Shown: piece after piece, positions 1 through 64,000 of the stretch
Numbering within the stretch: the stretch's first letter is position 1
Layout of the letters: every line of letters begins with the position of its first letter
Assembly: GCF_003352835.1 (NCBI RefSeq)
Contig: NZ_QLVD01000011.1
Span: 1 to 64,000, forward strand
DNA length: 64,000 nucleotides
Source: Ornithinimicrobium murale
GTDB lineage: Bacteria > Actinomycetota > Actinomycetes > Actinomycetales > Dermatophilaceae
Direction: 5' to 3'
Program-made: the position numbers and the translations under genes
The notes under the pieces: model-generated
What the model saw: only the letters and a program-made list of their open reading frames with translations
Told to the model about the DNA's origin: nothing
The model's database searches: none

Positions 1-345
1 GCGACCAACGTGGACTTCGCCGATAATGCTCTGTTCCATTCAGATCGCGGGTCTCAATATACAAGCGAGCAGTTTGCTAAACACCTAGGATCCCACGGGC
101 TCACCGCGTCAATGGGCCGCACTGGCGTGTGCTGGGATAACGCAATGGCCGAATCGTTCTTCGCCTCGCTCAAGATCGAACTCGTCTACCGTACCGTGTT
201 CCCGACCCGAAACAAAGCACGTCGGGCTATTGCGGAATACATCGAGGTGTTCTATAATCGGACCAGGCTGCACTCAGCGTTGGGCTACAAAAGTCCGTTG
301 GAGTTCACCAACGAGTACAACCAAACCTACGCAATCGCCTCATAA
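1..345 (+). CDS. IS3-family transposase OrfB, C-terminal part
   Basis: The gene is open at the window start, so only the last 114 or so residues are seen. They carry the second acidic residue of the DDE catalytic triad in HSDRGSQY and the catalytic Glu in DNAMAESFF, followed by the usual tail with FYNRTRLHSALGY. This is the integrase-core (rve) domain that cuts and joins IS ends. The third acidic residue lies outside the window. The gene's GC content is clearly lower than that of the following genes, consistent with a recently acquired element. It is not the same IS as the one at 563-1942, whose transposase differs in all these motifs. Confidence 0.85.
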   Translation, partial: ATNVDFADNALFHSDRGSQYTSEQFAKHLGSHGLTASMGRTGVCWDNAMAESFFASLKIELVYRTVFPTRNKARRAIAEYIEVFYNRTRLHSALGYKSPLEFTNEYNQTYAIAS

Positions 346-380
346 GGCAAGCAAAGCTGCTGTCCGCCCAGAGCCCCTCA
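1..380 (+). mobile_element. Right end of an IS3-family insertion sequence (cut by window edge)
   Basis: Only the 3' part of the element is in the window. It holds the end of the transposase gene, followed by a short non-coding tail that ends in CA at about 380, as IS3-family ends do. The tail (about 352-380, ending in GCCCCTCA) resembles an IS3-family right terminal repeat. Immediately after it the reading frame of an unrelated recombinase begins, which supports the boundary. The exact end and target duplication cannot be checked without the left end. Confidence 0.6.
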
Positions 381-573
381 GACCACCGTGATCGCGCTCT
401 GGCTCGGACACGAGCAGCCCGCGACCACCGCGCAGATCTACCTGCACGCCGATATGAGCCAGAAGCAGCGGGCCATCGCCGCCGTCACCCCGCCCGGCAC
501 AACCCCCGGACGCTATCGACCACCCGACCCCCTGCTCGCCTTCCGGCAATCCCCTGAAACCGTAGAGACCTGA
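381..573 (+). pseudogene. Tyrosine recombinase (integrase) C-terminal remnant
   Basis: The frame reads TTVIALWLGHEQP, then TTAQIYLHAD and RPPDPLLAF. The LGH box and the downstream Tyr (IYLH) are the last two active-site elements of tyrosine recombinases such as those accompanying actinobacterial transposable elements. The catalytic Arg boxes and the whole N-terminus are missing because an IS3-type end abuts the fragment at about 380. At the other side the next IS starts at about 563, so the final few codons and the stop are supplied by that IS. It is a dead stub trapped between two insertion sequences and marks an old integrated element. Confidence 0.75.
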
Positions 574-730
574 TTTTTGTGGGTTCTGCTCTACACGTGA
601 CCGGGTTCCCGCTCGTGCGCTGAGGGACCGCGCCCAGAGCCGGTGTCAGGGCTGGCCGGAGGCCACCCGAAGGGCTTGGCCTTGACGCCGGTGAGGACGG
701 GGTCACACTTGGCGTGCGGGATCAGGTCGT

Positions 731-1609
731 TCATGCTGCTGGCTCCTGGTGTGCCAGCTCGTAGGCGATCGGGGAGATCATCCCCAGCGCGGAGTGGCGC
801 CGGTCGTGGTTGTGCTCCTCGATCCAGGCCGGGACTCGTGCCCGGGCGGCGGCTTTGGTAGCGAAGTGCTCCAGATCTCGCAGCTCGAACTCCAGCGTGG
901 AGTGCCACGATTCGATGACCGCGTTGTCCAGCGCTGAACCGCCCCTGCCCATGGACTGGGTGACCCCGACCCGGGTGCAGGCTGCCCGGAAGGTGCCGGC
1001 GGTGAACTCACTGCCCTGGTCGGTGTGCATGATGACTTCCGTGACCGCGGCCCTACCGCCGCGGACCGCGACCGCCATCTGCACCGAGGCCTGGGCCAGG
1101 TCGGCGTCGTGATGCTCACCCAGGGCAAACCCGACGATGCGACGTGAACCCATGTCCAGGATGCTGTCGAGGTAGAGCTTGCCCTCACCGGTAGGAATCT
1201 CGGCGCCATCGCCGTACCACTTGCGATTCACCGCCTCAGCGGCGAAGTCACGGTTGATCAGACCCGGTGCCCGCCACCGGCCCCGGCCCTGCCGGGTGGT
1301 GTTCTTGCGTCGCCGCTTGCGGCGGGCGGCCAGGCCGAGCTCGCCCATGATCGCCGCGACGGTGTTCTCACTCACGGTCCAGCCCTCATCACGCAAGTCA
1401 GCGGTGATCCTCGGCGAGCCGTAGGTGCCACGGTGCTGGGCGAACAGCCGGCCGATCTCAGTGGCCAGTTGCTTGCGGTGGGCGTGCTGGGCCGAGGCAT
1501 CACCGTGGCGCCACTTGTAGAACCACGGCTGGGACACCCCCAGCGCGCCGCACCCAGTCGCGACCGGCACACCATGCTCGGCCCTCTGGGAAGCGATGAA
1601 GGCAGCCAC
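731..1609 (-). CDS. IS3-family transposase OrfB
   Basis: Predicted 292 residues. It has an N-terminal HTH_21-like region (GTYGSPRI) and then an rve core with the three acidic residues in WYGDGAE, HTDQGSEF and DNAVIESW, followed by the C-terminal HNHDRRHSALG. It catalyses DNA strand transfer of the element. It starts with GTG two bases after the orfA stop and lies in the -1 frame relative to orfA, the arrangement that in IS3 elements gives an OrfAB fusion by programmed -1 frameshifting. I did not find a classic A6G slippery site. The catalytic set looks complete, so the element may still be active. Confidence 0.9.
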   Translation of the reverse strand: MAAFIASQRAEHGVPVATGCGALGVSQPWFYKWRHGDASAQHAHRKQLATEIGRLFAQHRGTYGSPRITADLRDEGWTVSENTVAAIMGELGLAARRKRRRKNTTRQGRGRWRAPGLINRDFAAEAVNRKWYGDGAEIPTGEGKLYLDSILDMGSRRIVGFALGEHHDADLAQASVQMAVAVRGGRAAVTEVIMHTDQGSEFTAGTFRAACTRVGVTQSMGRGGSALDNAVIESWHSTLEFELRDLEHFATKAAARARVPAWIEEHNHDRRHSALGMISPIAYELAHQEPAA

Positions 1610-1611
1610 GG

Positions 1612-1911
1612 CTACCGGCCCATCGCCTCGTCCACCCAGAGGGCCACGGAACGCTTGAGGACATCACGCTGCATCCGCAGCTCGGTGTTGTCCTTCCGCA
1701 GCCGGTTCAACTCGGCGCGCTCGTCCTCGCTCAACGCCGCGTTCCCACCGTCTCGCTCCGCACGAGCCTTGGCGCACCAGTTGCCCAGCGTGCCCTCGTT
1801 GACGCCCAACTCCCGGGCCACCTGCGCGACCGGCTTCCCGGTCTCGGTGACCTGTCGCACGGCACCCGCCTTGAAGTCCTCATCGAACTTCCGATACTGC
1901 CTCGTTGCCAT
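1612..1911 (-). CDS. IS3-family transposase OrfA (DNA-binding subunit)
   Basis: Predicted 99 residues. The N-terminal half (KFDEDFKAGAVRQV, then VAQVARELGVNEGTLGNW) is the HTH_Tnp_1 helix-turn-helix that binds IS ends. The C-terminal half (ELNRLRKDNTELRMQRDVLKR) is the heptad-like leucine zipper used for multimerisation. It immediately precedes orfB and together with it makes a functional transposase. Family assignment is firm. Nothing is missing from the frame. Confidence 0.9.
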   Translation of the reverse strand: MATRQYRKFDEDFKAGAVRQVTETGKPVAQVARELGVNEGTLGNWCAKARAERDGGNAALSEDERAELNRLRKDNTELRMQRDVLKRSVALWVDEAMGR

Positions 1912-2015
1912 CGCCGCTCATCTCCTCAAAGGCGATGTCTCCACGATACGAGGGGAAGCCCAGGATGCCCTCGCAGTAGTGTGGTCGGACGGTTTCTCGT
2001 AAGTGAGGGTATGGC

Positions 2016-3269
2016 ATGGTGCAGCGAGTTGTTGTGATCGGTTTGGGGTATATCGGTTTGCCGACGGCGGCGATCTTGGCGAGCAACGGTGTCCACGTGG
2101 TGGGGGTGGATGTCAGCGACAAGCATGTTGATGCGGTGAATCGTGGTGAGGTGCCGTTCGTGGAGCCGGATCTGGGGATCCATGTGGCGGGGGCGGTGTC
2201 GAAGGGGTTGTTGTCGGCGCAGAAGGAGACGCCGGCGGCGGATGTGTTCATCATTGCGGTGCCGACGCCGTTCAAGGGTGGGCACGAGGCGGACCTGTCG
2301 TATATCGATGCGGCCACGGATGGGATCATCCCGCAGTTGTCTGGTGGGGAGTTGGTGATCTTGGAGTCGACGTCTCCGCCGGGGGCTACGGAGCGGGTGG
2401 GGGAGCGAATTCTGGCGGCGCGTCCGGAGTTGAACCTGAACGCGGAGCCGGATGCGCGGACGGTGGATGTGGCGCACTGTCCGGAGCGGGTGTTGCCGGG
2501 TCGGGTGATGATCGAGTTGGTGGAGAACGACCGGATCGTGGGCGGGTTGACGCCGCATGCGGCGCAGCGGGCGAAGGCGTTGTATGAGGTGTTCTGTCAC
2601 GCGGACATCTTCTTGACGGATGCGACGACGGCGGAGATGGCGAAGCTGACGGAGAACAGTTTCCGGGATGTGAATATCGCGTTCGCGAATGAGTTGTCGA
2701 TCATCAGTGAGCGGTTGGGGATTGATGTGTTTGAGTTGATCGAGTTGGCGAACAAGCACCCGCGGGTGAACATCCTGCAGCCCGGTCCGGGGGTGGGTGG
2801 GCACTGCATCGCGGTGGATCCGTGGTTCATCGTGTCTTCGACGCCGGAGCAGGCGCAGTTGATCCGCACGGCCCGTGAGGTGAATGACTCCAAGCCGGGT
2901 TATGTGATCTCGAAGGTTCTTGAGGCGGTGGAGGGCGAGGAGTCGCCGGTCGTGGCGGCGTTGGGGTTGGCGTTCAAGCCGGACATTGATGACATGCGGG
3001 AGTCGCCGGCGTTGGACATCACGAGGTTGCTGGTTGAGGCGTTGCCGCAGGGCAAGGTGTTGGCGGTGGAGCCGAACGTGGAGGAGCTTCCGGCCAAGTT
3101 GGCCGGACACACCAACCTCGAACTCGCCCCTCTGACTGACGCGGTCGCACAAGCCGATGTTGTCGTGCTCCTGGTCGATCACCGCGAATTCAAGGCCATG
3201 GACACCACCGCCCTCGAGGGCAAGGCAGTCATCAACACCCGCGGCACCTGGCGCTCGTTGGAAGCCTGA
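2016..3269 (+). CDS. wecC: UDP-N-acetyl-D-mannosamine dehydrogenase
   Basis: Predicted 417 residues. It should oxidise UDP-ManNAc to UDP-ManNAcA with two NAD+, providing a uronic acid for a surface polysaccharide. It has an N-terminal Rossmann motif GLGYIGLP, a central dimerisation helix with KLTENSFRD (Lys about 210), and the catalytic Cys about 264 in PGVGGHCIAVDP, then a C-terminal UDP-binding half (LAFKPDIDDMRESPA). The ATG at 2016 has GTGAGGG seven bases upstream. Its substrate is made by the WecB encoded at 13468-14619. The first 1.07 kb uses G-ended codons (GTG, TTG) heavily. From about 3085 usage switches abruptly to C-ended codons like the rest of the window, suggesting a recombinational mosaic. 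An IS lies directly upstream. Confidence 0.92.
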   Translation: MVQRVVVIGLGYIGLPTAAILASNGVHVVGVDVSDKHVDAVNRGEVPFVEPDLGIHVAGAVSKGLLSAQKETPAADVFIIAVPTPFKGGHEADLSYIDAATDGIIPQLSGGELVILESTSPPGATERVGERILAARPELNLNAEPDARTVDVAHCPERVLPGRVMIELVENDRIVGGLTPHAAQRAKALYEVFCHADIFLTDATTAEMAKLTENSFRDVNIAFANELSIISERLGIDVFELIELANKHPRVNILQPGPGVGGHCIAVDPWFIVSSTPEQAQLIRTAREVNDSKPGYVISKVLEAVEGEESPVVAALGLAFKPDIDDMRESPALDITRLLVEALPQGKVLAVEPNVEELPAKLAGHTNLELAPLTDAVAQADVVVLLVDHREFKAMDTTALEGKAVINTRGTWRSLEA

Positions 3270-3296
3270 TGTGGCCGTCCTGACCCGGAGGTGACG

Positions 3297-4226
3297 ATGA
3301 CAGAGGCGACGGCCGAGTCTTCCGAAGACGCAGGCCTGCTGTTCGACGCCTACTGCGCAGCGCCCGAGCGCTACTGGCCAGAGCGTTCTCAACGGCAGGC
3401 ACAGAAACTGGCAAAGCACCTGGATCGTGTCGCCCAGACGCTCCAGTCGCGCCGCACTCTGGTCCCGCGGACCATGGTCGAGTTGGCGCGACGACGCGCC
3501 GGCGCACGTCGGCCAACGGTCTACCTCGTCAACATCGGCAGCTCCGGGTCGCACTGGCTCGAGGAGATGCTCGTCAGGGGGGCGGGCATGCTTGGTGCAG
3601 GGGAGGTCTACCTGCCACCCTCCATGGATGACCCGGTCAGTGGCCTCGCGCCTCGCGAAGCCGAGATCTTCATCGATGCGCTCCACGTGCTCCATGCCGG
3701 TGGCGTCGCTCCGGATGAGGCCGCGAGTGTGATCAACTCGCAGCATTCTGTGCGGCCGCAGGCTTTCTCAGCGGACACGGACGCTCGGCATGTCCTGCTC
3801 CTCCGGGACCCGATTGACGTGTGTCTATCCCGCACCTTCCGCAAGGACGAGTACCGGCAGGATGTCGCCCCGCAGGCCGAGGACGTGGCGTACCTGCGGT
3901 CCAACGTCGCCAAGGTGAAATCGTTCCTGACCGCGGCACAGCGTCAGGACTTTGATCTGGTGATCCGTTATGAGGATCTTCTCGTGGACCCGGTGCCCTC
4001 GCTGATGGCGGTCAGCACGCTCACGAGCACACCAACCCAGGAGGCGCGTCTGCGCCAGGTGGCTGAGCAGCAGTCCGCGGAGCAACTGACTGCCAGCGGC
4101 GGTGCTGCCGCCACCAACCTGTTCACCGGCAGGCGGCGGCGCTATCCCGCGAGCGCCGAGAGGCTCGCGCACCGTGAGCTGGGGCCGTTGCGAGCCTCCT
4201 TCGGCTACCCCCCTCCGCATGACTGA
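3297..4226 (+). CDS. Sulfotransferase-like protein
   Basis: Predicted 309 residues from ATG 3297, which has GGAGG five bases upstream. An in-frame GTG at 3291 overlaps that ribosome site and is less likely. NIGSSGSHWLEEML near residue 80 resembles the 5'-phosphosulfate-binding loop of PAPS sulfotransferases. LLLRDPIDVCLSR near residue 170 resembles their 3'-phosphate-binding motif, and a later IRYEDLL is also typical. It would transfer sulfate from PAPS to a sugar or lipid hydroxyl. The loop lacks the usual Lys (KSGTTW type), so activity is uncertain. It sits between wecC and a heparinase-like gene whose ATG overlaps its stop, so the polysaccharide may be sulfated. Confidence 0.65.
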   Translation: MTEATAESSEDAGLLFDAYCAAPERYWPERSQRQAQKLAKHLDRVAQTLQSRRTLVPRTMVELARRRAGARRPTVYLVNIGSSGSHWLEEMLVRGAGMLGAGEVYLPPSMDDPVSGLAPREAEIFIDALHVLHAGGVAPDEAASVINSQHSVRPQAFSADTDARHVLLLRDPIDVCLSRTFRKDEYRQDVAPQAEDVAYLRSNVAKVKSFLTAAQRQDFDLVIRYEDLLVDPVPSLMAVSTLTSTPTQEARLRQVAEQQSAEQLTASGGAAATNLFTGRRRRYPASAERLAHRELGPLRASFGYPPPHD

Positions 4227-6018
4227 GCGCGTCGAGGGTGTGCGGCCGAGCCGTGAGTTGGTGGACCGTTTCGTACCGGTCGTCAAGGACCAGGCGGCTC
4301 GTCAGCGTGCAGAGAAGTTCTTGACCGAGGGCATCATCGCCGCGCGTGACTTCCCCGACATCAGCTATGACAACGGGCTGTGCTGGGCGGCCGAACTGCC
4401 GCGTGCGCACGGCCGCCATCTGCATGGGTTGCTCTTCCTCGCCGACTGGCATGCGACGGTGCTGAGCGCTGACCAGGCCCCGCCCGCCACACGCCAGCGC
4501 GCAGTCACCCAGGCGGCTGCCCTGGTGCTCCGGTGGTCCGACGTCGCGGACGCGGTCCGGGACAGCTCGATGGCGTATCACGACGAGACGACGGCCCAGC
4601 GGCTGCTGCAGGTCTGCCGTCTCCTCGACGACCATGCCGCTGACATCGATCCCGAGGCCCGGGACAGACTCGTCGCGCTCGCGACGTCCACGGCTGAGCT
4701 CCTGGTCACTGATGAGTTCTATGCCGGTGTCAACAACCACGGCATGTTCCAGGACCTGGCCCTCTTCCGGTTCGCCGCCAGTGGCGACTGGCTCGCCCAC
4801 ACATCGTTGATCGAGACGTCCGTGCAGCGGGCGACGGAGCGACTGTTGGACTACTTCACCGCAGCCTTCACCCCCGACGGCGTGCACGTCGAGAACAGCC
4901 CGGCCTACCACTTCATGGTGGCTCGGAGCCTGCGCGACGTCATCCCCGTCATCCGTGCCGTCGGCCCCTCCAGGGCAGCACAGCTGGAGGCGATCTACCG
5001 GGGCGCCGAGCGATTCGCGGTGCACTCGATCATGCCGGACGGGACGATCGCGCCGTTGGGTGACACTAAGGTGATGACCGTCGCGCGGACCGGCCACAGC
5101 ACAACCTTCCCGGGGCAGGCCTTTCGCTATGCCATCACCCGCGGCAAGGACGGTGAGGCGCCCGCTGAGCGCTCCGCAGTCTTCTCCCGGGGAGGCTACG
5201 CGATGCACCGCACCGGCTGGGGTGACGCGGATGCCTACGTCATGACCTTCAAAGCGGCCTACCTAGCGCAATACCACCACCACTGCGACGATCTGGCCCT
5301 GACGCTCTTCGGACGCGGCCGCTGGCTGCTGTCCGAGGCCGGCCCCAACGGCTATGACTACAAGAACCCGCTGACCAAGTATGCCTACTCCCAGCACGCC
5401 CACAACGTGGTCCTGATCGACGGGAGGTCACTGCCCCGCGTCGACAAGAAGCCAGGCGGAGTGGCCCTGGTCGACCGCACCAACGAGCCGGCACCATCGC
5501 AGCAGGGCCGGCCACGCGCCCTGAGCAGGGTCCGTGCCCTGCTAGGACGGGCCGCCAAGCAGGCCGCAGCCACGCGCTCGGCGGATCCCGCGCCGCTCCT
5601 GCGAGTGACGGGCACCAACACGCGGTTTGCCGCGTCCCGCCACGAGCGGACGATCACGGTCACCGAGCCCGCCGGGCACCTGCACCTCACCGTGGAGGAC
5701 ACGGTGGAGCACCAGGACGGCCAGGAGCACGACCACGAGGTGCTGTGGCATGTGGGGCCCGGTGTTGAGGTCACCCTGCGCAGCGACAGCGCCGAGCTCA
5801 CCCTCGATGAGTCCACCGTGCTGACCCTCACCTGGAGCAGCGATGCGGACACCACGGCGAGGCTGGTGAAGCCGCGCGCTACGGGGCGGGTGCAGGCCAT
5901 GCGGTTCCCGAGATTCGGGCGGCACGAGCTAAGCGCCGTGATCAGCATCGCGAGCCGCGGGCCTCACCTCAGGCTGGTCACCAGCATCAGCGCTCCGGAC
6001 CAGACCCGCCTCACCTGA
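4219..6018 (+). CDS. Heparinase II/III-family protein (polysaccharide lyase-like)
   Basis: Predicted 599 residues from ATG 4219, which overlaps the preceding stop (translational coupling, no clear ribosome site). The N-terminal half is an alpha-helical toroid with VNNHGMFQDLALF (about residues 170-183) and FTPDGVHVENSPAYHF. The second half is the beta-sandwich heparinase II/III domain with YHHHCDDLALTLF and LLSEAGPNGYDY (about residues 350-380). Family members cleave uronic-acid-containing chains by beta-elimination. No signal peptide is visible, so it may act inside the cell or belong to the AlgL/PelA-like accessory enzymes that trim polymers during synthesis. Its neighbours include uronate and sulfotransferase genes. 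Confidence 0.75.
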   Translation: MTERVEGVRPSRELVDRFVPVVKDQAARQRAEKFLTEGIIAARDFPDISYDNGLCWAAELPRAHGRHLHGLLFLADWHATVLSADQAPPATRQRAVTQAAALVLRWSDVADAVRDSSMAYHDETTAQRLLQVCRLLDDHAADIDPEARDRLVALATSTAELLVTDEFYAGVNNHGMFQDLALFRFAASGDWLAHTSLIETSVQRATERLLDYFTAAFTPDGVHVENSPAYHFMVARSLRDVIPVIRAVGPSRAAQLEAIYRGAERFAVHSIMPDGTIAPLGDTKVMTVARTGHSTTFPGQAFRYAITRGKDGEAPAERSAVFSRGGYAMHRTGWGDADAYVMTFKAAYLAQYHHHCDDLALTLFGRGRWLLSEAGPNGYDYKNPLTKYAYSQHAHNVVLIDGRSLPRVDKKPGGVALVDRTNEPAPSQQGRPRALSRVRALLGRAAKQAAATRSADPAPLLRVTGTNTRFAASRHERTITVTEPAGHLHLTVEDTVEHQDGQEHDHEVLWHVGPGVEVTLRSDSAELTLDESTVLTLTWSSDADTTARLVKPRATGRVQAMRFPRFGRHELSAVISIASRGPHLRLVTSISAPDQTRLT

Positions 6019-6028
6019 GCAGTCGCGC

Positions 6029-9000
6029 TCAGCCGAGCGCGACTGCAGCCAGCCGGCGGAACACCTCGGCCGCCTCGAACCGTGCCCGCACCACAGCCTG
6101 GATCGGTTCGGGGTCGCGGGGTGCTGTGTCGATGCGCTCCACGATCTGCCCGGTCGTGGAGCTGAGCCAGTCGCGCGGATAGATCAGGTCGGAGCCGTCC
6201 CAGGCGAGCACGGCGGGCAGCGCGCCACTCGCGGCACCGTCAGCGATGGTGAGGTGGAAGGACTCGAAGTCGCTCACGCTGAGGGCCACGCCGATCTTGC
6301 GATACCACTGCGCCATGTCGTCCCCGTGGCCGTCGAGCATCACGGTCTCTGGCCGGTCAGCGTTGAGCCGGTCGATCCGGGCGAACTGCGCGTCAAACCA
6401 GGCGAGTTCGTCCGGTCGATCCTTCATCCACGGCAGGTCGGCGGGCAGTTTGCCCTTGATCCGCAGCGTGTAGTCCTCGCCCCGCTCCTTGAGCCCTTCC
6501 ACGACGTCCAGGGCAAGATCGAGCCGCTTGCGCTCGGGCAGGATCCCGACCAGGCCGATGGTCCGGTGGGCGTCTGCGGTCTTGGGCAGTGCCAGCGCCT
6601 CCACCGGGACCCCGTTGGGGACGACCAGACTGCGCTCGCGGGGCACACCGTGGCCGCGGATGGCGGCTCCTCGGATGAGCTCCCCGACGAAGACGTAGGC
6701 ATCGACGTTGGCGTGCTCGGTCCGCGCGAGATAGGGCCGGTCGAGTTCTTGCAGGTGCACGCGGACGACGAGGCGCTGGTCGGGGCGGACGTGGCGGGAA
6801 TACCACTCCAGGTTGCCCAGGCCCCACTCGCAGAAGACGGTGTCGGCGCTGGCCAGCAGATCGAGGGAGCGCTCCTCATCGTGCTGGGTGTGGTTGTCCC
6901 AGACGTCCAGGTCGACCCGCGCGCCGCTGTCCTGCAGCGCCTCAATGAGCCCGCCGGCGAACTTCAGGTCGTGCCCGGCCACCACAACCCGCGTCCCTGT
7001 ATGCCGATCGCTGACTTCGGTCGGTTCCTCCCGAGAGTCTGTGGTCGCCTGTGCGACCTGCACCGGAGTCAGGAGGTGCAGTCCAGCGACGCCGCTGGCC
7101 GTGAGGGCCTGGGCGACGGAGGCCTGCTCTCGTGTGACCTTGTGGGACACCAGGTCCCAGCGGGCTTCTGGCTGATCGGCGGGCTCGGAGATCGGGTCCG
7201 CCTCATGCAGCCGCGGATCTGGTCCGGCCTCCAACGCCTCCCAATCGCCATAGCGGGTGGCCAGCAGCAGATCCTCAAACCAGGTGCGGGGCCGCACTTC
7301 ATCGAGGACACCGACCCAGTCGGCCGTGAGACCGGTGGGACCCGCCACAACCTCGACTCCCGCGGCCTTGAGGAGGCCAGTGACCGTGCCGTTGCTCCCC
7401 TCGAGGGCGACCTGGGCGGGACGCACGGACTGCGCGAGCAGCGACTCCACCAGGTGACCCACGCCCGCCTGGGCGTCCGGGGAGTCCAGCACCACGGCAT
7501 ACGACGGCAGGGTCGGCCCGGTGATGGCAAGCCCCGCGGTGCGAGCCAGGATGGTCAGCGCGGTGTCGGCGGTGTGTGACCTGAGCACGCTGCGCAGCTG
7601 CAGCCACGCCTCCCGCAGCCGTTCCTGCGGGTCGTTGGCCCAGGTGTGCAGGTGGGCGCTCCAGACTGCGGGGTCGGCGGACGTGGGGATGGCTGAGCCG
7701 AAGGTCTCGTTGACGCCACGTCCGGGGCCCGACAGCACCACTCCTCCAGACGCCGCAACCTCCACGACGCGGCGGGAGAACATCGAGGGGGAGTCGGCCA
7801 CGGAGTTGACGTTGAGGCTGGCCAGGTGACTCTTGTAGGACTTGAGCACCTCGGCATACGGAAGGCTGCCCTGAACGTGAGCCGTGAACCTGGGCGGGAA
7901 GTGATAGGGCGAGTCGGGGTTGTCCGCCTGCCGGTCATAGATCGTCAGACCGTGTGGCTGTGCGGCGGTGAGCATCGAGGCGAGCTCTCGGGAGCGCTGC
8001 GCATAACGGTCGCCGTAGTAGGTGCCGGCGTAGGCGACGGTCGGCTCGAACGGGCGGTCCGTGGGCAGCGGGTTGTGGATTCTGGGCTGGGCATAGAACG
8101 GCAGGGCGGAGACGGTGCGGAGGGTGGGCTCGCCGTGCTCGAGGTAGGCCGGGATGCGCCCGGCATCGGTGGTGAAGATGTGGTCGCACAAGGCTGCGGT
8201 GCCGACGAACCGGTTGAAGTGGACCGGGTCCTCCTTGTTCCAGAACACCGAGGGGATCCCCAGCTCGCGGGCCGCCGTCAGCAGGTCGACGATGTCCTGG
8301 TGCTCCTCGGGCTCGTACTGCCCCACGCCGCGGTGCCACTGGCCCCCGTTACCCTCCCACGCCGACTCGATGAAGACGAGGTCCAGGTCGGTGAGCTGCT
8401 CTCGCCAGGAGACCCGTCCCAGCGGTGTCACCTGGACGCTGGCCTGCAGGGTTGTGGTGGTGAACTCGTCGGCGATCAGGCCGACCCGCAGGCTGGCGAG
8501 GGTGCGCGAGTCTTTGGTGCTGACCGCGTCGTCGTGGTTTCGCTGCGCCTGCTGGTGGGTCCCTGCGACCTCGGGGGCGACGTGGGCCCACGTGCGGTGG
8601 TCCAGGCACCAGAGACGACCGGCACGGCCAAGGTTGAGCCGCAGGTCCTTGTCATCGATGAGCTCCAGCAGTGCCCCGGCGAGGGCGTCCGCGTCGCCGG
8701 CGGGGACAAGCCGGGCGCGGTCCTGGTCGTCCCCCGCGAACACGCGATGGGGGGACACGTCAGACAGGACCAGGGCCTTGCCGGCGCTCAGCGCCTCGAG
8801 TGGCTTCAGCGGTGAGACCATCTCAGTGACCGGCAGGGACAGCCGGGGCAGCGGCATGATGTCGATCGTGCTGAGCAGGCGGGGGATCTGCGTCTGCGGC
8901 AGCCGCCCGAGGAAGCGCACCCGGTCGGTGATGCCGAGCTCTTGGGCGCGAGCCTTGAGTGCTGCCTCGGCGGGCCCGGAGCCGGCCAGCACGACCTGGA

Positions 9001-10540
9001 AGCGGTGGGCCTGCTCGGGGTCCTCCCGCCGGGTCATCAGGGCGACCGCGTCGAGCAGGACGCTCAGGCCCTCGTAGTCGACCATGCTGCCGGTGAAGCC
9101 GATGACGGGCCGATCCGTGTGGATGCCCTGCTCACGCGCGTAGGCCGCGTCGGTGGGAAGCGGCAGATAGACGTCGGTGTCGACGGCGTTGGGAGCCAGC
9201 GAGATCCGCTCCGCGGGGACGCCACGCCGGATCAGCTCCTGGCGGGTCTCCTCGGTGATCGCCAACACAGCGTCCGCCTCGGTCGCGACGAGGGTCTCCA
9301 GCTCGACGTGCTGGGCATAACGCTCGGTCTGGTCCCAGCCCGTTTTCGTCGAGGCCTCCGTGATCTCCCAGAGCCCACGCACCTCATAGACAAAGGGCAC
9401 CCCCAGGCGGCGTGCCGCGATGAGGGCGGGCAGGGCGGTGCGGAAGTTGGATGCGGCGTGGATCAGGCTGGGTCTCAGCAGGCGGGCTTCGCGGACGAAG
9501 GCGTCTGCGGCCTCCAGGACGAAGTGGTCAAAGGGGGTCGCGTCGACGGAACTTCCCGGCAGGTGCACGTAGGTCACGCCGTCGAGCTGCTCGGACTGCC
9601 GGACGCGATCGGGCTTGGCAGTGTCGGTCGAGGAGTCCCAGGGATAGCCAGGGCGGGCGACGACGCACACGTCCTCGCCGCTGGCCAGCAGGCCCGTCGC
9701 CATGCCGTGTGTGCGGATCGAATAGCCATTCGTGTTGAAGACCGGCGTGGAGTGCGCGCAATACATGATGCGCCCACGCTCGGGGAGGTAGGCGACCCCA
9801 TGGGCACGCGGGGGCAACTCGATGCCGCGCTGATCGACCCGGTCACCGCCCAGGATGCGGCGCGGCAGGATGGCGTCCGTTCCGGTGAATTCCTCGACCA
9901 CCTCGGCGTGGCGCTCCAGGAGGCGGGCCAGGTCGCTGACCCGTCCCTCCTGAAACCAACCCCGCGACAGCACGGCCTTCAGGCTGTCCGTGCTGGGCTC
10001 GCGCTCCAGCCAGTCCTTGAGCTCCTCAAAACTGTAGTCCGAGAGCCGCAACGTGGTCTCTGACTGCGACGTTAGGGGAGGCCGCCGCGTGCCGGGCGGC
10101 GCTGTGGCCGCCGTCTCCGCTACCCAGCTGCCTGTGTCGGAACCCACCGCGCCACCCCCAACCAAGCTGGGCTGCGTCGGAATCGAGTTCTTACCGCCGC
10201 CCCGGCCCCAACGCATACCGAGGGGGTCCGCGATGCGCTTGCCCATCCGGTAGGACCGGGACCCGCGCACCCGCTTGAGGTCGGCCTTGAGTCGCGCACT
10301 CTCCTTGCGATAGGCCTTGAGGGAGCCATGAGCCGTGCCGAGCCGCCGCGTGAGATCTGCATTTTGGGCCTGCAATGCGACGAGCTGCTGCTTTAGCTCA
10401 GCGAGGTGGATGCTCTGCTGGACGTCCCGGTCGCGGAGCTCCTGGTAGTGGCTGGGTGCTTCCGGGTCGGCTGCGAAGGCGGCTGCCAGGACACTGCGCA
10501 GGGAGGCTTCGTCCCGTGCCTCGTCCGCGTGAAAGTTCAC
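6029..10540 (-). CDS. Giant multidomain glycosyltransferase (three GT-B modules)
   Basis: Predicted 1503 residues, GTG start at 10540 with AGGAG seven bases upstream. Residues about 31-92 form a coiled coil ending in the GSRSYRMGK motif common in polysaccharide glycosyltransferases. Module 1 (about 250-640) is a GT4 enzyme (GFTGSMVDYEGL, then MVSPLKPLEALSAGKA). Module 2 (about 680-960) resembles CgeB/DUF3880-type transferases (GLIADEF, TVAYAGTYYGDRY, SRRVVEVAASGG). Module 3 (about 1180-1490) is another GT4-like domain (VPNGVPVEAL, VGILPERKRLDL, SDFESFHLTIADGAASG). One chain could add several sugars in order. No membrane segment or signal peptide is seen, so it is cytoplasmic. It is convergent with the heparinase-like gene. 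Confidence 0.85.
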   Translation of the reverse strand: MNFHADEARDEASLRSVLAAAFAADPEAPSHYQELRDRDVQQSIHLAELKQQLVALQAQNADLTRRLGTAHGSLKAYRKESARLKADLKRVRGSRSYRMGKRIADPLGMRWGRGGGKNSIPTQPSLVGGGAVGSDTGSWVAETAATAPPGTRRPPLTSQSETTLRLSDYSFEELKDWLEREPSTDSLKAVLSRGWFQEGRVSDLARLLERHAEVVEEFTGTDAILPRRILGGDRVDQRGIELPPRAHGVAYLPERGRIMYCAHSTPVFNTNGYSIRTHGMATGLLASGEDVCVVARPGYPWDSSTDTAKPDRVRQSEQLDGVTYVHLPGSSVDATPFDHFVLEAADAFVREARLLRPSLIHAASNFRTALPALIAARRLGVPFVYEVRGLWEITEASTKTGWDQTERYAQHVELETLVATEADAVLAITEETRQELIRRGVPAERISLAPNAVDTDVYLPLPTDAAYAREQGIHTDRPVIGFTGSMVDYEGLSVLLDAVALMTRREDPEQAHRFQVVLAGSGPAEAALKARAQELGITDRVRFLGRLPQTQIPRLLSTIDIMPLPRLSLPVTEMVSPLKPLEALSAGKALVLSDVSPHRVFAGDDQDRARLVPAGDADALAGALLELIDDKDLRLNLGRAGRLWCLDHRTWAHVAPEVAGTHQQAQRNHDDAVSTKDSRTLASLRVGLIADEFTTTTLQASVQVTPLGRVSWREQLTDLDLVFIESAWEGNGGQWHRGVGQYEPEEHQDIVDLLTAARELGIPSVFWNKEDPVHFNRFVGTAALCDHIFTTDAGRIPAYLEHGEPTLRTVSALPFYAQPRIHNPLPTDRPFEPTVAYAGTYYGDRYAQRSRELASMLTAAQPHGLTIYDRQADNPDSPYHFPPRFTAHVQGSLPYAEVLKSYKSHLASLNVNSVADSPSMFSRRVVEVAASGGVVLSGPGRGVNETFGSAIPTSADPAVWSAHLHTWANDPQERLREAWLQLRSVLRSHTADTALTILARTAGLAITGPTLPSYAVVLDSPDAQAGVGHLVESLLAQSVRPAQVALEGSNGTVTGLLKAAGVEVVAGPTGLTADWVGVLDEVRPRTWFEDLLLATRYGDWEALEAGPDPRLHEADPISEPADQPEARWDLVSHKVTREQASVAQALTASGVAGLHLLTPVQVAQATTDSREEPTEVSDRHTGTRVVVAGHDLKFAGGLIEALQDSGARVDLDVWDNHTQHDEERSLDLLASADTVFCEWGLGNLEWYSRHVRPDQRLVVRVHLQELDRPYLARTEHANVDAYVFVGELIRGAAIRGHGVPRERSLVVPNGVPVEALALPKTADAHRTIGLVGILPERKRLDLALDVVEGLKERGEDYTLRIKGKLPADLPWMKDRPDELAWFDAQFARIDRLNADRPETVMLDGHGDDMAQWYRKIGVALSVSDFESFHLTIADGAASGALPAVLAWDGSDLIYPRDWLSSTTGQIVERIDTAPRDPEPIQAVVRARFEAAEVFRRLAAVALG

Positions 10541-10785
10541 CAGTCAGCTCCTCTCATCGTCGCCTCACCGACCCCATCCTGCCAGGCACCCGCAGACCTG
10601 GGTGGGTGTACTCCTCGGGCAGGGCCACCCGTAGCCGCCAGGCTTGGGGGCTTCCTCGCTGCCCTGTGTGCGAGTCAGGAATTGAGGCGTGGATTTGGAT
10701 GAAGTGCAGACGTCCGGCGGGACATGCCTAGTTCCAGAGGCAGAACAGTTAGGCTTCCGACAGCGACAACGAAACGGAGTGATCT
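10541..10785. other. Divergent intergenic region between glycosyltransferase and aminotransferase genes
   Basis: This 245-bp spacer separates the minus-strand glycosyltransferase from the plus-strand aminotransferase and must hold promoters for both. A clear GGAG lies six bases before the ATG at 10786. I see no strong palindrome or small gene in it. Confidence 0.5.
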
Positions 10786-11910
10786 ATGAGCGAGTTGGCC
10801 ATGATCCCGGCGGCCAAGCCGATCATCGGGGATGAGGAGCGCGAGGCCGTCGACCGCGTCATGCGGTCGGGGATGGTGGCGCAGGGGCCGGAGGTCGCGG
10901 CGTTCGAGCAGGAGTTCGCCGAGCAGGTGGTCGGTGGGCGCACCTGTGTCGCGGTCAACTCGGGCACCTCGGGGCTGCACCTCGGCCTGCTCGCTGCGGG
11001 GGTCGGTCCCGGCGATGAGGTGATCGTGCCGTCCTTCACCTTCGCGGCGACGGCCAACTCGGTTGCGCTGACCGGCGCGACGCCGGTCTTCGCCGACATC
11101 GAGGCCGACACCTTCAACCTGGCCCCGGAGAGCGTGCGCGCGGCGATCAACGACAACACCGCGGCGATCATGCCGGTGCACCTGTATGGTCACCCGGCCG
11201 ACATGACCTCACTGCAGAGGATCGCCGATGAGGCGGGCGTGCAGGTGTTCGAGGACGCCGCGCAGGCGCACGGGGCGCAGTATGCCGGGGCGCCGGTCGG
11301 CAGTTTCGGCGCCTTTGCGATGTTCAGCCTGTATCCGACGAAGAACATGACCTCGGGTGAGGGTGGGATGGTCTCGTGCGCGGACGAGGAGATGGCCCGC
11401 GGGATCCGGTTGCTGCGCAACCAGGGCATGGAGGCGCAGTACGCCAACGAGATCGTTGGCCTGAACAACCGGATGACGGACATCCACGCTGCCATCGGGA
11501 GGGTGCAGCTGACCAAGGTCGGGGCCTGGACGGCCACGCGCCAGGAGAACGCCGCCTGGTTGGACGCGAACCTGGGCGGCATCGACGGGGTCGTGGTGCC
11601 GTCGGTGCGCGAGGGGTGCACGCACGTCTATCACCAGTACACGATCCGCCTCGATGGTGCCTCGGGGCAGGAGCGGGACCGGGTCGTCGCGGCCCTGCGC
11701 GAGGAGCACAAGGTCGGCTGCGGTGTCTACTATCCGACGCCCAACCACGAGCTGGTCTCGCTGCACAGGTTCGCTCCGGAGCACGATCTGCCGGAGACGG
11801 CCCGGGCCGCCGCCGAGGTGATCAGCCTGCCGGTCCACCCCTCGCTGTCCCAGGGCGACCTGGACCGGATCGCCGCGGCCGTGGCCGACGCCGTGAAGGC
11901 AGGTGCGTGA
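10786..11910 (+). CDS. DegT/DnrJ/EryC1/StrS-family sugar aminotransferase
   Basis: Predicted 374 residues. It is a PLP enzyme that puts an amino group on a keto-sugar nucleotide. It shows the fold-type I pattern VNSGTSGLHLGL, the Asp pocket in VFEDAAQAHGA and the Schiff-base Lys about 186 in YPTKNMTSGEGG. The next gene (ATG overlapping this stop by one base) encodes a Gfo/Idh/MocA sugar dehydrogenase. That pair matches WbpB/WbpE or WlbA/WlbC, which convert UDP-GlcNAcA into a 3-amino-3-deoxy uronate. The exact substrate is inferred from the pairing. Confidence 0.85.
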   Translation: MSELAMIPAAKPIIGDEEREAVDRVMRSGMVAQGPEVAAFEQEFAEQVVGGRTCVAVNSGTSGLHLGLLAAGVGPGDEVIVPSFTFAATANSVALTGATPVFADIEADTFNLAPESVRAAINDNTAAIMPVHLYGHPADMTSLQRIADEAGVQVFEDAAQAHGAQYAGAPVGSFGAFAMFSLYPTKNMTSGEGGMVSCADEEMARGIRLLRNQGMEAQYANEIVGLNNRMTDIHAAIGRVQLTKVGAWTATRQENAAWLDANLGGIDGVVVPSVREGCTHVYHQYTIRLDGASGQERDRVVAALREEHKVGCGVYYPTPNHELVSLHRFAPEHDLPETARAAAEVISLPVHPSLSQGDLDRIAAAVADAVKAGA

Positions 11911-12944
11911 TGACCGATCAGCTCCAGGGCCGGGCCGGGGCGGGCGCGCTGCCGGAGGGCCAGACGATCCGGATGGGTCTGATCGGGCTCGGGGCGATGG
12001 GCCGCCACCACGCCCGGGTGATCCGTGAGGTCCAGGGCATGGAGCTGGTGGCGGTGGCCGATGCCCAGGGTGACAAGCACGGTGTCGCCGGGGGCCTGGA
12101 GGTGCAGCCTGACGTCGAGTCACTGATCGCCCAGGGCATCGACGCGGCGATGGTGGCGGTGCCGACCTATCTGCACGAGCCGGTGGGCCTGGCGCTGGCG
12201 CAGGCGGGCGTGCACGCGATGATCGAGAAGCCGATCGCCGCAACCTTTCAGGAGGGTGAGCGGGTCGCCGCGGCCTTCGAGTCGGCGGGGCTGGTCGGCT
12301 GCGTGGGCTATGTCGAGCGGTGCAACCCCGCGCTGCTGGAGATGCGGCACCGGATCGAGGCCGGTGAGCTGGGCAACGTCTATCAGATCACCACCTCGCG
12401 CCAGGGGCCCTTCCCGGCACGGATCGCTGACGTCGGGGTGGTCAAGGACCTGGCCACGCACGATGTCGACCTCACGTCCTGGATCGCCCAGTCTCCCTAC
12501 GCGCTGATCAGTGCGCAGGTGACCCACCGCTCCGGGCGCGAGCACGAGGACATGGTCGTCGCGTCCGGCCGGTTGCAGAACGGCACGATCGTCAACCACA
12601 TCGTCAACTGGCTCTCGCCGCTGAAGGTCCGCGAGACCGTCGCGACCGGCGAGAAGGGCTCCTTCATCGCCAACACCCTCTCCGGTGACCTGACCTTCGT
12701 GGCCAACGGTGACGTCCGCTCCGAGTGGGACATTGACCGCCAGTTCAAGGGTGTCTCTGAGGGAGACTCGATCCGTTATGCGATCGCCAAGCGTGAGCCG
12801 TTGCGGGTGGAGCAGGAGAACTTCCGGGACCGCCTGTGGGGCAGAGAGTCCGAGTCGGTGAGCATGGCCGAGGGTGTGCACGCCCTGAAGGTCGTCGAGG
12901 CGGTGCTCAAATCAGCGAGCACGGGCCGCAGTGTTGGTCTTTGA
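11910..12944 (+). CDS. Gfo/Idh/MocA-family sugar-nucleotide dehydrogenase
   Basis: Predicted 344 residues from ATG 11910, which overlaps the aminotransferase stop (TGATG). It has an N-terminal NAD-binding GLIGLGAMGRHH, EKPIA near residue 105, and the substrate-side DLATHDVDLTSW with the conserved His and Asp of this family. It most likely oxidises C3 of a UDP-HexNAc or UDP-HexNAcA so that the preceding aminotransferase can aminate it. A dedicated N-acetyltransferase, often the third partner, is not in the window. Confidence 0.82.
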   Translation: MTDQLQGRAGAGALPEGQTIRMGLIGLGAMGRHHARVIREVQGMELVAVADAQGDKHGVAGGLEVQPDVESLIAQGIDAAMVAVPTYLHEPVGLALAQAGVHAMIEKPIAATFQEGERVAAAFESAGLVGCVGYVERCNPALLEMRHRIEAGELGNVYQITTSRQGPFPARIADVGVVKDLATHDVDLTSWIAQSPYALISAQVTHRSGREHEDMVVASGRLQNGTIVNHIVNWLSPLKVRETVATGEKGSFIANTLSGDLTFVANGDVRSEWDIDRQFKGVSEGDSIRYAIAKREPLRVEQENFRDRLWGRESESVSMAEGVHALKVVEAVLKSASTGRSVGL

Positions 12945-13050
12945 AGGGACGTCTCTGCCGGTTGAACTGCACGTGCCGCCGGTCTTGGCAGCCAGGGGGC
13001 ATGAGATCGGGCGTATCTTGCAAGGGCGGCGGAGCCAGACTTCATCTGAT

Positions 13051-13467
13051 CTAGTTGGTCGTCGATAGAGGAAGTCGAATCTTGAGTGCCACTGGGCTGG
13101 GTCTCGCCGTGAACACCGTGGTGGAAGGCAAGACTAGCCCGAGGTAGGCGGACCAGCCTCCGAAGGCGACCTTGGGTGCAGTCCTCCGCTTGAACTTGGA
13201 CCGCACTTTCCGTGCGGGGCCGTCCAACTCCGAGATCGCCCGAGAGTTCTGGATAATCGAACTTGCGGAGACGAGCACCACCCAACACCCCGCCGTGCAG
13301 TAGTTTCTGCCTGTCGCAACTTGGGCATTCACGGTCTGCTTCCCGGGAACGTGTGTGCCGACGACGCAGGCATGGGCGAAACTGACGGAGAACTTCGTCC
13401 AGTAGGTGAGCGTGGCGTTTGGTGCCCATTCGCGGTCGCCCGCCAGGCCACACTGCAGGTTTGAAAC
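13051..13467 (-). pseudogene. Unrecognised gene remnant in frame with and directly behind wecB
   Basis: Immediately after the wecB stop the same frame stays open for about 138 codons to a TAG at 13051. The translation looks protein-like (LTYWTKFSVSFAHACVVGTHV, then NYCTAGCWVVLVSASSII and VAFGGWSAYLGLVLP), with several Cys and aromatic residues. The DNA is visibly less GC-rich than its surroundings. There is no convincing start: the only in-frame candidate is GTG at 13332, in the middle. I read it as the tail of a transferred gene that lost its 5' part, or a read-through extension of WecB. I do not recognise a family. Confidence 0.35.
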
Positions 13468-14619
13468 TCAGCCGCCGAACTCGGCGGGACGCTCGGTGCC
13501 GTTGAGCAGGTGCGAGATGGCGGCCACGCTCCGTGCCGCCGCCTTGCCGTCGCCATAGGGATTCACGGCGTTGGCCATCGCATCGAAGGCCGCGGTGTCG
13601 TCCAGGAGGGCCGTGACTTCGGTGACGATCCGCTCCTCGTCCGTGCCGATGAGCTTCACGGTGCCGGCCTCGACCGCCTCGGGCCGCTCGGTGTTCTCGC
13701 GCATGACGAGGACGGGCTTGCCGAGGGAGGGAGCCTCCTCCTGGACACCGCCTGAGTCGGTGAGCACCACCGTGGAGGCTGCCATCACGCGGGTGAACTC
13801 GCCATAGGCCAGCGGTTCAGTGACCAGAACGTTGGTGAGGCCTTCGAGGTGCGGCAACACAGCCTCACGCACGATGGGATTGCGGTGCGCCGGCAGCACG
13901 ATCGTCAGGTCGGGATAGCGCTCGCCGAGTCGGCGCAGGGCCCGGCCGACGCCCTGCATGGCGTCGCCCCAGTTCTCCCGGCGGTGCGTGGTGACCAGCA
14001 GGATCTGGTCGCCGTCGGCGACGTGCTTGGCCAAGCGCTCGTCCGCGATCGGCAGGCCCTGCTCCACGGTGTGCAGGAGGGCGTCGATGACCGTGTTGCC
14101 CGTGATGACGATCAGGTCCTCGGCGATGCCCTCGCGGGTCAGGTTGGCCTTCGACGTGGAGGTGGGGGCCAGGTGCAGCCCCGCCACCTGCGTCGTGATC
14201 TTGCGGTTGGCCTCCTCCGGGAAGGGGGAGTGGATGTTGCCGCTGCGCAGGCCGGCCTCCAGATGGACCACCGGGATCTGACGGTAGAACGCTGCGATCG
14301 AGGCGGCCGCGACCGTCGAGGTGTCACCCTGCACCAGGACGGCGTCGGGCGCGTTCTCCAACAACACCGGGTCGAGGCGCTCGAAGACCTTGGCCATGAG
14401 CACGTTGAGCGTCTGTCCGTGCGCGAAGACGTCGAGGTCAAAGTCGGGGGCGATCCCAAAGATGTCGTTGACCTGGTCGAGCATCTCGCGGTGCTGGCCG
14501 GTCACTGCCGTGAGCGACTCGAACTGGTCGCTGGCCTCGAGGGCCTTGATGACCGGAGCTACCTTGATGGCCTCGGGTCGGGTGCCATAGATGGTCATCA
14601 CCCGCTTGGGAGAGGTCAC
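13468..14619 (-). CDS. wecB: UDP-N-acetylglucosamine 2-epimerase (non-hydrolysing)
   Basis: Predicted 383 residues from GTG 14619. The frame is open further upstream, but homology starts at KRVMTIYGTRPEAIK. It interconverts UDP-GlcNAc and UDP-ManNAc, feeding WecC (2016-3269). Visible motifs include VQGDTS, HLEAGLRSGN, FPEEANRK, TTHRRENWG, LTDSGGVQEEAPSLGKPV and RENTERPEA, all standard for the family and for its active site and allosteric UDP-GlcNAc pocket. It starts two bases after the DUF4235 gene and is probably cotranscribed with it. It reads towards the rest of the polysaccharide locus. Confidence 0.95.
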   Translation of the reverse strand: MTSPKRVMTIYGTRPEAIKVAPVIKALEASDQFESLTAVTGQHREMLDQVNDIFGIAPDFDLDVFAHGQTLNVLMAKVFERLDPVLLENAPDAVLVQGDTSTVAAASIAAFYRQIPVVHLEAGLRSGNIHSPFPEEANRKITTQVAGLHLAPTSTSKANLTREGIAEDLIVITGNTVIDALLHTVEQGLPIADERLAKHVADGDQILLVTTHRRENWGDAMQGVGRALRRLGERYPDLTIVLPAHRNPIVREAVLPHLEGLTNVLVTEPLAYGEFTRVMAASTVVLTDSGGVQEEAPSLGKPVLVMRENTERPEAVEAGTVKLIGTDEERIVTEVTALLDDTAAFDAMANAVNPYGDGKAAARSVAAISHLLNGTERPAEFGG

Positions 14620-14621
14620 GT

Positions 14622-14924
14622 CTACTTCGCCTTGGCCTGCGCTGCTTCGCGCGACTGCTGCAGAGCCTGCGGGAGGTGGCCGGTGGACTTCTCGTAGAGC
14701 CTGGTGGCCTGGCGGTTGGCGATCAGCCGGCTGAGGCCCACGATCGCTCCGGAGAGCACCGCGAAGGCGATGGCTTCCTTGATGTCGATGTCCGGGTCCT
14801 CGGGGTTGCTCGGGGAGTCGCCGCCGGAGACGAACTTCCATGTCCCGTCGGTCAGTTTGCGCGCGACCACGCTCGCCCCGACGGCCGCGCCAGCCGCCAT
14901 CACCTTCCACATCAAGTTACCCAT
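14622..14924 (-). CDS. DUF4235 small membrane protein
   Basis: Predicted 100 residues. It begins MGNLMWKVMAAGAAVGASVVARK, and a second hydrophobic stretch AIAFAVLSGAIVGLSRLIANRQATRLY ends in the motif typical of DUF4235. The C-terminus is a charged tail (QQSREAAQAKAK). Function is unknown for the family, which is widespread in actinobacteria. It directly precedes wecB with no gap for a promoter, so the two are probably cotranscribed. Confidence 0.8.
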   Translation of the reverse strand: MGNLMWKVMAAGAAVGASVVARKLTDGTWKFVSGGDSPSNPEDPDIDIKEAIAFAVLSGAIVGLSRLIANRQATRLYEKSTGHLPQALQQSREAAQAKAK

Positions 14925-14946
14925 GGCCCCTAGCCTGCCACGACCA

Positions 14947-15729
14947 CTACGCCGGTGCCTGCCCGGTATAGATCGTGTCCGCGATCCGGTCGCGCAGGGC
15001 CACGAACTCCGGGGTGGAGCGCAGCTCCTTGCCGGGGAGCACGCGGCCGTACTGCTGGGAGATCGTCACGGGCTCGTCCAGGACGACGCGGCCCGGCCGG
15101 GGGCTCATCACCAGGACCCGGTCGCCCAGGAAGACGGCCTCTTCCACGCTGTGCGTGATGAAGAAGATGGTCTTCCGACGCTCGCGGGAGATCTGTAGCA
15201 GGTCCATCTGCAGGCGCTCACGGGTCAAGGCGTCGAGCGCGCCGAAGGGTTCGTCCATCAGGATGATCTCTGGGTCGTTGGCCAGGACCCGTGCGATCTG
15301 GGCCCGTTGCTGCATGCCGCCGGAGAGCTCATAGGTCTTCTGGTCCTCGAAGCCAGCCAGCCCGACCAGGTCGAGGCACCGCTGCCCGGTCTCGCGGCGC
15401 TCGGCGGCGCCAACGCCGCGGAACTTGAGCCCGAGCTCGACGTTCTTGCGCACGGTCAGCCACGGATAGAGGTTGGCCTGTTGGAAGACCACACCCCGCT
15501 CCCAGGAGGGTCCGGTGATGAGGGAGTCGTTCACCCGGGCCTGCCCGCCGGTTGGGCGCAGGAAACCGGCGAGGATCTTCAGCAGCGTGGTTTTCCCACA
15601 CCCCGAGGGGCCCACGACGCACACGAACTGCCCGGCCGGCACGTGGAGTGAGGTGTCTGCCAGGGCGTGGACGACCTCCCCGCTGTCGGTGATATACCGC
15701 TGCGAGACCTCGTCCAGGGTGAAACTCAC
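14947..15729 (-). CDS. tauB: Taurine/sulfonate-type ABC transporter ATP-binding protein
   Basis: Predicted 260 residues. Walker A is GPSGCGKTT (about residues 39-47), the Q-loop is FQQANLYPW, the signature is LSGGMQQR and Walker B is IILMDEP, followed by HS in ITHSVEEA. The FQQANLYPWLTV and GMQQR patterns belong to the nitrate/sulfonate/taurine (SsuB/TauB) branch. Its GTG start overlaps the stop of the binding-protein gene (GTGA). It is the last gene of a three-gene operon and energises uptake with TauA and TauC. The substrate is inferred from the binding protein. Confidence 0.88.
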   Translation of the reverse strand: MSFTLDEVSQRYITDSGEVVHALADTSLHVPAGQFVCVVGPSGCGKTTLLKILAGFLRPTGGQARVNDSLITGPSWERGVVFQQANLYPWLTVRKNVELGLKFRGVGAAERRETGQRCLDLVGLAGFEDQKTYELSGGMQQRAQIARVLANDPEIILMDEPFGALDALTRERLQMDLLQISRERRKTIFFITHSVEEAVFLGDRVLVMSPRPGRVVLDEPVTISQQYGRVLPGKELRSTPEFVALRDRIADTIYTGQAPA

Positions 15730-16832
15730 TGACCGGCGACCTTGGCGATCGCGTCGGTGTAGATCGCTGCCTCGTAGTCCTCGGCCGGGTTGACCTCGTC
15801 GATCTCCTCCTGAGTGACCAGGAAGTCGGCCGTGTTGATCAGGTCCTGTGCCAGCTGGCCACCGAAGTAGTCCTCGCCGGCCTGCTCTGCGGCGGGCAGG
15901 AAGGTGTAGCCCCCGAGCTGGTCAAGGACCTCCTCGGTGGGGATGCCCAGCTGCACGCCGATCGACTCGGCTGCGGCGTCCGGGTCATCCAGAATCATCT
16001 GGACGGCCTGGTCCTGCAGCGCGGTCCAGACCTCCATGAACTCCGGGTTCGCCTCGACGAACTCCGTGGTGGCTCCCGCCAGGTCGAAAGTGGGGGCACC
16101 GGCCTCGGCCGTGTCGGCGGCGGACAGGATGATCTGGCCGCTCTCGGTCAGCAGGGGCAGCGTGGGTGCCCACACCCAGGCCGCGTCGATCTCCTGGCGC
16201 TCCCAGGCCGCCAGCATGGCGTCCGGGGAGAGGTTGATCAGCTCGACGTCCGCCGGGGACATGCCGTCCCGCTCCAGCGCGGCCAGCAGTGAGTAGTGGG
16301 CGGTGGACGCGAACGGCACGGCGATGGACTTGCCGGCCAGGTCGGCGAGGCTCTCTCCGCCACCCTCCTGCACCACCAGCGACTCGGCCTCGCCGATCAC
16401 GTCGTGGATCCAGATGACCTGCATGTCGATGTTGTTCGGGGGAGAGACCGCCTTCGTGGCGGGGCTGGAGCCGACCAGGCCGAGGTCGACCGACCCGGAG
16501 CCGAAGGCCTGCACCATCTCCCCGCCCGAGGCGACCTTGACCCACGAGACGGTGGCATTCGGCATACAGGCCTCGAGCCATCCCAGGTCCCGCACCACCA
16601 GGTCCCCGTTCGGGATCGGCTGGTAGCCGACCTCCACGGTGGTGTCGATGTCCTCGTTGACGTCCACCGGGCACTCGCTGGCAGCGCCAGCGTCGCCGGA
16701 GGCCTCCTCGTCGTCCGGGTTGCTCGAGCGGCCCTCGTCAACACACCCTGCGAGCAGGATGCCGGCGGCCGCGACGAGGGCGGCGCCCCGGGCGGACCGG
16801 GCACGGGTGACTGCAGAACGGCGTGTGGTCAT
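15726..16832 (-). CDS. tauA: Taurine-type ABC transporter substrate-binding lipoprotein
   Basis: Predicted 368 residues from ATG 16832, which has AAGGAG seven bases upstream. An in-frame GTG further up lies in the permease gene. The N-terminus MTTRRSAVTRARSARG is followed by a hydrophobic core and the lipobox LLAGC (Cys 30). The mature part starts TVEVGYQPIPNGDLVVRDLGW and has LGLVGSSPATKAV and VIWIHDVIGEAESLVV, the TauA/NMT1-like pattern. It captures taurine or a similar sulfonate outside the membrane and hands it to TauC. A ThiY-like pyrimidine role was considered, because a TPP riboswitch lies next door, but the IPNGD and DVIGEAE motifs fit TauA better. Confidence 0.82.
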   Translation of the reverse strand: MTTRRSAVTRARSARGAALVAAAGILLAGCVDEGRSSNPDDEEASGDAGAASECPVDVNEDIDTTVEVGYQPIPNGDLVVRDLGWLEACMPNATVSWVKVASGGEMVQAFGSGSVDLGLVGSSPATKAVSPPNNIDMQVIWIHDVIGEAESLVVQEGGGESLADLAGKSIAVPFASTAHYSLLAALERDGMSPADVELINLSPDAMLAAWERQEIDAAWVWAPTLPLLTESGQIILSAADTAEAGAPTFDLAGATTEFVEANPEFMEVWTALQDQAVQMILDDPDAAAESIGVQLGIPTEEVLDQLGGYTFLPAAEQAGEDYFGGQLAQDLINTADFLVTQEEIDEVNPAEDYEAAIYTDAIAKVAGQ

Positions 16833-16845
16833 GGTCTTCTCCTTG

Positions 16846-17745
16846 TCAGGCCCTGCCATACCAGGGCACCAGCAGCGTGCCCAGGTGTTTCAGCAGGGCA
16901 TCGAGCGCCACGGCCGCCAGGCCGATGACGATGATGCACGCGATGGTCAAAGCGGTCTGTAGTTGTTGTCCGGAGACGTAGGCCAGGCCGCCGATGCCGG
17001 GGATGCCGGCGTTCAGTTCAGCCGCCACGACGGTGGTCCACGCAAAGCCCACCGCGATCCGGATGCCGCCGATCACCTCGGGCAGGGTGGCGGGCAGCAC
17101 GATGTAGCGCCCCACCTGCCACCGACTGGCCCCCATCGAGCGGGCGGCGTGGATGCTGTCCTCCCGCACGCCACGCACGCCATTGATCGTGGCGATCACG
17201 ATCGGCGGGAACGCGGCGAGGAAGAGCAGCCAGTACTTGCTGGTGTTGCCGATCCCGAACCAGACGATCAGCAGACCGATGTAGCCCAGCGGCGGCAGCG
17301 ACCGCAGGAAGTTGAGGTAGGGCTCGAGAGCGGTGTTCAGCCATTCGATGCTGCCCATCAGGAACCCGACCAGCGGGCCCAGCGCGATCGCCACGCCCAC
17401 CCCGACCGCGATGCGCTGCATCGAGGCAATCAGGTGCTCCCACATGTAGTAGTTCTGCTCGCCACACACCGACCGGCCACTATCCAGCTCACGACAGGTG
17501 TTGGCCTGGATGAAGGCGTCCCAGACCGCGGCCGGGGAGGGAAGATACAACGCCGGCACCAAGGCGAACCGGGTGACCAACCACCAGATGCCGAGCGCGA
17601 TGAGCAGCACCGCAAAACTCAACCCGAACTTACGGACCCGCTGAGCACGCCGGCTACGACGATGGTCAGCGGCAACACGCAACGACTGACCGAGCGGGTC
17701 GGTCTCGGGGACGACGCTGGCCTCGTCCTGGTTCGGTCCGGTCAT
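16846..17745 (-). CDS. tauC: Taurine-type ABC transporter permease
   Basis: Predicted 299 residues from ATG 17745, with GGGGCGAG just upstream. An in-frame TTG at 17778 is possible, but its GGAG sits directly against the start. The N-terminal cytoplasmic segment (about 40 residues, Arg-rich) is followed by about six membrane segments. The EAA loop with GAxxxxxxR is present (ARSMGASRWQVGRYIVLPATLPEVIGG is the region at about residues 205-228). It belongs to the BPD_transp_1 family and forms the pore with TauB driving it. It is first in the minus-strand operon and divergent from the thiamine operon. Confidence 0.85.
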   Translation of the reverse strand: MTGPNQDEASVVPETDPLGQSLRVAADHRRSRRAQRVRKFGLSFAVLLIALGIWWLVTRFALVPALYLPSPAAVWDAFIQANTCRELDSGRSVCGEQNYYMWEHLIASMQRIAVGVGVAIALGPLVGFLMGSIEWLNTALEPYLNFLRSLPPLGYIGLLIVWFGIGNTSKYWLLFLAAFPPIVIATINGVRGVREDSIHAARSMGASRWQVGRYIVLPATLPEVIGGIRIAVGFAWTTVVAAELNAGIPGIGGLAYVSGQQLQTALTIACIIVIGLAAVALDALLKHLGTLLVPWYGRA

Positions 17746-17881
17746 GGGCGCTCGCCCCGTGCTTCCGTTGAGTGACAACTCCGGTGGGGAAGCCTAAACC
17801 ACGCAGCAGGCTCAGGGGTGCTCGCCACACGGTCGGGCAGGCTTCACGGACCAGGAACACGTCATCTACAGTGGCAGGCAC

Positions 17882-18013
17882 GACAGGGGAGCGCACCAGC
17901 GCTGAGAGTGCGGCATCGGCCGCAGACCCTCGAACCTGACCCGGCTAGCACCGGTGGAGGAAGTCGAGTCTCAGGTGGGTTGGTCCCACCGCCCCTCCTG
18001 CTGTCCGAGGAGG
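17882..18013 (+). promoter_or_regulatory. TPP (thiamine pyrophosphate) riboswitch with SD-sequestering platform
   Basis: The aptamer (about 17882-17969) has the thi-box landmarks in order: ACAGGGGAGC, GCTGAGAGTGCGG with its paired GCCGCAGACCC, CTCGAACCTGA, then CCGG-TAGCACCGG and GGAGGAAGTC. A small GGTGGG/CCCACC stem follows. CCTCCT at 17994-17999 can then pair across eight bases with AGGAGG at 18008-18013, the ribosome site of thiB. Ligand binding would therefore favour a closed ribosome site and switch off thiamine import translationally. The aptamer is certain by eye. The platform pairing is inferred. Confidence 0.92.
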
Positions 18014-18022
18014 ATCAACATC

Positions 18023-19144
18023 ATGCAGTATGCCGACACGCGCCACCGCGGCGCCGTTCGCCTGGCCGCCGGGCTGGGTCTCATGCTCGCCGTCAGTGGG
18101 TGCACCCTGCTGGGCGGGGAGGAGGAGCCGGCGCAGACCGGCCCAAACCTCCCCGAGAACGCGCAGAGCACGAGCCAGCCCTCCCCACAGAATGGGGAGG
18201 TCGTGCTCGTCACGCACGAGTCGTTCAACCTGCCCGAGGAGGTGCTCCAGAACTTCACCGAGCAGACCGGCTACGAGGTGGTCGTGCAAGCCTCCGGCGA
18301 CGCCGGCGCGCTGACCAACCAACTGGTGCTCACCCAGGGCAGTCCCATCGGGGACGCCGTTTTCGGGATCGACAACACCTTCGCGAGCCGCGCGGTCAAC
18401 GAGGGGGTCCTGTCGGCATACAGCCCCTCGGACCTGCCGCCGGAGGTGAGCGAGCACGCCCTGCCCGGTGACGCGGCCACCTATCTGACACCCGTCGACT
18501 ACGGCGACGTCTGCATCAACGTCGACGACGCCTGGTTCGAGGCCGAGGGCATCGAGCCCCCGCAGACCCTGCAGGACCTGACGGACCCGACCTATCAGGA
18601 CCTGTTTGTCACCTCGGGGGCGAGCTCCTCCAGCCCGGGTCTGGCCTTCCTGATCGCCACCGTCGGTGAGTTCGGGCAGGACGGCTGGCAGGACTACTGG
18701 CGCGACCTGATGGCCAACGGTGCGGTGATCACCTCCGGCTGGTCGGACTCCTACGGCGTCGACTTCACCTTCAGCGGCGGCGACCGGCCGATCGTTCTCT
18801 CCTACGCCTCCAGCCCGCCCTTCACCATTCCGGAAGGCGGCGACGAGCCGACCACCAGCGCGCTGCTGGACACCTGCTTCCGCCAGGTGGAGTATGCCGG
18901 CGTCCTCGAGGGCGCCGCCAACCCGGAGGGGGCCCAGGCGCTGGTCGACTTTCTGCTGACCGACGAGGTGCAGGCGGCCATCCCGGACTCGATGTACGTC
19001 TACCCCGTCACCGACGTCGCGCTCCCCGAGCTGTGGGCGCAGTGGGCCGACGTGGCGCAGGAGCCGATCGAGGTCGACCCTGAGCTGATCGAGGAGAACC
19101 GGGAGGACTGGGTGCGCGAGTGGGCCGACATCACCACCGGCTAG
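18023..19144 (+). CDS. thiB: Thiamine ABC transporter substrate-binding lipoprotein
   Basis: Predicted 373 residues from ATG 18023, nine bases after the AGGAGG that the riboswitch controls. The signal and lipobox are LAVSGC (Cys 27). It has the ThiB/TbpA pattern VVLVTHESFNLPEEVLQNF, GDAVFGIDNTFASRA, TPVDYGDVCINVD and SYASSPPF, all close to the thiamine-binding residues of E. coli TbpA. It binds thiamine or its phosphates outside the membrane and delivers them to ThiP. The riboswitch, thiP and thiQ downstream confirm the assignment. Confidence 0.93.
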   Translation: MQYADTRHRGAVRLAAGLGLMLAVSGCTLLGGEEEPAQTGPNLPENAQSTSQPSPQNGEVVLVTHESFNLPEEVLQNFTEQTGYEVVVQASGDAGALTNQLVLTQGSPIGDAVFGIDNTFASRAVNEGVLSAYSPSDLPPEVSEHALPGDAATYLTPVDYGDVCINVDDAWFEAEGIEPPQTLQDLTDPTYQDLFVTSGASSSSPGLAFLIATVGEFGQDGWQDYWRDLMANGAVITSGWSDSYGVDFTFSGGDRPIVLSYASSPPFTIPEGGDEPTTSALLDTCFRQVEYAGVLEGAANPEGAQALVDFLLTDEVQAAIPDSMYVYPVTDVALPELWAQWADVAQEPIEVDPELIEENREDWVREWADITTG

Positions 19145-20796
19145 TCCCCGAGCGACTGGTCCCCGCCCTGGGGGTCACGCTGCTGGCCCTGCTGCCGCTG
19201 GCCTTCCTGACGGTCTTCTTCGTGCTGCCCGTGGGCGGGATGCTGGTGCGCGGCTTCTATCCGGACGGCGCCTGGGACCTCTCCGGGGTCGGGGAGGTCC
19301 TCGGGCGGGACCGGACCGCTCGGGTGCTGGGATTCACCATCGGTATGGCGACACTCGGCACCGCGCTGACTCTCACCCTGGGTCTTCCGCTGGCTTTTGT
19401 GCTCTATCGGTTGGTCTTTCCCGGCCGGGCGCTGCTGCGGGCGATCGTCGTCATGCCCTTCGTGCTGCCCACGGTGGTGGTCGGCGTGATGTTCCGTGCC
19501 CTGCTCTCCAGCGGTGGGCCGTTGGGCTTTCTGGGCTGGGACCGCAGTTGGACGGCGATCCTGCTGGCCTTTGTCTTCTTCAACCTGGCCGTCGTGGTGC
19601 GCACCGTCGGTGGCATGTGGGAGGGACTGGACCGACGGGCCGAGGAGTCCGCCGCGGCGCTCGGCGCGTCGCCGACGCACGTCTTCCGGACGGTCACACT
19701 GCCGGCGCTGCTGCCCTCGATCGTCTCGGCCGGGACGCTGGTCTTCCTGTTCTGCTCGACGGCGTTCGGGGTGGTGCTGACGCTGGGCGGGTTGCGCTAC
19801 GGCACGATCGAGAGCGAGATCTATCTGCTGACCACCGAGTTCCTCGACCTGCAGGGGGCTGCCGTGCTGTCGGTGATCCAGCTGCTGGCGGTCGTGGTCA
19901 TGCTGACCCTGGCGGCTCGTGCCCGGGCCCGTTCCGAGGCCACGACCGACCGGGCGGCCGCCCGCTCGGTGGCCCGCAGGCCGCGCGCTGGTGACGCACC
20001 CCTGCTGGTGGTGGCCGGGCTGGTCGTGGCCTTCGTGCTGACCCCGGTGCTCACGCTGGTGCTGCGCTCGCTGCGCGGTGGCAGTGGGTGGACCCTGGAG
20101 CACTACCGCTCCCTGGGTGACGCCGGTGCGTCACCGGCGATGCGGGTGAGCATCCTGGACGCCGTGCAGAACTCGCTGAGCACGGCGGTGGACGCCACCA
20201 TGATCGCCATGGTGCTCGGAGTGTGCGTGTCGATCGTCGTCTCGCGCCGCCCCCGTGCAGCCTGGGCGAGTCGGCTGGTGTCGGTCCTGGACGGAGCCTT
20301 CATGCTGCCGCTGGGCATCTCCGCGGTAACCGTGGGATTCGGTTTTTTGATCACCCTGGACCGGCCGCCCCTGGACCTGCGGACCTCGGCGGTCCTCGTG
20401 CCCATCGCGCAGGCCCTGGTGGCGCTCCCGCTCGTGGTGCGCACCATCACCCCTGTGCTCCGCTCGGTCGACCCACGGATCCGGCAGGCCGCCTCGGCGC
20501 TGGGAGCGCCCCCGATGCGGGCGGCGTGGACCGCTGAGGGGCCGGTGCTCGGGAGGCCCCTGCTGGCAGCCACCGGCTTCGCGTTCGCCGTCTCCCTCGG
20601 CGAGTTCGGAGCCACCAGCTTCCTGGCGCGGCCCGACCGGCCTACGGTGCCGGTCATGATCTATGACCTGATCAGTCGGCCCGGCGTCGAGAACATGGGG
20701 ATGGCCCTGGCCGCCTCCGTGGTGCTCAGCCTGCTCACCGTGACCGTGATGGGTGTCGTCGAGCGACTCCGTGTCGGCAGTGTGGGGGCCTTCTGA
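19120..20796 (+). CDS. thiP: Thiamine ABC transporter permease (fused double domain)
   Basis: Predicted 558 residues. The GTG start at 19120 overlaps thiB by 25 bases. No later start keeps the first membrane helix. It holds two BPD_transp_1 domains in one chain, each with an EAA motif (EESAAALGASPTHVFRTVTLP near residue 180 and RQAASALGAPPMRAAWTAEGP near residue 460), as in E. coli ThiP (536 residues). About twelve membrane segments are visible. Its stop codon lies in the first unit of a 21-bp tandem array. Confidence 0.9.
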   Translation: MGRHHHRLVPERLVPALGVTLLALLPLAFLTVFFVLPVGGMLVRGFYPDGAWDLSGVGEVLGRDRTARVLGFTIGMATLGTALTLTLGLPLAFVLYRLVFPGRALLRAIVVMPFVLPTVVVGVMFRALLSSGGPLGFLGWDRSWTAILLAFVFFNLAVVVRTVGGMWEGLDRRAEESAAALGASPTHVFRTVTLPALLPSIVSAGTLVFLFCSTAFGVVLTLGGLRYGTIESEIYLLTTEFLDLQGAAVLSVIQLLAVVVMLTLAARARARSEATTDRAAARSVARRPRAGDAPLLVVAGLVVAFVLTPVLTLVLRSLRGGSGWTLEHYRSLGDAGASPAMRVSILDAVQNSLSTAVDATMIAMVLGVCVSIVVSRRPRAAWASRLVSVLDGAFMLPLGISAVTVGFGFLITLDRPPLDLRTSAVLVPIAQALVALPLVVRTITPVLRSVDPRIRQAASALGAPPMRAAWTAEGPVLGRPLLAATGFAFAVSLGEFGATSFLARPDRPTVPVMIYDLISRPGVENMGMALAASVVLSLLTVTVMGVVERLRVGSVGAF

Positions 20797-20897
20797 TGCG
20801 ACCACCCCACCGCCTGATGCGACCACCCCACCGCCTGATGCGACCACCCCACCGCCTGATGCGACCACCCCACCGCCTGATGCGACCACCCCACCGC
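20793..20897 (+). repeat. 21-bp tandem repeat, five perfect copies, between thiP and thiQ
   Basis: The unit begins CTGATGCGACC and ends CCACCCCACCGC. Copies start at 20793, 20814, 20835, 20856 and 20877 without a mismatch. The first contains the thiP stop, and because the unit is a multiple of three every later copy repeats an in-frame TGA. In the thiQ frame the array is open and would read PPPDATT repeatedly if translation began upstream. The thiQ ribosome site (GGAGG) follows 30 bases later. Copy number is likely to vary between strains. Confidence 0.97.
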
Positions 20898-20929
20898 ACC
20901 AACCGGATGACGATTCTGGAGGTCCGTTG

Positions 20930-21919
20930 ATGTTGCGGCTGGACCAGTTGAGTGTCCGCTTCGGTGATCTCGTCGCCGTCGACGAGGTCTCCCTCGCACT
21001 GCCCGCGGGGGAGGTGCTCGCGGTGCTCGGCCCTTCCGGCTGCGGCAAGTCGACGTTGCTGCGGGCGATCGCTGGGCTGGAGGACCTCGCCGGTGGGCAG
21101 ATCAGCCTGGACGGGAAAGACCTGGCCGGGGTGCCCACGCACCGGCGGGGCTTCGCCCTGTTGTTCCAGGACGGCCAGCTCTTCCGCCACCTTGATGTCG
21201 CCGCCAACATCGCCTATCCGCTGCGCCTGCGCGGGGTCGACCGATCGGAGACCAGCGCACAGGTGGTGGACCTGTTGGAGACCGTCGGCCTGCCGGACTA
21301 TGCCAACCGCGACGTCACCACCCTGTCCGGCGGTGAGCAGCAGCGGGTCGCCCTCGCCCGGTCCCTGGCCGCCGAGCCGCGGGTGCTCCTGCTCGACGAG
21401 CCGCTGTCCGCCCTCGACCGGTCGCTGCGCGAGCGCCTGGCCGGTGACCTGCGCAGCATTCTCACCGGCACACGCACCACGGCCCTACTGGTCACCCACG
21501 ATCACGATGAGGCCTTCACGCTCGCCGACCGGATGGCGGTGATGCTGGAGGGGCAGATCGTCCAGCACGGGCCGACCCAACGGGTGTGGACCGAGCCGGT
21601 CGACCGCCGGGTGGCCGAGTTCCTCGGCTTCAGCACGTTCCTGGTGGGCAACCCGGCCGAGCAGGTGGCAGCCGCTGCCGGTCTTCCCAACCGCTCCCGG
21701 GCTCCTCTGGCGCTGCGCAGGTCGGCTTTGCGGGTGGACCCGGAGGGCGAGTTGAAGGCCACCGTCCGCCGGGCCGTTGCGATCAGCGACGCCGTGCGCG
21801 CTGACCTCGAGCTTGATGGTGTTGGGCCGGTGGAGGCGCTGGCTGCCCAGGACGCAGTCCTCACTCCGGGCGACCGCGTGCGGGTGCGCCCGGACCGCGC
21901 CGGCATGGCCCTGCTCTGA
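20930..21919 (+). CDS. thiQ: Thiamine ABC transporter ATP-binding protein
   Basis: Predicted 329 residues from ATG 20930, with GGAGG seven bases upstream. The frame is open further back through the tandem repeats. Walker A is GPSGCGKST (about residues 35-43), the Q-loop FQDGQLF, the signature LSGGEQQR, Walker B VLLLDEP, and the switch His is in VTHDHDEA. E. coli ThiQ is about 230 residues. The extra 90 or so residues here (from about NPAEQVAAA) look like a TOBE-type C-terminal domain. It powers ThiP and is the last gene of the riboswitch operon. Confidence 0.9.
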   Translation: MLRLDQLSVRFGDLVAVDEVSLALPAGEVLAVLGPSGCGKSTLLRAIAGLEDLAGGQISLDGKDLAGVPTHRRGFALLFQDGQLFRHLDVAANIAYPLRLRGVDRSETSAQVVDLLETVGLPDYANRDVTTLSGGEQQRVALARSLAAEPRVLLLDEPLSALDRSLRERLAGDLRSILTGTRTTALLVTHDHDEAFTLADRMAVMLEGQIVQHGPTQRVWTEPVDRRVAEFLGFSTFLVGNPAEQVAAAAGLPNRSRAPLALRRSALRVDPEGELKATVRRAVAISDAVRADLELDGVGPVEALAAQDAVLTPGDRVRVRPDRAGMALL

Positions 21920-21960
21920 CCCCGCGGCTCCAGCCGCCTCACGTGGACGCTTCGGGCGCC

Positions 21961-22077
21961 CTCTCCCTCCGGCTCTCGGGGCTTCAGCCGCCCTCTCCCT
22001 CCGGCTCTCGGGGCTTCAGCCGCCCTCCCTCCGGCTCCCGGGGCTTCAGCCGCCCTCTCCCTCCAGCCCTCGGCGTG
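21961..22077 (+). repeat. 32-bp tandem repeat downstream of thiQ
   Basis: Units start at 21961, 21993 and 22025 (the third has lost two bases), followed by a degenerate fourth. Each contains CTCCCTCCGGCT and GGGGCTTCAGCCGCC. The array lies about 40 bp behind the thiQ stop in the 309-bp spacer before the convergent AbiEi-like gene. The GGCTTCAGCC inside each unit can fold into small hairpins, so it may help transcription end. The remainder of the spacer (22078-22228) shows no gene. Confidence 0.85.
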
Positions 22078-22228
22078 TCGCGCACTGTGCGGACATCGTT
22101 GTGGCGTGTCGCGCGCTGGAGCGCGGAAACGGCACCGCCGATCCTGCACCAGCACGACACCGCTGACGACCTGCGGTGCGAACGCCCCGCAGTCGACGAC
22201 GATCGGGCGCCGCCCAGCGCCGGGAAAG

Positions 22229-23260
22229 CTACGTGTCCTTCGAGCGATCGTGCCCACGCACGATCACGCCGGGGAGCCTGCGACCCCGATTGGCCGTGAC
22301 CACACGACGGATCCGAGTCAGGACCTGCTCTGGGCGGCGTTCGATGCTGTTGGGCGTGACGGGCACCACGATCACCCGGTTCTCCACCATCGTGCCGTCC
22401 TTCTCCACGGTGGCGCTCCAGCGGTCCTTGCCCTGACTGTCAACTCCGGAGTGAAAGGCCTTGGAATGCACCTGGACGGCAATGCCACCATCTTCGAAGT
22501 AGGCGTCCGGCACCCCGATGACTACCTCGTCCGGAGTGCAGAGTTCGGTGTTCAACAGGCAGGGTGGCAGGCCTGGTTCAGCCCGAATCAGCTTCGCCAA
22601 GGCTGCCTCTGGCAGACTCCATGCGCCGGCGAGATAATCCTTGAGCGCCCGACGGACCGGCTGCAGCCCGTTGCGTGGCCTCTCCTCCAACTCGGTGCGC
22701 AAGCGATCTGGGTGGGTGAGTCGGCGCTGGAGTGCGGACATGGTGGCGCTCTGCAACGCCTCGCCGCGGAGTTGCTGGTGGACTGCCGCGTCACACAGCG
22801 CTCGAGCCACGTCTGTCAGGGGCACGCAGTCGCGGAAGGCAGCGACCGGCACTGGCCGAGTGGTCCGGACGGTGGAAACCCCAGCGGCTCGCCTCGAGCG
22901 GTGCGTGGTGGGCACCAAGAACAGGCAGGCGCCGAGCGAGGGCACGTCCAGGCCGTGACGTTGGAGGGCTACGCGACCGGTGAGCACGGCACCGTCTCCG
23001 GCCCACAGGAAGGCGGCAACCAGGCGGTCCTGGACGTCGAGCGGACCCAGGTGCGTGGCGAACACACGTGGGAGCACCAACTGGATCCGACGACCACGGG
23101 CATGGCGGATCGCGTCAGCGGTCCATCCGCGCTCGGAGAGTTGAGTCGATGTCAGGATGCACCGCTGCTCGGGGATACCCGGCATCGGGCGTGCCGGACC
23201 GAGAGGAGCGGCCGGTGGCGGTGGTCCGCCGTGGCGATCCGGGCGTGGCTGCTGAGACAT
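22229..23260 (-). CDS. AbiEi-like / DUF559-fold protein with altered active site
   Basis: Predicted 343 residues. The N-terminal part (QRCILTSTQLSERGWTADAI, GRRIQLVLPRVFAT) resembles the winged-helix antitoxin domain of AbiEi-like proteins. The middle has PLTDVARALCDAA. The C-terminal part, GVPDAYFEDGGIAVQVHSKAF (about residues 249-269), matches the Vsr/DUF559 endonuclease fold seen in such actinobacterial proteins. Members with an intact site read VEVDS at this point. Here Gln 263 replaces the acidic residue, so nuclease activity is doubtful. A second, more intact member is at 34045-35166. No cognate AbiEii toxin gene is adjacent. Confidence 0.6.
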   Translation of the reverse strand: MSQQPRPDRHGGPPPPAAPLGPARPMPGIPEQRCILTSTQLSERGWTADAIRHARGRRIQLVLPRVFATHLGPLDVQDRLVAAFLWAGDGAVLTGRVALQRHGLDVPSLGACLFLVPTTHRSRRAAGVSTVRTTRPVPVAAFRDCVPLTDVARALCDAAVHQQLRGEALQSATMSALQRRLTHPDRLRTELEERPRNGLQPVRRALKDYLAGAWSLPEAALAKLIRAEPGLPPCLLNTELCTPDEVVIGVPDAYFEDGGIAVQVHSKAFHSGVDSQGKDRWSATVEKDGTMVENRVIVVPVTPNSIERRPEQVLTRIRRVVTANRGRRLPGVIVRGHDRSKDT

Positions 23261-23451
23261 GCAACTACTGTGCCGCGACTCAACGTCGAACGATCAGGGC
23301 CTGTGGACAGACGTCGGTCGGTGCTGGCGAACCTCACCCGAGGACGTGCCGGCTGGTGCCTCATCGTTGTTGCGCACCTGGTGTTCCAACCCCCGACACG
23401 CCGCAACGATAACGGCACGGTGCAGAACACGCGGTCGGTGTCGTGCTGGTG

Positions 23452-23519
23452 ACGTGCCGGGTGAACGTTGCGGTCGGGTTGGTGGACGTGCCGCGTGAAC
23501 GTTGCGGTCGGGTTGGTGG
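23452..23519 (+). repeat. Two-copy 34-bp direct repeat
   Basis: Copies at 23452-23485 and 23486-23519 differ at one base and share GTGAACGTTGCGGTCGGG. They lie between the AbiEi-like gene start and the small membrane-protein gene. The repeated GTGAACGTTGCGG could be a regulator site, but no regulator is nearby. The rest of 23261-23451 shows nothing recognisable. Confidence 0.9.
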
Positions 23520-23531
23520 ACGAGCAGTGAC

Positions 23532-23720
23532 TCAGACGGCCTGGCTCACTGTCGTCACCACGGTCCGGTGATTTTCCCTGCTGTCAGGGGTGTCAGTGGT
23601 TGCAGCGGTGCCGGCGGCGAGGCCGATCAGGGCAGCCACGGTCAGCGCGACGATCGGCCAGATGGCCACCGGTCGAGCGACCGCGTGGGTCTCTGGTGGT
23701 GTGTCGAGAAGGATGTGCAT
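23532..23720 (-). CDS. Small single-pass membrane protein (hypothetical)
   Basis: Predicted 62 residues. It has one hydrophobic segment (VAIWPIVALTVAALIGLAAG, about residues 17-36) preceded by a short N-terminus and followed by a polar tail. The ATG at 23720 has GGAGCAGG about four bases upstream. I know no family. It is supported only by the ribosome site and the clean transmembrane pattern, and its TM-like codons could be chance. Confidence 0.4.
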   Translation of the reverse strand: MHILLDTPPETHAVARPVAIWPIVALTVAALIGLAAGTAATTDTPDSRENHRTVVTTVSQAV

Positions 23721-24049
23721 CTAACCTGCTCCAGAACGAAAATCCTGCGAGGCTGGTGAGGCGGGAGTCTCCCGTCACGGGCGCCAGCCGGCGCGGGCAC
23801 TCACGAGCGTGGCCCACCCGTGCGCGAGCGCCATTGTCGAGTCTACGCATGATCAGCCGCTTGCGACATCCTCCTAGAGGATGACATCACCCCGCCAGGA
23901 GGACGCCGCTCGCGTCAGCACCAGAGGCATCCGGCCAACCCGGGCATCCGGCCGCCAGCGCCAGAGGCATCCGGCACGTCAGCACTAAGGCCATCTGGCG
24001 CTGAGGTCCAGGCCGGCCGGTGCTCCCGACCAGTGACCCGATGACCAGA
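23721..24049. other. Intergenic stretch with short degenerate repeats and a small hairpin
   Basis: CATCCTC-CTA-GAGGATG (23868-23884) is a perfect 7-bp stem with a three-base loop. From about 23918 to 24000 the motif AGCACCAGAGGCATCCGGC recurs in altered forms (AGCGCCAGAGGCATCCGGC, AGCACTAAGGCCATCTGGC, GGGCATCCGGCCGCC). I see no protein gene. The repeats lie just behind the lipoprotein gene stop. Confidence 0.6.
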
Positions 24050-24604
24050 TCAGCTGGTGCTCGCGCCCCCGGCGCCGAGGTCACTGGGCAACTTCGGGTC
24101 GGCGCAGAAGTTGAAGTCGGGCTTGGCGCCGGCGTGATAGCTGAACTGCTCGCCGTCGACCTCGAGGACCAGCAGGTGGCCGTCGACCAGGGCCATGGTG
24201 TAGCTCATGCCCGGCTTCGGGCAGCCCAGGCTGCCGTCGCTCCAGGTCACGGCGAAGTAGCCGGCCACGGTCACTGCCTCGGGCTCGACCGACTGGGCCT
24301 TGGCCAGGTCGGTGATCGCCGCTTGGACCTCGTCCTTGGCGATCACGTCGTCGGGCACCTCGTTGGTCGGCAGTTCGACAGAGCTGCCAGCCGTCGGCTT
24401 GTCCTCCTCGATGGGCTCCTCGGGCACAAGCGTCTCCTTGGCGTCGTCACTGCTGGTCTCTTCGTCGTCAGCCGGGGGCTGGGTCGCGCTCTCGCTCGGG
24501 CTGTCGGTCCCCGGCTCCTCGGTCTCTGATCCGCAGGCCCCCAGGCCCAGAGCAATGGTCAGCGCCAGCAGCGGGGCCACGGCGCGCATTCGGGAGTTCG
24601 TCAT
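24050..24604 (-). CDS. Hypothetical secreted lipoprotein
   Basis: Predicted 184 residues from ATG 24604, with GAGGTGAGAA upstream. Longer in-frame starts run through GC-rich repeats and lack a signal. The signal ends in the lipobox LGAC (Cys 24). An acidic, Ser/Glu/Pro-rich linker (about 26-75) leads to a small folded domain with GYFAVTWSDGSLGCPKPGMSYTMA and DGHLLVLEVDGEQFSYHAG. That domain resembles a conserved family of small actinobacterial and other bacterial proteins of unknown role that carry SLGCP..G..Y. It is surface anchored. Function is unknown. Confidence 0.75.
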   Translation of the reverse strand: MTNSRMRAVAPLLALTIALGLGACGSETEEPGTDSPSESATQPPADDEETSSDDAKETLVPEEPIEEDKPTAGSSVELPTNEVPDDVIAKDEVQAAITDLAKAQSVEPEAVTVAGYFAVTWSDGSLGCPKPGMSYTMALVDGHLLVLEVDGEQFSYHAGAKPDFNFCADPKLPSDLGAGGASTS

Positions 24605-24957
24605 GGTTCTCACCTCTCGTCGGTTCCCGAGTGTATGACGTGTGCCCGGCATGCCTCGTTCCCTCCCCGCCGAAGAATTTTTGCTAGTGGCGGACCGGCC
24701 GGTCACAGCCACGGAGCGCAGGGACAGGAGTCTGGCGCAGGGACAGGAGTCTGGCGCCGGGACAGAGGCGGGGCGCCGACCCCCTGCGTCGGCGCCCCGT
24801 CCCCTGTTGCCCCAGGTGCACTTCCGAGGAAGTCCCCTCGCACCGGTGCGGGTCTTGCCCCAGACCCACACACCACAGAGACGTCGCGGGCGGCGGGTTC
24901 GTTGCACGCACTTGCTGTGACCTGTGTCACATCCCGGTGTCCGGGCAGGATAGATGC
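24605..24957. other. Divergent control region with duplicated element, strong hairpin and CRP-type site
   Basis: This 353-bp spacer lies between the minus-strand lipoprotein and the plus-strand DUF2891 gene. GCAGGGACAGGAGTCTGGC occurs twice in tandem near 24718-24755, with a third partial copy. GGGGCGCCGAC (24770-24780) pairs perfectly with GTCGGCGCCCC (24788-24798) across a seven-base loop. A CRP/GlxR palindrome follows at 24916-24931. The hairpin is not at a gene end, so it is unlikely to be an ordinary terminator. Confidence 0.75.
24916..24931 (+). promoter_or_regulatory. Perfect CRP/GlxR-type operator
   Basis: TGTGACCTGTGTCACA matches the CRP/GlxR consensus TGTGA-N6-TCACA exactly. It lies 26 bases before the ATG of the DUF2891 gene. 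So close to the start it would overlap the promoter or the transcript start and most likely represses. A cAMP-responsive regulator of the GlxR/Crp family is expected elsewhere in an actinobacterial genome. Confidence 0.7.
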
Positions 24958-25941
24958 ATGGATCAGCGCCTTCTCCAGATCGCCACCGAGGTCCTCCAAC
25001 GGCCTTATCCCTACTCCTCGGGCCACGTCGCCACCGGCCCGGACGACACAGACATCACCCCGGAGCGGCTGCACCCCAGCTTCCATGGGGCCCTGGACTG
25101 GCACAGCTCGGTGCACATGCAGTGGTCGCTGGTGCACCTGCTCGGGCCGTATGCCGAGGGGCCGGCTCACCCGGCCCCCTCACCGGAGGCGCGGGCCGCC
25201 CGGGAGCTGCTGGACCAGCGGCTGAGGCCCGAGAACGTGCGCGTCGAGGCGGACTATCTGCGGGAGCGGCCCGCCTTCGAGCGGCCCTACGGCTGGGCCT
25301 GGGCCGCCATGCTGGGGTCGGCTGCTCGAGCGCATCCCACCTGGTCTGCAGCGCTGGCACCCCTGCTCGACACGATCGCCGACCACGTGCTGGCCTGGCT
25401 GCCACGTCAGGGCTATCCGATTCGCCACGGCAAGCACCAGAACGACGCCTTCGCGCTGCTGCTCCTGCGCCGCGCCTACGCCGAGCTCGGCCGCGACGAT
25501 GTCGTGGCGGCCGCGAGTGACCGCGCTCGGGACTGGTTCGCCGGTGACGGGCCCGCCCACACAGCGGACGAGCCCTCCGGCAGCGACTTCCTCTCGCCCG
25601 CACTGACCGAGGCGGTGCTGATGCAGCAGGTGCTGGGCGAGGAGTTCGTGCCCTGGTTCGACCGCTTCCTCCCGGGGCTCGGGTCCGGCGCGCACGGACA
25701 CCTGCTGGAGCCGCCCACCGTCCTGGACCCGACCGACGGCCAGGGCGCACACCTGCTCGGACTGGCGCTGTCCCGCGCCTGGCAGCTCCGTGCCCTGGCG
25801 AGGTCACTGCCCGAGGCGCGTGCCGGCATACTGCGCTCCTCGGCCGACCGACAGGTCGCCGCCGTCCTGCCGCACGTCACTGACGGTGACTTCATGGCCA
25901 CCCACTGGCTGGTGAGCTTCCTGCTGCTCGCGCGGGAATGA
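24958..25941 (+). CDS. DUF2891 family protein
   Basis: Predicted 327 residues from ATG 24958 (CAGGATAG upstream). GTG 24937 is an alternative but overlaps the regulatory site region more closely. It shows the family hallmarks LHPSFHGALDWHSSVHMQWSLV near residue 40, RPYGWAWAAML near residue 105, HQNDAFALLLL near residue 160, then SGSDFLSPALTEAVLM. The pattern suggests an alpha/alpha-barrel like that of sugar-processing enzymes. Function is not established. No signal peptide is seen, so it is cytoplasmic. The GlxR/CRP site hints at control by carbon status. Confidence 0.85.
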   Translation: MDQRLLQIATEVLQRPYPYSSGHVATGPDDTDITPERLHPSFHGALDWHSSVHMQWSLVHLLGPYAEGPAHPAPSPEARAARELLDQRLRPENVRVEADYLRERPAFERPYGWAWAAMLGSAARAHPTWSAALAPLLDTIADHVLAWLPRQGYPIRHGKHQNDAFALLLLRRAYAELGRDDVVAAASDRARDWFAGDGPAHTADEPSGSDFLSPALTEAVLMQQVLGEEFVPWFDRFLPGLGSGAHGHLLEPPTVLDPTDGQGAHLLGLALSRAWQLRALARSLPEARAGILRSSADRQVAAVLPHVTDGDFMATHWLVSFLLLARE

Positions 25942-25953
25942 GCAGACACAGAA

Positions 25954-25986
25954 CGGGCCCGCCCTCTCGTGGAGAGGACGGGCCCG
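25954..25986. terminator. Bidirectional hairpin terminator between convergent genes
   Basis: CGGGCCCG with CCTCTC pairs with GAGAGG and CGGGCCCG around a short loop, immediately after the DUF2891 stop and 40 bases before the subtilase stop on the other strand. The near-perfect stem between convergent genes fits a shared terminator. There is no T-tract. Confidence 0.8.
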
Positions 25987-26025
25987 CTCAGGTGGTGATC
26001 AGTGGATCACCGGGTGATCAGACGC

Positions 26026-29000
26026 TCACGGGTTGACCGAGACCAGGGTCTGGCCGACGTCCGTGGAACCGTCGTTGTAGGTGACCGACCCCAGGTAGCG
26101 GGTCCCGGCGTCCAGACCGGTCCAGGCGACCGAGTAGTCGACCGTGCCACCGATGGTGGTGTCGGCCGACTCCGGGGTGACGGTGAGGTTGCCCTCGTCG
26201 CCGCCCACGTTCCAGAAGTAGGTCGGAACCGTGGCGGTGTCACCCGCGGCGCCGTCCCAGTAGTCCAGCGCGATGAGGTAGGTGCCCGGCTCGAGGCCGG
26301 ACACGGTCACCATCTCGTCGGAACCACCGACCGCACTCTGTGCGATGACCTCACCTGCGCCGTTGGCCAGGTAGAGGTCGATGTCGATGTCCGCCGGGGT
26401 GGTCTCCGCGTGGACGGTGGCCACCCGCAGCGTGCTGGTGCCCTCTGGGACGACGTGCTCCACGATGACGTCGGCGATGCCGGCGCCACCACCCGGACCG
26501 TCCGAGGTGACCTCGATCGGCAGGACCTCGGCCGCGGCCAGGCCGCTGACCGCAGCGGTGATGGTGCCCTCGAACCCGGTGACGGCCTGGTAGTCGACCG
26601 AACCCTCCGTGGTGTCGCCGGAGACCTCGGCCGGAGCGGCCACGGCGGTCGGCTGCACCGCGATCGGGCTCTCCACCACGATGTCACCGTTCACCAGGCG
26701 CAGCTGCGCGAAGTGGTAGGTGTCGGGGGCGGCGCCGGTGGACTCGATGGTGACCTCGAAGGTCGCCTCGCCGCCGGCCGGGACCTCGATGGTCGAGGGC
26801 TCGACAGTGACGGACAGACCCTCGGGGGCCTCCACCTCAGCGGTGTAGGTGCCACCCTCGCCGGTCACGTCGGTGACCGTCCGGGTGACCGTCTGGACAC
26901 CGGCGAGCTCACCGATGGAGATGCTCGGGTAGTTCAGGTCGCTCGGGTCGGTCGGCTCCTCCGGGCAGGGCGCAGCCAGCTGGCCGATCGCACAGGCGTA
27001 GGCCAGCCACTCGTCCCAGCCCGCGTCATAGACCAGGCCCGGGTTGTAGGACTGGCCCGGAACGACCTCACCGGCACCGAAGTCCAGCGGAGAGGCGTCC
27101 GCGCCGGAGCGCTGGATCGGGTCGCCGCTGTCCATCGTGTCGCGTGCGGTCGTCATCATGGCCGACTTGATCATCGCCGGGCTCCAGTCCGGGAACTCCT
27201 GCTTCATCAGCGCTGCCAGACCCGCGATGTGCGGGGCCGACATGGAGGTGCCGGAGATCTGGTTGAACGTCGGCTGCGAGGGGTCGGCGTGGTCGGCGTG
27301 ATAGGCCGCCGCGATGTCGACACCCGGAGCGGTGATGTCCGGCTTGAGCAGGTCACCACCACCGGCCAGGGCCGGACCGAACGAGGAGAAGCCCGCCATC
27401 TCCGGGGCGTCCACCGGGTCGGTGGACTGCTCGGAGATGGTGACGACGGCCGGGTCGTTGGCCTCCACCCAGGCCTTGACCTCGGCACCGTCGGTGCCGT
27501 TCAGGTGGATCGAGGGCACGCTGTGGAAGTCGGCGTTGAGCGACTCGGCATCGGTGTTGTTGACCTGGATCATGCCGATGCCGCCGGACTCGGCGACCTC
27601 CTGGCTCTTCTCCACGCGGGCGTTGGCGCCGCGGGTGCAGAGGACGATGTTGCCCTCTGCGGCCGCGTCGTCCACCGAACCGAGCAGGCAGAGGGCTGCG
27701 TCCTCGGCGGTGGAGCCGTCTGCGGGGATGGTCGCAGCGTCCACGACGTTGCCGGTCACGCCCTCACCGACACCGATACCGGTGTAGGTCGGGGCGTCGT
27801 CGCCGGCGTTGAGGAGTGTCTCGATCGCGGTCTGGACGCCCGCGGTGATCGCGACCTCGCCACCGAGCACGGTCGCGCTCTGCGGGTCGAGGCGGGTGAG
27901 CTCAGTGCCGGTCGCGGACGGCAGGTGGTCCTGCTGGGTCAGCAGGACCGGGACACCGAGGTCAGCGGCGCGCGCGCTGCCGGACAGGGCGTCCGGCCAG
28001 TTCTGACCGCTGGCGACCAGGGCGGTCTCCGGGGACTCGACCCCGAAGGCCTGCGAGATCAGCGTGGCGGTCTCGTAGCGGTCGTCACCAGCCACGCGTG
28101 TGCCGCCCAGCTCGGCGAGGACGTCGTCGTTGACGGCGACCTCGCCACCCAGCACGACGACCTCGGCGTCCGCGGCGTCCGCGGAGGCCAGGTACTCGGC
28201 CAGGACGTTCGGGACATGGTCGGCCTGGGTCAGGACGACGGGGTAGCCCTCGTAGCCGGCCAGGGCGGCGCCGGTCAGGGCGTCCGGGTAGTCCTGGCCG
28301 CTGGCGACGTAGACCTTGTCGACCGGGCCGTACATCTCGGCGATGGCGACGGCGGTCTCGTAGCGGTTGGCGCCCTCCACGCGGCTGACGTCACCGTAGG
28401 CGCCGATCTCCTCGGCGGTCTCGTCGTCGATGGCGCTGTTGCCACCGAGCAGCACGATGTTGTCCGGGCCGATCGACTCCAGGGCGTCCCTGGTCGCCTG
28501 CGGCAGGTGGTCCGGACGGGACAGCAGGACCGGAGCAGCGGCGAGGGCCTCGGCCGGGGCGATACCGGGCGCGATGCCGCCGGAGGCCGGAGCGGAGCCG
28601 GCCAGGGCGTCGGCGTACTCGTCGCCCGTTGCCACATAGACGGTGTCGACACCGTCGCCGAACTCGGCTGCCACCAGGGCGGCCGTCTCGTAGCGGTCTG
28701 CACCACCCTGGCGCTCAACCGGCACCTCGGCGGACTCGCCGAGGGTGACGGTCTTGACCGCACCACGGTTGTGGGTGCTCGCGGCAACCGTCATCGTCCA
28801 GGGCGCGTTGTGCGCGACCGAGGAGACACCGACCGTGTCACCGGAGTTGCCGGCGGAGGTGGACACGAAGATGCCCGCGTCGGCGGCGAACAGGAAGGCC
28901 TGCTCGTCCGGGCCCACGATGCTGGTGCTGGAGCCGGAGATCGAGTAGTTGATGACGTCCACACCGTCGGCGACGGCGTCGTCGATGGCGGCGACCAGGC

Positions 29001-29937
29001 CGGCGGTGGTGCCGGAGCCGTTGCCGTCTGCCGTCATCCACAGGCCCTTGTAGACCGCGATCTGGGCAGCGGGGGCCATACCGGAGGCCTGGCCCAGGTC
29101 GTGGCCCATGATGGACAGCGCCACGTCGTGGTTGCCGGCCGAGGTGCCGGCGGTGTGCGAGCCGTGACCGTTGTAGTCACGGGCGGACTCGAACTCCTCG
29201 GGAATGACCGTGTTGCCGAACTCGGCGCCGTAGTAGCGGGCACCGATGAGCTTGTTGTTGCACTCGAAGGCCGCGAAGTGGTCGACCCCTGCGTTGTCAC
29301 AGTCGCCGGCCCAGTCCTCGGGGGCGGGGTCGAAACCCTCGCCGGAGAAGCTCGGGTTCAGCGGGTCGATGCCCGTGTCGATGACACCCACGACGATGCC
29401 GTCGCCGGCGTTCGCGACGCCGTCGAAGTGCTCCTGCCACACGCCGTCGTCGCCCGAGAGCCCGAGGTAGTCCGGGGTCTGCACGGTGTCGGCGTGCCGG
29501 ATCTCGTCCTCCCAGACCTGCAGGACGCCCGGGGCCTTGCGCATGTGCGCGGCCTCGACGTTGTTCATCTTCACGGCGAAGCCGCTCAGCGCGGTCTCAT
29601 AGGTGGTGACGACGTCGGAGGAGCTCAGGCCGATGGTGTCCAGCACCTCGGCACGCTGAGCGTCCAGGTAGGAGGTGTAGGCCTGTGCCGCAGCGCTGTC
29701 GACATCGACCTTCTCACCTGCCTTGGGGGCAGTGGCCGCCAGGCCGTTGCCGCCGTCGAAGGCGACCAGCGGCTGGTCCGCCAGTTGGACGATATAGGTC
29801 TTCGTCTCACCGGGCTGGAGGTCGGTCGTCACGTCGGCCTGAGCCGTCATGGTGCCGATCGCCAGCGGCGAGACTACGACCGCGGAGGCGGCGAACGCGG
29901 CAATCCGCGCTCGCTTCCCGGGGTTAGCAGTACGCAC
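26026..29937 (-). CDS. Secreted subtilisin-like protease with internal cell-wall-binding repeats
   Basis: Predicted 1303 residues, GTG start with AAGGA six bases upstream. It has a signal peptide (cut near residue 34), an I9-type propeptide (about 40-150) and an S8 catalytic domain with Asp 187 (VIDTGID), His 258 (NGHGSHTAGT), oxyanion Asn 364 and Ser 898 (GTSMSAPHIAG). Between Asn 364 and Ser 898 lie three cell-wall-binding (CWB2-like) repeats (about 405-705, each with RYETA and then PDAL or ADAL) and a PA domain (about 715-835). After the catalytic part come an Fn3-like domain and a prepeptidase-like beta domain. It is a surface or secreted peptidase, possibly held on wall polymers. Placing wall-binding repeats inside the catalytic domain is unusual. 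Confidence 0.92.
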   Translation of the reverse strand: MRTANPGKRARIAAFAASAVVVSPLAIGTMTAQADVTTDLQPGETKTYIVQLADQPLVAFDGGNGLAATAPKAGEKVDVDSAAAQAYTSYLDAQRAEVLDTIGLSSSDVVTTYETALSGFAVKMNNVEAAHMRKAPGVLQVWEDEIRHADTVQTPDYLGLSGDDGVWQEHFDGVANAGDGIVVGVIDTGIDPLNPSFSGEGFDPAPEDWAGDCDNAGVDHFAAFECNNKLIGARYYGAEFGNTVIPEEFESARDYNGHGSHTAGTSAGNHDVALSIMGHDLGQASGMAPAAQIAVYKGLWMTADGNGSGTTAGLVAAIDDAVADGVDVINYSISGSSTSIVGPDEQAFLFAADAGIFVSTSAGNSGDTVGVSSVAHNAPWTMTVAASTHNRGAVKTVTLGESAEVPVERQGGADRYETAALVAAEFGDGVDTVYVATGDEYADALAGSAPASGGIAPGIAPAEALAAAPVLLSRPDHLPQATRDALESIGPDNIVLLGGNSAIDDETAEEIGAYGDVSRVEGANRYETAVAIAEMYGPVDKVYVASGQDYPDALTGAALAGYEGYPVVLTQADHVPNVLAEYLASADAADAEVVVLGGEVAVNDDVLAELGGTRVAGDDRYETATLISQAFGVESPETALVASGQNWPDALSGSARAADLGVPVLLTQQDHLPSATGTELTRLDPQSATVLGGEVAITAGVQTAIETLLNAGDDAPTYTGIGVGEGVTGNVVDAATIPADGSTAEDAALCLLGSVDDAAAEGNIVLCTRGANARVEKSQEVAESGGIGMIQVNNTDAESLNADFHSVPSIHLNGTDGAEVKAWVEANDPAVVTISEQSTDPVDAPEMAGFSSFGPALAGGGDLLKPDITAPGVDIAAAYHADHADPSQPTFNQISGTSMSAPHIAGLAALMKQEFPDWSPAMIKSAMMTTARDTMDSGDPIQRSGADASPLDFGAGEVVPGQSYNPGLVYDAGWDEWLAYACAIGQLAAPCPEEPTDPSDLNYPSISIGELAGVQTVTRTVTDVTGEGGTYTAEVEAPEGLSVTVEPSTIEVPAGGEATFEVTIESTGAAPDTYHFAQLRLVNGDIVVESPIAVQPTAVAAPAEVSGDTTEGSVDYQAVTGFEGTITAAVSGLAAAEVLPIEVTSDGPGGGAGIADVIVEHVVPEGTSTLRVATVHAETTPADIDIDLYLANGAGEVIAQSAVGGSDEMVTVSGLEPGTYLIALDYWDGAAGDTATVPTYFWNVGGDEGNLTVTPESADTTIGGTVDYSVAWTGLDAGTRYLGSVTYNDGSTDVGQTLVSVNP

Positions 29938-30076
29938 GTGGGATCCTTATCTCGAAGGGGATTCGCCGCACTCCACCCGGGCACGCCGAGACAGCGGTGG
30001 CAGGCGGGTGCCCTGGCAGTCTCACGGGCGCGGCGAGCATTGTCTAGGTTCGTTCCCCAATCGTTACCTTGGACGC

Positions 30077-30880
30077 ATGCCTCTGCCGCCTGATCCTCTC
30101 CCGCCGGTCCGTGAGCGCACCGGCGCTCCGTCGGCGGCTCGGCGCAGGCTGCTCACCGAGACCCTCCTGGTCCTCGGTGTCAGCCTGGGTGCCTCGGCGA
30201 TCTGGTCGCTGCTCTCGCTGCTGCGCAAACTGACTGCCCCTGCTCCGCTGTCGCAGCAGACCACCGCGATGAACACGTCCCGCGCCCCCGAACGTCCCTG
30301 GCTGGACCTGGCCTACCAGTTGGCCGACATCCTGCTGCCCCTGGTGCCCGTGGCCCTGGCCCTGTTCCTGCTTGCCCAGCACTTTCCCCGGCCTCGCCAG
30401 GTGATGGGGCTGGACCTGGCCAGGCCAGCCCTCGACATACTGGCTGGTCTGGGGTTGGCCGCCGTCATCGGGCTGCCGGGACTGGCGCTCTATCTGCTGG
30501 CTCGGGAGCTCGGGGTGAACACCACGATCAGTGCTTCTGGGCTGCCCTCCATCTGGTGGGGTATCCCGGTGCTGGTGCTTGCCGCGATCGGCAACGCGCT
30601 GCTGGAGGAGGTGGTGATGGTCGGTTACCTGTTCACCCGGTGGGCCCAGGCCGGCTGGTCCACCGCCACGATCATCCTCACCAGTGCGCTGGTGCGTGGC
30701 AGCTACCACCTCTACCAGGGCTTCGGCGGCTTCGTCGGCAACATCGCGATGGGTCTCATTCTGGGGCTGGTCTATGCCCGAACCCGCCGGGTGATGCCGC
30801 TGGTCATCGCCCACACGGTGCTCGACATCGTGGCCTTCGTCGGCTATGCCCTCGTGGCGCCGCACGTGTCCTGGTTGTGA
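30077..30880 (+). CDS. CPBP-family intramembrane metalloprotease
   Basis: Predicted 267 residues from ATG 30077. It has about six membrane segments. The CPBP/CAAX motifs are present in order: EE in NALLEEVVMVGYLFTRW (about residue 178), His in VRGSYHLYQGFGGF (about 213) and HTVLD (about 250). Family members (Rce1-like) cleave within membranes and in bacteria process peptides or confer self-immunity. No substrate is suggested by the neighbours. The ribosome site is weak, so translation may be leaderless. It diverges from the subtilase gene. Confidence 0.85.
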   Translation: MPLPPDPLPPVRERTGAPSAARRRLLTETLLVLGVSLGASAIWSLLSLLRKLTAPAPLSQQTTAMNTSRAPERPWLDLAYQLADILLPLVPVALALFLLAQHFPRPRQVMGLDLARPALDILAGLGLAAVIGLPGLALYLLARELGVNTTISASGLPSIWWGIPVLVLAAIGNALLEEVVMVGYLFTRWAQAGWSTATIILTSALVRGSYHLYQGFGGFVGNIAMGLILGLVYARTRRVMPLVIAHTVLDIVAFVGYALVAPHVSWL

Positions 30881-30947
30881 GGATGCCGGAACCGGTCGCG
30901 GCCTCGGATAGTTTTGCCTCCACAGGAGGCAGGGAGGTGAGGTTGGG

Positions 30948-31589
30948 ATGATCGAGGCGATTAACGAGTTCGTGACCACGCACGCGGACTCGCAGTGGGT
31001 GCTGTGGGTGGTCTTCGGGCTCTGCATCGTCGACGGCTTCTTCCCGCCGCTGCCGAGCGAGTCGATCGTCGTCGGACTGGCCGCCGCGGCGGTCTCGGTC
31101 GGCTATCCCAACCTGTGGCTGGTCTTCGTCGCCGCGGCGGGAGGCGCCTTCATCGGCGATAACATCGCCTACACGATCGGCAGACACTGGCTCACCGGGC
31201 TCGCCGACAGTCCGCGCCCCCGGATCCGCCGGACCATGGACTGGGCCGCCGGCCAGCTCGCCCGGCGCGGGGCGGTCATCATCATGGCCGCCCGGTATAT
31301 CCCCGTCGGTCGCGTCGCCGTCAACATCACCGCCGGCGCCACCCGTTTCCCGCGGTGGCTGTTCGTCATCCTCGATGCGGTCGCGGCGGTCAGCTGGGCT
31401 GCCTACTCCATCGCCATTGGGACTGTGGCCGGCCAGTGGCTGGATGACAACCCGCTGCTGGCCATGGCGGTCGCCGTCACCGGTGGCGTGCTGCTCGGCC
31501 TGTTGCTGGAGCGTGTGCTCAAACTGCTCACCGGGTCACCGGACGGGTCCGGGAGCCAGCAGGCACCGCGGGCCGAGGAGAACGCGTGA
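30948..31589 (+). CDS. DedA-family membrane protein
   Basis: Predicted 213 residues, ATG with GGGAGGTGAGG upstream. It shows the DedA/VTT pattern: FFPPLPSESIVV near residue 30, GAFIGDNIAYTIGR near residue 65, then the conserved ARYIPVGRVAVNITAGATRFP near residue 120. Family members are proposed lipid flippases (undecaprenyl phosphate, phosphatidylethanolamine) or scramblases. Its stop overlaps the start of the hotdog gene, so the two are coupled. The C-terminal tail is Gly/Ser/Glu rich and cytoplasmic. Confidence 0.9.
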   Translation: MIEAINEFVTTHADSQWVLWVVFGLCIVDGFFPPLPSESIVVGLAAAAVSVGYPNLWLVFVAAAGGAFIGDNIAYTIGRHWLTGLADSPRPRIRRTMDWAAGQLARRGAVIIMAARYIPVGRVAVNITAGATRFPRWLFVILDAVAAVSWAAYSIAIGTVAGQWLDDNPLLAMAVAVTGGVLLGLLLERVLKLLTGSPDGSGSQQAPRAEENA

Positions 31590-32074
31590 GACTGCCCAGC
31601 TGGCAGAGTTTCGGGGCCAACCACCGCCTGCTGCGGCACGGCCTGAACATCTGGCCGCCGTTTGCCGCTGCGGGGATCCGGGTCGAGGAGCTGTCCGAGG
31701 ACTTCCGCTACGCCCGGGTGGCGCTGCGGATGCGCCCGCTGAACCGCAACTATGTGGGCACCCACTTCGGCGGCTCCCTGTTCGCGATGACCGACCCGTT
31801 CTGGATGTTTCTCGTCCTGCGCAACCTCGGGCCCGGCTATGTCGTCTGGGACAAGGCCGCCGAGATCGAGTTCGTCTCGCCGGGCCGGACGACCGTCCAC
31901 GCCGAGTTCCGCATCACCGAGGAGCACCTCGCGGAGCTCCGCGAGGCGGCGGAGGATGGAAGCAAGGTGCTGCGCTGGTTCGAGACCGACGTCCTGGCTG
32001 TCGACGGCACGCTCGTCGCGCGGGTCCGCAAGCAGCTCTATGTGCGCCGCAAGCGGGAGAAGATCGCGGCCTGA
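31586..32074 (+). CDS. DUF4442 hotdog-fold protein (thioesterase-like)
   Basis: Predicted 162 residues. GTG start overlaps the DedA stop (GTGA). It has NRNYVGTHFGGSLFAMTDPFWMFLV near residue 52 and KAAEIEFVSPGRTTVHAEFRI near residue 88, matching DUF4442, a single hotdog domain related to PaaI-type acyl-CoA thioesterases. The active-site acidic residue is probably the Asp in MTDP. The substrate is unknown. Coupling to a membrane-lipid protein suggests an acyl thioester. Confidence 0.8.
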   Translation: MRLPSWQSFGANHRLLRHGLNIWPPFAAAGIRVEELSEDFRYARVALRMRPLNRNYVGTHFGGSLFAMTDPFWMFLVLRNLGPGYVVWDKAAEIEFVSPGRTTVHAEFRITEEHLAELREAAEDGSKVLRWFETDVLAVDGTLVARVRKQLYVRRKREKIAA

Positions 32075-32115
32075 TCGGGCTGCGACCGGGGCCCTGCACG
32101 TGACAGAGTGGCGTG

Positions 32116-32409
32116 ATGAGTGAAGTCACCGTCGTCAACAACCCGGCAGAGTCGCGCTTCGAGGCGCAGCTGGCGGGCGAGGTCGTCGGCCGCATCGAGT
32201 ACGCCACCGTCGGCAACAGCATCGACCTGCGGCACACCGCCATCGAGCCCGGCCACGAGGGCGAGGGCATCGGCTCGACGCTGGTCCGCGGCACGCTGGA
32301 CTACCTCCAGGTCGACAAGCCGAACCTCAAGGTGATCCCGAGCTGCCCGTTCGTCAAGAGCTATATCGACCGCCACCCGGACTATCGGCCTCTCCTGGAC
32401 CCGCGCTAG
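32116..32409 (+). CDS. YjdJ-type small GNAT-like acetyltransferase
   Basis: Predicted 97 residues from ATG 32116 (an adjacent GTG at 32113 is the alternative). It begins VTVVNNPAESRFEAQLAGEVVGRIEY and has HTAIEPGHEGEGIGSTLVRGTLDY, the acetyl-CoA-binding P-loop of this mini-GNAT family, and ends VIPSCPFVKSYIDRHPDY, which is highly typical. Members occur in all kingdoms. The substrate is unknown. Confidence 0.88.
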   Translation: MSEVTVVNNPAESRFEAQLAGEVVGRIEYATVGNSIDLRHTAIEPGHEGEGIGSTLVRGTLDYLQVDKPNLKVIPSCPFVKSYIDRHPDYRPLLDPR

Positions 32410-32428
32410 CCCGAGACGTCCCAACCCC

Positions 32429-32611
32429 GACCGAGCGCGTGGGCGCCCGGTCAAAACCCCGACCGAGCGCGTGGGCGCCCGGTCAAAACCCCGACCGAGC
32501 GCGTGGGCGCCTGGTCAAAACCCCGACCGAGCGCGTGGGCGCCTGGTCAAAACCCCGACCGAGCGCGTGGGCGCCTGGTCAAAACCCCGACCGAGCGCGT
32601 GGGCGCCCGAC
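32429..32611. repeat. 32-bp tandem repeat array (five full units and one partial)
   Basis: Units start at 32429, 32461, 32493, 32525, 32557 and 32589. Each contains GACCGAGCGCGTGGGCGCC, then a GGTCAAAACCCC tail. One C/T polymorphism separates the first two units from the next three. The array fills the spacer between the convergent GNAT and PCMT genes. Read on the other strand it shares period, core (GCGCTCGGT) and TTTT box with the 49038-49150 array. Arms such as GACCG/CGGTC can fold within each unit. Confidence 0.97.
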
Positions 32612-32614
32612 GAG

Positions 32615-33181
32615 TCAGCGCAGGGGCACGAACTGGTAGTGGCCGGGGGCAGTCTCCCGGCCCTCATGGGTGATCCGCACCAGCCGACCTGCCAGGGGCA
32701 GCACCATCGCACCCTCGGGGGCGAGCTGGTCCAGGAGATCCTGCGGGACGGTGTTGGTTGCGGCTGAGACCAGGATCCGGTCGAACGGTCCGTCCTCGGG
32801 TGACCCGAGCGCTCCGGGGACGGCCACGCGGACCCGGGCATTCGGCATACCGGCCAGGGCTGCTGCGCTGCGCCGCACCAGCGGCTCCTCCAGCTCCACC
32901 CCGAGCACCGACCCCTCCGGCCCGACCAGGCGTGCCAGGATGGCGGTCGTCCAGCCCGACCCACTGCCCACGTCGAGCACCCGGTCGCCGGGTCGGGCCG
33001 CGAGCAGCTCGAGCATCGCCCGGACCGTGCTGGGTTGGGAGTTGGTGGCGCCGTAGCCGATCTCCAGGGCGCGGTCCTGGTCGACGAACCGGCGCGCGGC
33101 CCGTGGCAGAAAGTCGGCGCGTGGGGTCAGCTCCATGGCCCTGGTCACCGGATCAGGACCGGGGTGGCTGTGCCTGCCCAT
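32615..33181 (-). CDS. Protein-L-isoaspartate O-methyltransferase-like protein
   Basis: Predicted 188 residues from ATG 33181, with AGGGGGC just upstream. It has the SAM-binding motif I VLDVGSGSGWTTAILARLVG (about residues 66-85), an upstream EIGYGATNSQPSTV corresponding to the PCMT IGYGQTISQPxxV motif with Asn for Thr, and the late PEGAMVLPLAGRLV. It would repair isoaspartyl damage or methylate another carboxylate. It is slightly shorter than typical PCMT (about 205-215 residues). Its start is only 19 bases from that of the divergent TIGR03086 gene. Confidence 0.85.
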   Translation of the reverse strand: MGRHSHPGPDPVTRAMELTPRADFLPRAARRFVDQDRALEIGYGATNSQPSTVRAMLELLAARPGDRVLDVGSGSGWTTAILARLVGPEGSVLGVELEEPLVRRSAAALAGMPNARVRVAVPGALGSPEDGPFDRILVSAATNTVPQDLLDQLAPEGAMVLPLAGRLVRITHEGRETAPGHYQFVPLR

Positions 33182-33200
33182 GCCCCCTAGTCTGGCGCAG

Positions 33201-33767
33201 GTGAGCACAGTGATCGAGTTGATCCCGGAGGCATCCCGCGTCGTGACCGATCTGCCCCTGGAGGGGCAGTGGGAACGGCCGACACCGTGCGAGGGGTGGA
33301 ATGTCCGCGATCTGTTGAACCACCTGACCTCAGAGCACCTCTGGGCGCCCCATCTGCTGCGCGGGGAGACGCTGGACCAGGTCGGCTCGCGCTATGACGT
33401 CGACCTGCTCGGTCAGGACCCGATGGGTGCCTGGCGGCGGGCCATCACCTCCTCCGTGCTGGCCTGGGGACAGGCGGACGAGGGCGGTGCCGTGCACACT
33501 TCGATGGGCCAGATTCCGTTGGAGGAGTACGCCTCTCAGATGCTCGTCGATCTCACCGTCCACGCCTGGGACCTGGCGCGGGCGGTAGGGGTGCGCCCCC
33601 ACCTGGTCGCGGACGCCGTCGAGGAGTGTCTGGCCTATGAGCGGCCACGCGTCGGTGCCGGCGAGGTGCCGGGGATCTTCGCCGCGCCGGTGCGCACCGA
33701 GTCCGAGAGCCGGGTCGACCAGCTGGTGGCCCTGCTCGGCCGCGACCCGGCCTGGGCGCCCGCCTGA
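33201..33767 (+). CDS. TIGR03086-family metal-binding protein (DinB/maleylpyruvate-isomerase fold)
   Basis: Predicted 188 residues from GTG 33201. GTG 33210 with AGGTGAG before it is an alternative. ERPTPCEGWNVRDLLNHLTSEHLW near residue 30 is the family signature, with a metal-ligand His, and MLVDLTVHAWDLARAVG near residue 116 carries the second and third ligands. Related proteins use thiol cofactors such as mycothiol, but for TIGR03086 no reaction is proven. The downstream region is repetitive, with no operon partner. Confidence 0.85.
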   Translation: MSTVIELIPEASRVVTDLPLEGQWERPTPCEGWNVRDLLNHLTSEHLWAPHLLRGETLDQVGSRYDVDLLGQDPMGAWRRAITSSVLAWGQADEGGAVHTSMGQIPLEEYASQMLVDLTVHAWDLARAVGVRPHLVADAVEECLAYERPRVGAGEVPGIFAAPVRTESESRVDQLVALLGRDPAWAPA

Positions 33768-33777
33768 GGTCGCCGCC

Positions 33778-33905
33778 ATCCGGGCCCACCGGGACCACCG
33801 GGGACCCGCCCACCGGGCCCACCGGGCACCCGGGCACCCGGGCCCCCGGGCACCCGGGCCCACCGGGCACACCGGGCACCCGGGCCCCATGGCCACCGGA
33901 GACCC
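33778..33905. repeat. Degenerate CACCGGGC(C/A) low-complexity tract
   Basis: About 128 bp of overlapping 9-11-bp units (CACCGGGCC, GCACCCGGGC, GACCACCGGGG) follow the TIGR03086 stop. In one plus-strand frame the tract reads Gly-X-Y-like (GHPGPRAPGPTGHTGHPGP), but no ribosome site or matching collagen-like gene is evident. The remaining spacer to 34045 shows no gene. Confidence 0.8.
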
Positions 33906-34044
33906 GCCCACCGCGCCCCCGCCCCTCGCCTGGAGCCTCGAACGGCTCTTGGAGCCTGCCGTGGCGGGCTGTCAGAACCGGCATGCGCTGTCAGTTGGAG
34001 TCGAAGTGGGCTGTCGGTTGCGCTGTCGGGCTTGGCGCTGCGGA

Positions 34045-35166
34045 TCAGGTGCCCTGGGTGTCCTCCACGCGAGGTGAACTGACGCTGTCGGCGTCGACCG
34101 GTGCGGTGCGTGCCCACGGCGGTGGCTCGGCAGAACGGTGCAGCGCGCTCGGCTGAGCCTGCTGCTGAGCTTTCGCAATGATCGTGCGGATCTTCTCCGC
34201 GGTGAGCGTCGACGATGTCACCCGGCCAACGCCAAAGCCATCCAGGCGCAGGTCGTCCTCGCGAGACTTCTCATCGCTCAACGTCTGACGGGCGCCGCCT
34301 GCCTGGCGAGCGTCGTCAGGGCGCCCGGAATCGCGCCCGCCGGTGTACTTGACCTGGCCGTCGTACTCGAGGACGACACCCAGCGCGGGGAGGTAAAAGT
34401 CGACGCGGTAGTAGGTGAAGGATTCGCCGATCCGGATCCAGTGTTGCGCGCGAAAGCGGACACCGAGTTCAATGAGAACGAGACGCAGGCGGGTCTCACC
34501 GGGGGACTCAGCCAGCCCGTCAGTGAGCTCGAGGGCACGCCGGGCCAGAGCAAGGCCCGGACTGTGCCGCAGTCTCTCCACCATCTCGCTGAGTTCCGTC
34601 CGGGTCGTGCGTCGGGCCACGATTGCGGCGTCCATGCACCCGACTCCGGCGATGAGGCCCACCTCCATCGCCTGGCCGATTGCTGCCAGCGCGGGGATGA
34701 CGACAAGACGTCCCTCGTGCCGGGTGATGACGTCGTCGAGCTTGCACGTGTGCACGCTGTGTGTCTCTCGGCGGCGGGCCGTGCGTCCGTGTTGTGTGTG
34801 GACGAGATGGATGCGCTTCAGCGAGCTCCTCGCCGTGGGCAACCCCCACGCGAGGACGGCACTCTGATGACTCGCAGCGACCTTCGAGCCGTGCAGGCGA
34901 AGGAGCGCATCCAGCCGAAGCAGGTGCTGGTGCTCTGCGAGAGCGAAGTCGCGCAGCGGCTTGCCGTCTCGCACCGGAGTCTGCAGTGCGGCCGTGCGGA
35001 CGTAAGCGCCAATGGCGACACGCGTCAGCGTGTCGTCCCGGTACAGCTTCTTCAGCACGGTCGGGCTGCATCCCAGCTGGGCCGCCTCCGGGACGGTGAT
35101 CACGTCGTTGCCAGGGCCGTCAAGAAATCGCAGGATGTGCTGATTCACCCTGGTGATTCTGGCCAT
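34045..35166 (-). CDS. AbiEi-like N-terminus fused to DUF559/Vsr-fold endonuclease-like domain
   Basis: Predicted 373 residues from ATG 35166, with GGAGG nine bases upstream. Residues about 10-60 (DVITVPEAAQLGCSPTVLKKL, TRVAIGAYVRT) form a winged helix of the AbiEi type. The C-terminal part has the acidic residues of a PD-(D/E)XK-like site: Glu 224 in SPGETRLRLVL, Asp 256 in YRVDFYLP, and Glu 267/Asp 269 in VVLEYDGQVKY, then EKSREDDLRLDGF. Such proteins are common singletons in actinobacteria and are often annotated as type IV antitoxin or endonuclease-like. No toxin partner is adjacent, so a defence role is only a guess. Confidence 0.7.
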   Translation of the reverse strand: MARITRVNQHILRFLDGPGNDVITVPEAAQLGCSPTVLKKLYRDDTLTRVAIGAYVRTAALQTPVRDGKPLRDFALAEHQHLLRLDALLRLHGSKVAASHQSAVLAWGLPTARSSLKRIHLVHTQHGRTARRRETHSVHTCKLDDVITRHEGRLVVIPALAAIGQAMEVGLIAGVGCMDAAIVARRTTRTELSEMVERLRHSPGLALARRALELTDGLAESPGETRLRLVLIELGVRFRAQHWIRIGESFTYYRVDFYLPALGVVLEYDGQVKYTGGRDSGRPDDARQAGGARQTLSDEKSREDDLRLDGFGVGRVTSSTLTAEKIRTIIAKAQQQAQPSALHRSAEPPPWARTAPVDADSVSSPRVEDTQGT

Positions 35167-35510
35167 TCTCGGCGACCTCCGGGATGGGGCTGTGGATAAG
35201 TCGTCGTCGCCCGCCGTGTCGCGCACGCGTCTGAGAGCACTTCCCGGTTCTGGACGCGCGCCACGGCAGGCTCCAAGAACGCCGAGGCGCTCTAAGAACC
35301 GAGATCCCGCGCCGGCGGCGGTGTCAAGGGACGGTGGGGATCGCTGGTGGAGGTGAGCTGGCGTGGTCGGTGGGTGCTTGCGGCCAGCGTCTGCGCTGCG
35401 CTGTCAACCCGTGGGCCTCAACCTTTCGGTTGACCCCGGGTCTGACCGCACGATCGATGTGCTGAGGCTGGATCGGCGATGTCCTGGGATCTCACGATCC
35501 CAGGAGAGAG
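35167..35510. other. Divergent spacer upstream of the MMPL gene
   Basis: This 344-bp stretch separates the AbiEi-like gene from the MMPL exporter gene. I see no gene in it. It contains the promoter side of both genes and ends with a perfect 24-bp inverted repeat described separately. Confidence 0.6.
35482..35505 (+). promoter_or_regulatory. Perfect inverted repeat covering the MMPL ribosome site
   Basis: TCCTGGGATC-TCAC-GATCCCAGGA has ten-base arms with a four-base loop. The right arm contains the AGGA of the ribosome site (AGGAGAGAG) for the ATG at 35511. As DNA it looks like a dimeric-regulator operator (TetR or MarR size). As RNA it would hide the ribosome site. Either would control the exporter tightly. 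No regulator gene is adjacent. Confidence 0.75.
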
Positions 35511-37670
35511 ATGTCCCAGCTCACGACCGAAGGCCAGCACCACGACCGTCTGACACACGGACCCACCCACGGGAAGACGGGCGTAGGCGCAGAGCCTCCG
35601 TCGGCCTCCAGCCGCGGCGGGCTGCCCAGCGGCCTGGCCCGGTTCCTCAGTGCTCGCCGCGGCGCCTGGATCGTGCTGGCCGTCGCCCTGGCGCTCAGCG
35701 CGATCGTCCTCGGGCCGCTCCGGGCCACGGAGGCTCCGCCCCGCGGGGACTCGGTCCCGGCCGGTGCCGAGTCGGCGGTGGCGGCGCAGGTCAGGCAGAC
35801 CTTCCCGGGCAGTGACGTCGCGCCCGTGCTGGTCGTCCTGGACCGGGGTGGCGACCCGTTGGAGCAGGCCGACCTCGCGGCGGCTGCGGCCATGGGTGAG
35901 GCGCTGGCCGAGGTGACCGGCCACGAGGTGTCACCGGTCATCCCCGCTGAGGACGGCGCCGCGGCGCTGCTCTCGACGCCCATCACCCTCGGTGCCGACA
36001 ACTCCGCCACGGCCGAGGTCGTCGAACAGGTGCGCGCCACGGTCGACGAGCACGGGGTGACCGGCCTGAACGCGCAGGTGACGGGTGGCCCGGCCTTTGG
36101 CGCCGACATCGCCTCCAGCTTCGACGGGGCGGACCTCACCCTGTTGTTGGTCACCGTCGGCATCGTCGCGGTGCTGCTCATCGGGACCTATCGCTCACCG
36201 GTGCTCTTCCTGGTGCCGCTGCTGGTGGTCGGGGTCGCCGACCAGCTGGCAGCGGTCCTGACCAGCTGGCTCGGGACGACCTTCGACCTGCAGTTCGACG
36301 GCGGCATCATCAGCGTGCTGGTCTTCGGGGCCGGCACCAACTATGCGTTGTTGCTGATCAGCCGCTACCGCGAGGAGCTCCGTCGGCACGAGGACCACCG
36401 GGCGGCCCTCGCCGCGGCCTGGCGGGGCGCGGCACCGGCCATCCTCGCCAGCAACCTCACCGTGGTCCTCGCCCTCCTGACGCTGGCCCTGGCGACCCTG
36501 CCCGGCACGCACGGACTCGGCATCGCCTCGGCCGCAGGTCTGGTGGTTGCCCTGGCCGCGGCCCTGCTGGTGCTGCCCGCCGCCCTCGCGGTCTGTGGGC
36601 GCCGGATCTTCTGGCCGTTCATCCCGAGGGCCGGTCAGGCCGACCCGCAGGCGACCGGCATCTGGTCGCGCATCGCGCACTTCGTGGTCGGTCGCCCCAC
36701 CCAGGTGGTGGTGGCCGCGGTCCTGGCGCTCGGCATACTTGCCTCCGGGTTGCTCGGCACCCAGGTCGGCCTGACCCAGACCGAGAAGTTCCGGGTCGCC
36801 TCGGAGTCCGCGGCGGGACTGGAGACGCTGGCCGAGCACTATCCGGCGGGTGAGGCGGCGCCTGTTCAGGTCTACGCTCGCCCCGCCGAGGCCGACCGGG
36901 TCGCCACGGAGCTGGGTCAACTGGACGGCATCGTGCGCGTGCAGCCGACGCGGACCGATGAGTGGTCGCGGTTCACCGTGGTCGGTGAGGCAGCGCCCGG
37001 GACGCCGGAGGCGGAGGGGCTGGTCACCGCGATCCGGGACACGGTGACCGACCCGGAGGTGCCGGTCGAGGAGCGGGCAGTGCTCGTGGGTGGTGCCAAC
37101 GCGCAGGCCCTGGACGAGGCGCGTGCGGCCGACCGGGACCTCATCGTGGTCGCCCCCTTGGTGCTGCTGGTCGCGCTCGCGGTGCTGGTGGTGCTGCTGC
37201 GGTCGGTGCTGGCCCCGGTGCTGCTGCTGGTGGTCAACGTCGCCAGCGCGGCCGCCGCGATCGGCGCCGGGGCCTGGTTGGGTCGCGTGGTGTTCGGCTT
37301 CCCCGCGCTCGACGTGCTGGTGCCGCTGCTGGCCTTCCTGTTCCTGGTCGCCCTCGGGATCGACTACACGATCTTCCTGGTGCACCGGGCCCGTCACGAG
37401 GCGCTGACCCACGGCACCCGGGAGGGGATGGTCCGGGCGGTCGCGCACACCGGTGCCGTCATCACCAGCGCCGGCATCGTGCTGGCCGGTGTCTTCGCCG
37501 CCCTGGGCGTGCTGCCGCTGGTCACCCTCGGCCAGCTCGGCCTGATCGTCGGCGTCGGAGTCCTGCTGGACACGCTGCTGGTCAGGGCGGTGCTGGTGCC
37601 GGCCATCTTCGCGCTCGTCGGGGAGCGGATCTGGTGGCCGAGTGCGCCAGCCGGCCGCTCCGGGGCCTGA
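35511..37670 (+). CDS. MMPL-family (RND superfamily) exporter
   Basis: Predicted 719 residues. There are two MMPL halves, each with one membrane segment, an outside domain and about five more membrane segments. GAGTNYALLLISRYREELRR (about residue 268) and GIDYTIFLVHRARHE (about residue 615) are the paired cytoplasmic-loop motifs with the proton-relay Asp in the second copy. The first copy has Asn in place of Asp (GTNY), as in several MmpL-like proteins. Family members export lipids, siderophores or antibiotics using the proton gradient. The cargo is unknown. A GNAT and a two-component system follow on the same strand. Confidence 0.9.
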   Translation: MSQLTTEGQHHDRLTHGPTHGKTGVGAEPPSASSRGGLPSGLARFLSARRGAWIVLAVALALSAIVLGPLRATEAPPRGDSVPAGAESAVAAQVRQTFPGSDVAPVLVVLDRGGDPLEQADLAAAAAMGEALAEVTGHEVSPVIPAEDGAAALLSTPITLGADNSATAEVVEQVRATVDEHGVTGLNAQVTGGPAFGADIASSFDGADLTLLLVTVGIVAVLLIGTYRSPVLFLVPLLVVGVADQLAAVLTSWLGTTFDLQFDGGIISVLVFGAGTNYALLLISRYREELRRHEDHRAALAAAWRGAAPAILASNLTVVLALLTLALATLPGTHGLGIASAAGLVVALAAALLVLPAALAVCGRRIFWPFIPRAGQADPQATGIWSRIAHFVVGRPTQVVVAAVLALGILASGLLGTQVGLTQTEKFRVASESAAGLETLAEHYPAGEAAPVQVYARPAEADRVATELGQLDGIVRVQPTRTDEWSRFTVVGEAAPGTPEAEGLVTAIRDTVTDPEVPVEERAVLVGGANAQALDEARAADRDLIVVAPLVLLVALAVLVVLLRSVLAPVLLLVVNVASAAAAIGAGAWLGRVVFGFPALDVLVPLLAFLFLVALGIDYTIFLVHRARHEALTHGTREGMVRAVAHTGAVITSAGIVLAGVFAALGVLPLVTLGQLGLIVGVGVLLDTLLVRAVLVPAIFALVGERIWWPSAPAGRSGA

Positions 37671-37685
37671 CTGGCCGGAGGTCTG

Positions 37686-38159
37686 GTGGTGCACACTCGT
37701 GTCGTGGATCTTCGTGAGCTGCTGGCGGACGAGGCGGACCGTGCGGTCGCCCTGTGGGAGGAGTGCGGGCTGACCCGCCCGTGGAACGACCCGCGCGCAG
37801 ACCTGTTCCGGGCCCTGTCGGGGGAGACCTCCACGGTGCTCGCTGCCGCGGAGGCGGGCCAGCTGGTCGGCACCGCGATGGTCGGGCACGACGGGCACCG
37901 CGGCTGGGTCTACTACCTGGCGGTCAGTCCCGAGCACCGCCGGTCGGGGGTCGGACGGGGGCTCATGACGGCGTGCGAGCGGTGGCTCAACGACCACGGT
38001 GCGCCGAAGGTCCAGCTCATGGTGCGCCAGGGCAACACCTCGGTCGTCGCGTTCTATCAGGCGCTGGGCTACACCGATCAGGAGACGCTGGTCCTCGGAC
38101 GCTTCCTGGACCCTGAGCTGGAGCGGCGGCGCCGGGCCGGCGCGGGTGGGCACGACTGA
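37686..38159 (+). CDS. GNAT acetyltransferase (YpeA-like)
   Basis: Predicted 157 residues. GTG 37686 or the adjacent GTG 37689 (better spaced after GGAGG at 37677) is the start. It has VDLRELLADEADRAVALWEECGL, then VYYLAVSPEHRRSGVGRGLMTACERWL (about residues 77-103) with the acetyl-CoA P-loop, and NTSVVAFYQALGYTDQE. The order matches YpeA-type N-acetyltransferases. The target is unknown. It is followed one base later by the histidine kinase gene. Confidence 0.87.
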   Translation: MVHTRVVDLRELLADEADRAVALWEECGLTRPWNDPRADLFRALSGETSTVLAAAEAGQLVGTAMVGHDGHRGWVYYLAVSPEHRRSGVGRGLMTACERWLNDHGAPKVQLMVRQGNTSVVAFYQALGYTDQETLVLGRFLDPELERRRRAGAGGHD

Positions 38160-38160
38160 C

Positions 38161-39468
38161 ATGACCGAGGTGGGAGCCGCCCTTGAGGGGCCGGAAGGGC
38201 GGTCCGAACCTCCCTCAAAATGGGCAGAGGGCGGTCCGAACCTCCCCAAAAATGGGGTGGCGGGGTGGCTGGCGGTGGGGCGGCACACGCTGTTCGCGCT
38301 GCTGCTGGTGATCGGCACGGTGCGCGCGGTCGGCTCGGGCGCCGACCTGCGGTGGCTGGTTCCCCTGGTCCTGGTCACGACGATCTGGTATGCCGTGGGC
38401 ACCGCCTGGCGCTCGACGTTCGTCACGGCGGGGGCCGGGCCCTGGTGGTTGCTGGGTCTCACGCTGCTGTGGGGCGGGCTGGTGGTGGTGTCCCCGGACT
38501 TCGTCTGGGTCGCCTTCGCCCTGTGGCTGCTGTCGGTGCACCTGATGGCGTTCCCGTTGGCGGTCCTCTACTCCGTGCTGGTCCTCGCCGTCGTGATCGG
38601 CGTCCAGATCGACCTCGGCACCCACCCGGCCGGAGCGGTCCTCGGGCCGGCCATCGGGTGCCTGGTGGCGCTCGCGGCCTCGCGGGGCGAGCAGCTCCTG
38701 GCCCGGGAGGCCGTCGAGCGGCAGCAGCTCGTGGACCGGTTGGTCGCGACGCAGGAGGAGATGGTGGTGCTGCACGACGAGCTCACCCGGACCCAGCGCG
38801 AGAGCGGCGCACTGGCCGAGCGCACCCGCCTGTCCCGGGACATCCACGACACCCTCGCGCAGGGGTTCTCCTCGATCCTGCTGCTGGCCCGGGCCGGTGC
38901 GCAGCGCCAGGACCCGGCCCAGGTGCACACCCTCCTGCAGCAGATCGAGGAGACGGCTGCAGAGAACCTGGAGGAGTCCCGCCGGGTGGTCAACGCCCTC
39001 ACCCCCGCGGCCCTGGAGGGGGCCGGGCTGTCCGCGGCGCTGTCCCGACTGGTCGCGAGCATGGCGGAGGAGACCGGGATCGTGGCCGACTTCACCGCCG
39101 ACGGACCGGAGGCGTCGCTGGCCACCACGCAGGAGGTCGCCCTGCTGCGCGTGGCCCAGAGCGCACTGGCCAACGTCCGCCAGCACTCCGGGGCCACCCG
39201 GGTGATGCTCACCCTGACCACGGCACCCGACCAGGTCCGCCTCGACGTGGCCGACGACGGAGCCGGGTTCGACGCGGCGGCCTGGGAGAGCGCCGTGCCG
39301 CAGCCGGCCGCACGCGGTGGTTACGGGCTCCGCTCGATGCGCGAGCGGTTGCGCGACTTGGGCGGTGACCTGGTGGTGGAGTCCACCCCTGGTGACGGCA
39401 CAGTGCTCGGCGCCCACCTGCCGCTGGGCGTGGCCGGCGCCTCGCTCGAGCCGGGGAGGCACCGATGA
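38161..39468 (+). CDS. NarL-type sensor histidine kinase
   Basis: Predicted 435 residues from ATG 38161, one base after the GNAT stop. About five membrane segments occupy residues about 40-190. A coiled coil follows, then HisKA_3 with the phospho-His 229 in SRDIHDTLAQGFSSI and a HATPase_c domain (NVRQHSGAT, DDGAGFD, GYGLRSMRERL). It phosphorylates the response regulator whose ATG overlaps its stop. No distinct input domain is seen, so the membrane part probably senses. Residues about 14-32 are encoded by two copies of a repeat found elsewhere outside genes. Confidence 0.88.
   Translation: MTEVGAALEGPEGRSEPPSKWAEGGPNLPKNGVAGWLAVGRHTLFALLLVIGTVRAVGSGADLRWLVPLVLVTTIWYAVGTAWRSTFVTAGAGPWWLLGLTLLWGGLVVVSPDFVWVAFALWLLSVHLMAFPLAVLYSVLVLAVVIGVQIDLGTHPAGAVLGPAIGCLVALAASRGEQLLAREAVERQQLVDRLVATQEEMVVLHDELTRTQRESGALAERTRLSRDIHDTLAQGFSSILLLARAGAQRQDPAQVHTLLQQIEETAAENLEESRRVVNALTPAALEGAGLSAALSRLVASMAEETGIVADFTADGPEASLATTQEVALLRVAQSALANVRQHSGATRVMLTLTTAPDQVRLDVADDGAGFDAAAWESAVPQPAARGGYGLRSMRERLRDLGGDLVVESTPGDGTVLGAHLPLGVAGASLEPGRHR
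38199..38255 (+). repeat. 23-bp repeat, two copies inside the histidine-kinase gene
   Basis: Copies at 38200-38222 and 38233-38255 share GGTCCGAACCTCCC and end in AAAATGG. A third copy with one difference from the second lies on the opposite strand at 46385-46407, in non-coding DNA. Within the kinase gene they encode EPPSKW and PNLPKNG-like stretches in a region with no conserved fold. Confidence 0.85.
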
Positions 39469-40109
39469 GGGTGCGGGTGCTGTTGGTGGATGACCACCCG
39501 GTGGTCCGCTCAGGTCTGCGGGCGGTGCTGGAGGCCACCGATCGGGTGGAGGTCGTCGGCGAGGCCGCCTCGGGCGAGCAGGCGCTGGCCCTGGTGCCGG
39601 GCGCGGAGCCCGATGTGGTGCTGATGGACCTTAACCTCGGCGGCGGGATGGACGGCGTCACGACGACCACCCGCATCCTGGGCGCCGGTCCGACGACGGC
39701 GGGCGCGGCAAGGCCTCCGGCGGTGTTGATCCTGACCACCTATGACCACGACGCCGACATCGTGCGCGCAGTGGAGGCCGGTGCCTCGGGTTATCTGCTC
39801 AAGGACGCCTCACCCGAGGCGATCGCCGATGCCGTCGCCGCGGCGGCCCGTGGCGAGACGGTGCTGGCCAGCGGGCTCGCGCAGCGGCTCGTCAGTCGGA
39901 TGCGGGCCCCCAGCGAGCCGACGCTGACCCCGCGCGAGCGCGAGGTGCTCCGGCTGGTGGCCGAGGGCTCGAGCAACCGGGCCATTGCCAAGGCGTTGTT
40001 CGTCAGCGAGGCCACGGTGAAGACCCACCTGGTGCACGCCTACGAGAAGCTCGGTGTCGACAACCGGACCGGGGCGGTCACGGTCGCGCGGGAGCGCGGG
40101 CTGCTCTGA
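39465..40109 (+). CDS. NarL/LuxR-family response regulator
   Basis: Predicted 214 residues. ATG overlaps the kinase stop (ATGA). Receiver domain: acidic pair DD (9-10), phospho-Asp 55 in VVLMDLNL, switch Thr in ILTTYD and Lys in YLLKDASPE. The LuxR-type HTH is LTPREREVLRLVAEGSSNRAIAKALFVSEATVKTHLVHAYEKLG (about residues 150-193). It should regulate genes upon phosphorylation by the neighbouring kinase. The target is unknown. The upstream MMPL gene is a candidate but has no visible paired site. Confidence 0.93.
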   Translation: MRVRVLLVDDHPVVRSGLRAVLEATDRVEVVGEAASGEQALALVPGAEPDVVLMDLNLGGGMDGVTTTTRILGAGPTTAGAARPPAVLILTTYDHDADIVRAVEAGASGYLLKDASPEAIADAVAAAARGETVLASGLAQRLVSRMRAPSEPTLTPREREVLRLVAEGSSNRAIAKALFVSEATVKTHLVHAYEKLGVDNRTGAVTVARERGLL

Positions 40110-40142
40110 TCGCGACGCAGGGCGCACGCCCCGCCAGCACGA

Positions 40143-40370
40143 TCACGCAGGTTCGGTGGTCACCAGGAGGTCAGCGTCGGCATACTTCACGACCGACCCC
40201 GGGCGCACCTGGACGCCCCGCCGCATCACGGTCTCACCGTCGACGGTGACCTCACCGTTCTCGATGACCATCCGGGCCATCACGCCGTCCTGCACCACGC
40301 CGGCCAGTTTGAGCAGCTGGCCCAGGCGGATGGACTCATCCCGGATGGGGACCTCCTGCGGCTGGCTCAT
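40143..40370 (-). CDS. RNA-binding S4 domain protein
   Basis: Predicted 75 residues from ATG 40370. The whole protein is a single S4 fold: SIRLGQLLKLAGVVQDGVMARMVIENGEVTVDGETVMRRGVQVRPG is the region at about residues 13-58, with the GQLLKLAG and NGEVxVxGE motifs of the YbcJ/YaaA-type family. It probably binds structured RNA in ribosomes. Frames that extend upstream overlap the efflux permease and are not credible. Confidence 0.9.
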   Translation of the reverse strand: MSQPQEVPIRDESIRLGQLLKLAGVVQDGVMARMVIENGEVTVDGETVMRRGVQVRPGSVVKYADADLLVTTEPA

Positions 40371-40431
40371 ACCCCCGATTCTACGCGGGGCGCCGCGAGC
40401 TCGGGCTACGGAGCCCGGGCTACAGAGCGGG

Positions 40432-41532
40432 CTACGGGGTGCGGAGCACGCGCACCGGGTCCCGGGTGGCGGCATACAGGGCGGGCAGGACCGCACTGGC
40501 GACGGCGGCCAGCAACGCCAGGACCGCGGTGCCGGTGGTGAACTCCCACGGCGGCGACGCCTCGAAGCGGGAGGCGAGCCACAGGCCCATCCCGACACCG
40601 AGCGCCGCACCCAGCAGGGCCGGGAACAGCGTCCGGAAGATGACCATCGCCACGATCGTGCCCCGGGTCGCCCCGAGGGCACGGCGTCGGCCGAGGTCCT
40701 TGCGTCGCACGAGCACGTCGGAGAGCACCACGATCGCCACGAGCAGGGCACCGGCGCCCAGGACGCCCAGGAGCAGGGTGCGCCCGAAGGTCCCGAGGTC
40801 GGCGGCGACCTCGGCCTGCAGCTCGGCCAGGGCGACCGGTGACTCGACCGAGACGGAGTCGAAGTCCGGCGGCGCGACCAGGCCGAGGACCGCGGACTGG
40901 GCCGCGGAGGCGACCGAGGAATCGGTCACCACGACATACAACGAGTCAGAGACGGCGGCGGTCTCGGCGGCGATGACCAGGCCCGCGGCATACTGCCCGA
41001 AGGGTTCCCGCGGCTCGAAGGCCCCGACCACCGAGTAGTCCCCGACCGCGGTGCTGGAGGCCAGTTCCACCGCCCCGACCGGGTCGTCCATGCCGAGGGC
41101 AGTCTGTGCCTGGGCGGCCACCAGGGCCTCACCGGGGCCGGGCCAGCGCCCGGCGGTCAGCCGCAGCACCTCGGACAGGTCACCGTGCACGATCCACGCC
41201 GGGACGCGGGTGCCACCGCTGCCGATGACCTTGTTGACGACGTCGACCGGGATCTGCACCCCCACCGCACGCTCGGTCACCGACAGCTCGTGGGTCTGCT
41301 GCACCACGGCGGGGGTGAGCAGGTCGCCGCCGCGGGTGTCGGTGACCACCAGCAGGCGGGACCCGGCGGCGTCGAGACGGTCAGCGACCTGCTGCTCCGC
41401 GGCCGCGGTGCGCCCGACCGTGGCCAGGGTGGTGGCGCACATGATCGCGACCAGCATCGCCACCAGGGCGGTGGGCACCTTATTGGCCCACGCGGTGGAC
41501 AGCGCCTCGCGCAGCAACGAGGTGAACCTCAC
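40432..41532 (-). CDS. ABC transporter permease of FtsX/MacB type
   Basis: Predicted 366 residues from GTG 41532 ([11 protein letters not shown]), with GAGGTGGAGG in front. The first membrane segment is near residues 15-40 ([19 protein letters not shown] region). An external domain follows (about 50-250), then three membrane segments with [32 protein letters not shown] near residue 275, the FtsX signature. It is the third gene of an efflux operon with a peptidoglycan-binding adaptor and an ATPase. A duplicated junction (41530-41590) offers a second in-frame start fourteen codons upstream. Confidence 0.85.
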
Positions 41533-41590
41533 GACCTCCACCTCATAGCGTCCACCCCGCGGGGCCCACCCCACGACGTCCACCTCATAG
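41530..41590 (-). repeat. Duplicated gene-junction segment (19-bp direct repeat, 42 bp apart)
   Basis: CACGAC-TCCACCTCATAG occurs at 41530-41548 and 41572-41590 with one difference. On the minus strand each copy reads CTATGAGGTGGA and GTCGTG, so the ATPase stop, a ribosome-site-like GAGGTGG and a GTG start are all doubled. The 42-bp spacing keeps both starts in one frame. Confidence 0.85.
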
Positions 41591-42244
41591 GGCCAGCACC
41601 TCGTCGGCGTGCTCCAGCACGAAGGGGTCGTGCGTGGCGATCACGACCGTCCGGCCGTCGCCCTCCGAGCCGTCGCGGCCGTGGCTGGTGGCCCGGGTCA
41701 GCGCGGCCAGCACGCCCTCGGCGTTGCCGCGGTCCAGGTTGCCGGTGGGCTCGTCGGCCAGGATGACGGCGGGGTCGGTGACCAGCGCGCGGCACACCGC
41801 GACCCGCTGGGCCTGGCCGCCGGAGATCTCCCCTGGCTTGTGGTCCGCACGCGCGGCCACGCCCATCTGCTCCAGCAGCTCCCGCCCCCGCGAGCGGGCA
41901 CGACCAGCCGACCATCCGGCATACAGGGCAGGCTCGATCACCGAGTCCAGGATGACCCGGGAGGGGTCCAGGGCCGCGTCCTGGAAGACGAAGCCGATCT
42001 GCGCCGCGCGCACCCGGGAGCGGGTGGTGTCGGAGACCCGGCTGACGTCCTCCTCGTCCAGGACCACGGCACCGCGGGAGGGGGTCAGCATCAGCCCCAG
42101 GACGTAGAGCAGCGTTGACTTCCCCCGACCGGACGGCCCGGTGACCGCAGTGACCCTGCCGGGGGTGAATGCGTGGCTGAGCCCGTTGAACAGCTCCTCC
42201 CCGCCGCGGGTGTAGGCGAAGGACAGGTCACGCACCGAGAGCAC
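41585..42244 (-). CDS. ABC transporter ATP-binding protein (MacB/LolD type)
   Basis: Predicted 219 residues from GTG 42244, just inside the adaptor stop region. Walker A is GPSGRGKST with Arg in place of the usual Cys/Ser (about residues 36-44), the Q-loop is FQDAALDP, the signature [10 protein letters not shown], Walker B VILADEP, the D-loop TGNLD and the switch His ATHD. The ADEPTGNLD pattern is typical of the MacB/LolD/FtsE class that pairs with FtsX-type permeases. It is the second gene of the efflux operon. Confidence 0.9.
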
Positions 42245-42245
42245 G

Positions 42246-43370
42246 TCAGCCCTCCGTGGTGGTGGCCTCGTCACCCGGGGCGGGTGCGGGCGCAGGGGCG
42301 GGCGAGCCGGCTGCTCCGGCCAGCGCCTGGACGCGGGTGCCGACCTCGATGCCGTCGACGATCGCGACTCCGCCGCCGGAGCCACGGACGGTCACCTCGG
42401 TCTCGCCCGCCTCGGTGATGACGTATGCCGACCCGTCGGCTCGGGTGTGCACCGCGGCGGCGGGCACGGCGGTGCCGGAGATCTCCGGCACGATGACGAT
42501 CTCGGAGCGCAGGGTCACTTGCGCATCGCCGGGGAGGGTGCCGCAGGCGTCAGCACAGACCGGGCCGCCGTCCGGTGCGGCGAGGGTGAACTCGGTGTTG
42601 CCGAACTCATCCTGCTCGGAGCTGCTGATCACGGCCTCCCAGACCTGGTCCTGCCAGGTGACCTCCACGGTCGCCTCGGCCGGGATCATCCGGGCCTGGT
42701 CCTGGGTGACGACCAGCACGAAGTGTTGCTCGCCGGTGGGGGCCAGCACCGCCTCCTCACCACCGCCGAGCGTGGCGCCGCGGACGATCGACTCGCCGAG
42801 CTGGACGACGGTGGGCAGCCGGTCGACGGCCACCAGCCGACCCAGGGGGATTGTCCCGGTGTCGTCCAGCCCGAGGTCGTCCTGCCAGTCCTTCACCGCT
42901 TGCTCGGTGCGCCACCCGAAGTCGCCGTCCGGCTCCTGCGCCTCCAGGTAGTCGAGGTCGATGAGGGCCTGCTGCAGCTGGGCGACGTCCTCACCCTTGG
43001 TCCTGCGGGCCAGATCACGGTAGAACGGCACCTCGCCCTGGACCACCCGCACCGGGGTCCCGGCGACCACATAGATCGTGTCGCCCTGGGTGACCTCGCC
43101 CGGGGACGTGCTGAGCACGACGCCTCCCACCGCGTTCGAGGCGACCGTGCGGGCGGGCTGGCGCAACGTCGTCGACAGCGGCAGCGAGCGGCCCACGCTG
43201 GAGGAGGTCGCCTCCGCCCAGACGACGTCCGGAGCCGCGGCCTCCGCGCTCTCGGTCTGTGGCTCCAGCGTGGCCCGTGCCGCCCACCAACCGCCCCCCA
43301 CTGCGAGTGCGAGTGCCACCAGGCACACCACCGCGACCAGCAGGCCGCGCCCCCTACGCCGTGCCGCCAT
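42246..43370 (-). CDS. Membrane-fusion-like adaptor with peptidoglycan-binding domain
   Basis: Predicted 374 residues from ATG 43370, with GGGGAGC in front. The N-terminal signal anchor is GLLVAVVCLVALALAVGGGWW. A barrel-like region follows, then a PG_binding_1 domain (KGEDVAQLQQALIDLDYL through AVKDWQDDLGL, about residues 125-170), a second beta region and a C-terminal GIEVGTRVQALAG. This layout is common in Gram-positive MacA-like adaptors. It links the ATPase/FtsX exporter to the wall. The tail is Pro/Ala-rich. It is the first gene of the operon, so its promoter lies in 43371-43499. Confidence 0.85.
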   Translation of the reverse strand: MAARRRGRGLLVAVVCLVALALAVGGGWWAARATLEPQTESAEAAAPDVVWAEATSSSVGRSLPLSTTLRQPARTVASNAVGGVVLSTSPGEVTQGDTIYVVAGTPVRVVQGEVPFYRDLARRTKGEDVAQLQQALIDLDYLEAQEPDGDFGWRTEQAVKDWQDDLGLDDTGTIPLGRLVAVDRLPTVVQLGESIVRGATLGGGEEAVLAPTGEQHFVLVVTQDQARMIPAEATVEVTWQDQVWEAVISSSEQDEFGNTEFTLAAPDGGPVCADACGTLPGDAQVTLRSEIVIVPEISGTAVPAAAVHTRADGSAYVITEAGETEVTVRGSGGGVAIVDGIEVGTRVQALAGAAGSPAPAPAPAPGDEATTTEG

Positions 43371-43499
43371 GCTCCCCGTCCCGTCCCTCGATGGATCGTG
43401 CACGGCCCTTACTACCGCACGGAGCATTGTCCCGCTGGGGCTCGGTGGACAATGTGATCCGATCGTGACCCCGACCGGCCCGCCGCTCTGGTGCCGTCG

Positions 43500-44300
43500 T
43501 TAGCTCAGGGTGCTGACCGCACAGATGGCACCGGCCGCGCTGCGGGACTCGGCGCCCTGCTCCAGGCCGTCCTGGCCGGGCACGATGCTCAGCGTCTGCG
43601 GCCCGACCATTGGCGAGATCAGGCGATAGCCGTAGGTCTGCCCCACCAGGTCGATCCCTTCGCGCCGCATGTGGTCGCCCATTAGCAGCGCCTGCAGGGG
43701 ACCGTGGATGACGAGCCCGTCGTAGCCCTCGGTCGGCACATAACCCAGGTCGTAGTGGATCCGGTGGGTGTTGTAGGTCAGCGCCGAGAACCGGAATAGC
43801 ATCCGCTCATCGACAGCCAGGCTCAGCGTCGGTCCGGCCGGCGGGGTGGGTGGCTCAGGAGCGGGGGGCAGGGCGCCGGTGCCGGGGGCGCGGTAGACGA
43901 TGTCCTGCTCCTCACGGATCACCAGCTCACCGCCCTGGCTGATCTCCAGCAGCACGGTGACGAAGGTCAGGGGGCCGGTGCGGCCCTCCTTCTCGACCGT
44001 CTTGGCGATCGAGGTCACCTTGGTCGCGGGCTCGCCGATGACCAGCGGACTGTATGTCGTGACTCGCCCGCCCGCGAACATCCGGCGACGCCCGGGGCCG
44101 GGTGGGGCGGGGAGCCCGCTGGTCGGGTGCCCGTCGGGCCCCAGGTCGGACTGGAGTCGGCGATCCAGGAGGTACATCCAGTGCCACAGCGGCGGCACGG
44201 GTGCGCCGGCCGTGAACGGGACCCGCACCTCGAGCATCGCGGCCAGGGACTCCACCGGTTCGGCAGCGATCACCTCGGTGCGGGTGGTGGTCTCGGTCAT
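43500..44300 (-). CDS. MaoC/HTD2-like hydratase (mesaconyl-C4-CoA hydratase type)
   Basis: Predicted 266 residues. The N-terminal half is the FAS1-type dehydratase region (PLWHWMYLLDRRLQSDLGPDGHP, RRMFAGGRVTTYSPL, KEGRTGPLTFVTV, EEQDIVYR). The C-terminal hotdog half has FSALTYNTHRIHYD and GYDGLVIHGPLQALLM, with the catalytic Asp/His seen in this group. It matches hydratases acting on mesaconyl-C4-CoA or itaconyl-CoA to give citramalyl-CoA. Its ATG overlaps the stop of the CitE-like lyase gene, which would cleave that product. Last gene of a five-gene operon. Confidence 0.8.
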   Translation of the reverse strand: MTETTTRTEVIAAEPVESLAAMLEVRVPFTAGAPVPPLWHWMYLLDRRLQSDLGPDGHPTSGLPAPPGPGRRRMFAGGRVTTYSPLVIGEPATKVTSIAKTVEKEGRTGPLTFVTVLLEISQGGELVIREEQDIVYRAPGTGALPPAPEPPTPPAGPTLSLAVDERMLFRFSALTYNTHRIHYDLGYVPTEGYDGLVIHGPLQALLMGDHMRREGIDLVGQTYGYRLISPMVGPQTLSIVPGQDGLEQGAESRSAAGAICAVSTLS

Positions 44301-45190
44301 CAGGTGTCCTCAACTGGTCGGGCGGACCCGGCGGCGGAGCCCGCCCGGCCGATGATTCCTTCGGCGCGCGCCACGACCGGCGCGTCCACCATGTCGCCGT
44401 CCACGCGCACGGCGCCCCCGGCGGCAGCGGCCTCGATCACCCGCTGCGCCCAGGCCACCTCCTCCTCCGAGGGGCGGCCGGCCGCGTGGGTGGGCTCCAC
44501 CTGCTTGGGGTGGATCAGCAGCTTGCCGGTGAGCCCGAGGTCGCGGGCATAGGCCAGGTCGTCGGTCAGGGCCTCGGCGTCGTCGAGGGCGGTCGTCACG
44601 CCATCGATCGGTCCGGGCAGTCCTGCTGCGCGAGAGGCGAGCACGAGGGTGGAGCGGGCCAGGAGCACCGCCTCCCGCCCGTTGCCGCTGCCCAGGTCGA
44701 CCGCATAGTCCAGGTGGCCGAACGCCAGCCGGGAAACACCTGCGGCGGAGGCGATTTCGTGCGCGCGGACGACGCCCAGCGCCGACTCCACCAGGGCGAT
44801 CACCGGCACTCCGGTCAGGTTGGCGACACTGCTGGCCAGGTCCGGGTCGTCGGCCTTGGGCAGCACAACGGCCAACAGTTCGGAATCCGGTGCGATAGTG
44901 AAGGTTCCGGCCAGCGCATGGACATCGGCCTGGTGCTCCGGACTGTCGGCCGCGTTGACCCGCACGGCCGCTCGTCCGCCTTCAGTCAGCCACTGGACGA
45001 CGGCGTCCCGCGCCTGCGCCTTCGCCTCCGGTGCCACCGCGTCCTCCAGGTCGATGATGACGACGTCAGCCCCGCTGGCCACCGCCTTGTCGAAGCGCTC
45101 CGGCCGGTCGCCGGGGACGAACAGGAATGAGCGTGCCTGCTGGACCACAGCGCCAGTGGCGCTGGTCTCGGGGAGGTGAGCGGGCGTCAT
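44300..45190 (-). CDS. CitE-like (HpcH/HpaI) CoA-ester lyase, probably citramalyl-CoA lyase
   Basis: Predicted 296 residues from ATG 45190, which overlaps the acyl-CoA dehydrogenase stop. It has RSFLFVPGDRPERFDKA, VIIDLEDAVAP (Asp/Glu metal site), ALVESALGVVRA (metal Glu 135) and AFGHLDYAVDLG, all hallmarks of the CitE/Ccl/MclA beta-barrel family. It should cleave a beta-hydroxyacyl-CoA into acetyl-CoA and a keto acid, pyruvate if the substrate is citramalyl-CoA. Much longer upstream frames overlap the dehydrogenase and are rejected. Paired with the hydratase downstream. Confidence 0.85.
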   Translation of the reverse strand: MTPAHLPETSATGAVVQQARSFLFVPGDRPERFDKAVASGADVVIIDLEDAVAPEAKAQARDAVVQWLTEGGRAAVRVNAADSPEHQADVHALAGTFTIAPDSELLAVVLPKADDPDLASSVANLTGVPVIALVESALGVVRAHEIASAAGVSRLAFGHLDYAVDLGSGNGREAVLLARSTLVLASRAAGLPGPIDGVTTALDDAEALTDDLAYARDLGLTGKLLIHPKQVEPTHAAGRPSEEEVAWAQRVIEAAAAGGAVRVDGDMVDAPVVARAEGIIGRAGSAAGSARPVEDT

Positions 45191-46368
45191 ACCGGGTCCA
45201 CGTTCCCGCGCTTGACCAGCTGCCGCGCGATGACGTTCTTCTGGATCTCGTTGGTCCCCTCGCCCACGATCATCAGCGGTGCATCGCGGAAGTAGCGCTC
45301 CACGTCGAACTCGGTGGAGTAGCCGTAGCCCCCGTGGATCCGGATGGCGTCCAGGGCGATCTCCATGCCGACCTCGGAGGCGAACAGCTTGGCCATGCCG
45401 GCCTCCATGTCGGCGCGTTGACCGGCGTCGAAGGCCCGGGCGGCGTGGAGCGTGAGCTGCCGCGCGGCGACCAGCTTGGTGGCCATCTGCGCCAGGTAGT
45501 TGCCGATCGACTGGTGCTTCCAGATCGGGACACCGAAGGACTCCCGCTCCTGGGCGTACTGCAGGGAGTCCTCCAGGGCGGCCCGGCCGACGCCGAGCGC
45601 GCGCGAGGCGACCTGCAGGCGGCCGACCTCCAGCCCCTTCATCATCTGGGCGAACCCGAGCCCCTCCTCGGTGCCGAGCAGGGCCGAGCGAGGCACCCGC
45701 ATACCGTCGAATGCGATCTCGCAGCTCTCCACGCCCTTGTAGCCCAGCTTGGGCAGGTCGCGGGACAGGTGGAAGCCCTCCCGGCCGTCCTCGCCCTCCT
45801 TCTCCACCAGCAGGATCGAGACCCCCTTGTGGCGCGGCTCGGCCTCGGGGTCGGTCTTGACCATCAGTGCGATCAGCTCGGCCTTGCGGGCGTTGGTGAT
45901 CCAAGTCTTGGAGCCGTTGACCACGTAGTCGTCACCGTCGACCCTGGCGGTGGTGCGCATCGCCTGCAGGTCCGAGCCGCCGCCGGGCTCGGTGAGGGCC
46001 ATCGTGGCGCGCAGCTCGCCGGTCGCCATCCGGGGCAGGTAGGCGTCCTTCTGCTCCTGGGTGCCGTAGGCCAGGATCAGCTTGGCGACCACGGTGTGCC
46101 CACCCATCGCGCCGGCCAGGCTCATCCAGCCGCGCGCGAGCTCCTCGGTCACCAGGCAGTAGGCCGGCAGGCTCACCTGCGCCTCGCCCCACGGCTCGGG
46201 GATGGCCAGCCCGAAGATGCCCATCTCCTTCATCGCGTCGATGAGCTCGGCGGGGTAGGTGTTGGCGTGCTCCAGCTCGCTGGCGACCGGCTTCACCTGC
46301 TCGGTGACGAACTCCCGCACCAGGCGGACGATCTCGACCTCTTCCTCGGACAACATCTCGGTGCTCAT
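45187..46368 (-). CDS. Acyl-CoA dehydrogenase
   Basis: Predicted 393 residues. It has the FAD-dependent ACAD pattern MALTEPGGGSDL (about residue 123), then KTWITNA, and the C-terminal IHGGYGYSTEFDVERYFRDA with the catalytic Glu in VGEGTNEIQ. In this operon it is a candidate for oxidation of a branched dicarboxylic acyl-CoA such as methylsuccinyl-CoA to mesaconyl-C1-CoA. That choice is inferred from the CoA-transferase, hydratase and lyase beside it. Its ATG lies 16 bases from an inverted copy of the 23-bp repeat. Confidence 0.9.
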   Translation of the reverse strand: MSTEMLSEEEVEIVRLVREFVTEQVKPVASELEHANTYPAELIDAMKEMGIFGLAIPEPWGEAQVSLPAYCLVTEELARGWMSLAGAMGGHTVVAKLILAYGTQEQKDAYLPRMATGELRATMALTEPGGGSDLQAMRTTARVDGDDYVVNGSKTWITNARKAELIALMVKTDPEAEPRHKGVSILLVEKEGEDGREGFHLSRDLPKLGYKGVESCEIAFDGMRVPRSALLGTEEGLGFAQMMKGLEVGRLQVASRALGVGRAALEDSLQYAQERESFGVPIWKHQSIGNYLAQMATKLVAARQLTLHAARAFDAGQRADMEAGMAKLFASEVGMEIALDAIRIHGGYGYSTEFDVERYFRDAPLMIVGEGTNEIQKNVIARQLVKRGNVDPV

Positions 46369-46384
46369 CGGTTCTCCTGTCAGA

Positions 46385-46432
46385 CCATTTTTGGGGAAGT
46401 TCGGACCGCGTCCTCCACCTTCTTGGGGAGGT
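46385..46432 (-). repeat. Third copy of the 23-bp repeat plus a degenerate copy
   Basis: Positions 46385-46407 are the reverse complement of the 38233-38255 unit with one change. A second, weaker unit (TTCTTGGGGAGGTTTGG) follows. It sits in the 95-bp gap between the MmgE/PrpD and acyl-CoA dehydrogenase genes, just upstream of the latter's start. Confidence 0.8.
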
Positions 46433-46463
46433 TTGGCACACTGTCGTGCCTGCGGCGTGAGGG

Positions 46464-47774
46464 TCAGGCGCCGGGCGCCAGGTGCGTGGACAGCAGCCGG
46501 GCGCCGGTCGCCCAGGTGATGTCGGACGGGGAGACCCCCGTGATGCCGCCGAGCTGCAGGCAGTCCTCCACCTTGGCGGTCATCTCCTGCTCCGTGGGCG
46601 GTTTGCCAGGGGAGCCGGGCGGTAGGTCGAGCGACCCGGTGACGGTGCGGCCGTCGGTGAGGTCCACCTCGACGTCCACCGCGCCGACGAGGAGGCCGTC
46701 GCCGGTCTCGTCGGTCAGCGTGATCTCGGTGAGCCCGACCAGGCGCTGGGCCTCGGCGCGCTGAACAGCGTTGTCGCCGAAAGCCTGGAAGCCGGAGTGG
46801 GGGTCGAGCAGGGCGGTGGCCGCGGCATACTCCAGGCTGAACTTGCCCTCCAGCCCCGTCTGCGGACGGCTGTGGACCAGCGGGGTGACCGTGCCACGTG
46901 GCGTGGTCAGCCGGATCGCGGTGACGTCCTCAGCGGCGACGGGACCGCCGGCTGTTTCGCGCAGCGCGCCGATCGGGCGCTGCAGTGCATAGCAGGCGGG
47001 GTAGACCTTGATGGCCAGCCCGTCGGGGATCATCGCCGGGTCCGAGCCGGGGTCGGACACCAGCGGGTGATCGGGGTTGCCGCCGAGCAGCCCCATCCAC
47101 GACTCGACGGCACGGGGGTCCGCGCTGGCGCCGGCCGCCGCGAGCTGGGCGGCCTGGATGCCGGCCTGGGCGGCCATCCCGACCTGCAGGCTCTTGCCGT
47201 CGGTGCCGAAGGCGCGCTGGACGCCGCCCGAGGCTGGGACGGCGAGCGCGATCGCAGTGGTCAGCTGCTCCTCGGTCAGCCCGTGCGCGACGCCGGCGAC
47301 CACCGCTGCCGAGACCGCGCCGGCGGTCGTCGTGGCATGCCATCCCTGGGTGTAGTGCTCCCAGCCCAGGGCGGTGCCGAGCCGGGCCATCACGCCCGCA
47401 CCGGCCAGGTAGGCCTGCGCCGCCCGGGCGCCGTCGTGCCCGGCGGTGGCCAGGGCGACGGGCACGCACACGGTGGAGATGTGGGTCGTGGAAGGCAGGT
47501 GCAGGTCGTCGAAGTCGATGACGTGCGCCAGCGCCGCCCAGCGTGCGGCCTGGGTCTCCAGGGCGTCGGCGACCGGGCGGATCTCGTGCGTGGCGGCGGC
47601 CAGGGCGACCGCGACGGTGTCGAGCAGGCTGCGGTCGGCCAGCGCGAGGTCGCCCGGGGACGGCTCGGTGGTGGCCGCCCAGTGGGCGAGCGCGCCGGCG
47701 ACGGTCCGGGTGTCGGACGCCCCGGCGGTGGCCGTCGGCCCCTCTTCGGTGCCGATGGTGTCAACGGTGCTCAC
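46464..47774 (-). CDS. MmgE/PrpD-family protein
   Basis: Predicted 436 residues from GTG 47774, overlapping the CaiB-like stop (GTGA). Family features include DRSLLDTVAVALAA near the N-terminus, HVIDFDDLHLPSTTHIS, GWHATTTAGAVSAAV, YPACYALQRPIGAL and KFSLEYAAATALLD. The family holds 2-methylcitrate dehydratase, cis-aconitate decarboxylase and iminodisuccinate epimerase. Which reaction applies here cannot be read from motifs. Its operon mates suggest it prepares or isomerises the dicarboxylate before CoA activation. Confidence 0.88.
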   Translation of the reverse strand: MSTVDTIGTEEGPTATAGASDTRTVAGALAHWAATTEPSPGDLALADRSLLDTVAVALAAATHEIRPVADALETQAARWAALAHVIDFDDLHLPSTTHISTVCVPVALATAGHDGARAAQAYLAGAGVMARLGTALGWEHYTQGWHATTTAGAVSAAVVAGVAHGLTEEQLTTAIALAVPASGGVQRAFGTDGKSLQVGMAAQAGIQAAQLAAAGASADPRAVESWMGLLGGNPDHPLVSDPGSDPAMIPDGLAIKVYPACYALQRPIGALRETAGGPVAAEDVTAIRLTTPRGTVTPLVHSRPQTGLEGKFSLEYAAATALLDPHSGFQAFGDNAVQRAEAQRLVGLTEITLTDETGDGLLVGAVDVEVDLTDGRTVTGSLDLPPGSPGKPPTEQEMTAKVEDCLQLGGITGVSPSDITWATGARLLSTHLAPGA

Positions 47775-48931
47775 GGGGTGCCTCCTGTGGCGGGTGCGAG
47801 GCCGAGTTCGGCCAGGATCTGGTCGGTGTGCTCGCCGACCTCGGGGATCGGGCCCATCACCGGGGTGGAGCCCTGGAGCGTGGCCGGGGGGATCAGGGCG
47901 CGGAGCCGGCCCACTGGCGACTCGTAGTCGACCCACCGGTCCCGGGCCTCCAGTTGGGGGTGGGCGGCCAGGCCGGCCAGGTCGCGCAGCAGCGCGTTGG
48001 CGATGCCGACCTCCTCGAGGCGGGCCGCTGCCTGCTCGGCGGTCAGGCTCGCGAAGGCCTGCTCGATCTCGTCGGTCAGCTCGGCGCTGTTCTCCACCCG
48101 GAGGCTGTTGCGCTCAAAACGGGGATCGGTGGCCAGGGCGAGGTTGCCGAGCACCCGATCGCAGAAGGTGGCCCACTCGCGCTCGTTCTGGATGCCGAGG
48201 AAGACCTGCTGCCCGTCGCCGCAGTGGAACGGGCCGTAGGGCGCGATGGCAGCATGCTTGGCGCCGCTGCGCCGGGGGTCGCTGCCGCCATACAGCGAGT
48301 AGTTGAGCGGGAAGCCCATCCACTCCGCCAGCGCCTCGAGCATCGACACCTCCAGGGTGGCTCCCTCGCCGGAGCGCTCGCGCTGGAACAGGGCGGTGAG
48401 GACGCCGGTGTAGGCGTACATCCCGGCGGCGATGTCTGCCACGGAGATGCCGACCTTGGACGGCTCGTCCTCGGTGCCGGTGATCGAGACCAGGCCGGCC
48501 TCGCACTGCACGAGCAGGTCGTAGGCCTTCTTGGTGGTGTAGGGCCCGCCGGGTCCGTAGCCCGAGATCGAGACGTGCACCAGGCGCGGGTTGGCCGCGC
48601 GCAGGGCCTCGGCGCCCAGACCCAGTCGCTCGGCGGCACCGGGGGCCAGGTTCTGGACGAAGACGTCGGCCTCACGTGCCAGGGCGGTGATCGCCTCCTG
48701 CCCCTGGGGGCTCTTCAGGTCCAGCGCGACCGACTCCTTGGAGCGGTTGAGCCACACGAAGTGACTCGACATGCCCTTGACGGTCTCGTCGTATCCGCGG
48801 GCAAAGTCTCCGGGTCCGGGTCGCTCGACCTTGATGACGCGCGCGCCCAGGTCGGCGAGCTGGCGGGTCGCGAACGGCGCGGCGACGGCCTGCTCGAGCG
48901 AGACGACGGTGATCCCGTCGAGTGGGTTCAT
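47771..48931 (-). CDS. CaiB/BaiF-family (class III) CoA-transferase
   Basis: Predicted 386 residues, ATG with GGAGG upstream. It shows the class III pattern VVSLEQAVAAPFATRQLADLGARVIKVERP near the start, then NRSKESVALDLK, and the catalytic Asp 166 in VGISVADIAAGMYA, and HPQLEARDRW near the end. Relatives include succinyl-CoA:itaconate, mesaconyl-CoA C1:C4 and frc-type transferases. It is the first gene of the five-gene catabolic operon and would form or isomerise the CoA ester. A shared putative operator lies just upstream (48969-48989). Confidence 0.9.
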   Translation of the reverse strand: MNPLDGITVVSLEQAVAAPFATRQLADLGARVIKVERPGPGDFARGYDETVKGMSSHFVWLNRSKESVALDLKSPQGQEAITALAREADVFVQNLAPGAAERLGLGAEALRAANPRLVHVSISGYGPGGPYTTKKAYDLLVQCEAGLVSITGTEDEPSKVGISVADIAAGMYAYTGVLTALFQRERSGEGATLEVSMLEALAEWMGFPLNYSLYGGSDPRRSGAKHAAIAPYGPFHCGDGQQVFLGIQNEREWATFCDRVLGNLALATDPRFERNSLRVENSAELTDEIEQAFASLTAEQAAARLEEVGIANALLRDLAGLAAHPQLEARDRWVDYESPVGRLRALIPPATLQGSTPVMGPIPEVGEHTDQILAELGLAPATGGTP

Positions 48932-48968
48932 GAGTAGTCCTCCAGAAGATGTCAGGCCATTATTGCGG

Positions 48969-48989
48969 AAGGGCCGTACATTTTGTCAA
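48969..48989 (-). promoter_or_regulatory. Shared motif in front of the catabolic operon (putative GntR operator)
   Basis: On the minus strand the site reads TTGACAAAATGTACGGCCC followed by TT. The same 21 bases with two changes occur at 53118-53138 in front of the gntR-TRAP operon. TTGACA could double as a -35 element here, with AATAAT 19 bases further as a rough -10. The position, 38 bases before the CaiB-like ATG, suits repression by the neighbouring GntR protein. Confidence 0.6.
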
Positions 48990-49037
48990 CGAGACGTGCG
49001 CCACGTTGCGGAAACTCGGCTGGGCGCGCCACACCGT

Positions 49038-49150
49038 GCGCTCGGTGGGCCGAATTCTCGCGTGCCCACGCGCTCGGTGGGTGGTTTTCTCGGCACGCCC
49101 GTGCGCTCGGTGGGTGGTTTTCTCGCTGCGCTCGTGCGCTCGGTCGGGTG
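49038..49150. repeat. 33-bp repeat array related to the 32.4-kb array
   Basis: Units begin GCGCTCGGT at 49038, 49070, 49103 and 49136 (spacings 32, 33 and 33). Two contain GCGCTCGGTGGGTGG and then TTTTCTCG. On the opposite strand the 32429-32611 array reads GCGCTCGGTCGGGGTTTTG, so core, T-box and period agree. The array lies between the TRAP terminator and the catabolic operon promoter. Nothing else is seen in 48990-49171. Confidence 0.85.
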
Positions 49151-49171
49151 GTGGGGTGGGTGGGTTGGGGT

Positions 49172-49221
49172 GGGGTATGCCGTGGTGCCGGGTCGGGGAG
49201 GCCGGCACCACGGCATACCCC
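49172..49221 (-). terminator. Twenty-base-pair perfect hairpin downstream of dctM
   Basis: Arm 49172-49191 (GGGGTATGCCGTGGTGCCGG) pairs without mismatch with 49202-49221 around a ten-base loop. It starts five bases beyond the dctM stop, so it most likely ends the TRAP operon transcript. There is no T-tract, as is common in actinobacteria. Confidence 0.85.
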
Positions 49222-49225
49222 TGGG

Positions 49226-50506
49226 TCATCTGATGAGCGCCAACGACAGGATCGGCAGGTAGGTGACCAGGATCAGTGCCGTGATCAGCACGCTGGCGCT
49301 GGGGAGCGCCGCCTTGGCCACCTGCAGCACACTCATGCCGGACAGGCCCGAGGCCACGAACAGGTTCAGGCCCAGGGGCGGTGTGATCATGCCGATCTCC
49401 AGGTTCATCACGATGATGATGCCCAGGTGGATCGGGTCCACACCCATCTCCATGGCGATCGGCAGCAGGATCGGCGCCAGGATCAGGATGGCGCTGCTGG
49501 TCTCCATGAAGCAGCCGACGATCAGCAGCAGGATGTTGACCATGAGCAGGAACTGCCACGGCTGCAGGTCCATGCTGGCGATGCCCGTCGTGACCTGGTC
49601 GGGGATCCGCTCCGCCGCGAGGACGAAGGTGAACAGGATCCCGTTGGCGATGATGAACATGATCATCGCTGAAGTCTTGGCCGAGGTCAGCAGCACCTTG
49701 CCCAGGTCCGCGATCTTCAGCTCCCGATAGACCACCAGTGCCACGATCAGGCTGTAGGCGACCGCGGCGGCCGCCGCCTCGGTCGGGGTGAAGATGCCGC
49801 CGTAGATGCCGCCCAGCACGATCACCGGCAGCAGGAGCGCCAGGATGGCGTCCCGGAAGGCGCGACGGCGGGTGCCCTTCGGCAGCGGTTCACCGCTGTG
49901 CTCACCGAAGTTGCGGCGCCGGGAGACCCACACGGCCATGCCGAGCAGCATCACGCCGGCCACCGCACCCGGGATGATGCCCGCCATGAACAGGTCACCG
50001 ATGCTCTGCTCGGTGGCGATGCCATAGACGATCAGGGGGATCGAGGGCGGGATCAGGATGCCCAGCGAGCCGGAGGTAGCGACCAGACCGGTCGAGAACT
50101 GCTTGGAGTAGCCGTGCCGGATCATCGCCGGGATGATCAGCGTGCCGACCGCGATCACGGTGGCCGGGCTGGAGCCCGAGACCGCCGCGAAGAACATGCA
50201 CGCCATGACGGCGGTCATGGCCATGCCGCCGCGGTACTGCCCGACGAGCGCGTTGCCGAACTCGGTCAGTCGTCGACTGATGCCGCCCCTGGTCATGATG
50301 TTGGCGGCCAGGATGAAGAACGGGATCGCCATCAGCGGGAAGCTGTTGAGCGCGTTGAACAGGCGCTCCACGACCTGCGTGAGCGGGATGGTGGTGAAGT
50401 AGTAGAGGTAGACGAAGGACGTCAGGCCCAGCGCCATCGCGATCGGTGTCGACGTGAACAGCAACGCAAACAGGATCACGAGCAGAGTGATGACCTCGGT
50501 GCTCAT
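49226..50506 (-). CDS. dctM: TRAP transporter large permease DctM
   Basis: Predicted 426 residues with about twelve membrane segments. It has the DctM landmarks FPLMAIPFFILAANIMTRGG (about residue 50), VSGSSPATVIAVGTLIIPAM near residue 110, IPPSIPLIVYG near residue 155 and the late GIMTPPLGLNLFV-like GMITPPLGLNLFVASG. It couples sodium flow to uptake of a carboxylate brought by DctP. Its start overlaps the dctQ stop. The substrate is inferred from the CoA-ester pathway genes downstream. Confidence 0.93.
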   Translation of the reverse strand: MSTEVITLLVILFALLFTSTPIAMALGLTSFVYLYYFTTIPLTQVVERLFNALNSFPLMAIPFFILAANIMTRGGISRRLTEFGNALVGQYRGGMAMTAVMACMFFAAVSGSSPATVIAVGTLIIPAMIRHGYSKQFSTGLVATSGSLGILIPPSIPLIVYGIATEQSIGDLFMAGIIPGAVAGVMLLGMAVWVSRRRNFGEHSGEPLPKGTRRRAFRDAILALLLPVIVLGGIYGGIFTPTEAAAAAVAYSLIVALVVYRELKIADLGKVLLTSAKTSAMIMFIIANGILFTFVLAAERIPDQVTTGIASMDLQPWQFLLMVNILLLIVGCFMETSSAILILAPILLPIAMEMGVDPIHLGIIIVMNLEIGMITPPLGLNLFVASGLSGMSVLQVAKAALPSASVLITALILVTYLPILSLALIR

Positions 50507-51144
50507 CGGCCGTCCCCCTTCGTCTCGTCGGGGCCGCTGTCGTCGCGGCCCGGATCAGGGGGCGAGGCACCGTAGGTGTCGCCCGCGCCGGAGATCTCGG
50601 CGTTGGAGGCCCGGATCTCCTCCAGGGTCAGGCCCGTGGCCTCCGCCTCGGCGGCCAGCAGGTCCTCGCTTGTTGGCACACCGTCTCGCCAGGTGCGCCA
50701 CAGCATCTCCAGCGCCCGGAGCAGCATGAGTGTCATGCCCAGGGGCACGGCGAGCTCGACGACCCACAGGGGTAGCTTGAGCACCGGGGTGACCGTCGTG
50801 CTCGAGAACGGCTCGAACAGGAGCATCCAGCCCAGGTAGCCCATGATCAGCAGGTAGATGATCGTCACGACGCCCGCCACCAGGGCCAGCCACTTCTTGC
50901 CCCGCTCCTTGAAGAAGACGCCGAGGATGTCCACGCTCACGTGCTCGTTGTGCCGCAGCGTGATCACCGCGCCGATGAACGTGGAGTAGATGATGAGGTA
51001 GATGACGGCTTCCTCGGTCCAGAACCAGGAGGCGTCGAACTGCCGCAGGATGACGTTCACGATCGAGATCAGCGCAGCCAGGCCCAGGGCTCCGGCGGCG
51101 ACGACGTTCTCGATGTTCGTGAGCGCACGGTCTAGCTGTTTCAC
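50503..51144 (-). CDS. dctQ: TRAP transporter small permease DctQ
   Basis: Predicted 213 residues with four membrane segments (about residues 15-35, 50-70, 90-110, 130-150). RQFDASWFWTEEAVIYLIIYSTFIGAVI and the NEHVSVDIL motif are typical of DctQ. The C-terminal 60 residues are an acidic cytoplasmic tail (TEVATGLTLEEI-like, then DDSGPDETKGDGR), longer than in most DctQ proteins. It forms the membrane unit with DctM. A strong hairpin separates it from dctP. Confidence 0.88.
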   Translation of the reverse strand: MKQLDRALTNIENVVAAGALGLAALISIVNVILRQFDASWFWTEEAVIYLIIYSTFIGAVITLRHNEHVSVDILGVFFKERGKKWLALVAGVVTIIYLLIMGYLGWMLLFEPFSSTTVTPVLKLPLWVVELAVPLGMTLMLLRALEMLWRTWRDGVPTSEDLLAAEAEATGLTLEEIRASNAEISGAGDTYGASPPDPGRDDSGPDETKGDGR

Positions 51145-51167
51145 AGCTCACACCCTTCTGTGGTGTG

Positions 51168-51196
51168 GTGCCGGGGCGGTGCGACCGCCCCGGCAC
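51168..51196 (-). terminator. Intra-operon hairpin between dctP and dctQ (attenuator)
   Basis: GTGCCGGGGCGGT pairs perfectly with ACCGCCCCGGCAC around a GCG loop. It lies between the binding-protein stop and the dctQ start. A partial terminator or 3' stabiliser here would leave more dctP than permease mRNA, a common pattern for transporters that need excess binding protein. Confidence 0.8.
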
Positions 51197-51208
51197 GGTG
51201 GGCAGTGG

Positions 51209-52252
51209 TCACTCCTGGTCGGCCAGGAGCTCGTCGATGATCTCGTCGCCGATCACGTCGCGGTACTGCTCGTAGATCGAGGGCACCACGACCTCCTTGA
51301 ACGCCTGGCGCTCCTCCTCGGTCCACACGGTGATCTCGGTGCTGCCGTCGGCCTCGATGGCCGCCTTGGACTCGTCGTTCACGGCAACGGCGTTGTCGCG
51401 GTTGTAGGTCGAGGCGTCCTCAGCGGTCTGCACGAGGATCTCCTGCAGGTCCTCGGGCAGGCTGTCGAAGAACTCGGTGTTGACGACCAGGATGTAGCCG
51501 ATGTAGCCGTGGTTGGACTCGGCGATGTCGCTCTGCACCGTGTGCATCTTCTGCGACTCGATGTTGGAGTAGGTGTTCTCACCGCCGTCGATGACGCCCT
51601 GCTGCAGCGCCGAGTAGACCTCGGCGAAGGCGATCGCCTCGGCGGACCCGCCCCAGGCCTCGATCTGGCTCTTGAGCACGTCGGAGGGCTGGATGCGGTA
51701 CTTCTTGCCCTCCATGTCCGCCGGCTTCTGGGTGAGGTTGTTGGAGTGGATCTGCTTCATTCCGGAGTCCCACAGGCCGAGGACCTTCATGTTCTTGGCG
51801 GCGAGGTCCTCGTTGGCGAAGATCGCCTTGCCGACCTCGGTGTCCGGCGCCGAGACGCTGGGGATGTCCTCGGGGCCGTCGAACAGGAACGGCAGGTCGA
51901 GCACCTGCAGGGCCGGAGCCACCGTGGTGAACTTCGCAGAGGCCGGCGCCAGCATCTGGACCGAGTTCTGCTGGACGGCCTGCATCTCGTCCTTGTCGCC
52001 ATAGAGCGAGGAGTTCGAGTAGACCTCGACGTCGATGCGGCCGTCGGTCCGCTTCTCCAGCTCCTCCTCGAACCAGATGGCGGCCTTGCCCTTGGGGGTG
52101 GAGTCGGTCGTGACGTGGGAGAACTTCAGGGTGAAGGTCTCACCGTCGCCGCCCTCCTCGCCGCCGCCGTCGCGGGCGCCGCCGCAGGCCGTCAGGGCCA
52201 GCGCACTGATCGCGATGACACCGGTGAGAGTGCGTAGGGAGCGCCTAGTCAT
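51209..52252 (-). CDS. dctP: TRAP transporter substrate-binding lipoprotein DctP
   Basis: Predicted 347 residues from ATG 52252, which overlaps the gntR stop (ATGA). The N-terminus is a lipoprotein signal with LTAC (Cys 23). DctP features include LKFSHVTTDSTPKGKAA, GLWDSGMKQIHSN, and KYRIQPSDVLKSQIEAWGGSAEAI with the Arg that binds the substrate carboxylate, then VIDGGEN. It captures a carboxylate outside the membrane. Cotranscribed with gntR upstream. Confidence 0.93.
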   Translation of the reverse strand: MTRRSLRTLTGVIAISALALTACGGARDGGGEEGGDGETFTLKFSHVTTDSTPKGKAAIWFEEELEKRTDGRIDVEVYSNSSLYGDKDEMQAVQQNSVQMLAPASAKFTTVAPALQVLDLPFLFDGPEDIPSVSAPDTEVGKAIFANEDLAAKNMKVLGLWDSGMKQIHSNNLTQKPADMEGKKYRIQPSDVLKSQIEAWGGSAEAIAFAEVYSALQQGVIDGGENTYSNIESQKMHTVQSDIAESNHGYIGYILVVNTEFFDSLPEDLQEILVQTAEDASTYNRDNAVAVNDESKAAIEADGSTEITVWTEEERQAFKEVVVPSIYEQYRDVIGDEIIDELLADQE

Positions 52253-53049
52253 GAGGATGTTCCTTTCGTGGAGGCCCGCTCCGCCATCGTTGGCGAAGGG
52301 GTGTTGCGCCGGCGTCCGAGGTGGAGCCGGTGGGTGTAGTGCTCGGGCAGGAAGTCGGAGACGGCCCACTCGACCGCTGCCCCGCTGGCATCGACATAGA
52401 GTCGCTCGACGTGCAGCAGCGGGTGGCCGATCGCGCAGCCGAGGCGCTCGTGGTCGACGTCGGTGGCGGCACGGGCGGTCATCAGCTGCTCGGCGCCGTT
52501 GAGCTGCACGCCGCGAGCCGTGAGGGCGCCGATGACCGTGGTCGTGGTGGTCGCGCCACCTTCGCCGAAGGTGGGCTCGCCCTCCAGGAGCTGTCCGACC
52601 GACGGGGGGAGGTAGACCGAGGTGTGGCAGAACACCGTGCCGCGGTGCCGCCGCACGAACCGCATGACATACATCAGCCGGGAGGACAGACCCAGGTGGT
52701 GAGCCGCTTCCGGCTCGAAGCCACCCTCCAACGGGTGGACCACCTCGAGCTCGGTGTCGTCGGACAGTCCGATCAGGTCATCGACCGTCTCGAAGGAGCG
52801 TTTGTAGCGCAGGTGCGAGGGGGTGATGAAGGTGCCGCTGCCCGGGACGCGATAGACCAGGCCCTCGTTGACCAGGTCCAGGTAGGCACGGCGAACCGTC
52901 TGCCGGCTGACGCCGAACTCCTCGCCGAGCTGGCTGTCCGTCGGGAGTGGCTCACCCTCGGCCCAGCGCTGCTCGCTGATCGCGTCGCGGAGGTGACCGG
53001 CGAGCCGGCGATAGCCCGGCTCCTCCGTCCGGCGCGACGTGCGCGACAT
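52249..53049 (-). CDS. GntR-family (HutC-type) transcriptional regulator
   Basis: Predicted 266 residues. The N-terminal winged helix is LPTDSQLGEEFGVSRQTVRRAYLDLVNEGLVYRVPGSGTFI (about residues 35-75). The rest is a UTRA effector domain (FVRRHRGTVFCHTSVYLPP, HPLLHVERLYVDASG, WAVSDFLPEHY). It is the first gene of the TRAP operon and so probably senses the transported acid or its CoA ester. It most likely binds the 21-bp motif found before itself and before the CaiB-like gene. Confidence 0.9.
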   Translation of the reverse strand: MSRTSRRTEEPGYRRLAGHLRDAISEQRWAEGEPLPTDSQLGEEFGVSRQTVRRAYLDLVNEGLVYRVPGSGTFITPSHLRYKRSFETVDDLIGLSDDTELEVVHPLEGGFEPEAAHHLGLSSRLMYVMRFVRRHRGTVFCHTSVYLPPSVGQLLEGEPTFGEGGATTTTTVIGALTARGVQLNGAEQLMTARAATDVDHERLGCAIGHPLLHVERLYVDASGAAVEWAVSDFLPEHYTHRLHLGRRRNTPSPTMAERASTKGTSS

Positions 53050-53117
53050 ACTGTCTCCATTGACTGTGGGTGGCGTGATGGGGCGTCACGGATCGATCTG
53101 ACCGCCATAGACTGGCA

Positions 53118-53138
53118 AAGGGCAGTACATTTCGTCAA
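53118..53138 (-). promoter_or_regulatory. Shared motif between gntR and the MFS gene (putative GntR operator)
   Basis: The minus strand reads TTGACGAAATGTACTGCCC followed by TT, matching the site at 48969-48989 in 19 of 21 bases. It lies 69 bases before the gntR start and 36 before the divergent MFS start, where TAGATA (about 53147) could be the -10 for the MFS gene. One bound dimer could control both directions. Confidence 0.6.
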
Positions 53139-53174
53139 TGGCCTGTAGATAATGTTTTGGTAAGGAGTTGATCA

Positions 53175-54428
53175 GTGGTTCGCAACCACGGCCGCTCTGC
53201 GACCGCGTCCGTGATGCTGGGGGCCAGCGCGCTGACCACCCTGGGCGCCCTCCCGCCCTTCCTGGTCGGCGCGCAGGCGGTGCTGATGCAACGGGACCTG
53301 GGGTTCGGCCCAAGCGTGCTGGGCGTGGTGGTGAGCACCTTCTTCGGCGTCGCGGCCCTCGCCACGATCTTCGGCAGCGGCCTGCTTGATCGGTGGAGTC
53401 GTCGTCGGGCGCAGGTGATCGCCGGAGGACTGGTGAGCATCGGTGGTTTCGGTCTGGCTCTCGGCGTGCACCACTGGGGGATCCTCATCGCCGCGATGGC
53501 GGTGCTCGGGCTGGCCAACGCGGCGTGTCAGGGCACCTCGAACCAGACCGTCGCCACCGCGCTGCCGCCACACCGCCGCGGGCTCGGCTTCGGCATCAAG
53601 CAGAGCGCTGTGCCCGCCGCCATCATGTTCGGCGGGCTCGCGGTGCCGACCATGACTGCCCTGTTCGGGTGGCGCAGCACCTTCCTGGTCACCGGGGCCT
53701 GCGGGTTCGTGGTGATCGCGCTGGCACTCCGGCACCGGGACGACGGGCCGAAGGGGATCCGGGTCAGCGCCGTTCCTAGCCTGGGGGACCGTGCCCCGCG
53801 GGTCCCGCTCCTGCTGTGCGGTTGCGCGATCACCTTCGCCAGCGCGGCCGCCAACTTTCTCGGCGCCTACCTGGCCAGCTGGGCCCACCAGGTCGGCCTC
53901 AGCGTGGGGCAGGCCGGGCTGCTCATGGCAGCCGGTTCGGGCAGCTCGATCCTGATCCGCGTCTTCGCTGGGCACCGCGCCGACCGGCGCTTCGGTGGCA
54001 ACCTGGGCATCGTCGCGGCCCAGATGGCCGCCGGTGCGCTCTGTCTGCTGATGATCGGCTTTCTCGATGTGACCTGGGCCGTGGTGGTCTTCGGGTTCCT
54101 GTCGTTTGGAGTCGGCTGGTCCTGGCCGGGTCTGTTTCTGTATGCCGCGGCGCGCGTTGGGCGCGACGCCCCGGCTCAGGCGTCGTCCGTGGTGCAGGCG
54201 GGAGCCTTCGCCGGTGGTGCCATCGGTCCGGTGAGTTTTGGCCTGCTGATCTCGGCCGTCAGCTTCCAGGGTGCCTGGTTCGTGGCGGCGGGGTCGTTCA
54301 TCGTGGCCAGTTCACTGGTGCTCCTGGCGCGCAACGGATTTCGCCGGGACCTGGTCCGGCGTCCCCCGGCCAGCCCGTTCGGTTATGGCGGCGGACGGGA
54401 CCATCCCCGACGGGTCTCTGGAGGCTGA
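53175..54428 (+). CDS. Major facilitator superfamily transporter
   Basis: Predicted 417 residues from GTG 53175, with AAGGAG seven bases upstream. Twelve membrane segments are predicted. The MFS loop 2-3 motif appears as GSGLLDRWSRRRAQVI (about residue 67) and the loop 8-9 counterpart as GHRADRRFGGN (about residue 272). It has GFGIKQSAVPAAIMFGGLAVP, like the aromatic/organic-acid MFS group. It diverges from the GntR gene and may move the same acid or a pathway product. The substrate is unknown. Confidence 0.87.
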   Translation: MVRNHGRSATASVMLGASALTTLGALPPFLVGAQAVLMQRDLGFGPSVLGVVVSTFFGVAALATIFGSGLLDRWSRRRAQVIAGGLVSIGGFGLALGVHHWGILIAAMAVLGLANAACQGTSNQTVATALPPHRRGLGFGIKQSAVPAAIMFGGLAVPTMTALFGWRSTFLVTGACGFVVIALALRHRDDGPKGIRVSAVPSLGDRAPRVPLLLCGCAITFASAAANFLGAYLASWAHQVGLSVGQAGLLMAAGSGSSILIRVFAGHRADRRFGGNLGIVAAQMAAGALCLLMIGFLDVTWAVVVFGFLSFGVGWSWPGLFLYAAARVGRDAPAQASSVVQAGAFAGGAIGPVSFGLLISAVSFQGAWFVAAGSFIVASSLVLLARNGFRRDLVRRPPASPFGYGGGRDHPRRVSGG

Positions 54429-54461
54429 CGTCCGAGTGCACTAGCTGGTGACCCAGCCCCG

Positions 54462-56153
54462 TTAGTGCTCTCGCGAGAAGTTGTTGCTGCTGGTGGCACC
54501 GTCCGGGTTTGTCACGGAGACGATGAAGATCTTCCCCTCCTGCGGTGCCACGAACTCGACCGGATAGCCGGCACTCTGCATCCCGGCGTCCAGCCCCTCG
54601 CGTCGCCCGTAGTCCGGGGAGAAAACACTGACCTTCGCGGTGGCCTGGTGCACCCGGCCCTCGGTGTCGACATACTTCACGGTCGCCGTGGACCCGGCCA
54701 GGTTGTAGCCCGCGAGCCACAGGACATCCCGCTCCGGGAGCAGCGCTGCATTGGTGATCACCGGTGTCGCCCCCAGACGGCGGATCGTCTGGGCCAGGGA
54801 CGTGCCGTCCACGCGGCAGGTATAGAACGGTGTCCACATGAAGGAGATGTTCTTGGCGGTGTAGCGGCCGAGGCTCTGCACCTGTCGATCTAGCCGGTCC
54901 TTGGTGGACTGTCCGCGCTCCTGGCCGGAGCCGCACGCGTTGCCGTTTTCGCCATGCGGAGCCATGCCCTCCACGTTCGACCACAACGTGGCCCCGGTGT
55001 CCTGCAACCCCTTGCGGGCGGCACTGAAGGAGTCGCTGACCGGCATCAGATAGGCAGCGTCCCAGGTCTTCTCGCCCACGAAGGCCGCCGTGCGCGGGTC
55101 CACCTCGCTGCCGGCCTCGTTGCTGAGAAAGGCCCCGCCCTTGCCGGTGCCCATGCCGTCCTGGACGGCGATCGCCAGGGGCACACCGTGGGCGGTTCCC
55201 GCGATCGCCCGCGCACCGGTCGTCGTCCGGGCCATCAACTCCTCCCGGTCCAGCCCGGGGTTGGCGGACCTGCGGTTATCCAGGTAGGGCGAGACGAGGG
55301 CCGTTGTGTCCGGGAAGACGCGGGCGATGGCCCGGTTCTGCAGGGCGTACAGGTCCAGCACGGGCCGCCACACCGAGGGCGTGCCCGCCACGGGCATCTC
55401 TGTGTGGTGATAGAAGCCTGCCAGCGCCGCCGTCTGACCCACCGACCTGTGGTACTTCAGGAAGCGGTCGGTGAACGCACCGAAGGTGCGCTGATAACTC
55501 AGGTCCGGGAGCCAGGCGACGTCGGAGCGCTTCTGGACTGACGGCATACCGACGTAGACCTGCACCCCGGCCCGGTCCGCGGCGCGCAACAGGGACGTGG
55601 TGCGGTCAGGAGCCTGGGCGGGACCACCGTGGATGGCGATCAGGTCGTAGGTGCCGTCGGCCGAGGTGCACCCCTCACCCTCGGTGGGGATCAGCAGCAG
55701 GGTGAAGCGCTGGCCCTTGCTGGTGAACGTGCGGTCCTGGGGACACTGCAGCGCGGCGCCGGTGAAGCGGCTGTGGTTGGCAAAGGTGAAGACCCGGTTG
55801 ATCTCGTGCCGCTCGGCGGCGACCGTCGCACACTGCTTGCCCTGGAGCCGGCAGGCGGTGAAGGCGGGATCGACCTGGCCGCCGGTGCGGATGCGGTCCC
55901 GGCTGTCGAGGGATCCTGTGCGGAGGGTGGTGCCGAAGGTGACGACCGTGTCGCCGCCGACCTGCTGGACCTGATCGAGCGTGCGGGCGTTGTCCGCGTC
56001 GGTGCTGGCCGCGGCCACGAAGAAGCCGCTGATCGGGTGTGCCGCCGGGGCGGCGTGGGCCGTGCCGGGCGTGCCCAGCAGGGCGAGCGCGGGCAGCAGT
56101 GCCAGGGCGAGCACGAGGGCCAGCGCAGCGCGCGGCAGAGACCATCGGGGCAT
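54462..56153 (-). CDS. Secreted DUF4434-like protein
   Basis: Predicted 563 residues from ATG 56153, with GGAGG nine bases upstream. A signal peptide (about residues 1-35, ending GTAHA) leads to a domain beginning HPISGFFVAAASTDADNARTLDQVQQVGGDTVVTFGTTL. The middle region (VQVYVGMP, AALAGFYHHTEMP, ALQNRAIARVFPDTTALVSPYLD, GATLWSNVEGM) has a TIM-barrel look of glycoside-hydrolase-like DUF4434 proteins. The C-terminal 100 or so residues form a beta domain. A carbohydrate role is inferred, not shown. Confidence 0.65.
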   Translation of the reverse strand: MPRWSLPRAALALVLALALLPALALLGTPGTAHAAPAAHPISGFFVAAASTDADNARTLDQVQQVGGDTVVTFGTTLRTGSLDSRDRIRTGGQVDPAFTACRLQGKQCATVAAERHEINRVFTFANHSRFTGAALQCPQDRTFTSKGQRFTLLLIPTEGEGCTSADGTYDLIAIHGGPAQAPDRTTSLLRAADRAGVQVYVGMPSVQKRSDVAWLPDLSYQRTFGAFTDRFLKYHRSVGQTAALAGFYHHTEMPVAGTPSVWRPVLDLYALQNRAIARVFPDTTALVSPYLDNRRSANPGLDREELMARTTTGARAIAGTAHGVPLAIAVQDGMGTGKGGAFLSNEAGSEVDPRTAAFVGEKTWDAAYLMPVSDSFSAARKGLQDTGATLWSNVEGMAPHGENGNACGSGQERGQSTKDRLDRQVQSLGRYTAKNISFMWTPFYTCRVDGTSLAQTIRRLGATPVITNAALLPERDVLWLAGYNLAGSTATVKYVDTEGRVHQATAKVSVFSPDYGRREGLDAGMQSAGYPVEFVAPQEGKIFIVSVTNPDGATSSNNFSREH

Positions 56154-56314
56154 GGCCGCAGACCTCCAGGGGACCACTCGGAGACTCGGTGGGTCGGTCG
56201 GGTGGGGTATGTGGTCTCCACCACGGTAGGTGAGGGTCCTGCGTGGACCCTGGGTCTGCCCGGCGAGTCCGCACATTGACGGGGTGGGCGGGCTCGCCCG
56301 CCGACCGGCCAGGG

Positions 56315-57421
56315 TCAGACGACGTGGTGGACCCGCTGACCGTCCGAACCGAAGACCAGCTCCTCCTCGGGGTGGACCCGCAGCCGCAACCGCTCCCCGA
56401 CCTGCACCGCCTGCCGCTTGTCGAGGCGCACGACCAGGTGCCCACCGCGGAGGGTGACGCCGCTGCTGACCTCTGGGTCGACGAAGGCGTAGGTGTCCGA
56501 CCCGAGGCGCTCCAGCCGCTGAACGGTGGCCTGGAGCTCGTCCTGACTGGCGGGGTCGCCGGCGCCCACGAGGTCGAAACCCTCGGGGCGCAGCCCCACG
56601 GTGACCGGCCCGGCGAGGTCCGGGGTGCGCAGCCGGATCCGCAGGGCCGGGCCGAGGAGGACCTCCCCGTTCTCCACCGCGACCCCGTCCAGGAGGTTGA
56701 TGGCCGGGGACCCGATGAAGCCGGCGACGAAGGTGTTGACCGGGTCCTCATAGAGCTCGGTGGGACTGCCGACCTGCTGCAGGGTGCCGTCGCGCAGCAC
56801 GCAGACCCGGTCACCCAGGGTCATCGCCTCGGTCTGGTCGTGGGTGACATAGACCGTCGTGGTGCCCAGCCGCTCCTGCAGGTCGGCGATCTGGCCGCGC
56901 GTGGAGACCCGCAGCTTGGCATCCAGGTTGGACAGCGGTTCGTCCATGCAGAAGACCTTGGGCTTGCGGACGATCGCGCGGCCCATCGCGACGCGCTGCC
57001 GCTGCCCACCGGACATCCGGGCCGGCTTGCGGTCCAGCAGGTCCTCCAGCTCCAGGATGCGCGCCGCCTCGGCCACCCGCTCGGCGATCTCGGCGCGGGG
57101 CACCCCGGTGTTGCGCAGGGCGAAGGCCATGTTGTCCCCGGCCGTCATCGTGGGATAGAGGGCGTAGCTCTGGAAGACCATCGCCACGTCCCGGTCCCGG
57201 GCCCGCGTGTCCGTGACGTCCTCACCGTCGATCAGGATGCGGCCCGCGGTGACCGGCTCCAGCCCCGCGAGCATGCGCAGCGAGGTGGACTTGCCGCAGC
57301 CGGACGGCCCGACCACCACGAGGAACTCGCCCTCGGCGACCTCCAGCTCCAGAGCGCTGACTGCGGCGCGCTCGCTGCCCGGAAAGGTCCGGGTGGCTCG
57401 GTCATAGGTCACGGTCGCCAT
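56315..57421 (-). CDS. ugpC: ABC transporter ATP-binding protein UgpC-type
   Basis: Predicted 368 residues from ATG 57421. Walker A GPSGCGKST (about residues 37-45), Q-loop FQSYALYP, signature MSGGQRQRVAMGRA, Walker B VFCMDEP, switch VTHDQTEA, then a two-part TOBE domain with VGLRPEGFDL. This is the CUT1/MalK-MsmK-UgpC class. It is the last gene of a four-gene transporter operon. It could also serve other sugar importers that lack an ATPase. Confidence 0.9.
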   Translation of the reverse strand: MATVTYDRATRTFPGSERAAVSALELEVAEGEFLVVVGPSGCGKSTSLRMLAGLEPVTAGRILIDGEDVTDTRARDRDVAMVFQSYALYPTMTAGDNMAFALRNTGVPRAEIAERVAEAARILELEDLLDRKPARMSGGQRQRVAMGRAIVRKPKVFCMDEPLSNLDAKLRVSTRGQIADLQERLGTTTVYVTHDQTEAMTLGDRVCVLRDGTLQQVGSPTELYEDPVNTFVAGFIGSPAINLLDGVAVENGEVLLGPALRIRLRTPDLAGPVTVGLRPEGFDLVGAGDPASQDELQATVQRLERLGSDTYAFVDPEVSSGVTLRGGHLVVRLDKRQAVQVGERLRLRVHPEEELVFGSDGQRVHHVV

Positions 57422-57456
57422 GGGGAGTCCTCGTGGTGGTGCGGGTGGGCAGGGGC

Positions 57457-58779
57457 TCAGAGCTTGGGCTCGACGTCGCGGGCGACGACCTCCTCGGCCT
57501 CGGTCTGCAGCTCGGTGAAGACGGTGCTGACGTCCTCCCCGCCTGTGGTGATCCGGTCCAGCGCGGCCCCGATCATGGCGCCACCACCGGGCACGAACAC
57601 GCGGGCGTAGTCCTGCGGGGCGATCTCGGCCAGCTGCTCGACGGCAGTGCGGAAGTTCGGGTTCTCGTCCAGGTAGGCCTGCACCTCCTCGGACTCCACG
57701 GCGTCCTTGCGGACCGGCATGTAGCCGGTGCCCTGGCTGAAGGTGACGGTGTTCTCCGGGCTGGTCAGGTAGCCGACGAAGTCCATCGCGGCCGCCTTGC
57801 GGTTGTCGTCGATGTTCTGGGAGATCGCCACGCCGGCGCCGCCGGTGGTGGTGCGCGGCGACGGGCCGGGGAAGAAGGCCGTCGCCAGGTCGAAGGTCGC
57901 CGTCTCGGTCAGGCCGCTGAGCGAGCCCGTCGACTGCAGCAGGGCAGCGGCCTGGCCGGCGGCGAAGTCGCTGTTGGCGTCGGTGGCGATCGCGAAGTGA
58001 CCCGCCTCGACCTGCTCGGCCAGGAACTCGCCTGCCTCGATCGTGGCCGGGTCGGTGAAGGTCATCTCGAACTCCTCGGAGTAGGCGCCGCCGAAGGTCC
58101 ACGCCATGCCCTGGAAGTACCAGTCCAGGTAGTCGCTGCCACTGGGCAGGGCCAGGGCCGGCAGGCCGTCGTTGGCCTCGGTGAGCTGGGGGGCCCACTC
58201 GGCGAACTCCTGCCAGGTCTCCGGGCCGCGATCGGGCAGTCCTGCGGCGGCCCACATGTCACGGTTGTAGTAGAAGATCGGTGTCGACCGGGCGTAGGGC
58301 ATGGCGAAGTGCTGGTCCTCATAGAGGTAGTCCTCGCGGAGGGAGTCGACATACTTCTCGCTCTCGATCCCCTGGGACTCCCACAGGTCGTCGAGCGGGG
58401 CGATCGACTCATTCAGCATCATCGGGAACCAGGTGACATCGGAGGCGACGACGACGTCCGGCAGGTCTCCACCGGCCTGGGCGGCGTTGAACCGGTTGGC
58501 GACCTCCTCGTAGTTCGCGCCCGCAGTGACCAGGTTGATGGAGATGCCGGTCTCCTCCTCGTAGGCGGCAATGACCGCCTCCTCGATCTCCTTGGACCCA
58601 CCGGGGTGGTTGGACCAGAACGTCAGGGACTCGACGGCCTCGTCGCTGCCGGACGCAGACTCATTGCTGTCGGCGCCCTCGGCGCTGTCGCCGCCGCCGG
58701 TGCCGGCGCAGGAGGCGAGCAGGGTGGCACTGAGACCGAGCGCGATCAGGCTCAGGAAGCGGGTGGTGCTGGTGGTCAT
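57457..58779 (-). CDS. ugpB: Extracellular solute-binding lipoprotein, UgpB-like
   Basis: Predicted 440 residues. Lipobox LASC (Cys 24), then an acidic Ser-rich linker. The SBP_bac_1 fold shows LTFWSNHPGGSKEIEEAVIAAYEEET, AGANYEEVANRFNAAQAGGDLPDVVVASDVTWF and YARSTPIFYYNRDMWAAAGLP. The DVVVASDVTWF and YEEVANRF pattern is close to UgpB, which binds sn-glycerol-3-phosphate or glycerophosphodiesters. Another sugar cannot be excluded. It follows the two permease genes. Confidence 0.85.
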   Translation of the reverse strand: MTTSTTRFLSLIALGLSATLLASCAGTGGGDSAEGADSNESASGSDEAVESLTFWSNHPGGSKEIEEAVIAAYEEETGISINLVTAGANYEEVANRFNAAQAGGDLPDVVVASDVTWFPMMLNESIAPLDDLWESQGIESEKYVDSLREDYLYEDQHFAMPYARSTPIFYYNRDMWAAAGLPDRGPETWQEFAEWAPQLTEANDGLPALALPSGSDYLDWYFQGMAWTFGGAYSEEFEMTFTDPATIEAGEFLAEQVEAGHFAIATDANSDFAAGQAAALLQSTGSLSGLTETATFDLATAFFPGPSPRTTTGGAGVAISQNIDDNRKAAAMDFVGYLTSPENTVTFSQGTGYMPVRKDAVESEEVQAYLDENPNFRTAVEQLAEIAPQDYARVFVPGGGAMIGAALDRITTGGEDVSTVFTELQTEAEEVVARDVEPKL

Positions 58780-58882
58780 GACGTCTCCTCTGTGGGAATC
58801 GGGGTATGCCGTGTGCTGGAGTGGTCGGGTCCGGACCGTCCGGGTGGGGGCCGGGGATGGATCAGGTCGTTGGTGGGTCGGC

Positions 58883-59734
58883 TCAGCCCTTCACCGCCCC
58901 TGCCGTGAGGCCCTTGATCATGTGGCGCTGCAGGACCAGGAAGACCACCAGGACCGGCAGCATGGTGAGCACGGTGCCCGCCATGACCGGGCCCCAGTTG
59001 GTGAACCCCTCGGCGTCCTGCAGCTGGGTGAGTCCGACGGGCAGGGGAGCGGTGGAGGAGTCATCGGCCATCAGCAGCGGCCAGAGGTACTGGTTCCACT
59101 CGTTGACGATCGTGATGAGGGTGAAGGCGATGACCGTCGGCCAGGACATCGGGAGCACGACCCGCCACAGCAGGGTAAGCGCCCCGGCGTGGTCCATCTC
59201 CGCGGCCTCGATGATCTCGGTCGGCAGGGAGACGAAGTGGTTGCGCAGCAGAAAGGTGCCGAAGGCGACGCCGGCCAGTGGGATGATGATGCCCGCGAAG
59301 GTGTTGCGCCACCCGAGCTGGGCCACCAGGGCGTAGTTGCTGATCCAGGTGATCTGACTGGGGACCATGAGCGCGGCGATGATGAACAGCAGGACCACGG
59401 TCCGGCCGGGGAACCGCAGGAAGGACAGCGCGAAGGCGGACAGGACGCCGAGGACCACCTGCACGACGGTCAGCACCGTGGTGATGAGCACCGAGTTGCG
59501 CAGGAAGTCCAGGAACGGAACGCCGTGGCGGACGCCGTCGTAGTTCTCCAGGGTCACCGGGTCGGGGAACCAGGTGACGGGCACCGTGTAGATGTCCGGC
59601 CGCTCCTTCAGGGACGCGGCCACGATCCAGTACAGCGGCAGCGCGATGACCAGGACGACCACGAGCATCGCGAGGTAGCCACTCACCTGGGACAGGACGC
59701 CACGGTGCTCGTGCGGGGCGGTGGTGGCACTCAC
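58883..59734 (-). CDS. ugpE: ABC transporter permease, UgpE-like
   Basis: Predicted 283 residues with six membrane segments. The EAA loop is EIIEAAEMDHAGALTLLWRVVLPMSWP (about residues 180-206), and the segment FLRNSVLITTVLTVVQVVLGVLSAFALS is typical of CUT1 second permeases. Its ATG overlaps the ugpA stop by four bases. It forms a heterodimer with UgpA. The 103-bp gap before ugpB holds no gene. Confidence 0.9.
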   Translation of the reverse strand: MSATTAPHEHRGVLSQVSGYLAMLVVVLVIALPLYWIVAASLKERPDIYTVPVTWFPDPVTLENYDGVRHGVPFLDFLRNSVLITTVLTVVQVVLGVLSAFALSFLRFPGRTVVLLFIIAALMVPSQITWISNYALVAQLGWRNTFAGIIIPLAGVAFGTFLLRNHFVSLPTEIIEAAEMDHAGALTLLWRVVLPMSWPTVIAFTLITIVNEWNQYLWPLLMADDSSTAPLPVGLTQLQDAEGFTNWGPVMAGTVLTMLPVLVVFLVLQRHMIKGLTAGAVKG

Positions 59735-60627
59735 TCGCGGCGCCCCCGCTCCATCAGCCAGACCTGCACCAGGGTGACGACGAGCAGGGCGAAGAACATG
59801 ATCGTCGCGACGGTGGCGCCGTAGCCGGCCCGCAGGTTGACGAAGGTCTCCTGGTAGATCTGGTAGACCATCGTGGTCGTGCCGTTGCCGTAGGGCCCGC
59901 CACGGGTCATCGTGTGGATCACGTCAAAGACCTGGAAGCTGTTGAGCAGCACGGTGATCAACAGGAAGAAGGTGGCCGGGCGCAGCTGGGGCCAGATGAC
60001 CTTGCGGAGCCTGGTCCAGGGTGAGGCGGCGTCGATCTCAGCGGCCTCGTCCAGGTCTGTTCGGCGGGCCTGGAGGGCCGCCAGATAGATCACGAAGGTG
60101 TAGCCGAGGTTCTTCCAGATGTAGGTGACGGTCACCATGAACAGGGCCCAGGCCGAGGACTGGTAAAAGTTCGGTGGGGAGAGGCCCAGCGACCGGAGCA
60201 GGTCGGGCACGAGTCCGAAGTTGGGCGTGAAGATGAACTGGAAGGCGACACCGACTGCGGCGCCGGAGAGCACGAAGGGCGCAAAGACCAGGGAGCGGAC
60301 GACGCCGCGGCCACGGATCTTCTGGTCCAGCAGCAGGGCCAGCCCCAGCCCGAGGGCCATGGAGCCGAGCACGGCGGCGCCGGTGAAGATCACGGTGTTC
60401 ACCAACACCGTGCGACTGTCCGAGCTGGTGAACCACTCGACGTAGTTGTCCCACCCGACGAAGGACGAGGTCGGGCTGCCCAGGTTCCAACGGAAGAAGC
60501 TCAGCCGGATGCTGTCGAGCAGCGGGCGGTAGGTGAAGACGACCAGCAGCACGAGGTTGGGGAGTAGGAGCACCGCTGCGAGCAGCAGGTGCCGCCCTGA
60601 CCAGCGCCCGACCCTCGTCTTGCTCAC
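59731..60627 (-). CDS. ugpA: ABC transporter permease, UgpA-like
   Basis: Predicted 298 residues with six membrane segments, starting MSKTRVGRWSGRHLLLAAVLLLPN. EAA loop: DLDEAAEIDAASPWTRLRKVIWPQLRP (about residues 192-218). YRPLLDSIRLSFFRW and MTRGGPYGNGTTTMVYQIYQ are typical of CUT1 first permeases such as UgpA. First gene of the operon, so the promoter lies in 60628-60742. No obvious PhoP box was recognised there. Confidence 0.9.
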   Translation of the reverse strand: MSKTRVGRWSGRHLLLAAVLLLPNLVLLVVFTYRPLLDSIRLSFFRWNLGSPTSSFVGWDNYVEWFTSSDSRTVLVNTVIFTGAAVLGSMALGLGLALLLDQKIRGRGVVRSLVFAPFVLSGAAVGVAFQFIFTPNFGLVPDLLRSLGLSPPNFYQSSAWALFMVTVTYIWKNLGYTFVIYLAALQARRTDLDEAAEIDAASPWTRLRKVIWPQLRPATFFLLITVLLNSFQVFDVIHTMTRGGPYGNGTTTMVYQIYQETFVNLRAGYGATVATIMFFALLVVTLVQVWLMERGRRE

Positions 60628-60742
60628 GACCCGGAGTGTGCTGGCCCGGTGTGAACCTGCGGCGACCTGCGAGTGGCCGGGTGCTGTGGATCCTCCCGCA
60701 ACCGGATGAACACCGGTCGTCCCGGACGTGAGGGACTGGCCG

Positions 60743-60764
60743 CCCCCGCTATCTCACGCGGGGG
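60743..60764 (-). terminator. Hairpin at the end of the LigD-like gene
   Basis: CCCCCGC (60743-60749) pairs with GCGGGGG (60758-60764) around an eight-base loop that contains the stop codon of the LigD-like gene. The stem is GC-only and lies in the 120-bp gap before ugpA, so it is a likely terminator. Confidence 0.65.
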
Positions 60765-62386
60765 AGGCGCTGATCGTGGTGCAGCACTCCGCGGAACGGG
60801 TCACCGCTCTCACGCAGCCGGTCCAGGACGGTGCGCACGGTCCACCGGTCCGGACGCAGGTCGGGGTCGTCCAGCTCGTCCCAGGAGATCGGCACCGAGA
60901 CCGGGGCGCCCGGCGACGGGCGCGGGCTGTAGGGCGCCACCAGGGTCTTGTTCACCGCGTTCTGTGTGTAGTCGAGCCGCGCGCGCCCCTTGCGCTCACG
61001 CACCTCCCAGCGCCAGCTCACCAGGTCGGGCACGATCGCGGCGACACTGCGGGAGACCTTCTCGACCCACGCCCGCGTGTCCGCAAAGCGCGGCCCGCGC
61101 CGGATCGGGACCCAGACCTGGATCCCCCGCCGGCCGGTCACCTGCGGATAGGCCCGCAGCCGCAGGGCCTCGAAGGCGGTGCGGTGCAGCCGGGCGAGCT
61201 CGAGGGTCTGCTCCCAGGTGGTCTCCGTGCCGGGGTCGATGTCGAACAGGGCATAGGACGGGCAGTCCGGGGCGTCCGTGGGTGAGGTCCAGGGGTGCCA
61301 CTCCAGCGCACCGAAGTTGGCGGCCCAGACCAGCGCCGCGGCCTCGTCTGCGACCAGGTAGGTCTGTGTCTCTGCGGGATCGGCATCCGGGTTGTCCCAC
61401 CGCGGCAACCAGTCCGGTGCGTGATCGGGGACCTCCTTGTGCCAGAAGCCCTTGCGCTGCGCGCCGTCGGGATACCGGTGCAGGTTCACAGCCCGCCCCG
61501 CGACATAGGGGAGGAGAACGGGGGCGATGCGTGCGGCATACGAGATGAACTCACGCTTGGTGACCGGCGCCTCGCCCTCCCGGGCCGGGAAGAGCACCTT
61601 GTCCAGGTTGGTCAGCCGCAGGCTGCGGCCGAAGACCTCCCAGGTGCCCGACGTGCCCAGGCCGGCCAGGGCGTCCAACTCGTCCTCGCCGGGTGGGTCG
61701 GGCGTCGGCATACGGAGGGACTCCGCTGCGTCCTGCGCGGGCCGGTCGGAGTGCCACAGTGCATCTGGGTCCGCGAGCACCTCCTCGTTGGTGCGCCCGC
61801 TGAGCACCGAGCGCGGGTGGTCCTCGGCGTCCCAACCGGTCTCGGTGTGCTCGTCGTGCTTGTGGAAGAGCAGCCACTGCTCCTTGTCGCCCTGCTGGCT
61901 CTTGGTGCGCACGAGCATGAACTGCCCGCGGAGTTTCTCTCCGTGCAGGACCACGTGGAGAGTGCCGTCCCGGAGCGCCGTGGCCGGATCCTCGTCACCG
62001 CCCGGTTCCCAGGTGCCGGTGTCCCAGACGATGACGTCGCCACCGCCGTACTCGCCGGAGGGGATGACACCCTCGAAGTGCAGGTACTCCATCGGGTGAT
62101 CCTCGACGTGGATCGCCAACCGACGCACGTCTGGATCGAGGCTTGGCCCCTTGGGCACCGCCCAGCTGGCGAGGACGCCCTCCACCTCGAGGCGGAAGTC
62201 GTAGTGGCGGGCGGTCGCCCGGTGCCGTTGCACGACGAAGACCCGCTCGTCGCCCTCCGGCACGGCCAGGTGCTCGCCGCTGGGTTCCGGCGTGCGCGAG
62301 AAGTCGCGCATCTGCCGGTATCGGGCGAGCCGCTCGGTCGCCCGCTCGGTCGGACGGCTGTCCTGCGCGGGCCGTTCGGGAGGCAT
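60749..62386 (-). CDS. ligD: LigD-like phosphoesterase-polymerase without ligase domain
   Basis: Predicted 545 residues from ATG 62386. Domain order is 3'-phosphoesterase first (about 45-190: RHRATARHYDFRLEVEG, SWAVPKGPSLDP, EDHPMEYLHFEG, PSGEYGGGDVIVWD), then the AEP polymerase/primase domain (about 255-540: TNLDKVLFP, GFWHKEVP, FDIDPG with Asp 382/384, LDYTQN, APYSPR). The ATP-dependent ligase domain is absent, so a separate ligase is needed for end joining. Mycobacterial LigD has the polymerase first. In the motif that often reads GLHVYVP there is Gln 423 (GIQVWVP) in place of His. No Ku gene is in the window. Confidence 0.9.
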   Translation of the reverse strand: MPPERPAQDSRPTERATERLARYRQMRDFSRTPEPSGEHLAVPEGDERVFVVQRHRATARHYDFRLEVEGVLASWAVPKGPSLDPDVRRLAIHVEDHPMEYLHFEGVIPSGEYGGGDVIVWDTGTWEPGGDEDPATALRDGTLHVVLHGEKLRGQFMLVRTKSQQGDKEQWLLFHKHDEHTETGWDAEDHPRSVLSGRTNEEVLADPDALWHSDRPAQDAAESLRMPTPDPPGEDELDALAGLGTSGTWEVFGRSLRLTNLDKVLFPAREGEAPVTKREFISYAARIAPVLLPYVAGRAVNLHRYPDGAQRKGFWHKEVPDHAPDWLPRWDNPDADPAETQTYLVADEAAALVWAANFGALEWHPWTSPTDAPDCPSYALFDIDPGTETTWEQTLELARLHRTAFEALRLRAYPQVTGRRGIQVWVPIRRGPRFADTRAWVEKVSRSVAAIVPDLVSWRWEVRERKGRARLDYTQNAVNKTLVAPYSPRPSPGAPVSVPISWDELDDPDLRPDRWTVRTVLDRLRESGDPFRGVLHHDQRLPRVR

Positions 62387-62390
62387 GCAG

Positions 62391-62963
62391 TCACCGTGCC
62401 ACCGTGCCCGTCGCGGCGCACCTCCGGCTGTCGGGTCCGGCAGCGAGCACGAAGGCAAGACGTTGCTCGGCCGGCCAGATGTAGGTGTCGTCGCAGCGGT
62501 AGCCACGCAGCCAGGGCACGCCGTCGACAACGCGCAGGTAGAAGCCCTTGGGATGTTCCACGTCCTCGTTCACGGATGCCGAGGCGATGTGGATCGCGCC
62601 GCTGGGCGCTCGGCCGGCCGACAGCACCGAGTCGGGTGCGGTGGCCTGGTCCAGCAGGGCCAGTCGGAGCCAGGGGCCGGTGATCAGTGGGCACAGCTGC
62701 AGCCCTTGAGCGAGGGCGGCTGCGAAGACGCGGGACTGGACAGCGCCCTGGGGAAGGTCGAGCTCCGCGACGGTGCGCTCCACGACGGTCAGGGTCTGCT
62801 CCAGCGGCGCGTCGAACGCAGGGTCGGCCAAGAGGGTCTCGGCGTGGACGTTCAGTTGGACGCCGGCCCGGCTCAACGCTCCCAGCAGGTCGCTGCGCGT
62901 CCCCCCGCCGATCGTGATGGTGAGTCCGCCTGTTCCCACTGTGCCCCTGTCCATGTCGGCCAT
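62391..62963 (-). CDS. Conserved actinobacterial protein of unknown function
   Basis: Predicted 190 residues from ATG 62963, with GAGG six or so bases upstream. ATG 62954 is possible. It begins LTITIGGGTRSDLLGALSRAGVQLNVHAETLL and ends VNEDVEHPKGFYLRVVDGVPWLRGYRCDDTYIWPAEQRLAFV. This strong pattern looks like a known but uncharacterised family. Aromatic and Trp-rich motifs at the C-terminus suggest binding of a base or sugar. Its stop is four bases before the LigD-like start, so it may work with that protein in DNA repair. Confidence 0.65.
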   Translation of the reverse strand: MADMDRGTVGTGGLTITIGGGTRSDLLGALSRAGVQLNVHAETLLADPAFDAPLEQTLTVVERTVAELDLPQGAVQSRVFAAALAQGLQLCPLITGPWLRLALLDQATAPDSVLSAGRAPSGAIHIASASVNEDVEHPKGFYLRVVDGVPWLRGYRCDDTYIWPAEQRLAFVLAAGPDSRRCAATGTVAR

Positions 62964-62989
62964 TATCAACCTCGATGACGTGCCGGATT

Positions 62990-63358
62990 TGTAGGTTCTC
63001 GCTCGATCTGTCACCCAGGCAACCCGCTGACCTGCACGTTCGTGGCCGCGCAGCACAGCCGGATTCTCACTATCTTGTCCGAATCCTCAGCCTGTCTTCA
63101 GCGGCGGATCGCGCTGACCTGCGGTGATGTCGCGTTGGGGCGCCTGACTGCCGGCTCACTGACAAGAAGATGAGACAACTGACAAGTTGCGCGAGAAACT
63201 ACGGCAGCAGGATGAATGACACGTCACCTATTCTCAGGCCCCACCCGCCGTGTTGTAGGTTCTCGCGTGATCTGTCCGGGGGAGTGGTTCGCTGACCTGC
63301 GGGGCGACAAGTTGGTGAGACGAGGCGCTGTCTCACTAACTTGTCGGAATCCTCAGAG
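62990..63358. repeat. Duplicated 105-bp module with inverted partner
   Basis: Module 1 (about 62990-63095) and module 2 (about 63253-63358) share, in order, TTGTAGGTTCTCGC, GATCTGTC, CGCTGACCTGC and CTCACTA-CTTGTC-GAATCCTCAG. Between them (63163-63207) lies an inverted relative: ACTGACAAGTTGCGCGAG and AAACTAC, the complement of the GTAG-TTCTCGC ... CTTGTC order. The region fills the 389-bp spacer before the cadmium transporter gene. No protein gene is apparent. Confidence 0.85.
63305..63346 (-). terminator. Seventeen-base-pair hairpin behind the cadmium transporter gene
   Basis: CGACAAGTTGGTGAGAC pairs with GTCTCACTAACTTGTCG (one G-T pair) around an eight-base loop, seven bases beyond the stop at 63353. 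It is the end of repeat module 2 and probably ends the transporter transcript. Confidence 0.75.
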
Positions 63359-63952
63359 ACCGAAGGCCCCGCCACCAACCAGGATGGCGATGCCCAGGCC
63401 GATCAGGACGATGGGGAACAGGATGTGCTCCCACCGCTCGAGGACTTCGGCGATCGGGGGGCGGGTGGCCACGAACTTGGCCAGCATCACAAGGGCCGCG
63501 ACAAGCACGAGGAACACGATGCAGTAGGCCACCACGGCCGCCGGTCCCACGCTGAGGAAGACCGGCACGTAGACGCCGATGTTGTCCCCGCCGTTGGCGA
63601 AGGTGACCCCGGCGACGGTCCAGACCGCGACGTTCTTGCCGGCGACCTCGGCGTCGTCATCATCATCGTCGTCCCCGCGCCAGGCCTGCCAGGCGGCCCA
63701 AACACCCAGGGCCAAGGGGATGAGTCCGAAGTACGGGATAACTGCCGGGGGCAGGAACGCATCCGCGCCCACGGTGACGAGTACGGCCGCGCCAAGAATG
63801 CCCGCGAACCCCAGATACTGGCCCACGGCGATCCGGGCGGTCGTCCCGGGCTGTCCCGCACCACGGGCGAAGAACAGCGAGAGCACGATGATGTCGTCGA
63901 TGTTGGTCGCGATGAACAGGCCGATCGCCTGCAGGACCGCGGACAGGATCAT
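63353..63952 (-). CDS. cadD: CadD-family cadmium resistance transporter
   Basis: Predicted 199 residues, ATG with GAGG seven bases upstream. About five membrane segments. ATNIDDIIVLSLFF (about residues 15-28) and FANGGDNIGVYVPVF (about residues 118-132) are the paired CadD motifs, each with Asp residues likely to bind the metal. Between them a cytoplasmic loop has seven consecutive Asp (94-100). It probably exports Cd(II) or a related ion. No metal-responsive regulator is seen before the window ends. Confidence 0.88.
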   Translation of the reverse strand: MILSAVLQAIGLFIATNIDDIIVLSLFFARGAGQPGTTARIAVGQYLGFAGILGAAVLVTVGADAFLPPAVIPYFGLIPLALGVWAAWQAWRGDDDDDDDAEVAGKNVAVWTVAGVTFANGGDNIGVYVPVFLSVGPAAVVAYCIVFLVLVAALVMLAKFVATRPPIAEVLERWEHILFPIVLIGLGIAILVGGGAFGL

Positions 63953-64000
63953 GCGCGCGCCTCGGCGGTGCAGCCTCCGTCAATCGAGCAAGCAGGATCG

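What the first reader, a model, noticed from the sequence alone, without database searches (positions are those of the whole stretch)
43500..48931. Probable new operon for CoA-dependent breakdown of a branched C5 dicarboxylate
Class III CoA-transferase, acyl-CoA dehydrogenase, mesaconyl-C4-CoA-hydratase-like protein and citramalyl-CoA-lyase-like protein can be ordered as methylsuccinate (or mesaconate/itaconate) to its CoA ester, mesaconyl-CoA, citramalyl-CoA, then acetyl-CoA plus pyruvate. An MmgE/PrpD protein, whose family includes cis-aconitate decarboxylase, is in the same operon, and a TRAP importer sits beside it. I know no standard pathway with this exact gene set.
Basis: inference. Interest (0 to 1): 0.7.

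Follow-up and report, generated by a model that had tools for sequence, protein, structure and literature searches.

The report
Actinobacterial methylsuccinate/itaconate breakdown operon
The genes look like an actinobacterial version of a pathway already proven in Pseudomonas and Cupriavidus that breaks itaconate and methylsuccinate down to acetyl-CoA and pyruvate, but two of its five enzymes belong to different subfamilies from the known ones, so nature may have assembled the methylsuccinate branch twice.

Summary
In detail: five tightly packed minus-strand genes (43500-48931) encode a class III CoA-transferase, an MmgE/PrpD protein, an acyl-CoA dehydrogenase (ACAD), a citramalyl-CoA-lyase-like and an itaconyl-CoA-hydratase-like protein; a TRAP importer and GntR regulator lie upstream. 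The proposed pathway order is sound, but the claim that no standard pathway has this gene set is wrong: the pseudomonad itaconate/methylsuccinate cluster (ict, ich, ccl, mcd, methylsuccinate isomerase, TRAP) was characterised in 2023-2025. MmgE is best read as an (S)/(R)-methylsuccinate isomerase, not a cis-aconitate decarboxylase. What is new: transferase, lyase and hydratase are relatives of Ict, Ccl and Ich, but ACAD and MmgE belong to other subfamilies than Mcd and the known isomerase (AU tests p about 1e-5 and 0.01). Of 26 actinobacterial loci with a transferase or lyase gene, 25 have this ACAD type and 12 this MmgE type; none has the pseudomonad types. So the methylsuccinate-specific half looks recruited independently. 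A 21-bp element whose core has two sites in the assembly lies before both transcription units, tying importer to enzymes. Function is inferred; nothing was assayed.

The parts
43500..44300 (-). itaconyl-CoA hydratase / mesaconyl-C4-CoA hydratase-like protein (Ich-like), 266 aa
   Evidence: PF13452; the only solved relatives at E<=0.001 are 8huc and 8khg 'Itaconyl-CoA hydratase', E 4e-44 and 5e-44; 42-45% to five pseudomonad-type cluster hydratases
44300..45190 (-). (S)-citramalyl-CoA lyase-like protein (Ccl-like), 296 aa
   Evidence: 9nzb/8khl 195 bits versus 131 bits for the next group 1z6k/6aq4; the one match at E<=1e-5 in the P. fluorescens genome is the cluster lyase, 48%; 99* clade with proteobacterial cluster lyases; E49, R77, E135, D161 motifs kept (their catalytic role is recalled)
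45187..46368 (-). acyl-CoA dehydrogenase, FadE3-like; proposed methylsuccinyl-C4-CoA dehydrogenase, 393 aa
   Evidence: Best solved relative 4iv6 FadE3, 643 bits; Glu370 in GEGT, the usual catalytic Glu (recalled); not in the pseudomonad Mcd clade (AU p=1.4e-5)
46464..47774 (-). MmgE/PrpD-family protein; proposed (S)-(R)-methylsuccinate isomerase, 436 aa
   Evidence: PF03972, PF19305; H84 D87 H98 Y141 H146 K194 K256 at the places of the catalytic set of iminodisuccinate epimerase; separate clade from the pseudomonad isomerase
47771..48931 (-). class III CoA-transferase (Ict-like), 386 aa
   Evidence: PF02515; 57% to the cluster CoA-transferase of P. fluorescens, 463 bits against 221 for the next of that genome's seven matches; one 99* clade with proteobacterial cluster transferases; Asp166 in VADIAAG (catalytic role recalled)
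48969..48989 (-). 21-bp element TTGACAAAATGTACGGCCCTT before the enzyme unit
   Evidence: one of two sites in the window, 0.00 expected; core: two sites in the assembly; kept in genus loci
49172..49221 (-). 20-bp perfect hairpin just after dctM, terminator-like, without a T run
   Evidence: -45.7 kcal/mol, z -7.9; like hairpin read by eye in the five genus loci printed
49226..50506 (-). DctM, large TRAP permease
   Evidence: PF06808, TIGR00786 above cut-off; 51% to the DctM of two Pseudomonas clusters
50503..51144 (-). DctQ, small TRAP permease
   Evidence: PF04290
51209..52252 (-). DctP/IctP-like solute-binding protein
   Evidence: PF03480, TIGR00787; dicarboxylate-binding residues kept, Ile at IctP position 234
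52249..53049 (-). GntR/UTRA regulator
   Evidence: PF00392, PF07702
53118..53138 (-). second copy of the 21-bp element, before the GntR-TRAP unit
53175..54428 (+). divergent MFS transporter, possibly part of the locus
   Evidence: PF07690; adjacent in 5 of 5 complete genus loci

Best explanation
This is the actinobacterial form of the itaconate/methylsuccinate degradation operon. The TRAP importer brings in itaconate or methylsuccinate. The class III CoA-transferase moves CoA from succinyl-CoA to the C4 carboxyl of itaconate or (R)-methylsuccinate. The MmgE protein turns (S)- into (R)-methylsuccinate through an enolate with His98 and Tyr141 as the two bases. The FadE3-like ACAD oxidises methylsuccinyl-C4-CoA to mesaconyl-C4-CoA. 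The hydratase forms (S)-citramalyl-CoA from mesaconyl-C4-CoA or itaconyl-CoA, and the lyase cleaves that to acetyl-CoA and pyruvate. A GntR regulator probably acts on a 21-bp element in front of both units. Shown here: gene content, conserved order, relationship of the three core enzymes to the pseudomonad ones, separate ancestry of ACAD and MmgE, kept catalytic residues, the shared element. Inferred: every reaction, substrate, stereochemistry and the regulator's binding.
For: Core enzymes: CoA-transferase 57-61% to five pseudomonad-type cluster transferases and far above the next best in the same genome, in one 99* clade with them; lyase clade 99*; hydratase's only two solved relatives include 'Itaconyl-CoA hydratase' 8khg. 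The same five functions, plus TRAP, sit together in the experimentally studied P. aeruginosa cluster. In Pseudomonas loci L087, L102, L103 the order hydratase-ACAD-MmgE-transferase-lyase-DctPQM was seen directly. MmgE has the catalytic positions of iminodisuccinate epimerase including the Tyr missing in the cis-aconitate decarboxylase row. The FadE3-like ACAD accompanies the core in 25 of 26 actinobacterial loci that hold a transferase or lyase gene (six of the 26 are from the window's genus), and in Mycobacterium aquaticum (ACAD-transferase-hydratase-lyase). All 12 loci with the actinobacterial MmgE also have that ACAD. DctP keeps the dicarboxylate pocket, with Ile or Val at position 234 as in 17 of 17 locus DctPs. 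The core of the 21-bp element has two sites in the 3.29 Mb assembly, both here.
Against: ACAD (31-34%) and MmgE (27-30%) are distant from the pseudomonad-type cluster proteins, so their reactions cannot be transferred by orthology. MmgE scores 86 bits with a model of the proteobacterial locus proteins that gives two of those 802 and 812. In the trees the one cis-aconitate decarboxylase row lies in the same wider group as the actinobacterial MmgE (support 90 and 80), nearer than the pseudomonad isomerases do. 14 of 26 actinobacterial loci lack this MmgE, and of 396 genomes sampled from the phylum only the window's own has it (12 others match at 33-38% only). One actinobacterial locus, Solirubrobacter L057, with hydratase but no transferase or lyase found, has an ACAD of the pseudomonad type. 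A second FadE3-like ACAD of Nocardia vinacea (L200) has no core transferase or hydratase beside it. Ile at position 234 also occurs in 4o94. The consensus promoter scan found nothing. NCBIfam RipC_Ccl is matched well below cut-off (154 of 375 bits), though the P. fluorescens lyase fails it too (159).
Confidence: 0.71

Rival explanations
1. The operon serves a different 2-substituted C4/C5/C6 dicarboxylate. Transferase, hydratase and lyase do Ict/Ich/Ccl-like chemistry, but the distinct ACAD and MmgE reflect a different entry substrate, for instance a larger 2-alkylsuccinate or a 3-substituted acid.
For: Only ACAD and MmgE differ in subfamily from the assayed pathway. MmgE groups nearer iminodisuccinate epimerase and the B. 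subtilis 'IRG1' homologue, which PMC12290011 says has an undetermined function. The same paper notes that the isomerase pocket could hold larger C3-modified substrates.
Against: The CoA-transferase, first step, is 57-61% to Ict-type enzymes and the DctP residues are those of a C4/C5 dicarboxylate pocket.
Confidence: 0.15
2. Itaconate/citramalate breakdown only: the three core enzymes are the pathway, ACAD and MmgE do something else that happens to be coexpressed.
For: Three-gene itaconate clusters exist and itaconate needs only Ict, Ich and Ccl (PMC12290011).
Against: ACAD of this clade accompanies the core in 25 of 26 actinobacterial loci holding a core gene, and the actinobacterial MmgE occurs with it in 12 of 12; overlaps of -4 and -1 nt.
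Confidence: 0.08
3. MmgE is a cis-aconitate decarboxylase that makes itaconate inside the cell.
For: Same superfamily; cis-aconitate decarboxylases are among the solved relatives; the one decarboxylase row falls in the same wider tree group and the folds match about as well (TM 0.74-0.79).
Against: Weak sequence match (48 bits against 164 for 7bra and 126 for iminodisuccinate epimerase); epimerase-type Tyr141 present, absent in the decarboxylase row; the pseudomonad cluster proteins have no detected activity on cis-aconitate; an importer is present.
Confidence: 0.05
4. Ethylmalonyl-CoA-type C1-CoA route: the ACAD makes mesaconyl-C1-CoA and the products are propionyl-CoA plus glyoxylate.
For: (2S)-methylsuccinyl-CoA dehydrogenase of that route is also an ACAD (8ciw is a hit).
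Against: 8ciw ranks far below FadE3 (219 versus 643 bits); the lyase is nearer 9nzb/8khl than malyl/methylmalyl-CoA lyase 5ugr (195 versus 95 bits).
Confidence: 0.01

Closest known systems
Pseudomonad five-gene itaconate/methylsuccinate cluster: ich-mcd-msi-ict-ccl (PA0878-PA0883; C. necator E6A55_22580-22600)
   Same: Same five functions; transferase and lyase lie in the same clades, hydratase is 42-45% identical; TRAP importer linked in P. aeruginosa
   Different: ACAD and MmgE come from other subfamilies; no PA0880-type 2-hydroxyparaconate lactonase gene inside the operon; gene order differs; GntR regulator, where a LysR lies beside Comamonadaceae cluster L030
IctPQM TRAP importer of P. aeruginosa (PA0884-PA0886)
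   Same: DctP pocket residues K41, K94, R169, Q171, F192, N209, N213, Y236 kept; linked to the pathway
   Different: Val35 to Thr, Ser91 to Ala, Val234 to Ile; DctM 51% identical to two Pseudomonas cluster DctMs
Three-gene Yersinia-type itaconate operon (RipC lyase model)
   Same: Final lyase step and products
   Different: No methylsuccinate genes there; PMC12290011 calls the two types convergent; window lyase matches the RipC model at 154 of 375 bits
Iminodisuccinate epimerase (PDB 2hp0) and B. subtilis 'IRG1' (PDB 7bra)
   Same: MmgE/PrpD fold; the catalytic positions; HY..GWH motif
   Different: 26-29% identity in the structural match; substrate of the window protein untested
FadE3 (PDB 4iv6; M. 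smegmatis, recalled)
   Same: ACAD subfamily by score, 643 bits
   Different: Seven papers in the library hold the word FadE3 and none holds it with itaconate (listing only), so its reaction is open as far as I looked

Membership tests
Pseudomonad-type itaconate/methylsuccinate degradation cluster | Ich and Ccl homologues next to each other (the pathway-specific pair in PMC12290011) | tested here: met
Pseudomonad-type itaconate/methylsuccinate degradation cluster | Class III succinyl-CoA:itaconate CoA-transferase homologue | tested here: met
   57-61%, one clade 99*; that Ict is class III: PMC5592240
Pseudomonad-type itaconate/methylsuccinate degradation cluster | Mcd orthologue ((RS)-methylsuccinyl-C4-CoA dehydrogenase) | tested here: not met
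   Different ACAD clade; AU p=1.4e-5 against one clade (p=4e-5 without the window's own row)
Pseudomonad-type itaconate/methylsuccinate degradation cluster | Methylsuccinate isomerase orthologue | tested here: not met
   Separate clades; AU p=0.0116 and 0.0096
(S)-(R)-methylsuccinate isomerase, by function | Catalytic His, Tyr and two Lys of the two-base enolate mechanism | tested here: met
   H98, Y141, K194, K256; mechanism from PMC12290011
(S)-(R)-methylsuccinate isomerase, by function | Interconverts methylsuccinate enantiomers | not testable with these tools
   Needs an enzyme assay
cis-Aconitate decarboxylase | Active-site pattern of the decarboxylase at the epimerase Tyr position | tested here: not met
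   Tyr141 in the window, no Tyr in the decarboxylase row; 48 bits only
cis-Aconitate decarboxylase | Placement with decarboxylases in a tree | tested here: inconclusive
   One decarboxylase row, on a long branch, in the same wider group as the actinobacterial clade but outside it
IctPQM-type TRAP importer | DctP-type dicarboxylate clamp (Arg169, Lys41, Lys94, Asn209, Asn213, Tyr236) | tested here: met
IctPQM-type TRAP importer | Residue 234 smaller than Leu (Val in PA0884) | tested here: inconclusive
   Ile in the window; also Ile in four Pseudomonas cluster DctPs and in 4o94
Yersinia-type RipC/Ccl (NCBIfam NF038242) | Score at or above the curated cut-off 375 | tested here: not met
   154.2 bits

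The most novel reading that the evidence does not exclude
The methylsuccinate-specific half of the pathway arose at least twice: Actinobacteria recruited a FadE3-type ACAD and an iminodisuccinate-epimerase-like MmgE, where Proteobacteria recruited another ACAD subfamily and another MmgE subfamily, onto a shared Ict/Ich/Ccl core. This would give a second, unrecognised family of methylsuccinate isomerases and a function for the FadE3-like dehydrogenases that sit beside itaconate-core genes in Nocardia, Streptomyces and Mycobacterium.
Probability: 0.55. Interest if true: 0.55.

Novelty: new variant of a known kind. Interest (0 to 1): 0.45.

Why it matters
Methylsuccinate breakdown is documented almost only in Pseudomonadota (96.2% of the isomerases in the published survey, PMC12290011). 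If this reading holds, some Actinobacteria do it with different enzymes that a survey built on the pseudomonad isomerase would probably miss, so the capacity is under-counted. It also gives a concrete, testable activity for FadE3-like dehydrogenases and for one branch of the poorly characterised MmgE/PrpD family.

Tried and rejected
Cis-aconitate decarboxylase for MmgE, an ethylmalonyl-CoA-type C1 route, and Yersinia-type RipC were considered and set aside (see rivals and membership test). A large deletion in the MmgE N-terminus, suggested by the Pfam match starting at profile position 77, is not the case: the distance to the DFDD motif is about the same as in 7bra. The second MmgE/ACAD/CoA-transferase locus of the same genome (contig 14, L201) was opened because one ACAD falls in the pseudomonad Mcd clade, but its other genes (Fe-ADH, Ldh_2, Asp/Glu racemase, HpcH, ADP-forming CoA ligase, HMGL-like) point to another pathway and the hydratase model found nothing there. 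The IctP position-234 idea did not discriminate. Consensus promoter and terminator scans gave nothing useful for the two units. Foldseek ranks 7e9d, 2hp0, 2hp3 and 7bra first (TM to the query 0.78-0.80) but cis-aconitate decarboxylases reach 0.74-0.79, so the fold does not decide function.

My script label 'Bsub_MmgE' for 7bra is inaccurate: 7bra is titled B. subtilis IRG1, and 5mux is the B. subtilis MmgE.

Rows dropped before counts: one search found 54 MmgE stretches; 6 duplicates and 1 short one were dropped and 3 PDB fragments added, giving the 50 rows; 8 very distant rows were dropped for (42 rows; 54 with 12 added). The ACAD tests used 61 and 62 of the 111 rows, chosen by hand; the window's own ACAD is as the identical row L131 and was missing. 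The 26/25 split covers 51 of 90 loci (39 had no transferase over 500 bits or lyase over 290 bits), and its type models were built from the same loci, so the trees, not those scores, carry the claim. The tests of one clade were set up on quick trees with long branches.

Full report
What is there. The five minus-strand genes at 43500-48931 are real and closely packed: class III CoA-transferase (PF02515), MmgE/PrpD protein (PF03972/PF19305), acyl-CoA dehydrogenase (PF00441 and partners), HpcH/HpaI lyase (PF03328) and a FAS1-dehydratase-type hydratase (PF13452). Upstream are DctM, DctQ, DctP and a GntR/UTRA regulator, and divergently an MFS transporter. The assembly is a 3.29 Mb, 33-contig, 75% complete genome; the 14 best named matches of the hydratase are all actinobacterial (L031-L044).

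Conservation. A close hydratase (86-100%) is found in 7 of 31 genomes of the genus searched, own genome included. In 5 of the 6 others the full order GntR-DctP-DctQ-DctM-transferase-MmgE-ACAD-lyase-hydratase and the divergent MFS gene are the same; in the sixth the contig starts inside the ACAD. In named genomes the same five enzymes occur in a row in Streptomyces sp. UBA8490, Actinophytocola, Nocardioides AX2bis, a Nocardioidaceae MAG and Enemella evansiae and, in another order, in Modestobacter. The MmgE type is rare: of 396 genomes sampled from the phylum, 13 match at E<=1e-40, and outside the own genome only at 33-38% identity.

The known pathway. PMC12290011 (abstract, introduction, results, discussion and HMM methods read) shows with purified proteins that the cluster's CoA-transferase activates itaconate and (R)-methylsuccinate, the ACAD is an (RS)-methylsuccinyl-C4-CoA dehydrogenase giving mesaconyl-C4-CoA, and the MmgE/PrpD protein is an (S)-(R)-methylsuccinate isomerase without detected activity on cis-aconitate; hydratase and lyase finish to acetyl-CoA and pyruvate. 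PMC9875883 (passages) shows the same by gene deletions of the P. aeruginosa cluster in P. putida. PMC12599236 (abstract and one results section) shows that the linked TRAP importer IctPQM is needed for growth on itaconate. PMC5592240 (passages) lists the P. aeruginosa itaconate CoA-transferase among class III enzymes. So the gene set and its logic are not new.

Relationship of the core. The window CoA-transferase matches the cluster transferase of P. fluorescens at 57% and 463 bits; the next best of that genome's seven matches has 221 bits. In a 69-row tree the actinobacterial-locus and proteobacterial-locus transferases lie in one 99* clade of 46 rows, which leaves out 21 of 25 other CoA-transferases. 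The lyase has one match at E<=1e-5 in P. fluorescens, the cluster lyase, 48%, and a 99* clade of 45 rows with the proteobacterial cluster lyases, which leaves out 5 of 7 others. The only solved relatives of the hydratase at E<=0.001 are 8khg, named itaconyl-CoA hydratase, and 8huc. I built no hydratase tree. Motifs of transferase and lyase are kept; which residues are catalytic there is recalled.

The difference. ACAD is 31-34% and MmgE 27-30% identical to five pseudomonad-type cluster proteins, against 42-61% for the core. In a 111-row ACAD tree the ACADs beside the actinobacterial core fall in one 100* clade, and the proteobacterial ones in another 100* clade; the window ACAD's nearest solved relative is FadE3 (4iv6, 643 bits). 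A 62-row test with the window's row rejects one clade for both (lnL 251 lower, p-AU 1.4e-5; support for the 16 actinobacterial rows 100*, for the 14 proteobacterial rows alone 83). At the place of the GEGT Glu (Glu370 in the window) two proteobacterial cluster rows have no Glu. For MmgE the 12 actinobacterial and 21 proteobacterial rows form separate clades (100* each); one clade is rejected at p=0.0116 with 42 rows and p=0.0096 with 54 rows. Branches are long, so the exact neighbours of the actinobacterial MmgE are unsure: the trees put it in a group with iminodisuccinate epimerase, 7bra, a cis-aconitate decarboxylase, another MmgE of the same genome and a Halomonas protein, with 80-90 support.

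Counts. Of 90 loci, 51 have a transferase or lyase of the core type. I count 26 actinobacterial: 25 have the FadE3-like ACAD, none the pseudomonad type; 12 have the actinobacterial MmgE, none the pseudomonad type, and all 12 also have the ACAD. Six of the 26 are from the window's genus. Of 25 proteobacterial: 19 have the pseudomonad ACAD and 18 the pseudomonad MmgE, none the actinobacterial types. The actinobacterial locus without ACAD is the R. koreensis plasmid, with transferase, hydratase, lyase and a further MmgE type. Against the pattern, among the 39 loci without transferase or lyase, Solirubrobacter L057 has hydratase plus a pseudomonad-type ACAD, and the window's genome has such an ACAD in another locus (L134). 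A second FadE3-like ACAD of Nocardia vinacea (L200) has no core transferase or hydratase in the 10 kb fetched.

Why MmgE is read as an isomerase. PMC12290011 names H85, D88, H99, H150, K198, K266 of iminodisuccinate epimerase and Tyr145 as the second base, and says they are conserved in the pseudomonad isomerase, where its docking text has Glu91 at the Asp place. The window protein has H84, D87, H98, Y141, H146, K194, K256 at these places. The cis-aconitate decarboxylase row has no Tyr there. A predicted structure (13 sequences, mean pLDDT 83.6) matches 7e9d, 2hp0, 2hp3 and 7bra best, which fits but does not decide. An isomerase is needed if the transferase is (R)-specific as in Pseudomonas; that is untested here.

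Importer and regulation. DctP keeps Lys41, Lys94, Arg169, Gln171, Phe192, Asn209, Asn213 and Tyr236 of IctP; position 234 is Ile in 16 and Val in 1 of 17 locus DctPs, Leu in P. aeruginosa DctP, but Ile in 4o94 as well. The 21-bp element TTGACRAAATGTACNGCCCTT occurs twice in the window, upstream of the transferase gene and of the regulator gene, with none expected; its core has two sites in the assembly with up to 2 mismatches and none for the reversed control. Both copies are present with 0-1 mismatches in four genus loci and 3-4 in a fifth. Related cores (1-2 mismatches) lie near the first enzyme or regulator gene in L031, L032, L035 and L038; L033 and L036 have only 4-mismatch sites and L034 none (no chance estimate was made for these). 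A 20-bp perfect hairpin after dctM (z -7.9) separates the two units. The likely picture is two units under one GntR regulator; binding is inferred.

Novelty. Searches for itaconate degradation, methylsuccinate isomerase, and itaconate with FadE3, Actinobacteria, Nocardioides/Streptomyces or R. equi listed no paper that describes this actinobacterial form; the library holds open-licence PMC papers only and I saw most of them as listings. FadE3 alone is in seven papers, seen as a listing. PMC12290011 does not hold the words Actino-, Mycobacter-, Nocardi- or Streptomyces in its main text and reports 96.2% of isomerases in Pseudomonadota. A model built from the proteobacterial locus proteins gives the window MmgE 86 bits and P. 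fluorescens 812, so I infer, without having the published model, that their survey would not have counted this type. I file the finding as a new variant of a known kind.

Noticed in passing
window 48969-48989 and 53118-53138: A 21-bp element before each of the two transcription units, its core found twice in the 3.29 Mb assembly; candidate GntR operator overlapping a -35-like TTGAC.
   Followed up: yes
window 49032-49147: Four copies of a 15-bp unit CGTGCGCTCGGTGGG at 32-33 nt spacing in the dctM/CoA-transferase gap; similar units seen by eye in L019.
   Followed up: partly
window 18143, 38204, 38236, 46388, 46420: Dispersed repeat TTTTTGGGGAGGTTCGG, 5 sites with up to 3 mismatches, 0.01 expected; two of them in the 95-nt gap between MmgE and ACAD.
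   Followed up: no
L103:10680-11981, L055:10776-12005 (pseudomonad-type Mcd): At the alignment place of the GEGT Glu these proteins read APIS, so their catalytic base may lie elsewhere.
   Followed up: no
L201 (same genome, contig 14): A second locus with two MmgE proteins, a CoA-transferase, an ACAD of the pseudomonad Mcd clade, Ldh_2, Fe-ADH, HpcH and ADP-forming CoA ligase; pathway unknown.
   Followed up: partly
L017 (Rhodococcus koreensis plasmid NZ_CP070610.1): Transferase 78%, hydratase 66% and lyase 58% to the window, with another MmgE type just before the hydratase and no core-type ACAD; the frame before MmgE looks like a P450 by eye.
   Followed up: partly
search listing: Rhodococcus (Prescottella) equi plasmids list a hydratase homologue, 57-65%, annotated mesaconyl-C4 CoA hydratase or hypothetical protein or not at all; no paper with R. 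equi and itaconate was found.
   Followed up: no
L199 (Mycobacterium aquaticum): FadE3-like ACAD, CoA-transferase, hydratase and lyase in a row without MmgE, hinting at a function for FadE3-type enzymes.
   Followed up: partly
L074, L077, L081 (two Polynucleobacter and an uncultured betaproteobacterium): Hydratase, pseudomonad-type MmgE and lyase with no ACAD found in the locus, unlike the always-adjacent pair described in PMC12290011.
   Followed up: no
L069 (Halomonas smyrnensis): CoA-transferase, hydratase, a further MmgE type and lyase in a row, no ACAD found.
   Followed up: no
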